Shown one piece after another: positions 1-34,087 of a stretch of DNA of 34,087 nt; position 1 is the stretch's first letter; each line of letters opens with the position of its first letter. Source of the DNA: Spirochaetota bacterium (GTDB lineage: Bacteria > Spirochaetota > Spirochaetia > Treponematales > UBA12059). Made by a program: the position numbers and the translations under genes. Location of the stretch: NCBI GenBank assembly GCA_022703215.1, contig JAKLEE010000004.1, positions 1 through 34,087 on the forward strand, written 5' to 3'. A model generated the notes under the pieces. The model ran no database searches, was not told where the DNA came from, and saw only the letters and a program-made list of their open reading frames with translations.

Positions 1-176
1 CCCCGCGGGACGGGGAGGGATGTGGCAGCCCCGGGAGAAGCGGCGGACGCCGGGGCCGCGGGAAGCGCCGCGCCGCCCGGGCTTGCCGGAGGAGGCGACG
101 CCTCCTGGGCGCCGGCATGCCAGACAAGGAGGGCCATCGCGATCGCGAAGAGCGGGGGACGGAGCTTGGCGAACAT
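1..176 (-). CDS. Exported protein, N-terminal part only (runs off the window)
   Basis: The first 58 codons are present; the rest lies beyond the left edge. The N-terminus MFAKLRPPLFAIAMALLVW is a classic signal peptide with a likely cleavage site after the Ala-Gly-Ala stretch, so the product is exported. The visible mature part is a low-complexity Ala/Pro/Ser/Gly stretch that looks like a linker, and no fold can be assigned. The ATG is preceded by AAGGAGT at 184-190 with good spacing, and that Shine-Dalgarno overlaps the stop codon of the upstream cyclic-nucleotide-binding gene (12-base gap). It is therefore probably the third gene of the potassium channel operon. Function unknown. Confidence 0.7.
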   Translation of the reverse strand, partial: MFAKLRPPLFAIAMALLVWHAGAQEASPPPASPGGAALPAAPASAASPGAATSLPVPR

Positions 177-188
177 CGGACGGACTCC

Positions 189-698
189 TTACCTTGCGAG
201 CGCTATCGAGAGCGCGGTGGAGAGCTTCAGGACGTCATCGTTGCCCTTGCGGACCCGGTCGGCGAGCACGGCCGCGACGCGGGCGAGCACCTTGATCCCG
301 GCCCCGGGGTTCTCGCGGCACCAGAGCGAGAAGTCGCCCCGCTCGATCTGCCGCACGGCGCAGTCGGTTCGCGCGACGACGGTGGCGCTGCGCGGGTGGT
401 CCGCGAACATGGCCATCTCGCCGAAGACCGCGCCGCCGTCGGACTTGAGGCGGTTCATCGACTTCTCGGCGGAGCCGAAATCGTGGCGCCCCGTCTTGAG
501 GGTAAGGCTGCGGGTGATGTCGACCTCGCCCTCCACGAGTATGTACATGGAGCTCGCGCTCTCGCCCTCGCGCATGATCACTTCCCCGGAACGGAGCAGG
601 CGCAGGACGCTCAGCGCCTCCAGTCCGGAGAGCTCAGGCGCGTCGAGCCCGGCCAGGATGCCGAGCGCCTTGAGCGGGTGTCCCTCGCGCCGCTTCAT
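189..698 (-). CDS. Stand-alone cyclic nucleotide-binding domain protein
   Basis: 169 residues, essentially one CNB/CAP-effector domain. The phosphate-binding cassette is visible as GEMAMFADHPRSATV at about 93-107, with Glu94 and Arg103 in the positions that bind the cyclic phosphate and ribose in this family; it is preceded by the beta-roll pattern around EGESASSMYILVEGEVDI. No helix-turn-helix follows, so it is not a CRP/FNR transcription factor, and there is no membrane segment. Its ATG overlaps the stop codon of the potassium channel gene in an ATGA arrangement (695-698), implying translational coupling. Inference: a soluble cAMP or cGMP sensor that works with the channel, replacing the fused C-terminal CNB domain of classical cyclic-nucleotide-gated channels. 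Confidence 0.85.
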   Translation of the reverse strand: MKRREGHPLKALGILAGLDAPELSGLEALSVLRLLRSGEVIMREGESASSMYILVEGEVDITRSLTLKTGRHDFGSAEKSMNRLKSDGGAVFGEMAMFADHPRSATVVARTDCAVRQIERGDFSLWCRENPGAGIKVLARVAAVLADRVRKGNDDVLKLSTALSIALAR

Positions 699-1942
699 GG
701 CGTTTCGGTCCCCGCGCCGCCGATCAGGAAGGCAAGGTCTCCTTCGCGGATGGCGTAGCCGGCGCCCGGATCGAGCCGGACCTGCTCCTCCCCGGACCCT
801 TCGGCCTCGAGGTCGATGTCGGCCTCGCGGAACTTGCGCTTGATGAAGGCGTCGATGGCGCTCGAGTCGTCGGAAAGGATGTCGTCGAAGGAAACGCGCT
901 TTTCGCGCGAAAGCACGCCGACCAGGCAGCCTTTCCCTTCCTTGAGGAACCAGGCCGACGCGTCCGCGTAGCTTTTGCCCCGCAGGGAGGCGGGGAAGGG
1001 GGCCTGGCGGATGCGGGGGCCGTTCCACGAAAGGAGCGAGCGCACGGCGCGCGGCACGCCCGGCTCGGAGGCGCCCGCGGCCAGCATGAAGCTCGAGAGC
1101 TCGCCCTCGAGGACGATCTCGTCCACCCGCGCGCGGCGGAGGTGCTGTTCGCTTTCGGCGCGTATGATCTGCGCCGAGACGCTCAGGTCCTGGTTTATGG
1201 ACTTGACCGCGAACGCCGCGAGGATGACCCGCTCGTCCGCGTTCGCGAAGCTCGCGCCGCCGGTCTCGTCGGGCAGGATGACCACGCTCGACGCCGCGCC
1301 GACGGCCGCCTTGCGGAGCGTGGCCTCCTGGGTGAAGTCGCCGCGCACGAAGCGGAGTTCGAGGCCGGGGAAGGAGGCGCGGAGCGAGTCGAAGGCTTCC
1401 GGCTCCATCATGTTGACGAGCACGACGGGAACGCGGCTTTCCTGGGCAGCGGCCTCGAATCCGTTGAGGAGGCGCGAGCCGTCGCGGTTCCAGCCGAGGA
1501 CCGCCCGGTGTCCGCCGAGATGGATGTCCCTCAAACCCTTGCCCTCCTTGATTCGCCGGTCGACGAAGATGGCGGCTATGGTACCCGATATCAGCGACGA
1601 GAGGACGACGCTCGAGACGATCATGACGATGCCGAGCGCCTTGCCCAAGTCGGTCTGCGGAGCCTTGTCGCCGTAGCCCACGGTCGCGAAAGTGACCACG
1701 GCCCACCAGAGTCCGTCGAAGACCCTCCTGAACATGGAGCCGGAACTCCGCTCGATGGCCCAGACGGCCAGGCCGAAGGTCGCGACCAGCGAGGCCGCGG
1801 CCAGCGCGAGGCGGGGCAGGTCGCCCGGGGGCAGGAGCCTCGGAAGGCGGCGTCGGCGAGGCCTGGGGCGGCGCTTGCCGTCCGCGCGGAGGCCGCGGGC
1901 GTCGTGCGGCGTTTTCGACAAGGCGCTTGAAGCTCGGCTCAT
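695..1942 (-). CDS. Two-TM potassium channel with RCK (TrkA-N) domain
   Basis: 415 residues. A basic N-terminal tail (1-42) precedes TM1 (about 43-63), a pore helix, the potassium selectivity filter TVGYGD at 87-92 and TM2 (about 102-127). A cytoplasmic RCK-type Rossmann domain starts near 145 with the nucleotide-binding pattern VLGWNRDGSRLL, and a TrkA-C-like region closes the protein. This is the MthK-like architecture: four subunits form the pore and the RCK gating ring binds cations or nucleotides. The start chosen (ATG, codons MSRASS) has GGGGAGG upstream; an in-frame ATG about 160 bases earlier lies inside the divergent pseudouridine synthase gene and is rejected. First gene of the operon with the CNB protein. 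Confidence 0.88.
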   Translation of the reverse strand: MSRASSALSKTPHDARGLRADGKRRPRPRRRRLPRLLPPGDLPRLALAAASLVATFGLAVWAIERSSGSMFRRVFDGLWWAVVTFATVGYGDKAPQTDLGKALGIVMIVSSVVLSSLISGTIAAIFVDRRIKEGKGLRDIHLGGHRAVLGWNRDGSRLLNGFEAAAQESRVPVVLVNMMEPEAFDSLRASFPGLELRFVRGDFTQEATLRKAAVGAASSVVILPDETGGASFANADERVILAAFAVKSINQDLSVSAQIIRAESEQHLRRARVDEIVLEGELSSFMLAAGASEPGVPRAVRSLLSWNGPRIRQAPFPASLRGKSYADASAWFLKEGKGCLVGVLSREKRVSFDDILSDDSSAIDAFIKRKFREADIDLEAEGSGEEQVRLDPGAGYAIREGDLAFLIGGAGTETP

Positions 1943-1984
1943 CCGCTCGCCTCCCCGTATCCAGTATCGGCGAAGCGCGCCTCC

Positions 1985-1993
1985 TGCTATACT
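1985..1993 (+). promoter_or_regulatory. Extended -10 promoter for the pseudouridine synthase gene
   Basis: TGCTATACT is an extended -10 (TGn plus TATACT at 1988-1993). No good -35 is seen at 17 bases. The ATG follows after only 7 bases, so transcription should start at or next to the start codon. Confidence 0.6.
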
Positions 1994-2000
1994 CCGCCCG

Positions 2001-2837
2001 ATGACAGACCTTGTGCACTTCCCTGACGCGCCGACGCGTCCCGTCGTAGTCGCCGAAGGCGAGCGCTGGCTCGTGGTCCGGAAGCCTGCCTCGCTGCACA
2101 CCGTCCGCTCGGGAAAGGAAGGCGACGACGAGCCGTCCCTGGCCGGATGGCTCGAGCGCGAGCGCCCCGCGTGCGCTTCCGCGGGCCGGCCCGGCGAGGC
2201 GGGACTCCTCCAGCGACTCGATTACGGCACCTCGGGCCTCGTGCTCGCGGCGAAGGACCCCGGGGCGTTCGCGGAACTTTCCGCGGCCGCGGCCGCGGGA
2301 CGTTTCCGGAAGTCCTATGTCCTCGTCTGCGCGCCGGCTCCGGGCGGGCTCGAAGGCTCGCGGCCTGTCTCAGCCGCCCCGTTCGGCGCGGACGCGGAGC
2401 TTTGGAACGCGGCGATCGCGGCGGGAAAGCCCGAGGCGCTCGCGGGTTCCGCGGGACCCGGCCGGGCCCTCTCGGTGGCCTCGCGCTTCCGCGCCTACGG
2501 GCCCGGCGCGCGCAGGGTGGCCTGCCTGGCCGAAGGCGCCGAGCCGGGCCGTTCCCGAGACTGGACGGGCGACGCCTACTCGACCCTCATCGAAGCGCTG
2601 CGCGCCATGCCGGACGGCAGCCTTCTCGGCGTCGCGAGCCTCGCGCGGGGCTTCCGCCACCAGGTCCGGGCCCATTTCGCCTGGATCGGCCTGCCCCTCG
2701 CGGGCGACGCTCTCTACGGCGGCCGCGACGACGCGCGGCTCCGCCTCCACGCGGCCGTCCTGGAATTCCCCGACCCTGAAGGCGCCGCCGCGCGCGTGCT
2801 CGATCCTGTCGTTGCCTGCGGGTCGCCCATCGGTTAG
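2001..2837 (+). CDS. RluA-family RNA pseudouridine synthase
   Basis: 278 residues. The catalytic motif is LLQRLDYGTSGLVL with Asp74, the nucleophile-region aspartate of the RluA/RluC/RluD family (HRLDxxTSG, here QRLDYGTSG). The C-terminal family block ARGFRHQVRAHFAWIGLPLAGDALYGG matches the usual TGRxHQIRxHxxxxGxPLxGDxxYG. It should isomerise uridine to pseudouridine in rRNA or tRNA; the exact target cannot be told. There is no N-terminal S4 RNA-binding domain, and an insertion with several small and acidic residues (about 110-200) separates the two conserved blocks. The ATG lies 7 bases after a -10 hexamer and lacks a Shine-Dalgarno, so translation is probably leaderless. Confidence 0.85.
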   Translation: MTDLVHFPDAPTRPVVVAEGERWLVVRKPASLHTVRSGKEGDDEPSLAGWLERERPACASAGRPGEAGLLQRLDYGTSGLVLAAKDPGAFAELSAAAAAGRFRKSYVLVCAPAPGGLEGSRPVSAAPFGADAELWNAAIAAGKPEALAGSAGPGRALSVASRFRAYGPGARRVACLAEGAEPGRSRDWTGDAYSTLIEALRAMPDGSLLGVASLARGFRHQVRAHFAWIGLPLAGDALYGGRDDARLRLHAAVLEFPDPEGAAARVLDPVVACGSPIG

Positions 2838-2840
2838 AAT
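2812..2840 (+). promoter_or_regulatory. Promoter inside the end of the pseudouridine synthase gene
   Basis: TTGCCT (2812-2817), 17-base spacer, TAGAAT (2835-2840). The stop codon TAG of the upstream gene forms the first half of the -10. The next ATG begins 6 bases after the -10, predicting a leaderless transcript. Confidence 0.6.
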
Positions 2841-2846
2841 CGAGGA

Positions 2847-4553
2847 ATGAGCGAGCCTTCGGCCTTCGACGACCTGGTCCGGGAGCTTTCCCACGAGGAG
2901 CGTCGCGACCTGCTGCACCGGATCCGCGGCGCGGCCAAGGTGTCCGAGGAGATCCTCTTCCGCGACGAGGAGGCGGGCCTGCCGGCCATCGACTACGCCG
3001 CGCGCTACCGCGAGCTGGGACTGCTCGCGCGGATCGTGGTCACCCTCCGCTCCTTCTTCACCGGGCTTCCGCGGGACGAGGTGCTGAAGGCCCGCATCCT
3101 CGAGGACGTGGCGCGCCGCGTGGAGCTCCGTTCGCCCGGGCTCGTGGACGCCCGCCGGGGCGTCCTGCTCGAGCGCTTCGCCGGAGAGCTCGCGAGCCTG
3201 CGCGACGGGTCGCGCTGGTTCGTCGACTACCTCGACCGCGCGCTCGAGAAGGACAAGGGCTCCTTCTACGCCTTCACCGGCTCGGTGCTGCTCGAGGGCG
3301 TCCACCGCAGGCTCTGGGAGGATGCCGATCCCTTCGCGGTCGCCAGCAAGGATTCCTCGCTCGACGAGGCGGCGGTCAGGGCGACCGTGTGGTCCATCTA
3401 CGAGGACGCCCTCTCGTCCATCGCCGAGGCGGACCGCCGCCAGGTGTACGCCGACCTGCGCAGCCTCCTCTTCCTCAGGCGTCTCGCGACCTTCCTCTTC
3501 GACCGCGCGCTCTCGGCCTTCGAGACCGACGCCGCCGGACGGCGCTCGGCGGTGCTCGCGGTGCTCAAGGACCAGCTCGCGGAACTCGCGTCCGTGCTCG
3601 CCTCGATGGCGCAGCCTCCCTCGCTCAAGCTCATGGAGAGCCTCCTCGTCTTCGCCTCCCGCGAAGGCTTCTCGCGCGGGGACTTCGACGCGGAAGGCGA
3701 GCTGGGCGGCCTGCTCGGCAAGGCGGACCTGGCGCTCTCTCGCGTGCGCGCCTTCAACCAGCGCGTGCCGCTCGTGCTCATCGTCCAGCTGGCCGCCGGG
3801 GACCCGAACTGGCGGCCGCGCGAGGCTCCCGGGGCGGAGGACTGGTTCGCGCTCTTCAGGCAGTTCTGGCGCGACCGGCTCGAACGCCGCCTGCTCGCGT
3901 TCGCCAACCAGCGGAAGGCCGAAGCGCTCTTCCGGGAGGTCGAGCAGTTCGCCGGGCAGGCCCCGGCCTTCGACCACATCAAGCTCCAGGACGGCGACCA
4001 CGCCCCGGGCCTGCGGCTCGCCCCGGTCATCGCCTTCCTGGCCGGCTTCTACCGGAACGTTTTCGTGCCCCTGCTCAACCGCCCGCTGCGCATCGTCCTG
4101 CTCGACGGGGAATTCTACAAGAAGGACAATCGCGTCGAATACACCGAGGCCTACAACGTCCTGCTCAGGCTCGACGAGAACGCGCGCGCCCTCGACCGGC
4201 GCCTTTCGCCCGGCGGCGAGCTTTCGGAGTCGTGGATGCAGGCCCGTGCCGAGATGGGCCACCCGCAGGTGCGGTACCGCCGCATCCAGGGCGCCCAGGC
4301 GCTCGCGGCCAAGGAGGCCGAAGACCTCGTGACCGGCGCGGTCGCGGCGCTCCGCTCGATGTCCGAGGTGCTGCGCGGCATCATGACCAACGAGGTCGGG
4401 GGCAAGTACGATTCCCTCGCCAACCTCCACTACCTCGAGGGACGCGCCAACAAGGAGTTCCTCGAGTCGCTCGAAACGGCCCGGGGGAAGATCGAGCGCG
4501 CCCTGTCCATACTCGACGAGCTTTCGAGCCTCGACCTGGGGAACGGCGCGTGA
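2847..4553 (+). CDS. Conserved hypothetical protein, resembles spirochaete DUF5312 family
   Basis: 568 residues, soluble, mostly helical, rich in Leu, Arg, Glu and Ala, with no signal peptide and no clear catalytic motif. From memory it resembles a long family of unknown function seen in Treponema and relatives (DUF5312), but I cannot confirm this without a profile search. Short hydrophobic segments occur near 54-68 (LGLLARIVVTLRSFF) and 302-312, neither a convincing transmembrane helix. The C-terminal part contains a heptad-like stretch that could form a coiled coil. It begins 9 bases after the upstream stop, has its own promoter, and its stop codon overlaps the GTG start of the PgeF-like gene. 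Function unknown. Confidence 0.8.
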   Translation: MSEPSAFDDLVRELSHEERRDLLHRIRGAAKVSEEILFRDEEAGLPAIDYAARYRELGLLARIVVTLRSFFTGLPRDEVLKARILEDVARRVELRSPGLVDARRGVLLERFAGELASLRDGSRWFVDYLDRALEKDKGSFYAFTGSVLLEGVHRRLWEDADPFAVASKDSSLDEAAVRATVWSIYEDALSSIAEADRRQVYADLRSLLFLRRLATFLFDRALSAFETDAAGRRSAVLAVLKDQLAELASVLASMAQPPSLKLMESLLVFASREGFSRGDFDAEGELGGLLGKADLALSRVRAFNQRVPLVLIVQLAAGDPNWRPREAPGAEDWFALFRQFWRDRLERRLLAFANQRKAEALFREVEQFAGQAPAFDHIKLQDGDHAPGLRLAPVIAFLAGFYRNVFVPLLNRPLRIVLLDGEFYKKDNRVEYTEAYNVLLRLDENARALDRRLSPGGELSESWMQARAEMGHPQVRYRRIQGAQALAAKEAEDLVTGAVAALRSMSEVLRGIMTNEVGGKYDSLANLHYLEGRANKEFLESLETARGKIERALSILDELSSLDLGNGA

Positions 4554-5368
4554 GGCTCGAGCGGATTTCCCTCGACGCCGCGCTCCGCTCCTCCGGCCTC
4601 GCCGCGTTCCGCTTTCCGCGCGCGGACGGCCTCCGCGACGGGAACGCCCCGCTCGCCGTCCTTTCGCTGCGCGAGGCCGGCTCCATGCTGTTCAGGCACG
4701 GCGCCGCGAATCCCGCGCGCGAAGCCTTCTTCCGTTCGCTCGGCGTCGCGGGTTCGCGCGTGGCCGCCGTGGAGCTCGTCCACTCGAAGGACGTGCTCTG
4801 GCCGGAAGTGGTGTCCGAGCTGGACGGAAGGAGCGCCGACGGCCTCGTCGTCCGCAACCGGGACCTTGTCCCCTCGGTGACCGTGGCGGACTGCATGCCG
4901 ATCTGGATCTACCACGAAGATTCCGGCGCCTTCGGCGTCCTCCATTCCGGCTGGAAGGGGACGGGCATCCTCGCGCGCGCCGTGGAGGATTTCCGCCTCC
5001 GCCTCGGCGCTGAATCCGGCCGGCTCTCGGTCATACTCGGGCCGGCCATCGGCTCGTGCTGCTACGCGGTGGACGAAGCCCGCGCCCGCTCCTTCGCCGC
5101 GGAATACGGCCCCGCCGCGGGCTACCTCGAGGGCGACGGGAGCTGGAGGGTGGATCTCATCGAGGCGAATCTCGCCATAGCCCGGCGGACGGGGATCGGC
5201 TCGGCGCTCGTGGTCGACGCCTGCACCTCATGCGACGGGCGGCTCGGCTCGAACCGGCGGGAAGGCGCCGCGGGCGGGAAGGCGCCGCGGGCGGAGCTCC
5301 CGTGCGAACCCGTGTTCACCCGGATGCTGGCCTGCGTCGGTCATTTCCCGGCGCTGGAGGACGCGTGA
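4550..5368 (+). CDS. pgeF: PgeF/YfiH-type laccase-domain protein (purine nucleoside phosphorylase / peptidoglycan editing)
   Basis: 272 residues with a GTG start overlapping the preceding TGA (GTGA). The three zinc/copper-binding motifs of the DUF152 (multicopper polyphenol oxidase/laccase) family are all present: VHSKDV with His78, VADCMPIWI with Cys115 and LHSGWKGT with His132, followed by GPAIGSCCYAV. The C-terminus has the family's CTSCDGRLGSNRREG region in place of the usual CT...FFSYRR. Members act on purine nucleosides, and E. coli PgeF is reported to remove wrongly incorporated amino acids from peptidoglycan precursors. The neighbouring OmpA-like gene overlaps its stop codon, so a cell-envelope role is plausible here. 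Confidence 0.85.
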   Translation: MRLERISLDAALRSSGLAAFRFPRADGLRDGNAPLAVLSLREAGSMLFRHGAANPAREAFFRSLGVAGSRVAAVELVHSKDVLWPEVVSELDGRSADGLVVRNRDLVPSVTVADCMPIWIYHEDSGAFGVLHSGWKGTGILARAVEDFRLRLGAESGRLSVILGPAIGSCCYAVDEARARSFAAEYGPAAGYLEGDGSWRVDLIEANLAIARRTGIGSALVVDACTSCDGRLGSNRREGAAGGKAPRAELPCEPVFTRMLACVGHFPALEDA

Positions 5369-6738
5369 TCCACCTGATGCCGCCGCTGGCGCTCGCCGCA
5401 TTGATCGTCCTCGCGGGCGGTGGGGCCGCCCGCGCCCAGGTCGTGCTCGCCGGCGCCGCCCCGTCTTCCGGTCCCCTGCGCTACGTGGAACGCGGCGACT
5501 GGTCCCGCTACGACGACGGGCGCTACGTGGGCCTGACCCGGCGCGAGACCCGCGGCGTCCTCGATGCCGCGCCCTTCGAGGGCGGGGTGGAATACCGGGG
5601 CGATTTCTACGTGCTCGAGGAGACCCGGCGCGACGAGTCGCTCTCGGCACGTGCCGTCGACGAGGTGCTCGGCGCCGCGTGGCGCGTCGGGAACGACGGG
5701 CGCTGGATCATGCTCGAGGATTCCGGCTGGCCGTCGCTCCGCGGGGTGCCCGCCTTCCCGAAGGAAGCCGTCCGAGTCGGCGAGCGTTGGACGGCGGAAG
5801 GCCTGCGGGTTGTCGATCCGGGGGGCGAGGGCAAGCCCACGCGGGTGCCCGTGCTGGTCCAGTACGAGTTCAAGGGCGAGCGCGAATACCGCGGCGAGCG
5901 CGTCCTCGTCGTCTCGGGGAAATTCGCCACGCGCTATCGCGGCGGACAGGATCCCGCAGGCGACAGGGCGCTCGAGGGCGGCGCGGGCACGCACGATTTC
6001 GAGGCCCTGGTCGGCGCGGAATCGGGGCGCCTCCTCCTCCTCCGCGACAGCTTCGACGAGACCTGGACCTACGCGGGCAAGCGCACGGTCCGCATGAAGG
6101 GCTTTCTCCTGCTGTTCTACGAAGGCGCCGCGCCCATCGACCGCGTCGCGCTCGCGGACGGTATCTCGGCGGCGCTCGGCGAGCGGCCGGTGTCCGCAGC
6201 CCCGGACGCGGAAGCGGCCGTCGGGAGCGGCGCCGGGTCGGGCGAATTGTCCGCCGGATCCGGGACGGGCGCGGGAGCGGAAAGCCCGGCGGGCGGCCCC
6301 GCCTCCGGCGCGGAAAGCGCGGCCAGCAAGGCGGGCTTGCCGGCCCTCGCCGAGTATCCCGAGGCGGGCCTCGAGCTCCGGGAGCTCGAGCGCGGGCTCT
6401 CCCTGACCATCAAGGACCTTCGCTTCGTCGCGGACTCGGACGAGCTTTTGCCCTCGGAGAAGGGCCGGCTCGACCTGGTGGCGGCCGCGCTCAAGACCGT
6501 TCCCGGGCGGACCTTCCTTGTCGAAGGGCACACCGCTTCCGTCGGCCGGGCTGCCGACGAGCTCGCGCTTTCGGAGCGTCGTGCCAGGCGCATCGTGGAC
6601 GAGCTGGTCGCGCGCGGGCTCGAGGCCCGGCGCTTCGTCTGGCGCGGCCTCGGCTCGACGCGCCCCCTCGCCCCGAACGACACCGAGGCGAACAAAGCCC
6701 TGAACCGCCGCGTCGAGATCACCATCCTCGAAGACTGA
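5365..6738 (+). CDS. Exported OmpA-like peptidoglycan-binding protein
   Basis: 457 residues. The start is GTG, overlapping the upstream TGA and preceded by GGAGG at 5356-5360; the in-frame ATG at 5377 is too far from that site. Residues 1-25 form a signal peptide ending ...AARA|Q. Residues about 26-280 are a beta-rich periplasmic domain of unknown type, then comes a low-complexity Gly/Ser/Ala linker (about 285-325). The last ~105 residues are an OmpA C-terminal domain: DSDELLPSEKGRLDLVA, VEGHTASVG and LSERRARRIVDELVARGL, then RGLGSTRPLAPNDTEANKALNRRVEI, including the Asp and Arg that bind diaminopimelate in this family. It probably anchors to peptidoglycan in the periplasm. Last gene of the 2847-6738 operon. 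Confidence 0.87.
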   Translation: MIHLMPPLALAALIVLAGGGAARAQVVLAGAAPSSGPLRYVERGDWSRYDDGRYVGLTRRETRGVLDAAPFEGGVEYRGDFYVLEETRRDESLSARAVDEVLGAAWRVGNDGRWIMLEDSGWPSLRGVPAFPKEAVRVGERWTAEGLRVVDPGGEGKPTRVPVLVQYEFKGEREYRGERVLVVSGKFATRYRGGQDPAGDRALEGGAGTHDFEALVGAESGRLLLLRDSFDETWTYAGKRTVRMKGFLLLFYEGAAPIDRVALADGISAALGERPVSAAPDAEAAVGSGAGSGELSAGSGTGAGAESPAGGPASGAESAASKAGLPALAEYPEAGLELRELERGLSLTIKDLRFVADSDELLPSEKGRLDLVAAALKTVPGRTFLVEGHTASVGRAADELALSERRARRIVDELVARGLEARRFVWRGLGSTRPLAPNDTEANKALNRRVEITILED

Positions 6739-6751
6739 CGCCCCGGGATTG

Positions 6752-6872
6752 AACCACGGAGGCACGGAGGACACGGAGGTAAGTGGGAGGAGATCGAAAA
6801 ACGAGGAGGCGCAGTGAATCGCTCTAGCCTCTTCCCTCCCGCTTCCCTCCCAAGCTCCGTGGCTCCGTGGTT
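6752..6872. repeat. Intergenic inverted-repeat element with tandem CACGGAGG units
   Basis: The left end AACCACGGAGGCACGGAG (6752-6769) and right end CTCCGTGGCTCCGTGGTT (6855-6872) are 18-bp inverted repeats with one mismatch. The left end carries three CACGGAGG units (6755-6762, 6763-6770, 6772-6779). It fills the gap between two convergent genes. It resembles CCACGGAGG-type dispersed repeats that I recall from many unrelated bacterial genomes; that resemblance is from memory only. Confidence 0.65.
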
Positions 6873-6889
6873 TCTTCAGGGAAGGGCGG

Positions 6890-8638
6890 TCAGCGTTCGC
6901 CGAGGAGGGCCTTGAGCTCGCCGATGTCCTTCACGAGGCGGGTGCGGTCCAGGTTCTGGAAGCGCTTGGGGACCATCTCCTTCGAGGTGCACTCGAGCAC
7001 TGCCACCAGGTTCTGGAGCTCGATCTCGTGGGGGTACGCGGGCGGCACGAAGTCGGCCATGGTCTCCTCGAGGTCCTCCTTCGTGACGAAGGTCCGTCCC
7101 TCCATCGCGGCCTTGAACTTGGCGCGGATCAGCACCGCCTCGAGGTCGGCTCCCGAGAACTCGTGCTTGAACTTCCGGAGGAGCTCCGAGGGCGCGAACC
7201 TGCGGATCGAGAGGTCGAGCTTGCGCACCAGGGTTTCGAAGAGCGCTTCCTTCTCGGCCTCCGATTCGGGGTAGAAGAGCGCGAGATGCTCCTCCGCGCG
7301 GCCCTGGCGCTTCAGGTCGATGGGAATCAGGTCGGGCCGGCAGGTGATGAGGAACCAGATGATGCGCCCGCGCAAGCTCGTGTCGCCCATGAAGCTCGCG
7401 AGCTGGGCGAAGACGCGGTTCGAGGTGCCGGAGTCGCCCTCCTGGTCGCGGTTGCCGAGGAAGGCGTCGGCCTCGTCGATCATCACCGCAACCGGCGCGA
7501 GCGCCTTGAGGATCGACAGCACCTTCTCGAGGTTGGCCTCGGTGGTGCCCTGCCACTTCGAGCGGAAATTCTTGAACTTGACCATGGGCACGCCGATCTC
7601 GCCGGCGAACGCCGTCACCATGAAGCTCTTGCCGGTGCCCACCGGTCCCGCGATCAGGTAGCCCATGGGCAGCACGTCGAGCCTGCCCTGCTTGAGGGCG
7701 CGCGCCGCGTGCTTGAAGCGCTTCTTGACGAACTCGTGCCCCGACACGAACGAGAGGTCGTGCTCGGTGTCGAGGAACTCGAGGAGCCCGCCCGCCTCGG
7801 CCTCGACGATCTCGCGCTTCCGGGCCTTGAGGTAGTCCATCGAAATGGGCTTGTCCTCCTGCCAGCTCTCGGCCGCCAGGCGGTTCAGGTTGACCAGGTT
7901 GAGGCCGGCGGTGATGGCCGCCACCGTGGACGGCTCCATACCCTTGTCGAGCAGCAGGGTTTCCTTCGACTCGAGGAATTCGAGGAAGCTGCGGCGCACG
8001 GTCTCGTCGGGGATGGGAATCTCGACCTTGACGGTGGTCGGGCTGCCGACGATGCGCGGCGAGATGTCGGCCAGGTTCTCCGAAAGCAGGATGACCGACA
8101 CGTCGCCCTGGGTGAACACGGGGTCGTGGCTCCAGCGGTTCAGCGTGACGAAGCAGTAGCGGTCCGCGTCGTCGAGCCGCGACACCTCTCCAGCGGGCAC
8201 GACGGTCTCGGCGTAGTCGATGATGAGGACGATGCGTTTCTTGTGGGGGATGTTGCGGAGGAAGTAGCGCTCGAGGAAGCGGAAGGCCTTGAGCGGCTCG
8301 GACGAGAGCAGGTCCTCCTCGGGCGTCTCCGGGAATTCGGCGAGCATGGCCTTGAGGTAGTCGCGGCGCATTTCGGGCGTGCAGAAGGTCACGCCGCTCG
8401 AGCGGTCCCAGAACACGATGATGTCGCGGTTGCCGAAGAGGACCTCGGACACGTACTCCTGGATCTTCACGAAGATGAACTCGCCCTCGTTCATCTTGTG
8501 CGGCAGGAAGTCGCGGATGTTCCCGTGGACGATGTAGAGGTTCGCGGTCTTGGAAAGGTACTTGTAGGACAGCTCCTGCGCCCAGGCCGGCAGGATCTTG
8601 ATGAACGGCAGGTTCTTGACGATGAGCTGTTCCTTCAT
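6890..8638 (-). CDS. Tandem AAA-family ATPase with degenerate first module
   Basis: 582 residues, no signal peptide or membrane segment. The second half is a full AAA module: Walker A GPVGTGKS (331-338), Walker B VAVMIDEAD (383-391), sensor-1 region FLITCRPD (429-436) and candidate arginine fingers Arg444/Arg447, followed by an AAA lid with SGADLEAVLIRA. The first half has a Walker-B-like RIVLIIDYAE (135-144) and a sensor-1-like VSVILLSENLADIS (180-193) but no Walker A, so it looks like a catalytically dead AAA module. Such proteins form hexameric unfoldases or remodelling ATPases; the substrate here is unknown. The ATG has GGAGGG upstream and a good promoter. It is transcribed alone, divergently from the glycosidase. 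Confidence 0.85.
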   Translation of the reverse strand: MKEQLIVKNLPFIKILPAWAQELSYKYLSKTANLYIVHGNIRDFLPHKMNEGEFIFVKIQEYVSEVLFGNRDIIVFWDRSSGVTFCTPEMRRDYLKAMLAEFPETPEEDLLSSEPLKAFRFLERYFLRNIPHKKRIVLIIDYAETVVPAGEVSRLDDADRYCFVTLNRWSHDPVFTQGDVSVILLSENLADISPRIVGSPTTVKVEIPIPDETVRRSFLEFLESKETLLLDKGMEPSTVAAITAGLNLVNLNRLAAESWQEDKPISMDYLKARKREIVEAEAGGLLEFLDTEHDLSFVSGHEFVKKRFKHAARALKQGRLDVLPMGYLIAGPVGTGKSFMVTAFAGEIGVPMVKFKNFRSKWQGTTEANLEKVLSILKALAPVAVMIDEADAFLGNRDQEGDSGTSNRVFAQLASFMGDTSLRGRIIWFLITCRPDLIPIDLKRQGRAEEHLALFYPESEAEKEALFETLVRKLDLSIRRFAPSELLRKFKHEFSGADLEAVLIRAKFKAAMEGRTFVTKEDLEETMADFVPPAYPHEIELQNLVAVLECTSKEMVPKRFQNLDRTRLVKDIGELKALLGER

Positions 8639-8655
8639 GGGCCCTCCGCCCGAGC

Positions 8656-8684
8656 AGTATGCCGCGCCCGGGGCGGGGAAGCAA
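8656..8684 (-). promoter_or_regulatory. Promoter of the AAA ATPase gene
   Basis: On the minus strand TTGCTT (8684-8679), 17-base spacer, CATACT (8661-8656), followed by GGAGGG and the ATG at 8638. Confidence 0.55.
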
Positions 8685-8756
8685 GCGCGGGCGGCCGCGC
8701 CCGGGCAAGGCCGCGACGGGCTCTGCGCCACCTCCGTGCCACTTCCGCGACTTCCT

Positions 8757-8784
8757 TTGACGCCCCGGAAGCGACGCCTATACT
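8757..8784 (+). promoter_or_regulatory. Promoter of the GH36 gene
   Basis: TTGACG (8757-8762), 16-base spacer, TATACT (8779-8784). The leader is short and contains GGAGG, six bases before the ATG at 8804. Confidence 0.7.
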
Positions 8785-8803
8785 CTACGGCACGGAGGAT
8801 TCC

Positions 8804-10762
8804 ATGGCCGTCCCGAGCTTCATCTACCGATCCGTCGTCAAGCTCTTCCCGCGCGCCGCCGTGGAGATCAAGTCGGGCACCCGGCGCGAGACCTGCGCGC
8901 TCGAGCTCGTCGGCGAGGAGGGCGGCACGGCGCGCTACGTCGACAAGGAACGGCACGTCGAGCTCCTCGTGTCCTCGATCGAGCGCACGGGCGGAACGGC
9001 CTGGAAACTGCGCCTGCGCAACCTCCGCGACCGCTCGGTGCGGGTGACGCGGCTCAGGCTGCCCGCGTGGAACGGCCTCGACGAGCTCCTGCCCGGCGTC
9101 GATCCCGCGCGCGTCTCCTTCCTCAGGAACGGCTACCAGTCCTGGTCCACGGTCCGCAGCTACCGCATGACCGAGAAACCCTTGAGGCCGCGCCTCAGGC
9201 TCGTCTCGCTCGTCACCTCGAACCTGGCCAACCTGCCGTCGAATTCGCCCGGCGAGCTTTCGTCGGAGATGTACACGGTGGTGGCTGACCTCGATTCGGG
9301 CAATTCCGTGCTGGTGGGCCAGACGGGGCCCTTCGACCAGTTCCTCTACATTTTCCTCCACCTGCTGCCCGGCGGGCCGCGGCGCTCCTTCTTCGAGCTG
9401 GTGTACGACTTCGGTCGCAAGGTCCTGCCCCCCCGCGCGGAGCTCGCGCTCGACGGGCTCTGGTTCGCGAGCGGCCGTCCCGAGGCTGTCGTGGACGGCT
9501 ACTTCGACGAGCTTGCGCGCGAGTCCGGCTATCGCCGCCCGGAGCGGAGCCCGCTCGGCTGGTGCTCCTGGTACCAGTACTACGACCGCATCGACCCGGA
9601 CCGGCTCTACCAGAACCTGAAGGGGGTCAAGGAGAGCGGCCTGCCTTTCGACTTCTTCCAGATCGACGACGGCTGGCAGAAGGGCATCGGCGACTGGCTC
9701 GAGACCCGCCCGGCCTTCGAGGGCCGCATGAAGGAGCTCGCCGACGCCATCAAGGCCGCCGGCCTCCGGCCCGGGCTCTGGTTCGCCCCGTTCGCGGTAT
9801 CGAGGATTTCGACCTTGTTCGGCGAGCACCCGGAATACCTGCTCCGCGACGAGCGCGGCGCGCCGCTTCCCGCGGGCTACAACCCGATCTGGAAGGGCAT
9901 CTACCACGGGCTCGACGTGACGCATCCCCGCTTCCGCGAGTACCTTTCCGAGATCGTCGACCGTATCGTCAAGGAATGGGGCTTCGAGTACCTCAAGTGC
10001 GACTTCCTCTTCGCCGCCTGCCTCCGCGGAGGGAACATGCACGAGCTCGGCCTCTCGCGCGCCGAGGCGCTAAAATCCGGAATGCGCCTGATCCGCGAGC
10101 GCGCCGGCGCCTCGACGACCATAGTCGGTTGCGGCATGCCCCTCTCGGCGGGCATCGGCACCGTGGACGCCATGCGGATCGGTCCCGACACCGGCGATTT
10201 CTGGATACGCCTCGAGGGCAAGCTCCTCCGCACCGGCGCCATGGTGGGCTTGCGGAATTCACTCCGCGCGACCCTGGTCCGCGCGCCCATGCACGGGACG
10301 CTCTGGACCAACGACCCGGACTGCGTCATGGCCCGCCGCAAGGACACGAAGCTCGGGCCTTCGGAGCGGAGGGCCCAGTTCCACGCCATCGCGGTGTCCG
10401 GCGGCCTCGTAGCGGTCTCGGACGAATGGGCCAGGCTCGACGAAACCGACGTCGCGGAACTCCGGAAGCTCGCCGAGATTTCCGCGGAATGCTCCCGGGG
10501 GCGCGCCACCGCGCTCGACTTCATGGAACGCGAAATCCCCGAGCAGTTTCACAACGACGCGGGGTGGATCGCGTTCTTCAACTGGGACGCCCCGGTCCGC
10601 TCGAAGCGCTACGACCTTGCGGCCTTCCATGGTCGCGATCCGCGGGCCCTCGCCCTCGTGGACGCGACGTCGGGAGAGCGGATCGAACCCCTGCCGGCCG
10701 TGCTCGAGCTCGGGCCCATGAAGGCCCGCTCCTCGCGGCTCTTCCGCGTGGTCCGCGGCTAG
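8804..10762 (+). CDS. GH36-like alpha-galactosidase
   Basis: 652 residues, cytoplasmic (no signal peptide). A beta-sandwich N-terminal domain (1-245) is followed by a (beta/alpha)8 barrel and a short C-terminal beta domain. Family hallmarks are GWCSWYQYY (252-260), FQIDDGWQ (285-292), YLKCDFLFAA with the likely nucleophile Asp400, and RIGPDTG with the likely acid/base Asp462. These place it in glycoside hydrolase clan GH-D, closest to family 36 melibiases, which release alpha-linked galactose (or N-acetylgalactosamine in some branches) with retention. It is a single gene with its own TTGACG/TATACT promoter and Shine-Dalgarno. No sugar transporter or regulator adjoins it, so the natural substrate cannot be inferred from context. 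Confidence 0.88.
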   Translation: MAVPSFIYRSVVKLFPRAAVEIKSGTRRETCALELVGEEGGTARYVDKERHVELLVSSIERTGGTAWKLRLRNLRDRSVRVTRLRLPAWNGLDELLPGVDPARVSFLRNGYQSWSTVRSYRMTEKPLRPRLRLVSLVTSNLANLPSNSPGELSSEMYTVVADLDSGNSVLVGQTGPFDQFLYIFLHLLPGGPRRSFFELVYDFGRKVLPPRAELALDGLWFASGRPEAVVDGYFDELARESGYRRPERSPLGWCSWYQYYDRIDPDRLYQNLKGVKESGLPFDFFQIDDGWQKGIGDWLETRPAFEGRMKELADAIKAAGLRPGLWFAPFAVSRISTLFGEHPEYLLRDERGAPLPAGYNPIWKGIYHGLDVTHPRFREYLSEIVDRIVKEWGFEYLKCDFLFAACLRGGNMHELGLSRAEALKSGMRLIRERAGASTTIVGCGMPLSAGIGTVDAMRIGPDTGDFWIRLEGKLLRTGAMVGLRNSLRATLVRAPMHGTLWTNDPDCVMARRKDTKLGPSERRAQFHAIAVSGGLVAVSDEWARLDETDVAELRKLAEISAECSRGRATALDFMEREIPEQFHNDAGWIAFFNWDAPVRSKRYDLAAFHGRDPRALALVDATSGERIEPLPAVLELGPMKARSSRLFRVVRG

Positions 10763-10774
10763 CGGCGTTCCACC

Positions 10775-10794
10775 CGGTGCCCTTCCGGGCGCCG
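10775..10794. terminator. GC hairpin between convergent genes
   Basis: CGGTGCCC, loop TTCC, GGGCGCCG: an 8-bp stem with one G-T pair. No T-run follows, so intrinsic termination is uncertain; it sits in the 49-base gap between convergent genes. Confidence 0.35.
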
Positions 10795-10811
10795 CGGAGG
10801 GGCCGCGCGCG

Positions 10812-11909
10812 TCAGTTCGTCAGGCGGATCGACGGGACCCCCGCGTAGAGGAACGAGGCCATGATGTTCCCCGCGAAATTGGCGGCGGCATGCGCGGCCA
10901 CGGCGGCCGGCAGCCCGCCGCGTTCGTACGCAAGGTCGAAGATCACGTTGTTGACCGTGACGCCCGCCACGTGGACGAGGATCTGCTTCCAGTCGAGCCC
11001 CCGTGCCAGGTCGGTGGCCAGGTGCATGCCGGCGAAGAGCCCCGAGTCCACCAGGGTCGCGGTCGGGCCTCCGAGCGCGCGCGCGAGCTCCTCGTGCAGG
11101 ACCCCGCGGTAGACGCCTTCCTCGCCGAGGGCGCCGAGCGCGTTCCCGCTCAGGAAGTACAGGGAATGGGACAGCCAATAAACGACGGGGGAGCGCCGCT
11201 CCTCGCCCAGGTACCATTCGCCGGTCTTGAAGGGGCTCGTCGCGGAGGGCTCGGGCGAAAGGGCCCATTGCCCGGCGACCGTGGCCAGGGTGACGCCGAC
11301 CGCGCCCCAGAGCAGGGGCTCGGCGTAGCGGTCCGGATTGAACGGCTGGGCGAGCAGCTCGAGCGCTCCCCGGCGACTGAAGCCGTCATCGCCCCAGGCC
11401 ATGGAACGTTCGCGGATGGCCGCGTAGGCGTCGTAGGACTTGAACATGGCCAGGTTGTTCTTCGCCCAGTAGAACCACTGCTGCCCGCGCGAATAGAGGC
11501 CGCCGGCCTCGGCCGCGATCCACTCGCCGCCGAGCAGCGCGCCGCCCGCGAGCGTCAGCGCGACTGCGTCCGGGCTTCCCGCCACGAAGAGGTTGATGCT
11601 CGACAATTCGGTGATGGAAGAGGAAAGGATCTGGTCGCGGATGCCGTACTCCCCGTCGGCGCCGAGCGCCAGGGACCCGAGGAAGTTGAGGCCCACCGTC
11701 GAGAAGGTGAGGCCGAAACCCACAAGGTCGGCCATGAGTACGTCCTTCGCGGCGTCGCCGAATACGTAGCTTGATGAATCCGGGCCCGCGGGGACTTGGG
11801 CGGCCGCGCGCGGCGCGGATACGGAGAGCACGGCGATGCAGGCGAGCAGGGCGGCAAATCCGCCCGCGGCGGGGCGTGGCCTACCCGGAATCTTCCTGAC
11901 ACTTTTCAT
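10812..11909 (-). CDS. CPBP-family (CAAX protease-like) membrane protein with signal peptide
   Basis: 365 residues. An N-terminal signal peptide (about 1-37, ending AAA|Q) is followed by hydrophobic segments and the three CPBP motifs of the type II CAAX protease/bacteriocin-processing family: EEGVYR (263-268), FAGMH with His296, and HAAAN with His340 and Asn344. These residues are the catalytic and metal-binding set, so an active intramembrane protease is plausible. The cleavable signal peptide and a long Gly-, Ala- and Tyr-rich insertion (about 40-240) are unusual; most family members are plain multi-spanning proteins. The ATG has GGAGGAG upstream. It lies 86 bases downstream of the LuxR-type regulator gene on the same strand, which may control it. 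Substrate unknown. Confidence 0.75.
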   Translation of the reverse strand: MKSVRKIPGRPRPAAGGFAALLACIAVLSVSAPRAAAQVPAGPDSSSYVFGDAAKDVLMADLVGFGLTFSTVGLNFLGSLALGADGEYGIRDQILSSSITELSSINLFVAGSPDAVALTLAGGALLGGEWIAAEAGGLYSRGQQWFYWAKNNLAMFKSYDAYAAIRERSMAWGDDGFSRRGALELLAQPFNPDRYAEPLLWGAVGVTLATVAGQWALSPEPSATSPFKTGEWYLGEERRSPVVYWLSHSLYFLSGNALGALGEEGVYRGVLHEELARALGGPTATLVDSGLFAGMHLATDLARGLDWKQILVHVAGVTVNNVIFDLAYERGGLPAAVAAHAAANFAGNIMASFLYAGVPSIRLTN

Positions 11910-11995
11910 GGTTGAAGCTCCTCCGGACGGGGCGGCGCGTCGAGACGCGGTCTCCCGTCGACGGATGGATACTGCCGCCTCGCCGCAGGGTAGCG

Positions 11996-12994
11996 CTATC
12001 GGCCGAACGGTGGATTTCTCCCGGGCCGGGACCGAATCTGCCCTTCGGTGGAGGCTTGTTCCCCCGAGGGGGCGAGCGCCTTGAGCAGGGAAAGCTTGGT
12101 ATTGGCTCCGGTTTTCCGGTAGACGCTCAGCACGTGCGTCTTGACGGTGCCATGCGAGACAAAGAGCCTCTCGGCGATCTCGCGGTACGAGAATCCGTCG
12201 AGCAGGAGGGCCGCGACCTCGCGTTCCCGCTTCGACAGCCCGAATCCGTCGAACGACGCGTCATCCGCGGCGACGGAAGCGGCCGCGCGGGATGCGGTAT
12301 GGTTCGTCGCGGTTTCCGCGCGGCGGGGAGCCTGGGTCCCCAGGTAGGCAAGTCCGACGAGCGCCGCGAGCAGCGGCATGAAACGCGGCGGATCGAAACC
12401 CATGAGCGTCCGGGGCAGCTGGAGCACGTCCGACGCCACCACGAGGGGGAAGATGAGGGCGAGGGGCAGGGCGCTCGCGCGGGCGAAGCGGGTCCAGGTC
12501 GCGTCGTTGCGCGGCCGCGCGGTGCCGGCGTCGCGGCCGAGCCTGGCGAGCGCGAGAACTGCGTCCAGTACGACGAGGGCGAGCGCCGCGACGTGGAAGG
12601 CCAGCGCGGCTGTGAAGGCCGGCGGGGGCAGGGGGAGGTAGAGGAGGAAGGGGAGGGAAACGCCCGTCGCCGCGAAAAGCGCCGAGAGCGCGTCGATCGC
12701 CCGCTGCCCCCGGCGCGGGCCGAAGGTCTTGAAAAAGCGCGGGATGGAGAGGATGAAGACCGGGAAGGTCGAGAGCGAAAGCGCGTTGAGCGCACGGTAG
12801 CCGCCGTCCGTCCGGGCGGCGTCCGGGAGCGAGGCCCCGAGCGAAATGCTGAGCGAGACTGCGGAAAAGCCCGTGAACAGGAGCAGGAACCAGAAGGTCC
12901 GCGCTTCGCGGCGGCGGAGGTAGCCGAGCAGGATTCCGAGCCAGGCCGCGAAGCTGAGGCCATAGCAGCTCAGGTACCACAGGTTCGCGAACAA
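11996..12994 (-). CDS. Membrane-bound LuxR-type regulator with seven-helix sensor
   Basis: 332 residues from a TTG start. There are seven hydrophobic segments, at about 8-26, 33-54, 69-84, 102-121, 127-150, 173-193 and 205-220. The cytoplasmic tail ends in a LuxR/GerE helix-turn-helix, LSKREREVAALLLDGFSYREIAERLFVSHGTVK starting at 253, with the conserved TVKTHV recognition helix. No receiver domain or histidine kinase is present, so signal sensing and DNA binding are in one protein. The reading frame is clear through the membrane part but has no in-frame ATG or GTG; TTG at 12994, 16 bases after the glycosyltransferase stop, is the best start, though its Shine-Dalgarno is weak. Likely co-transcribed with the glycosyltransferase. 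Confidence 0.8.
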   Translation of the reverse strand: MFANLWYLSCYGLSFAAWLGILLGYLRRREARTFWFLLLFTGFSAVSLSISLGASLPDAARTDGGYRALNALSLSTFPVFILSIPRFFKTFGPRRGQRAIDALSALFAATGVSLPFLLYLPLPPPAFTAALAFHVAALALVVLDAVLALARLGRDAGTARPRNDATWTRFARASALPLALIFPLVVASDVLQLPRTLMGFDPPRFMPLLAALVGLAYLGTQAPRRAETATNHTASRAAASVAADDASFDGFGLSKREREVAALLLDGFSYREIAERLFVSHGTVKTHVLSVYRKTGANTKLSLLKALAPSGEQASTEGQIRSRPGRNPPFGR

Positions 12995-13010
12995 GCGCGT
13001 TAACCCGGCC

Positions 13011-14183
13011 TCAGGCCCAGCGCGAGAGGATGCCCAGGTAGCGGTCGCGCACCTCGCCCGCGACGTCCCGCCACGAGCGGCAGAGCGTGGCCGAGGCGCC
13101 GAGGCCGACCCGTTCGAGGAGCGGGCGGTCCCGCAGGGCGCCGATGACGGTCGCGGCGTAGGCTTCGACGTCGTCGGGGGAGAGGAAGCCGTTTTCCCGA
13201 TGATGGATGACCTCGGCCGCGGTGGAGCCCTCGAGCATGACCGAGGGCGCGCGGTAGGCGGCCGCCTCGCGGACCACGAGCGGCGCGTTGTCGTACTTGG
13301 ACGGGAAGAGGAAGATGTCCGCCCGGGCGTAGATGCTCTTGAGGAGCTCGCGGTCGTGTATGACGGGGTGGAAGATGACCGACCTATCGATGCCGAGCTT
13401 CGCGACCAGGTCCTTGAGCTGCTCCTTCGCGTAGCCCTGGCCCACGAAGACCATGCGGAAGCCGGGGACGGCGGCGATGACGGCCGGCAGGGAGCGCACG
13501 AGGAATTCCAGGTTCTTTTCAAGTATGTGCTGGCCCACGAAGAGCCCCATCGGAAGCTCCGCCTCGAGGCCGAGGTGGCGCCCGCCCGCCGCGGCCGGTT
13601 CGTCGACCGAGACCGGAGGCTGGAGGTCGATGCCGTTCTCCACCACCTGGTAGGGACCGCGGTAGCCGTACTCGCGCAGGGTCAGCGCCACCGACTCCTG
13701 CGGCACCCAGACCTCGTCGACCGAATGGAAGAAATCGACGATGCGGTCGACCTGCTCGTTGACGATGGCCTTGACCGGGAAGGCCCGCATCAGGTCCTCG
13801 CGGAATTTCGAGTGGAAGGTGGCGATGATGGGAATGCGCTTCTCGCGCGCCACCTTGAGCGCGGCGCGCCCGGCCCCGAAGGGCGAATGCGCGTGCACCA
13901 GGCTGAAGCGCCGCTTGCGGAGGATGTCCTGCAGCTTCGCGTCGAAGTCGGGAATGCCGATGCGGTAGGGCGGCCTGACTATGGTCGGCACCGAGAAGTA
14001 GCGGATGACCGGGAACGGCTCGGCGTCCTTGTGCCCGGGGAACCAGGGCGTGACTACGTAGGTGGGGCCGAGGATTCGGTTGAGCCAGAACGCGTAGTTG
14101 CGGACCGTGAGCGTGACGCCGTCCATGATCGGCAGGTAGCCGTCGTTGAACTGGCCGACGATGACGTCTTTCATGGGACTCAA
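13011..14183 (-). CDS. GT4-family glycosyltransferase (diglucosyl-diacylglycerol synthase-like)
   Basis: 390 residues, GT-B fold. The N-terminal Rossmann half contains the acceptor-side region NDGYLPIMDGVTLTVRNY (13-30) and HAHSPFGAG (98-106). The C-terminal half carries VGQHILEKNLEFL (216-228) and the nucleotide-sugar motif FPSKYDNAPLVVREAAAY (293-310), where the usual Glu-x7-Glu is Asp298-x7-Glu306. This pattern is typical of the glucosyl- and galactosyltransferases that build glycolipids on diacylglycerol, so membrane glycolipid synthesis is the best guess. A GGAGG sits 8 bases before a TTG codon at 14183; the ATG at 14174 has no site of its own, so TTG is preferred. It precedes the LuxR-type regulator gene. 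Confidence 0.82.
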   Translation of the reverse strand: MSPMKDVIVGQFNDGYLPIMDGVTLTVRNYAFWLNRILGPTYVVTPWFPGHKDAEPFPVIRYFSVPTIVRPPYRIGIPDFDAKLQDILRKRRFSLVHAHSPFGAGRAALKVAREKRIPIIATFHSKFREDLMRAFPVKAIVNEQVDRIVDFFHSVDEVWVPQESVALTLREYGYRGPYQVVENGIDLQPPVSVDEPAAAGGRHLGLEAELPMGLFVGQHILEKNLEFLVRSLPAVIAAVPGFRMVFVGQGYAKEQLKDLVAKLGIDRSVIFHPVIHDRELLKSIYARADIFLFPSKYDNAPLVVREAAAYRAPSVMLEGSTAAEVIHHRENGFLSPDDVEAYAATVIGALRDRPLLERVGLGASATLCRSWRDVAGEVRDRYLGILSRWA

Positions 14184-14237
14184 GGTAGTCGCCTCCGGAT
14201 GAAGGGGTCAAGCGGCCGTCGCGCGGCTGCCGACCGC

Positions 14238-14267
14238 TTGCGCGCGCGCCATTTCTCGTGCTATCCT
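14238..14267 (+). promoter_or_regulatory. Promoter of the ferredoxin gene
   Basis: TTGCGC (14238-14243), 18-base spacer and extended -10 TGCTATCCT ending at 14267. A Shine-Dalgarno GAGAGG lies at 14285-14290. Confidence 0.55.
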
Positions 14268-14298
14268 TGGACCAATCCCAGCACGAGAGGTTGCGCAC

Positions 14299-14469
14299 AT
14301 GGCATACAAGATCACCGACGCCTGCGTGAACTGCGGCGCCTGCGAGCCGGAGTGTCCGGTCGAGGCCATTTCCGAGAAGAACGATCTGCGCTGGATCGAT
14401 CCGGACAAGTGCACCGATTGCGGCTCCTGCGCCGCGGTCTGCCCGACCGAAGCCATCATCCAGGGCTGA
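14299..14469 (+). CDS. 2[4Fe-4S] ferredoxin
   Basis: 56 residues, the normal size of clostridial-type ferredoxin. Two CxxCxxCxxxCP motifs are present: [12 protein letters not shown] (9-20) and [12 protein letters not shown] (38-49), each binding one low-potential [4Fe-4S] cluster. It should carry electrons between anaerobic oxidoreductases such as pyruvate:ferredoxin oxidoreductase and hydrogenase. The ATG follows GAGAGG at a spacing of 8 bases. It is a single-gene transcript with its own promoter, ended by a double hairpin and T-run at 14472-14524. Confidence 0.95.
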
Positions 14470-14471
14470 CC

Positions 14472-14524
14472 CTTCACCGGGGCTGCGCCCCATTGAAGGC
14501 GACGAACCTGGTTCGTCGATTTTT
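14472..14524 (+). terminator. Double-hairpin rho-independent terminator of the ferredoxin gene
   Basis: First hairpin: CTTCA-cc-GGGGC, loop TGC, GCCCC-at-TGAAG (14472-14497). Second hairpin: CGACGAAC, loop CTG, GTTCGTCG (14500-14518), directly followed by ATTTTT. Confidence 0.75.
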
Positions 14525-14608
14525 GGGGAAGCCCCGTCGGGTACGTCAAACCGCGTCCGGCGCTGACCCGGACGCGTCGTTCGCGGCAGTGAGCATTCCA
14601 TCGGCGAC

Positions 14609-14630
14609 GGCCGTCCCGCGAGGGGCGGCC
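14609..14630. terminator. Hairpin downstream of the DAHP synthase gene
   Basis: GGCCGTCCC, loop GCGA, GGGGCGGCC: a 9-bp stem with one T-G pair, just beyond the aroF stop codon. It lies between convergent genes and has no T-run on the minus strand, so it is only a possible terminator. Confidence 0.4.
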
Positions 14631-14638
14631 GTTCCATT

Positions 14639-15676
14639 TCAGGCGCCTTTCCTGGCCAGCCTTTCGCGGTCGCGTCTCTGCCGCGCCGCGAGCTCGAGGA
14701 CAAGCTTCTCGGTGGCGTCCCAGCCGAGGCAGGCGTCGGTGACGGACAGCCCTGACGCGAGCAGGTTCCTCGGGGCCGGGTGCTGGCGTCCGGCCTTCAG
14801 GTAGCTCTCGATCATGAGGCCGCGAATCGGCACGCCGCGTCGCCTGAGGGCCAGGGCCTTGAGGGCGATGCCGCGTTGGCGCTCCGGCTTCTTGCGCGAA
14901 TTGTCGTGGCTCGCGTCGACGAGCAGCGAAGGCAGGAGCCCCATGGCCTCCATCGAGGAGGCGACCCGCGGCGCTAGCGATACGTTCGGACCGTCCTTGC
15001 CGCCTCGCAACACCACGTGGGCGGCAGGATTTCCCGCAGCCTCCGACTCGACGAGGCGGCCGTCCTTGCCGATGGCAAGGGAGGTGCCGGGACGCACCGC
15101 GGCGAGCACCGCGTTGACCGCGGCCGCAGGGTCTCCGTCGAGCCCGTTCTTGAAGCCGACGGGACAGGGAATCAGGGCGGCGGCCTCGCGGAGCGAGGGA
15201 GACTCGACCGAGCGGGCGCCGATGCCTGCCCAGCTCACGCAGTCGATCCAGTAGGGCCACAGGAAGGGGCTCACCAGTTCGACGGCCACGGGAACTCCCG
15301 CGGCCAGCATACCCGTCAGGGCGCGCCGCGCCTCGACGATGCCCTCGGCGCTTCCCTTCGTGCCGTCCAGCCAGGGGTCGCGCGCCAGTCCCCGCCAGCC
15401 GAGGCTGGTGCGGCTCTTCTCGACGAAGCCGCGCGCCACTACATAGGCCTCGCCTGCAACCTTGGCCGCCAGCTCGGCCAACCTGGCCGCGTAGACCGCG
15501 GCCTCGTCGGCGTCATGGATCGAACAGGGACCGACCAGGAGTAGGAGCCTGTCGTCGCGGCCCGCGAGAATCTCGCGGACCACCGCGCGGCTCGATTCGA
15601 CGAGGGCGCGGGATGAGGCGGGCAGGGAATCCTCGCGGGCCAAATCCCCGGGACTCGGCAAATCGTTGCGCGGCAC
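14639..15676 (-). CDS. aroF: 3-deoxy-7-phosphoheptulonate (DAHP) synthase, class I
   Basis: 345 residues from GTG, with GGAGG 7 bases upstream. It condenses phosphoenolpyruvate with erythrose 4-phosphate, the first step of the shikimate pathway. Class I AroF/G/H features are visible: LLLVGPCSIHD near the N-terminus, a GFVEKSRTSLGWRGLARDP block replacing the usual YFEKPRTTVGWKGLINDP, ELVSPFLWPYWIDCVSWAGIGARSVES, PVGFKNGLDG, and DASHDNSRKKPERQ carrying metal and phosphate ligands. The substitution of YFEKPRT by FVEKSRT is a divergence worth noting. The gene begins 16 bases after the arginine deiminase stop and is probably co-transcribed with it. The symbol follows the class; the feedback-inhibition type cannot be told. 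Confidence 0.9.
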   Translation of the reverse strand: MPRNDLPSPGDLAREDSLPASSRALVESSRAVVREILAGRDDRLLLLVGPCSIHDADEAAVYAARLAELAAKVAGEAYVVARGFVEKSRTSLGWRGLARDPWLDGTKGSAEGIVEARRALTGMLAAGVPVAVELVSPFLWPYWIDCVSWAGIGARSVESPSLREAAALIPCPVGFKNGLDGDPAAAVNAVLAAVRPGTSLAIGKDGRLVESEAAGNPAAHVVLRGGKDGPNVSLAPRVASSMEAMGLLPSLLVDASHDNSRKKPERQRGIALKALALRRRGVPIRGLMIESYLKAGRQHPAPRNLLASGLSVTDACLGWDATEKLVLELAARQRRDRERLARKGA

Positions 15677-15691
15677 TCGCGTTCCTCCGTG

Positions 15692-16942
15692 TCAGGGGAG
15701 GGCGTCGCGCTCCACCGGAAGCGTCATGCAGCGCGCGCCGCCGCCGCCCCGGGCAAGTTCCGCGCCCTCGAACCCGACCGCCAGTCTACCATATTTGAAG
15801 GGATCGTCGCCCCCCCCGATGAAGTCCCTGGCGGACTTGATCGCGAAACCGGCGGCATCGAGGGCCTCGAGAGTCCGCGGGTTGCATGAGTACATGAGTA
15901 TCTTGCCCGGCGCGAAGGCGAAGCTGTTCGCGCCGCTCAGCCACTGCTCGCGGTCCTGCTGGACCGGATCCGAGCCTCCGGTGACGACCGGCTGGAGGTA
16001 GAGCCCCGCTTCCGCGAGACCTTCGAGCAGCGAGGGCAGTTCGCGTACGCCGGTTCTGCCCTGTGGATCGGCGTCGAGCCGGACGACGCGGCAGCGGCGG
16101 GAGCCGAGTATGCTCCGCTCGTGAACCAGGCACGCGTCGCGGTCGATCATCGTGAAGACCATGTCCAGGTGGATGGTCGCGCGTTCTTTCGGCAGCTCCA
16201 CGGCGAAAACGCTTACCGGGCGTCCGGCTGCCGCTGCCAGGGCCTTGCCGAGCGCGTCGACCGCCCGGGCGCTCGTGCGTTCCGAGACGCCGATGGCCAG
16301 CGTGGCCGGTCCGAGTACCTGGACGTCGCCGCCCTCGAAGGAAAATCCCTCCGAGCGCAACCCGGGACCATCGAGGGAGAGCTTCGCGGCGTCGAGCGCC
16401 GCCGGGCTGCGGAATATGGCGCGGTCGATGAGGCTTTCCGGATGGCGTACGTCGAAGCGCATGGCGCAGGCGGCGGGCTTGTCAGCGAAGACGAAGCCCG
16501 CGTCGCGCATGAAGTAGAGGTTCGGCAGGGGGCTGAGGTCGAAGCGGCGACCGGAAAGCAGGGACTCGACGCCGCCGTGCCGGGCCGGAAGCCCCTCGAT
16601 GACGACGCGCGCGAGCTCCGCCGCCTCCATGGCCTCGAGTTCCTCGCGCCGGGCTTCGGCGCCGTAGAAGGCCAGCAGGGGGTCGAGGAAATCCTTGCGG
16701 GCGGACGCATCGGAGAGGGCGCGTGCGAGCAGGTCCCGCACGTCAGATACCTCCGCGACGAGCGAGAGGAAGGCGCTCAGCTCCGCGTGCTCGCGCTGCA
16801 CGATTCCGAGCGGCACTATGTCGTTGTACAGGTCTTCCTCGGCGCTCTGCGGGCTCATCGCCTCGACTTCAGCCCCCGGGGCGTGGACGATCACCCGGCG
16901 CAGGCGCCCGATTTCAGACTGGATGGCAGGACTCTGGGCCAT
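15692..16942 (-). CDS. arcA: Arginine deiminase
   Basis: 416 residues, normal for the family. It hydrolyses arginine to citrulline and ammonia, the first step of anaerobic ATP-yielding arginine fermentation. Visible motifs are FMRDAGFVF, EGGDVQVLG, HLDMVFTMID with the catalytic histidine, and near the C-terminus GARCMTLP with the nucleophile Cys405. The chosen ATG follows GGGGGAG; an in-frame ATG eight codons upstream overlaps the predicted -10 element (16962-16967) and is rejected. No carbamate kinase or ornithine carbamoyltransferase gene is in the window; the following gene is DAHP synthase. Confidence 0.93.
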   Translation of the reverse strand: MAQSPAIQSEIGRLRRVIVHAPGAEVEAMSPQSAEEDLYNDIVPLGIVQREHAELSAFLSLVAEVSDVRDLLARALSDASARKDFLDPLLAFYGAEARREELEAMEAAELARVVIEGLPARHGGVESLLSGRRFDLSPLPNLYFMRDAGFVFADKPAACAMRFDVRHPESLIDRAIFRSPAALDAAKLSLDGPGLRSEGFSFEGGDVQVLGPATLAIGVSERTSARAVDALGKALAAAAGRPVSVFAVELPKERATIHLDMVFTMIDRDACLVHERSILGSRRCRVVRLDADPQGRTGVRELPSLLEGLAEAGLYLQPVVTGGSDPVQQDREQWLSGANSFAFAPGKILMYSCNPRTLEALDAAGFAIKSARDFIGGGDDPFKYGRLAVGFEGAELARGGGGARCMTLPVERDALP

Positions 16943-16961
16943 GGCTCCCCCTCGACAGGCA

Positions 16962-16990
16962 AGCATAACAGCGTGCCCCGGAAGCTACAA
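16962..16990 (-). promoter_or_regulatory. Promoter of the arginine deiminase operon
   Basis: On the minus strand TTGTAG (16990-16985), 17-base spacer, TATGCT (16967-16962) with an upstream TGt giving an extended -10. The implied start point supports the ATG at 16942. Confidence 0.5.
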
Positions 16991-17370
16991 GTAATATCTT
17001 TGCCAGCAAGGGTTTGTGCAGGTCCCGGACCGGGAAGTCGAAAGCCGGGCGACACGGATATTCTTGCGGCGCTCCTGCAAGCGGACGGCGTCAAGAGGGC
17101 GGCGCGGGCCTCCGCGTTCGATATTTATGCGAAAGCCGTCGTCGCGGAAGGGCAGCGAGCTTCCGCCCGGGTCGCGAAAAAAGTCATGAAGGGCCGGTCC
17201 ATGGAGTCTGGGGGGAAGAAGCGGGCCGAGCCCGGAGGCTCGCGTTGCGCGCCCCGGCGGGCCCGCCCGCCTCATCGCGGCGCGGAAGCGTCGTCGCTGC
17301 GCTCCGACGGCGCCGAAGGCCTTTCGGCCTTCGGCGATCTAAAGGAGAGGGCTTCCGCGATCAACCGAAA
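16991..17370. other. Gene-free interval between arcA and nrdJ
   Basis: About 380 bases between two genes that are both on the minus strand (arcA downstream of nrdJ). I see no convincing gene. One plus-strand frame reads through (16973-17464) and includes the protein-like segment DILAALLQADGVKRAARASA, but it lacks a ribosome binding site and ends inside nrdJ. The interval contains the perfect 11-bp hairpin at 17311-17336. Confidence 0.5.
17311..17336 (-). repeat. Perfect 11-bp hairpin with GAAA tetraloop (minus strand)
   Basis: CGCCGAAGGCC and GGCCTTCGGCG flank TTTC on the plus strand, so the minus-strand RNA has a GAAA loop. It lies about 60 bases downstream of the nrdJ stop. No T-run follows; possible mRNA 3'-end structure or factor-dependent terminator. 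Confidence 0.6.
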
Positions 17371-17396
17371 CCTGAAATGCGAAACGTGCCTTTATG

Positions 17397-20945
<3,549 letters not shown>

Positions 20946-20996
20946 ACCTGCCTCCGATCAAGCGGCTTTCCGCCGCGCTGAGTGTCCCAACCACAT

Positions 20997-21032
20997 ACCA
21001 CCACAGGTGGTGGTGCAATATCTGGACAGATA
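20997..21032. promoter_or_regulatory. Operator region of nrdJ with two palindromes and an NrdR-box-like core
   Basis: ACCACCAC-AG-GTGGTGGT (20997-21014) and TATCTG-GA-CAGATA (21019-21032) are perfect palindromes with centres 20 bp apart. Overlapping them, CAATATCTGG (21016-21025) matches 9 of 10 positions of an NrdR-box core CAATATCTTG as I recall it. They cover the -10 and predicted start of nrdJ. Confidence 0.55.
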
Positions 21033-21058
21033 CTAGCGACAGTAGGGGGAGCGGTCAA
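21030..21058 (-). promoter_or_regulatory. Promoter of nrdJ
   Basis: On the minus strand TTGACC (21058-21053), 17-base spacer, TAGTAT (21035-21030). The leader to the ATG is about 80 bases. Confidence 0.75.
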
Positions 21059-21059
21059 G

Positions 21060-21272
21060 GGGGAAACGCGAGCTTGAAGGTGGCGAAGGGTGGACCCGCC
21101 GCCCCGGAGGGCTGGAGGCGGACGAGTTGCCTTTTCCTCCCGCGCCGAGGCCGCATTCCGGTACAATGCGGTGCTGACCCGCCCGGGGGACAGAGCTCGG
21201 GAAAGCGCATGCCGGGGCCGGAGCGCATGCGCCTCAAGGGCCCCTCCATTACCGGCCGATACTAGGAGCGAC
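21060..21272 (+). other. Leader region of the spiro-SPASM operon
   Basis: Gene-free part of the 327-base gap between divergent nrdJ and the SPASM gene. It contains a candidate -10 TACAAT (21162-21167) without a clear -35, then a leader of about 100 bases. That leader holds a hairpin, GCGCATGC (21205-21212) pairing with GCATGCGC (21225-21232), and the Shine-Dalgarno AGGAG at 21264-21268. Confidence 0.5.
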
Positions 21273-22808
21273 ATGAAGACAGTCGCGGTTCTCGACCTCG
21301 TGCCCGCCACGGGCCTCGCCTTCGAGCCTTTCGCCGGAGGCCTTTCAGCGTTCGAGCGCTCGCTCGCGGCGTTGCGTTCCCTGCCCGGTCTCGAGCGGGT
21401 CGTCGTGCTTGCGGCCGGACTCGAACCGCCGCCGGGCGATTACGAGCTCGTCCGCCGCGCTTCCTGGGACGTTCCGGCCCTCATCGAGGCGCTCGCTGCC
21501 GTCGCCGGAGATCCGAAGGCGGCCGACGCCCCGGGCCTCCTCGTGCACGCGTTCGGCGACCAGCCCTTCCTCGACGGGGCCTTCGCCGCGTCCATGGCGG
21601 CGTCGTTCGAACGCTGGAAGGCGGAATTCCTCTTCGCCGACGGCTGGCCGGAGGGCTTCGCGGCGGAATTCGTCAAGCCGCGCATCCTCATGGCCCTCTC
21701 AGCCATCGCCGCCCGCGAGAAGCTGCCGTTTTCGCGCGACGCGCTCTTCCTGACCGTGCAGAAGGACATCAACTCGTTCGACGTCGAGACCGAGATCTCG
21801 CGCGTCGACCTCCGGCCCTGGCGCTTCCGGGCCGTCTGCGACACCCGCCGCGATTTCGAGGCCTCGGCCCGGCTCGCCGCGGCGGCCGGCGGAAGGGTTA
21901 CGGCCGAGTCGGTGCAGGATCTGCTCCCGCGCCACGAGGAAGTCCTCCGGAACCGTCCGGCCTTTGTCCACGTGCAGGTTTCGGGGGGCTGCCCTCAGGC
22001 CTGCGCGTACTGCCCCTACCCGGGTTTCGGCGGCGATGTCACGGCCCGGCGCGACTTCATGGAAGCCGGCCGCTTCGACACCTTGATGGATAAGGTCGCC
22101 TCATTCTCCGGCGACGCGGTGGTAGACCTCTCGCTCTGGGGCGAACCTGCCCTGCACCCCGCCTTCGGCGCCCTCGCGGACTCCGTGCTGTCGCGGAAGG
22201 GCCTCTCGCTCATCGTGGAAACCGCGGGCGTCGGCTGGCAGGCCGGCGTGGTCGAGGGAATCGCGGAACGTTGGGCCGCTTCCGGCCGCCTCGACTGGAT
22301 AGTCTCCCTCGACGAGACCGGGCGGGGCGAGTACGAGGCCCTGCGCGGACCGGGCTTCGAGGAGGCGGTCGCCTTCGCGGAACGGCTCGGCATCCTCTTC
22401 CCCGGCCACGCGCACGTCCAGGCGGTGCGGATGCTCTCGAACGAGCGCCGCCTCGAGGTTTTCTGGCGGGGCTGGAAGGAGAAGGGACTCGACGTCATCG
22501 TGCAGAAATACGACGATTTCGCGGGCCGGCTGCCGGATCTGACGGTCTCCGACCTGTCGCCGCTCGGGCGGCTGCCCTGCCGTCACTTGGCGCGCGACCT
22601 CGTCATAGCCCTCGACGGCTCCGTCCTCATGTGCCGCGAGGTGCTCGGTCCCGGGGTCTACCCGGACCAGGCGCCGCTCGGCAACGTGTTCGAGGACTCT
22701 CTAGAATCGATCTGGGCGAGCGGCGAAAGCGCCTGGCTCGCCCACGTCCAACGGAAACTTCCCGCCATCTGCGAGCGCTGCGATGAATACCACACCTGGA
22801 ACGCCTGA
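21273..22808 (+). CDS. Radical SAM/SPASM protein, spiro-SPASM type
   Basis: 511 residues. Residues 1-215 resemble a nucleotidyltransferase or GT-A-like domain (VHAFGDQPFLDGAF at 91-104). The radical SAM core follows with the cluster motif CPQACAYC (Cys240, Cys244, Cys247) and the SAM-binding region SLWGEPALHP (287-296). A C-terminal SPASM domain has Cys436, Cys454, Cys500 and Cys503 as likely ligands of an auxiliary [4Fe-4S] cluster. This domain order matches the spiro-SPASM family that I recall as restricted to spirochaetes; its substrate is not known to me. The ATG has AGGAG 5 bases upstream. First gene of the operon leading to flaA; the next gene overlaps it by 26 bases. Confidence 0.87.
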   Translation: MKTVAVLDLVPATGLAFEPFAGGLSAFERSLAALRSLPGLERVVVLAAGLEPPPGDYELVRRASWDVPALIEALAAVAGDPKAADAPGLLVHAFGDQPFLDGAFAASMAASFERWKAEFLFADGWPEGFAAEFVKPRILMALSAIAAREKLPFSRDALFLTVQKDINSFDVETEISRVDLRPWRFRAVCDTRRDFEASARLAAAAGGRVTAESVQDLLPRHEEVLRNRPAFVHVQVSGGCPQACAYCPYPGFGGDVTARRDFMEAGRFDTLMDKVASFSGDAVVDLSLWGEPALHPAFGALADSVLSRKGLSLIVETAGVGWQAGVVEGIAERWAASGRLDWIVSLDETGRGEYEALRGPGFEEAVAFAERLGILFPGHAHVQAVRMLSNERRLEVFWRGWKEKGLDVIVQKYDDFAGRLPDLTVSDLSPLGRLPCRHLARDLVIALDGSVLMCREVLGPGVYPDQAPLGNVFEDSLESIWASGESAWLAHVQRKLPAICERCDEYHTWNA

Positions 22809-23742
22809 GCCCCGGGAGACCGGCTATACGGTCCTGGGCGGCGGGGCGAGGCCCGCTTCATCCTCGCGCATTTCGGTGGTCGTGCTCAACCGTGGCGGCC
22901 GGCTCTACCGCGCGCGCCAGCTGCAGGACCTCGAGCGAGCGGGATTCGCGGAAGTGGTGTCGGTGGAGGAAACCGGCGAGGGTCTTCACGAGCTGGAAGC
23001 CCTCGCGTCCCGCTACCCCTCGACGCGCTTCGCCGTGGTTCCTCCGGGACTTAGTCCCGGCGAGCGCGCGGGCATCGGCTTCCGCGAGTCTCGCATGCCC
23101 TGGGTGCTGCTCCTCTGGAACGACCAGCGGCTTTCCGCGGGGGCGCTTTCCTCGCGTTTCGCCGAACGCCTCGAGGAGCGGTCCTGGCTCTGCGCGACGC
23201 CCTGGTTCAGGGGGCCGGACGGCGAGGTCCTGCCCTCCGCGAGCGCGCCCGCGCGGGAAGGCTCGGGACTCAGGGTGCTGAGCCTCGAACCGCGCGAGGA
23301 CGGCGAGAAAGTCCTGTTCCCGCTCGACTACACGGGTGTCTACTCCCGGGAACGCTTCCTCGCCTCCGGAGGCTTCGACGCCTCCTACAGCTCGCCCTGG
23401 TGGCAGCTCGTCGAATTCGGTTTCCGGTGCTGGCTCCGGGGCGAGACCCTCGGATCGGCCCAGGCTCTCCGCGTCGATTACGTGGAGGCGCCGCCGTCCT
23501 ACGACTCCAGCCCGGGCTGCGATTACCGGCGCTTCCACTTGCGCTGCCTCGCGCCCGCGTATCGCGGCGATTCGGCCCACCTTCCCTGGTCCCGCTTCCC
23601 GCGCTTCGCCCTGCGCGGCGGCGTCGGACCGGCGGAAGCGTTTTCCGAATTCAAGGCCGCCCGCGCCTGGGTCGCCTCCAACGCTTTCCGTTTCCGCACC
23701 GACGCCCGCGCCCTCGTCGACCTCTGGGAGCCTCTTTCGTGA
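22783..23742 (+). CDS. Glycosyltransferase family 2-like protein
   Basis: 319 residues, cytoplasmic. The start of a GT-A fold is visible as SSRISVVVLNRGG (27-39), then hydrophobic strands around PWVLLLWNDQRLS, where the DxD-like position reads WND rather than a clear DxD, and LDYTGVYSRERFLASGGFDASYSSPWWQLVEFGFRCWLRG, which is the acceptor-side block of family 2 enzymes (GGFDxx...E.. ..R). Assignment is therefore to GT2-like with moderate confidence; the weak metal motif could mean altered donor use. The ATG lies within the end of the SPASM gene and its stop overlaps the GTG of the cytidylyltransferase gene, so translation is coupled on both sides. Confidence 0.7.
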   Translation: MNTTPGTPEPRETGYTVLGGGARPASSSRISVVVLNRGGRLYRARQLQDLERAGFAEVVSVEETGEGLHELEALASRYPSTRFAVVPPGLSPGERAGIGFRESRMPWVLLLWNDQRLSAGALSSRFAERLEERSWLCATPWFRGPDGEVLPSASAPAREGSGLRVLSLEPREDGEKVLFPLDYTGVYSRERFLASGGFDASYSSPWWQLVEFGFRCWLRGETLGSAQALRVDYVEAPPSYDSSPGCDYRRFHLRCLAPAYRGDSAHLPWSRFPRFALRGGVGPAEAFSEFKAARAWVASNAFRFRTDARALVDLWEPLS

Positions 23743-24443
23743 GGATAGGCATCGTGCTCCAGGCGCGCCTCGACTCGAGCCGCCTGCCTCGGAAGGCCCT
23801 GCTGCCTTTCGGCGGCATCCCGATGGTCGAAGCCTGCATGCGGCGCCTCTCGCGCTTTCCGGCGGCGGCGCGCGTCCTCGCCTGCGACGAGGCTTCCGCC
23901 GCCACCTTCGCGCCCCTCGCCGCACGCGCGGGCTTCGAGCTCGTCCCGGGACCGAAAGAGGACGTACTCGCCCGCTTCGCCCTCGCCATCCGGAGCTTCT
24001 CGCTCGATCGCGTGATACGGGCCACCGCCGACAACCCGTTCGTATCGCCGGAACTGGCATCCATCGTCTCCGACCGGGCCGTCGAAGCCGACGTGGATTA
24101 TGCGGGATTGACGGGCATGCCGCTCGGGCTTGGCGTGGAGGCCGTGCGCGCCTCCGCCCTGCTCGCGGCCGACGCCGAGGCCGTCGACCCGTTCGAGCGC
24201 GAACACGTCTGTCCCTTCCTGTACCGTCGGCCGGAGCGCTTCCGCGTGCTGCGGGAAGAGGCTCCGGCGGAATACCGCTATGCTTCCGGCCGCGTCACCG
24301 TCGACACCGCAGGCGACTACGAACGAGCCCTCGAACTGGCGCGGGAAGCCGGTTTCGACCCTTCCACGCGCCTCCTCGTGGCGACCCTCAAGGCCCTGGA
24401 CTCGGGCGACTGGTCGCTCGTGCAACCTTGGACGGCGGAGTGA
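23739..24443 (+). CDS. SpsF-like sugar cytidylyltransferase
   Basis: 234 residues from GTG, overlapping the previous stop (GTGA). The opening IGIVLQARLDSSRLPRKALLPFGGIPMVE is the nucleotide-binding signature shared by CMP-Kdo synthetase, PseF/NeuA-like enzymes and Bacillus SpsF (QARxxSxRLPxKxL); RATADNPFVSPELA supplies the metal-binding Asp, and YRYASGRVTVDTAGDYE is the typical SpsF C-terminal block (usually RxTVDxxxDxE). It should activate a sugar acid with CTP. With the adjacent PseG/SpsG-like gene it forms the SpsF-SpsG pair known from spore-coat and flagellar polysaccharide clusters. The exact sugar is unknown. Confidence 0.8.
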   Translation: MRIGIVLQARLDSSRLPRKALLPFGGIPMVEACMRRLSRFPAAARVLACDEASAATFAPLAARAGFELVPGPKEDVLARFALAIRSFSLDRVIRATADNPFVSPELASIVSDRAVEADVDYAGLTGMPLGLGVEAVRASALLAADAEAVDPFEREHVCPFLYRRPERFRVLREEAPAEYRYASGRVTVDTAGDYERALELAREAGFDPSTRLLVATLKALDSGDWSLVQPWTAE

Positions 24444-24447
24444 CCCG

Positions 24448-26238
24448 ATGAAACGTGTGCTGCTCGTCCCCTCGGTCAGGCGGGGCAACGGTTCGGGCCA
24501 CCTGGTCCGCTGCCTCTCGCTGGCCCGCGAACTCGGTCCGGGCGCCCGGGTTTTCGTATCCCGCGAGGGCGGAGAGGGCTCCTGGAGCCCCGCTGAAATC
24601 ACGCTCGCCTTTCCCGGCGCCGCCGACGACATCGTGATCGACCGGCTGGAGCCCCGTGAGCGCTTCGACCTCGTGTTGCTCGACCGGCGGGAAACCTCGC
24701 TCGAGGAGCTCGGAACCTGGAGCGGACGCGGCCCCGTCGTCGCCCTCGACGAAGGCGGCTCCGCGCGGCGGGCGGCCTCCTACCTGATCGACGCGCTGCC
24801 GCGACCGCGCTCGGGCCGCGCGGAGCCCGGTCCCAACCTCTCGTCTCGCGGCTACCTCGACCTGCCCGTCCACCGGCGCGAGACGGCGACGATCGCGCGG
24901 AAGGCCCTGCTCGCGTTCGGCGGCGAGGACCCCGCCGGTCTCGGCCCGAAGCTCGCCCGCTTTCTGGTTGAAAAAGGTTTCTTCGAGCCGTCGCGCCTGA
25001 CTCTCGTTTCGGGCGCCCTGAGCCGTCCCGGTGCCTCGCGCGACTCGGTTCCGCAGGGCATCGCCGTGCTCGGCCCGGTCCAGAACCTCAAGGAGCACCT
25101 GTCCTCCTGGGATCTCGTGTTCACTTCCTTCGGGTTGACCGCGTTCGAAGCGTCCTGGGCGGGATGTCTCGTGGCCGTCCTGGACCCGGGTCCCTACCAC
25201 GCCGCGCTTTCGCGCGAAGCAGGCTTTCCCTCCATCGGCACCCGCGAACCCGACGGGAAGGCACTCGCCGCCCTGCTCGCCGACCTTCCCTCCTTCGCAG
25301 CGGCTTCCGCGCGTCCCGCCCCCCCCGCGCGCGAAAGCCTCGCCGCCGCCGTCGGATCGCTCTCCTCGAAGGCCTCAGGCGTGTGTCCGGCCTGCGGATC
25401 GGGCGACCGTGCGGACCTCGAGCGCTACCCCGACCGGAGCTATTTCCGCTGCCGCAAGTGCAACCTTCTATATATGGAAGGATTCGCCGACAAACCAGGG
25501 CGCTACGCCAAGAGCTACTTCTTCGAGGAATACCGCGCGCAGTACGGGCGCACCTACCTCGAGGACTGGCCGAAGCTGACGGAGCTCGCGTCCTCCCGCC
25601 TCGACCTCGTGGACCGCCTGGTCCCGCGGCGGGAAGGGAAGGGCCGAAAGCTCCTCGACGTCGGCTGCGCCTACGGCGCCTTCATCGCGGAGGCCTCGCG
25701 CCGCGGCTGGGAAGCCTACGGACTCGACCTCGCCGACGACGCGGTCGCCTACGTCCGCGACTCGCTGAGGTTGCCGGCCATGGCGGCCGACTTCCAGGAT
25801 CCCCGCCTCGACGACCTCGTGCCGGACGGCCTCGACTGCCTCTCCCTGTGGTACGTCGTCGAGCATTTCGCGGACCTCGGCGCGACGCTCGACCGGGCGG
25901 CCCGCCTGCTCGCGCCCGGGGGCGTCCTGGCCCTGTCCACGCCATCGGGTTCCGGCATCAGCGCCCGGAAGGACCATCGTGCCTTCCTGGCCGCAAGCCC
26001 CTACGACCACCTGAGCGTGTGGGAACCGGAGCGGGCTGCCCGGTTACTCGCCCGATTCGGCTTCCGCGTCGAGCTGATCCGATCCACCGGCCACCATCCG
26101 GAGCGCTTCCCCGGAGCGCGGGAAGGCGATCCGTCCTGGCTCCGTTCGCTGCGCGGCGCCGCGAGCCGGGCTTTCCGCCTCGGCGACACCTTCGAGATCT
26201 ACGCCCGGCGCCTCGCGCCGAAAGGAAGGGCATCCTGA
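24448..26238 (+). CDS. PseG/SpsG-like domain fused to zinc ribbon and SAM methyltransferase
   Basis: 596 residues in three parts. Residues 1-300 are a GT-B-type PseG/SpsG-like domain: GNGSGHLVRC (13-22) contains the family's G-x-GHxxRC motif with the catalytic histidine, and FTSFGLTAFEASWAGC (225-240) is the nucleotide-sugar side. Residues 313-338 hold a zinc ribbon, CPAC and CRKC. Residues about 400-596 form a class I methyltransferase with motif I LLDVGCAYGAF (402-412) and acidic motif II around LDLAD. PseG removes UDP from the pseudaminate precursor, so a combined hydrolase-methyltransferase acting on a nonulosonate-type sugar is a fair inference. The ATG is 4 bases after the cytidylyltransferase stop. 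Confidence 0.82.
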   Translation: MKRVLLVPSVRRGNGSGHLVRCLSLARELGPGARVFVSREGGEGSWSPAEITLAFPGAADDIVIDRLEPRERFDLVLLDRRETSLEELGTWSGRGPVVALDEGGSARRAASYLIDALPRPRSGRAEPGPNLSSRGYLDLPVHRRETATIARKALLAFGGEDPAGLGPKLARFLVEKGFFEPSRLTLVSGALSRPGASRDSVPQGIAVLGPVQNLKEHLSSWDLVFTSFGLTAFEASWAGCLVAVLDPGPYHAALSREAGFPSIGTREPDGKALAALLADLPSFAAASARPAPPARESLAAAVGSLSSKASGVCPACGSGDRADLERYPDRSYFRCRKCNLLYMEGFADKPGRYAKSYFFEEYRAQYGRTYLEDWPKLTELASSRLDLVDRLVPRREGKGRKLLDVGCAYGAFIAEASRRGWEAYGLDLADDAVAYVRDSLRLPAMAADFQDPRLDDLVPDGLDCLSLWYVVEHFADLGATLDRAARLLAPGGVLALSTPSGSGISARKDHRAFLAASPYDHLSVWEPERAARLLARFGFRVELIRSTGHHPERFPGAREGDPSWLRSLRGAASRAFRLGDTFEIYARRLAPKGRAS

Positions 26239-27824
26239 TGCGCATCATGATACTCGGTGCCGGCGTGATGCAGCTGCCGGCCATCCGCATCGCCCGCGAC
26301 CTGGGCTGGCGCGTGGCCGCTGCCGACGCCGACGCCGCGGCTCCCGGCGCGACCCTCGTGGACGAGTTCCTGCACGTCGACCTCAAGGACCGCGCCGCCC
26401 TCGAGGCGGCCGCCATGAAACTTCGAGCCTCCGGCGGCCTCGACGGCGTCTTCACCGCGGGCACCGACTTCTCGGCCAACGTCGCCTGGATCGCCGCCCG
26501 CCTCGGCCTGCCCGGCATCCCGTACGAAGTGGCGCTTGACGCGAGCCACAAGGGCCGCATGCGCGCACGCTTCGAAGCGGCCGGCGTGCCGTCGCCACGC
26601 TTCGTCACCGTGGGTGTGGACGAGGATGCGACCCTCGCCGCGGAGCGCGTCGGCTTTCCCCTGGTCGTCAAGCCGGTGGACAACATGGGCGCGCGCGGGT
26701 GCAGGCTGGTCGCGGCCACCCGTGAATTCGGCCCGGCCATCGCCGAGGCCCTGCGTTCGTCGCGCTCGGGCAGGGCCATCGTGGAGGAGTACGTCGAGGG
26801 TCCCGAATTCTCGATCGACGCCATCGTCCACGAGGGCCGCGTCGAGCTTTGCGGGATCGCCGACCGCCACATAGCCTTCGCTCCCTTCTTCGTCGAGCTC
26901 GGGCATACGATGCCGAGCGCGTACCCGCCGGAAGCGCTCGCTGAAGTGGTCCGCGTCTTCGAGCTCGGGGTGCGGGCGCTCGGCCTCGGGCCCGGCGCGG
27001 CCAAGGGCGACATCAAGCTCGGAAAGCGCGGCGCGGTGGTCGGCGAGATCGCGGCCCGTCTTTCCGGCGGCTACATGTCCGGCTGGACCTATCCCTACGC
27101 CTCGGGCGTCGAGCCGACCCTGGCGGCCCTCCGCGTCGCCGTGGGACTATCGCCCGGCGGGCTCGGGGCCCGACGCGACTGGGTATCGGCGGAACGCGCC
27201 TTCATTTCGATTCCGGGTAAGGTCTCGCGACTTCTCGGCGAGCGCGAGGCGCTGCTCGAACCCTTCGTCAAGGACGTATTCCTCCGCCTCGGTCCGGGTT
27301 CCAGGGCGGTGTTCCCTTCGAACAATGTGGAAAAGGGCGGCAACGTCATTTCCCAGGCGCCGGATCGCGCTTCGGCCAGCGCCGCAGCCGAACGCGCCGC
27401 CCGCGCGCTGCTTCCGGTCCTCGAGCCCGAGGACGCCGCCACCGAGGATTTCCTCGCCGGAGGGGGCGGAATCATCCTGCCGGACGGCCGGGCGTGGCCA
27501 CCTCCCGCCTTCGGCGAGGTTCCCGAGGCGTTCCGTAACGCGCTCGCGGTCCTGCCGGAGGACATTCCGGGTTCGGCACCCGGACGCGGCGAACCCAGCC
27601 CCTATCTTCCGTTGGCGCTTTCCCCGCAAACCCTCGCATCGCGCGACTGGCTGGGAAGGACGCTCGCGGAATCGCTTGAGCTCGTGGAGCGGCTTTCCGG
27701 CGCCCGGCCGGCCCGCCCCGGCGAGTCGGCGCTCGCCGGCCGATTCTGGAGGGCGCTCGAGAGGGGCGGCTGGCAGGCCGCCCTCTACGTCGTGGACACG
27801 GAACGCGCGCTCAGGGCAGGATGA
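26238..27824 (+). CDS. ATP-grasp ligase of unknown substrate
   Basis: 528 residues. An N-terminal Rossmann-like domain opens ILGAGVMQLPAIRIARDLGW. The ATP-grasp fold follows with FPLVVKPVDNMGARGC (nucleotide lysine and glycine loop), IVEEYVEGPEFSIDA, and GDIKLG...VVGEIAARLSGGYMS carrying the metal ligands. The last ~200 residues show no recognised domain. Family members join an amine or other nucleophile to a carboxylate through an acyl phosphate. The ATG overlaps the stop of the methyltransferase gene (TGATG), so it belongs to the operon; ligation of an amino acid or another acid onto the sugar is an inference only. No carbamoyl-phosphate or biotin domain is visible. Confidence 0.8.
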   Translation: MRIMILGAGVMQLPAIRIARDLGWRVAAADADAAAPGATLVDEFLHVDLKDRAALEAAAMKLRASGGLDGVFTAGTDFSANVAWIAARLGLPGIPYEVALDASHKGRMRARFEAAGVPSPRFVTVGVDEDATLAAERVGFPLVVKPVDNMGARGCRLVAATREFGPAIAEALRSSRSGRAIVEEYVEGPEFSIDAIVHEGRVELCGIADRHIAFAPFFVELGHTMPSAYPPEALAEVVRVFELGVRALGLGPGAAKGDIKLGKRGAVVGEIAARLSGGYMSGWTYPYASGVEPTLAALRVAVGLSPGGLGARRDWVSAERAFISIPGKVSRLLGEREALLEPFVKDVFLRLGPGSRAVFPSNNVEKGGNVISQAPDRASASAAAERAARALLPVLEPEDAATEDFLAGGGGIILPDGRAWPPPAFGEVPEAFRNALAVLPEDIPGSAPGRGEPSPYLPLALSPQTLASRDWLGRTLAESLELVERLSGARPARPGESALAGRFWRALERGGWQAALYVVDTERALRAG

Positions 27825-27828
27825 GGCG

Positions 27829-28953
27829 ATGAGTTCCCCCGGAAAAAGAGGCGCCGGCCTTCCGCCGGGACGTCGCGGAAAACCCGCGGGCGCGTTCGCG
27901 CTGTGCCTGGCGATCGCTGCGGCCTTCGCGGGGACGCTTCCTCTCGCCGCGCAGTCGCCTTCAACCCCTCCCACCGGCATGCCCGCGGCGGTTTCCGCGG
28001 CCGACTTCGCAGCCTCGGTCGGAGCCGTCCTGTCCATCGATCCGTTGCTTGGAACCGTAACCATCAGCGCCGCGGGCGAACGGGTCGCCTTCAAAACCGG
28101 CTCCCCGTGGCACCTGCTCGGCGAGCGGCCCGCGCGCCTCGCCCCGAGCCGGATGGGGCCCGCGGGACCCGTCCTCGACGGCGGCACCGCGGCCTACCTG
28201 AGCTCCTGGTTCGAGGAGCGCCGCGTCGAGCGGCTGTCCCGCTTCCGCGTCGCGGCCATCCTGATCGACCCCGGCCACGGCGGAAAGGATCCCGGCGCTG
28301 TCGGGGAATACGGTACGGGCAAGGACAGGAAGAAGGTGCTCGAAAAGGACCTCGCGCTCGCCACGGCGCTCTCCGTGCGCGATTCCCTCATCGCGCGCTT
28401 TCCCGACCGGCGGATCCTGCTCTCGCGTGAGGGCGACACCTATCCGAGCCTGGAGGAGCGGGTGGAAATGGCCAACACCGTCGCGCTCGGTCCCAACGAG
28501 GCCATCATCTACGTCTCGATACACGCCAACGCGTCCTTCAACCGCAACGCCTCCGGCTTCGAGGTCTGGTACCTGAATCCGGATTACCGGCGGACCCTCG
28601 TGGATCCGGGCACCCCGGGCGTGGACGAGGAGATCGCTCCCATCATCAACGTGATGATGGAGGAGGAGTACACCACCGAGAGCGTCCTCCTCGCGCGATC
28701 CATCGTCGACCGGCTCGACGCTTCAATAGGGTCCGTCTCCCGGAACCGGGGCATCAGGGCCGAGGAGTGGTTTGTCGTCCGCAACGCCCGCATGCCGAGC
28801 GTGCTCGTCGAAATGGGCTTCGTGACGAACGAGGCGGAAGCCCGCCTGCTCGCCGATCCGGCTCACTTGCGAAGCATCTCTAACGCCGTCTATAATGGCA
28901 TCGTCGATTTCATCGGCTACTTCGAAAGCCGCAAGGGAACAGCAACGCCATGA
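27829..28953 (+). CDS. N-acetylmuramoyl-L-alanine amidase (Amidase_3)
   Basis: 374 residues, exported: a basic N-terminus and signal peptide ending near LPLAAQ (about 41). Residues 55-105 may be a small beta domain of the copper amine oxidase-like N-terminal type. The catalytic domain has the full zinc set: DPGHGGKDPG (His150), Glu172 in VLEKD, SIHANAS (His232) and the catalytic VLVEMGF (Glu328). It cleaves the amide between N-acetylmuramic acid and L-alanine in the periplasm. The start at 27829 lies 4 bases after the ATP-grasp stop, and an ATG at 27821 is out of frame. The GerMN gene overlaps its stop (ATGA). Periplasmic remodelling near flaA fits insertion of the periplasmic flagellum. Confidence 0.9.
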   Translation: MSSPGKRGAGLPPGRRGKPAGAFALCLAIAAAFAGTLPLAAQSPSTPPTGMPAAVSAADFAASVGAVLSIDPLLGTVTISAAGERVAFKTGSPWHLLGERPARLAPSRMGPAGPVLDGGTAAYLSSWFEERRVERLSRFRVAAILIDPGHGGKDPGAVGEYGTGKDRKKVLEKDLALATALSVRDSLIARFPDRRILLSREGDTYPSLEERVEMANTVALGPNEAIIYVSIHANASFNRNASGFEVWYLNPDYRRTLVDPGTPGVDEEIAPIINVMMEEEYTTESVLLARSIVDRLDASIGSVSRNRGIRAEEWFVVRNARMPSVLVEMGFVTNEAEARLLADPAHLRSISNAVYNGIVDFIGYFESRKGTATP

Positions 28954-29453
28954 AGGACTTCCTCGACCGCATCCTGGCTTCCGCGCCGGCAGTCGTCCTC
29001 GGTCGCGCCCGCGTGCACCGGACCATCCTGCTCGCGCTCATCGTCGCGCTCGCGCTCGGCTCCTGGGCAGCCGGGGGCGCGCGTCGACCCGTCGTCCTGC
29101 TCTTCCCCCGCGCCACGGACGGCCGCATGGTCGGGGAGCTTCGCGCGCTGCCCTCCCGCGAGGCCGAGGCCGAAGCCGCCGAAACCCTCGCGGAGCTCCT
29201 GCTCGGCCCCTCGGACCCTGACCTGGCGCCGCTCTTCGCTCCGGGCACCAGGGTCGGCGCCGTGCTGCTCCGGGATGGCGTCCTCAGGGCCGACCTGACC
29301 GAGGGAGCCCTCGGCGAGGGCGGGGCGCCGCTCCGGACGGCCCTCGACGCGGCGATGCGGGTCCTGTCCCTCGCGTCCCCCGGCCTTGCGGACAGCTTCA
29401 TCACCATCGGAGGCAGGGTGCCCTTCGGCGGCGAGGACACGCAAAAAAAATGA
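28950..29453 (+). CDS. GerMN-domain membrane-anchored protein
   Basis: 167 residues. A single hydrophobic segment (TILLALIVALALGSWAAG, about 25-42) anchors or exports it. The remainder fits the GerMN (germination/sporulation) fold: RRPVVLLFPRATDGRMV, then a leader to ETLAELLLGPSDPDLAPLFAPGTRVGAVLLRDGVLRADLTEG. GerMN domains occur in sporulation and in peptidoglycan-associated proteins and are thought to bind cell wall or partner proteins. It overlaps the amidase stop by four bases. The gene ends with a run of eight A that encodes Lys-Lys and merges with the AT-rich flaA promoter, so it may be the last gene of the operon. Confidence 0.82.
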   Translation: MKDFLDRILASAPAVVLGRARVHRTILLALIVALALGSWAAGGARRPVVLLFPRATDGRMVGELRALPSREAEAEAAETLAELLLGPSDPDLAPLFAPGTRVGAVLLRDGVLRADLTEGALGEGGAPLRTALDAAMRVLSLASPGLADSFITIGGRVPFGGEDTQKK

Positions 29454-29459
29454 AAAGAT

Positions 29460-29505
29460 TTGACAAGGATATTCGCCCGAATATAATTGGAGCCGAATTC
29501 GGCTC
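29460..29505 (+). promoter_or_regulatory. Consensus sigma-70 promoter of flaA with overlapping palindrome
   Basis: TTGACA (29460-29465), 16-base spacer, TATAAT (29482-29487). Just beyond, GAGCCGAATTCGGCTC (29490-29505) is a perfect 16-bp palindrome spanning the expected start of transcription. AAAGGAG for flaA lies at 29522-29528. Confidence 0.88.
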
Positions 29506-29536
29506 ATCGACCGCCTTACAGAAAGGAGTTCAGAGT

Positions 29537-30574
29537 ATGACAAGGAAGGTCTTCATAGCGGCAACGCTCGTGTTGCTCCTCGGGACGCTTTCGGTTTTCG
29601 CGGACGAGGCGGTCCTGATGGACTTCTCGCTCCTCAAGGCCGACACGAACGAGGATCCCCTCAACGCCGGCCAGTTCCTCGACAACGGCGCGACCGTGAT
29701 GGATTTCTCCACCACCGCCGGCGCCAGCTACACCGAGGACCAGAAGAAGCAGATGGCCACCAGCCTCGCCATCGGCAACTGGGACATCACCCTCGCATCC
29801 TCGTCCCGGACCAACTTCAACCAGGCCCTGTCCTACACCCGCGAAGCCCCCGTCATCGGCGGGGCCTACACGGGCAAGACGGTCATGGGCATCCGGGTCC
29901 ACTTCCCCACCGAAACCTACAACAGCTGGGCCATGGTGACCCCGCCCTTCTCGATTCCCGCCTTCGAGCGCAAGGCAGGCGGCGGGACCGACCCGGTCAA
30001 TGACCGCCTGACCCGCTTCGAGGGAACCTTCAACGCGGACACCAAGATCACCACCGCCATGGGCATCGTGAAGAACGTGGGCGTCATCAAGTCGCTCGCC
30101 ATCACGGTCCGCGGCATGAACTTCCCCCACGGGATCTCACTCATCCTCGAGGACCAGGAAGGCAAGCAGACCACGATGTTCATGGGCTACCTGAACTTCG
30201 ACGGCTGGAAGACCCTGACCTGGAACAATCCGGCCTACATCACCGACGTCCGGAACCGGGAGCTCCGCCTCTTCCCGCTCTATCCGAAGTCATCCCCCTT
30301 CGTGAAGCTCGCCGGCATCCTCATCACCCGCGACGCGGCCCACGAGGGCGGCGACTTCGTGACCTACGTCAAGGATATCAAGATCCTTTACGACAAGGCC
30401 GTCCTCGACCCGGTGCGCGACATCGACGACGAGGCCGTCTGGGGCATCAACGACAAGCGCGAAGCCGACCGCAAGCTCATCGAGAGCCGCCGCTTCGGCG
30501 AGTCGCAGGTCCTCAGGTACCTCGAGAGGCTGAAGCAGGAACCGAAGTCCGAGTTCACCTCGGACACCGAGTAA
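29537..30574 (+). CDS. flaA: FlaA, periplasmic flagellar filament outer-layer (sheath) protein
   Basis: 345 residues, typical of spirochaete FlaA. A signal peptide of about 20 residues ends ...SVFA|DEA. The mature protein is beta-rich, with the family blocks VMGIRVHFPTETYNSWAMV, VKNVGVIKSLAITVRGMNFPHG and LFPLYPKSSPF, and a charged helical C-terminus. It coats the flagellin (FlaB) core of the periplasmic flagellum. AAAGGAG at 29522-29528 and the ATG at 29537 define the start; the earlier frame upstream is leader. It has its own consensus promoter and a strong terminator, so it can be expressed independently of the upstream operon. No flagellin or basal-body gene is in the window. Confidence 0.95.
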   Translation: MTRKVFIAATLVLLLGTLSVFADEAVLMDFSLLKADTNEDPLNAGQFLDNGATVMDFSTTAGASYTEDQKKQMATSLAIGNWDITLASSSRTNFNQALSYTREAPVIGGAYTGKTVMGIRVHFPTETYNSWAMVTPPFSIPAFERKAGGGTDPVNDRLTRFEGTFNADTKITTAMGIVKNVGVIKSLAITVRGMNFPHGISLILEDQEGKQTTMFMGYLNFDGWKTLTWNNPAYITDVRNRELRLFPLYPKSSPFVKLAGILITRDAAHEGGDFVTYVKDIKILYDKAVLDPVRDIDDEAVWGINDKREADRKLIESRRFGESQVLRYLERLKQEPKSEFTSDTE

Positions 30575-30592
30575 GCTCTCGGGCCGAATCGG

Positions 30593-30620
30593 AAGCCGCT
30601 CCTTCGGGAGCGGCTTTTTT
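30593..30620 (+). terminator. Rho-independent terminator of flaA
   Basis: AAGCCGCTCC, loop TTCG, GGAGCGGCTT followed by TTTT: a 10-bp stem with a stable UUCG loop and a run of six T. Confidence 0.95.
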
Positions 30621-30673
30621 GTCGTCTCGCGCCGTCACGGACGGTTTCCGTCCGGACGCGTCCCCTTTTCCTT

Positions 30674-30702
30674 TTGCCCGCGGAGCGCAACGGGTGTATC
30701 CT
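30674..30702 (+). promoter_or_regulatory. Promoter of the RelA/SpoT-TPR gene
   Basis: TTGCCC (30674-30679), 17-base spacer, TATCCT (30697-30702). The ATG starts 8 bases later and no Shine-Dalgarno is present. Confidence 0.55.
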
Positions 30703-30710
30703 CGAAGCAT

Positions 30711-31955
30711 ATGGAAACGACCGAACCGGCCTTGAACCGTCTCGAGCTGGAGGAAACCTGGCGTTCCTCGCTCGCCGACAGGGAAGCCGTCGTCCAGGCC
30801 ATGGCGGCCCGGATGCGGAAGGTGCTCGAGGACTCGGGGCTCAGGCCCGGGGTCAAGGCAAGGGTCAAATCCTTTCCGAGCTATTTCAAGAAACGAATCC
30901 GCCTCTACCAGCAGGCGCGCGCCTCGGGCAAGCCGCCGATCCCGCTGACCGACCTGTTGGGCGTCCGCTTCGTCTGTCCCTTCATCGGAGACCTCGCCAA
31001 GGTCGAGGAAGAGCTTGGCCGCGCTTTCCGGGTCGTGGAAGTGGAGCGCAAAGGCGCGGAGCGTTCCTTCCGCGAATTCGGCTACGAGTCGATCCACCTC
31101 CTGGTGGAGATCCCGAAGGATCTCCGCGAGGAGGCGCCAGCGCTCGAAGCGGAGGTCGTCGAGGTACAGATCAGGACCATCCTGCAGGAGGCCTGGGCCG
31201 AGGTGGAGCACGAGCTCGTGTACAAGGCGGAGTTCACGCCCTTCGACGAGCCGATGCGGCGCAAATTGGCGGCTCTCAACGCGAACCTGACCCTGTCCGA
31301 CATCATCTTCCAGGAGATCCGCGATTATCAGCACCAGCTCTCGGACGAGCTGGCCCGTCGCCGGGGAGCCTTCTACCGGAAGATAGAGCAGGCCATCGAC
31401 CTGCCGTTCTTCTCCGACGTGGGACCCGCGACCCCTGTCGCTCCCAAGGCCGACCTCGACTACCTGCGCGAGTACGCGAGCTCGGACGACATGCTGCTGG
31501 CCGCCCTCGCGGCCCATAACCGCGGCGACTACCTCAGGGCGATCGACCTGTATTCCCGCATTCTCGCGCACGACCCGAGGCAGGAGGCGCGGGTCGTCAT
31601 ACTCAAGCACCGCGCCATGGCCTTCTTCTCCGAATCGCGCTATGACGAGAGCCTCGAGGATTTTTCCAGGGCGCTTGAGCTCGATCCTCGTTGCTACAAG
31701 TCGGCCTACTACCGCGGCGTGATCCATTCGATACGGGCGCGGTATCCCGATGCGATCAAGGATTTCGACCGAGCCCTCGACATCCATCCCTACCATTTCT
31801 ATTCGCTCATGCGCCGGGCCCAGGCCTATTTCCATCTGGCGGACTATCCGCGCGCGTTGGCCGACTGCGACGCGGCGCAGTCCATAAATCCGGACGACGA
31901 TCACTCCCGGCGCCTCGGGGAACTGCTCCGGGCCCGGCTGGCCGAGCACGCGTAA
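30711..31955 (+). CDS. RelA/SpoT-type nucleotide synthetase domain fused to TPR repeats
   Basis: 414 residues. Residues 40-200 form a RelA_SpoT synthetase domain: RVKSFPSYFKKR (51-62), DLLGVRF (81-87), YESIHL (125-130), EVQIRT (151-156) and AWAEVEHEL (161-169). There is no HD hydrolase or TGS domain, as in small alarmone synthetases. Residues about 255-414 hold four or five TPRs (AHNRGDYLRAIDLYSRILAHDP; SRYDESLEDFSRALELDP; ARYPDAIKDFDRALDIHP), which mediate protein contacts. (p)ppGpp synthesis is likely, but it could make a related nucleotide or act through binding. Single-gene transcript with a leaderless-type promoter. Confidence 0.85.
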   Translation: METTEPALNRLELEETWRSSLADREAVVQAMAARMRKVLEDSGLRPGVKARVKSFPSYFKKRIRLYQQARASGKPPIPLTDLLGVRFVCPFIGDLAKVEEELGRAFRVVEVERKGAERSFREFGYESIHLLVEIPKDLREEAPALEAEVVEVQIRTILQEAWAEVEHELVYKAEFTPFDEPMRRKLAALNANLTLSDIIFQEIRDYQHQLSDELARRRGAFYRKIEQAIDLPFFSDVGPATPVAPKADLDYLREYASSDDMLLAALAAHNRGDYLRAIDLYSRILAHDPRQEARVVILKHRAMAFFSESRYDESLEDFSRALELDPRCYKSAYYRGVIHSIRARYPDAIKDFDRALDIHPYHFYSLMRRAQAYFHLADYPRALADCDAAQSINPDDDHSRRLGELLRARLAEHA

Positions 31956-31975
31956 GCCCCGACGGACGGGACGTC

Positions 31976-32005
31976 TTGACATGGGAGGGCGAAGAAGGGT
32001 ACGTT
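31976..32005 (+). promoter_or_regulatory. Promoter of tRNA-Glu
   Basis: TTGACA (31976-31981), 18-base spacer, TACGTT (32000-32005). The tRNA begins 14 bases downstream. Confidence 0.65.
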
Positions 32006-32018
32006 TCGGTCGAAGCGC

Positions 32019-32090
32019 GTCTCCTTCGTCTATCGGTTAGGACATCGGATTTTCATTCCGACAAGAGGGGTTCGACTCCCCTAGGAGATG
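32019..32090 (+). tRNA. tRNA-Glu (anticodon UUC)
   Basis: The acceptor arms GTCTCCT and AGGAGAT pair (first pair G-U). The anticodon stem TCGGA/TCCGA carries loop TTTTCAT, giving anticodon TTC. The T arm is AGGGG-TTCGACT-CCCCT. The 3' CCA is not encoded. It is flanked by its own promoter and terminator. Confidence 0.95.
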
Positions 32091-32099
32091 CCTACCTTT

Positions 32100-32127
32100 C
32101 GCGGACCTTCGGGTCCGCGTTTTTTTT
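32100..32127 (+). terminator. Rho-independent terminator of tRNA-Glu
   Basis: CGCGGACC, loop TTCG, GGTCCGCG, then eight T. Confidence 0.95.
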
Positions 32128-32158
32128 GACCTTTCCATATAGAACCTCGCGCTCCGCC

Positions 32159-32187
32159 TTGACTCAGGTCGCCGCATCAAGGAATCT
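32159..32187 (+). promoter_or_regulatory. Possible promoter of the small outer-membrane-like gene
   Basis: TTGACT (32159-32164) with a weak -10 GAATCT (32182-32187), 17-base spacer. Confidence 0.35.
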
Positions 32188-32216
32188 ATGCGCATACCAT
32201 ATCGTCTGGAGGTTCC

Positions 32217-32681
32217 ATGAAACGGAAAGCGCTTCTTCTGGCTCTCGTTCTGGTCGTCGCCGGGCAGGCTTTCGCCTACAAAGCTGCGATCGGAGGGGAA
32301 TTCGGACTCAACGTGGCCGGAGGCCTGCCGAATTCGGCCCTGCTGAGCTTCCGCCTGCCGAAGTTCCCCCCGGTGATCGGGCTCGGTGTCAGCATTCCCG
32401 AGTACGGTGACGCGTCGGCAGCCTTGCTGCTGGACTGGTGGCTCTATCAGGGCAACCTCGTCTCCTTCATCAATTACTATGTGGGACCAGGTCTCTACCT
32501 GCAGGTCGGCGACGCGGTCAGCGCGGGCCTCCGCGTACCGGTGGGGCTCAACGCCTTCCCGATCCCTCCGCTCGAGCTCTTCGTGGAGTTCGCGCCCGCG
32601 GTCGGATTCCTCGCCCCTTCGGGCGTCTCGATACCCGATTGGGGACTGCAGGCCGGTTTCGGTTTCCGTTTCTGGTTCTGA
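32217..32681 (+). CDS. Small exported beta-barrel-like outer-membrane protein
   Basis: 154 residues. A signal peptide (MKRKALLLALVLVVAGQAFA, cleaved after residue 20) is followed by strands with alternating hydrophobic residues rich in Gly, Phe, Tyr and Trp, and the C-terminus ends FGFRFWF, the aromatic ending typical of outer-membrane beta barrels. Too small for a large porin; an eight-strand barrel or a periplasmic partner is possible. No enzyme motif is visible. GGAGG lies at 32208-32212. It is a single gene closed by a hairpin terminator. Function unknown. Confidence 0.8.
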   Translation: MKRKALLLALVLVVAGQAFAYKAAIGGEFGLNVAGGLPNSALLSFRLPKFPPVIGLGVSIPEYGDASAALLLDWWLYQGNLVSFINYYVGPGLYLQVGDAVSAGLRVPVGLNAFPIPPLELFVEFAPAVGFLAPSGVSIPDWGLQAGFGFRFWF

Positions 32682-32710
32682 TCCGCAGGCGCATCGCGCG
32701 GGAAGATCGC

Positions 32711-32740
32711 GGCGCGTCCCCGAGGGGACGCGCCGTTCTT
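32711..32740 (+). terminator. Terminator of the small outer-membrane-like gene
   Basis: GGCGCGTCCC, loop CGAG, GGGACGCGCC, then GTTCTT: a strong 10-bp stem with a modest T-rich tail. Confidence 0.75.
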
Positions 32741-32792
32741 CTTTCCTGGCCCCTCCCCCGGGCAGCCCCGCGGACGGGCGGCGGGAAAACGT

Positions 32793-32821
32793 TTGACGCT
32801 CGGCACGGGCCGCTATAGACT
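32793..32821 (+). promoter_or_regulatory. Promoter of the sensor-phosphatase gene
   Basis: TTGACG (32793-32798), 17-base spacer, TAGACT (32816-32821); an overlapping TATAGA lies at 32814-32819. Confidence 0.55.
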
Positions 32822-32857
32822 GCTTCGAACCCACCGCCGGATTCTCGGGAGCGCTCC

Positions 32858-34087
32858 ATGGCCGTCCGCAGGCGTATCGAAACCATAGTCATCCTCAACA
32901 TCGGCGCCTTGACCGTCGTCCTGCTCGCCGTCCTCGGCGCCTTGAGCTATTTCAACGTCTTCAACTATTCGATCCAGAACGCCTACGAAATGGTGAATTT
33001 CGCCATCGCGCAGACCGACGTTCGCCTGACCATGACCTTCGAGGAGCTCGAGCGCCTGACCCGCTCGCTCGCTTCGTACGACGAGGTGCGCGCCGCGAAT
33101 TTCGACCGCCTCGACCGCCTTTTCTACTGGACCGTGCACGAACGTTCCCAGGTGCTCAGGTCGGTGTTTCTCGCCACCGAGGACGGCCGGGCCTTCTTCA
33201 GGGGATACGGCACGGGCTTCGCCAACGGCTACGCCGCGCTCCCGGACCGCTACGACCCCCGGACGAAGTACTGGTACGAGATGGCGAAACGCGGGCAGGC
33301 GTTCACGGTCACCGACATCGGACAGCTCGACACGGTGAGCGCCATCGGCATCATGGGGGTCATGCCCGTTTTCGACGAGGCCCGAAGCCTCGTGGGCGTG
33401 CTCGGGGTCGACATGACCCTGGACAAGATCCAGAACATCATCCAGACCATCGAGCTGCCGAACGAAGGCAAGGGCATGCTGCTCTCGTCCCAGGGCGGCG
33501 TCATCGCAAGCCAGTTCTCGAGAGCCATGCCGGAGCTGACGGGCGAGCTCCAGCGCGCCGACATCGACGAGCTCGGCCTGGTGCTTGCGGAGCGCGCCGG
33601 GCAGCGCATCGTCACCATCGGGGGGGAGCGGCATTTCGCCGCCTACCGGCGGAATTTCATGACGGGAATGTTCATCCTGGCGGCCATGCCCTACGACCTG
33701 TCCATGGCCGGCGCCGTCGCGACCCTCCGCGTCCTGGCCGGCAGCTTCGCTGCCTTCCTGGCCATCCTCGTCCTGACGGTCACGGTGCTGATCCGACGGA
33801 CGCTCAAGCCGATCCGGCCCTTGATGGCGGCCATCGACCTGATGCACGACGGCGACTTCACCGCGCGCGCCGACGCGAGGTCCAACGACGAGATCGGCGT
33901 CCTCGCGGAGAATTTCAACGAAATGGCGCGCTCCATCGAGGACCAGAACCGCCGCATCCTCGAGTACTCGAGCGAGCTGGAGCGCAAGGTCCGCGAACGC
34001 ACCGCCGAGCTCGAGGAAAAGAACGAGGTGCTGCTGCGCGACCTCGCCATGGCGCAGCGCATCCAGCTGGCCATCATTCCCCACGAC
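32858..34087 (+). CDS. Cache-HAMP sensor with SpoIIE-type PP2C phosphatase start (runs off the window)
   Basis: The first 410 codons are present. TM1 spans about 8-32. A periplasmic Cache-type sensor (about 35-285) contains YDPRTKYWYEMAKRGQAFTVTD and LVGVLGVDMTLDKIQNII, typical of double-Cache folds. TM2 is near 288-312, followed by a HAMP domain (LKPIRPLMAAIDLMHDGDF to NEIG-like DEIGVLAENFNEM), a coiled coil, and the start of an RsbU/SpoIIE phosphatase, DLAMAQRIQLAIIP. It would dephosphorylate an anti-sigma-factor antagonist in response to an external ligand. The Shine-Dalgarno is GGGAG before the ATG at 32858. The catalytic metal-binding part lies beyond the right edge. Confidence 0.85.
   Translation, partial: MAVRRRIETIVILNIGALTVVLLAVLGALSYFNVFNYSIQNAYEMVNFAIAQTDVRLTMTFEELERLTRSLASYDEVRAANFDRLDRLFYWTVHERSQVLRSVFLATEDGRAFFRGYGTGFANGYAALPDRYDPRTKYWYEMAKRGQAFTVTDIGQLDTVSAIGIMGVMPVFDEARSLVGVLGVDMTLDKIQNIIQTIELPNEGKGMLLSSQGGVIASQFSRAMPELTGELQRADIDELGLVLAERAGQRIVTIGGERHFAAYRRNFMTGMFILAAMPYDLSMAGAVATLRVLAGSFAAFLAILVLTVTVLIRRTLKPIRPLMAAIDLMHDGDFTARADARSNDEIGVLAENFNEMARSIEDQNRRILEYSSELERKVRERTAELEEKNEVLLRDLAMAQRIQLAIIPHD

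Follow-up and report, generated by a model that had tools for sequence, protein, structure and literature searches.

The pathway to CMP-pseudaminic acid in Campylobacter and Helicobacter comprises PseB, PseC, PseH, PseG, PseI and PseF, together with Maf. In Leptospira, contacts between core and sheath have been attributed to the flagellin glycan; that of Treponema denticola reportedly has an N7-acyl structure. The T. denticola FlaB proteins bear a glycan of 450.2 Da, and neither filament assembly nor motility is possible without it (PMC9481697). In Borrelia burgdorferi FlaB, the glycosylated serines are substituted (PMC7431986). The target of the Bacillus subtilis sps legionaminic acid pathway is the spore crust (PMC7439481).

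Our literature searches found no gene set for the spirochaete flagellin glycan. Here, we analysed a 34,087-nucleotide stretch of DNA from a Spirochaetota bacterium (the window). We consider it probable, at roughly 0.7, that a gene cluster in the window encodes the central part of a pathway to a nonulosonic acid (NulO), an unusual acidic sugar with nine carbons, and that the product is placed on the FlaB core of the periplasmic flagellum. What the analysis shows directly is gene content, order, co-occurrence, fusions, motifs and promoter sequence. No biochemical or genetic test of the cluster genes was found in the literature searched. The cluster is a candidate gene set for the flagellin glycan, and its genes can be tested individually.

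Gene order and the flaA promoter

A preliminary description of the window listed eight tightly packed genes on one strand, and this is confirmed (Table 1). From spiroSPASM through GerMN, neighbouring genes overlap by up to 26 bases or lie no more than 4 bases apart, and 83 bases separate GerMN from flaA. Among loci of the class that are of sufficient length, 29 of 32 contain the whole order from spiroSPASM to flaA. In a second, named set, which shares some members with the first, flaA is reached in 47 of 53 sufficiently long loci. The eight-gene arrangement far exceeds chance. The gene order first described is kept across the class; the opposite outcome, an order that is not conserved, did not occur. 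The RelA/SpoT-TPR gene comes after flaA in four families.

Table 1. Features of the locus, with positions in the window.
Feature	Position	Strand	Basis
spiroSPASM	21273-22808	+	TIGR04321 match
GT-A-fold glycosyltransferase of no named family	22783-23742	+	AlphaFold model, Foldseek
SpsF-like CMP-sugar (NulO) cytidylyltransferase	23739 (GTG start)-24443	+	CTP_transf_3
PseG/SpsG-like UDP-sugar hydrolase domain, zinc ribbon, class I methyltransferase (PseG-MT)	24448-26238	+	Methyltransf_23, 3hbm
ATP-grasp ligase, L-amino-acid-ligase type, candidate N-acyl ligase	26238-27824	+	LAL_C2, ATP-grasp_4
Exported N-acetylmuramoyl-L-alanine amidase	27829-28953	+	Amidase_3, signal-like N-terminus
GerMN-domain protein, membrane-anchored	28950-29453	+	Germane match, conserved position
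flaA sigma-70 promoter (predicted), TTGACA-16-TATAAT	29460-29487	+	sequence match
FlaA, flagellar filament sheath protein	29537-30574	+	PF04620
RelA/SpoT-domain + TPR protein, conserved next gene	30711-31955	+	RelA_SpoT 60 bits, TPR

The FlaA protein matches its family with 246 bits. The open reading frame listed for flaA starts too far upstream, at 29450; the signal peptide MTRKVFIAATLVLLLGTLSVFAD starts at 29537. The predicted flaA promoter in the window scores 12/12, a value reached by none of 3001 shuffled regions. At the flaA junction, a promoter match of at least 10/12 was present in 29 of 30 genomes. Scores at the other junctions were mostly 5-9. Hence, contrary to the single operon ending in flaA first proposed, the locus is not simply one operon up to this gene, because a separate near-consensus promoter precedes it. 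One operon through flaA is thereby ruled out as the whole story. Judged by this promoter sequence, flaA adjoins the cluster as a unit under a near-consensus sigma-70 promoter of its own. For T. denticola, the promoter described in the literature is located upstream of TDE1716.

Associated pathway genes and a probable flagellar target

A full NeuB/SpsE synthase was found in 40 of 40 SPASM-positive genomes, compared with 1 of 12 SPASM-negative genomes. The NeuB of the source genome is at C35:23333-24016, and the closest structure is SpsE (1vli; E 1e-48). The gene neighbours of NeuB, ruvC/ruvB or serS, led nowhere as functional clues. Maf transferases were present in all 34 SPASM-positive genomes and in none of 4 SPASM-negative genomes. 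Borrelia-size genomes have neither NeuB nor Maf.

A second conserved operon encodes a PseB-like dehydratase (PF02719) and a PseC-like aminotransferase (DegT), for which PseC is the best NCBIfam match. These two genes were in order in 20 of 20 selected genomes, including the source genome. The scores for PseG, PseB, PseC and NeuB are all under the NCBIfam equivalog cut-offs. In genome G330, SPASM and NeuB are present and PseB/PseC orthologs were not found; genome G372, which is flaA-less, retains a NeuB. The near-perfect co-occurrence overstates independence, because the losses are few, in about four lineages. Taken together, conserved gene order and the NeuB and Maf counts support a nonulosonate-type sugar-modification pathway, as first suggested.

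SPASM is missing from all lineages without flaA. The absence of both from separate lineages, the co-occurrence of Maf and the known flagellin glycan of T. denticola make it unlikely that the NulO is destined for a different surface structure (an outer-membrane glycolipid, an S-layer or an exopolysaccharide), with the proximity of flaA being historical. That alternative draws on the own promoter of flaA, on the NulOs of Leptospira, for which other roles at the surface have been proposed (PMC3438082), and on the decoration of spores by Bacillus sps genes (PMC7439481). We thus prefer a flagellar target. The preliminary description had suggested the periplasmic flagellum, and a flagellum-connected pathway is supported. 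Conversely, FlaA itself is an improbable glycan target because Wyss 1998, to go by its title, places glycosylation on flagellins and not on sheath proteins.

A NulO pathway in which the ATP-grasp ligase stands in for PseH fits the 450 Da flagellin glycan of T. denticola. The cluster genes are present in genome G165, which we take to be T. denticola ATCC 35405. The substituted serines in B. burgdorferi FlaB match the absence of the pathway from Borrelia-size genomes. The candidate gene set also covers the T. pallidum-size genome, which is reduced, and accounts for the absence expected in Borrelia.

The GT-A glycosyltransferase, amidase and GerMN genes

The second gene was initially labelled 'GT2-like'. 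The protein is indeed predicted to be a glycosyltransferase; the AF2 model is confident (pLDDT 91) and has a GT-A fold. Searches of Pfam and NCBIfam gave no match. In Foldseek, the best 50 matches of the model were all polypeptide GalNAc-transferases (best E about 1e-11). On these structural matches, we first favoured the protein as the NulO-flagellin transferase. We then rejected this role: the GT-A gene persists in Borrelia-size and flaA-less genomes that have no NulO genes, and Maf tracks the pathway.

The amidase scored 159 bits against Amidase_3, and its N-terminus is signal-like. The GerMN protein scored 23.0 bits against Germane, exactly the cut-off value, and its position is conserved in about 30 loci. 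In Borrelia-size, flaA-less and f12 genomes, the GT-A gene stays beside the amidase gene and NulO genes are absent. Hence, contrary to the first proposal, the eight genes do not all belong to one pathway. Judged by this distribution, the GT-A gene is part of a module other than the NulO pathway; together with the amidase and GerMN genes it would form an adjacent cell-envelope module.

The joint persistence of the GT-A and amidase genes would also suit a peptidoglycan or periplasm module, in which the GT-A, amidase and GerMN proteins adapt the wall so that it holds the flagellum, and the sugar genes serve to decorate peptidoglycan. However, the NeuB, SpsF and PseG genes are gone where the GT-A and amidase genes remain; therefore, the two sets are separate. 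To our knowledge, moreover, the CMP-NulO route is not a wall precursor route. This reading of the block is thus very unlikely, and we retain a NulO pathway directed at flagellin.

spiroSPASM, the ATP-grasp ligase and a proposed route

The window spiroSPASM protein scored 466 bits against its family model (curated cut-off 250). The domains are an N-terminal cytidylyltransferase-like fold (about residues 1-220), radical SAM and SPASM. Sequence matches include BtrN (E 1.5e-17) and the cytidylyltransferase 6oew; in Foldseek, the AF2 model (pLDDT 93) matches SuiB/BtrN/DesII and 6oew. A literature search for 'spiro-SPASM' found no paper. The radical SAM CX3CX2C motif is intact in the window copy (CPQACAYC). 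Of 140 sampled family members, 29 lack the cysteine triad, and the tree shows no fewer than 6 changes. Loss has been repeated, including in T. denticola and T. pallidum, and the operon persists. The four SPASM cysteines (C436, C454, C500 and C503) are invariant across the family.

The preliminary description pointed out that radical SAM/SPASM enzymes modify sugars or peptides. We rejected radical SAM chemistry as the common step, because a triad lost in so many members cannot serve a shared reaction; as read from these sequences, radical chemistry is not the conserved function of the family. Given the recurrent loss of the triad from a persisting operon, it is scarcely credible that the other genes serve the radical SAM/SPASM enzyme as a central catalyst acting on a sugar or peptide, despite the sugar-type relatives BtrN and DesII and the intact triad of the window copy. 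In the spiroSPASM family, the site of the auxiliary Fe-S cluster is retained after that of the radical SAM cluster has been lost.

SpsF scored 100 bits against CTP_transf_3. Residues R10, S13, R15, K19, R94, T96, D98, N99 and P100 are invariant and the CTP-binding motif is intact. PseG-MT scored 78 bits against Methyltransf_23, with profile matches to the UbiG and TcaB9 methyltransferases. The match of the PseG domain to 3hbm PseG is weak but real (E 2e-4), and the GxGH motif is nearly invariant. In eight Treponema loci, SpsF and PseG-MT are one fused polypeptide.

The ATP-grasp ligase scored 50 bits against ATP-grasp_4 and 41 bits against LAL_C2, both over the gathering cut-off, and matches 4dim (E 9e-41) and the BL00235 ligase (E 2e-39). 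Scores were >270 bits in 32 of 32 SPASM-positive genomes and at most 45 bits in 6 of 6 SPASM-negative genomes. Outside the class, the ATP-grasp protein is fused to FMN_dh (FMN hydroxy-acid dehydrogenase). PseH was above cut-off in 0 of 26 genomes and had zero matches in the T. pallidum-size genome G056; larger genomes may encode a divergent GNAT acetyltransferase. We propose that the ATP-grasp ligase, which probably acts on a sugar amine, is the N-acylating enzyme instead of PseH. The molybdenum hydroxylase of the second operon is a candidate maker of the acyl acid. Orthologs of this hydroxylase are found in f12 and G372 as well, where the pathway is absent; G330 and G246 have none.

For the NulO pathway, we infer the target and every reaction as follows. 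UDP-GlcNAc would be dehydrated by the PseB-like enzyme, then aminated by the PseC-like enzyme, both from the second operon. The ATP-grasp ligase would acylate the new 4-amine with a hydroxy acid, replacing the acetyl from PseH. UDP would be removed by the PseG domain, NeuB/SpsE would catalyse condensation with phosphoenolpyruvate, SpsF would form the CMP sugar and Maf proteins would transfer it to FlaB serine/threonine. The fused methyltransferase would put an O-methyl on the acyl part. spiroSPASM would be a route accessory; radical activity, where kept, would make a lineage-specific change. One combined proposal we hold tentatively, at a little under even odds. This is that an ATP-grasp amide ligase replaces PseH for an N-acylated NulO, that the hydroxy-acid acyl is O-methylated by the PseG-fused methyltransferase and that the retained, triad-losing SPASM protein has a non-radical Fe-S role in sugar synthesis.

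Compared with the CMP-pseudaminic acid pathway, counterparts of the dehydratase, aminotransferase, UDP hydrolase, synthase, cytidylyltransferase and Maf are all present. The differences are the lack of PseH above cut-off, the extra ATP-grasp ligase, fused methyltransferase and SPASM protein, the spread of genes over several loci and the SpsF-PseG-MT fusion in Treponema. Similarly, SpsC, SpsE, SpsF and SpsG of the B. subtilis pathway (PMC7439481) have counterparts, whereas one for the acetyltransferase SpsD was not identified. L-amino acid ligases (BL00235 and relatives) share the ATP-grasp_4 and LAL_C2 architecture of the window ligase, which differs in about 110 extra C-terminal residues and, outside the class, an FMN_dh domain. 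Within the TIGR04321 spiro-SPASM family, the window copy is a full member, and other members are often without the radical SAM triad. The T. denticola SPASM protein is one such, whereas the window copy keeps the triad. As far as the account of Kurniyati et al. 2017 in PMC9481697 extends, the T. denticola flagellin glycan resembles the system described here in bacterial group and in the flagellar target proposed for this system.

Gene order and transcription of the cluster

The eight genes from spiroSPASM to flaA lie on one strand at 21273-30574, in agreement with the preliminary description. The tight packing noted there corresponds, from SPASM to GerMN, to overlaps of 1-26 bases or gaps of 4 bases, and the short gap before flaA measures 83 bases to the flaA start. 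The window (~69% GC) derives from a genome of 2.97 Mb in 533 contigs.

Locations of features at and beyond the cluster (G, sampled genome; C, contig; L, fetched locus)
Feature	Location	Strand	Remarks
Class II ribonucleotide reductase gene	17397-20945	minus	divergent; left boundary of the cluster
Putative near-consensus sigma-70 promoter of flaA	29460-29487		GerMN-flaA gap; TTGACA-16-TATAAT, 12 of 12
RelA/SpoT synthetase-like domain fused to TPR repeats	30711-31955		in four families of the order, a conserved gene directly following flaA
tRNA-Glu, then strong intrinsic terminator	32019-32119		8-pair stem and eight T
Two more flaA paralogs in tandem	G000:C423:1428-2670 (L002, L003)		separate contig
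Second operon, NusG paralog to molybdenum hydroxylase	L182 5278-11998 (G000:C190)		also L183-L201

Of 393 Spirochaetota genomes sampled, 291 had a spiroSPASM (TIGR04321) score above cut-off. The gene order proved to be conserved across the class: 33 loci were surveyed, 32 with enough sequence, and 29 of the 32 had the full order SPASM, GT-A, SpsF, PseG-methyltransferase (PseG-MT), ATP-grasp, amidase, GerMN, flaA. The other three are in Treponema-type genomes (G019, G056 and G276), where the ATP-grasp gene is located elsewhere. In a second, partly overlapping set with organism names (80 loci fetched, 53 sufficiently long), flaA was reached in 47; the PseG-MT and ATP-grasp genes were undetected in three of these. 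Beyond the class, only SPASM and SpsF, sometimes with PseG-MT, remain linked. SpsF, PseG and the methyltransferase form a single polypeptide in eight Treponema loci, which ties their functions together. Clade identities of the sampled genomes were deduced from genome size and gene order; by length, G056 (1,139,633 bases) is probably T. pallidum Nichols and G165 (2,843,201 bases) T. denticola ATCC 35405.

The GerMN-flaA junction matches the sigma-70 consensus at 10 or more of 12 positions in 29 of 30 genomes of low to high GC (loci L034-L066, L214-L216, L220 and L222). The score is 12 in over half of the genomes and 11 in both the T. denticola-size and T. pallidum-size genomes; at other junctions, scores of 5 to 9 prevail. 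In T. denticola, the published promoter of flaA is several genes upstream, and RT-PCR joins flaA to four upstream genes, indicating read-through; an internal promoter directly before flaA seems unmapped there. Despite this read-through, the conserved promoter suggests that flaA is probably its own transcription unit, and not the end of one operon as first described.

Putative nonulosonate genes outside the cluster

The cluster contains no synthase gene. A full NeuB, most closely related to SpsE, is encoded elsewhere in 40/40 SPASM-positive genomes tested, including that of the window, and in 1/12 SPASM-negative genomes. A second operon, conserved in 20/20 selected genomes and kept even in the T. 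pallidum-size genome, encodes a PseB-like dehydratase, a PseC-like aminotransferase and three molybdenum hydroxylase subunits. A NusG paralog usually heads this operon; the G019 dehydratase gene is separated by ~8 kb from the other genes. Maf transferases, known from other studies to transfer nonulosonic acids (NulOs) to flagellins, occur in 34/34 SPASM-positive versus 0/4 SPASM-negative genomes. Every SPASM-positive genome tested encodes the ATP-grasp ligase, for which SPASM-negative ones give a weak match or none. PseH was above cut-off in 0/26 genomes, with no match at all in G056. About four independent losses underlie this co-occurrence, to which G330 (SPASM and NeuB, no PseB/PseC ortholog found) and G372 (flaA-less, keeping a NeuB) are exceptions. 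Sequence comparison supports a putative nonulosonate pathway comprising the sugar genes of the cluster, NeuB, the second operon and Maf.

Flagellin as probable target and the GT-A gene

The linkage to flaA had suggested the periplasmic flagellum as target. The flagellum remains the probable target, but within it flagellin FlaB is a better candidate than FlaA. SPASM is missing from flaA-less lineages (f12, f9/g43, f4/g34 and g37) and also from Borrelia-size genomes, which keep flaA. B. burgdorferi FlaB has substitutions at the published glycosylated serines (PMC7431986), in agreement with the missing NulO pathway in Borrelia-size genomes. In Leptospira, FlaB1 has densities resembling glycans where core and sheath meet (PMC13144727). 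The title of Wyss 1998, in that paper's reference list, states that glycosylation is lacking in sheath proteins. According to PMC9481697, the T. denticola flagellin glycan is 450.2 Da and required for motility.

GT-A, initially read as a GT2-like member of the sugar pathway, is better placed, on its gene neighbourhood, in a putative envelope module, because Borrelia-size genomes and one flaA-less genome retain it next to amidase and GerMN. Its fold is that of polypeptide GalNAc-transferases, which alone would be insufficient to show protein glycosylation. GT-A lies immediately 5' of the amidase gene in L203 and L204 (Borrelia-size), L202 and L205, all from genomes without the NulO pathway and some also without flaA.

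Predicted chemistry

The window copy of spiroSPASM has kept the CX3CX2C triad of radical SAM enzymes. This triad is missing in 29/140 family members, through at least six changes on the tree (at least four when counting strongly supported branches), and the four SPASM cysteines are present in 66/66 aligned members. Given such repeated loss beside invariant cysteines, radical chemistry is not what the family conserves. A cytidylyltransferase fold makes up the N-terminal 220 residues.

The solved structures nearest to the ATP-grasp protein include an L-amino-acid ligase. Beyond the class, the protein is fused C-terminally to an FMN-dependent alpha-hydroxy-acid dehydrogenase domain (L207-L210 and L212), mostly with an additional cysteine cluster. 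We infer that the ligase may be an N-acylating enzyme, which would form an amide on the 4-amine of a UDP-sugar (later N7 of the NulO) with a hydroxy acid as acyl source. The T. denticola glycan is reportedly a Pse-configured, mono-N-acetylated NulO bearing a 2-methoxy-4,5,6-trihydroxyhexanoyl group at N7; ligase and methyltransferase would explain its two oddities, the acyl and the methoxy group.
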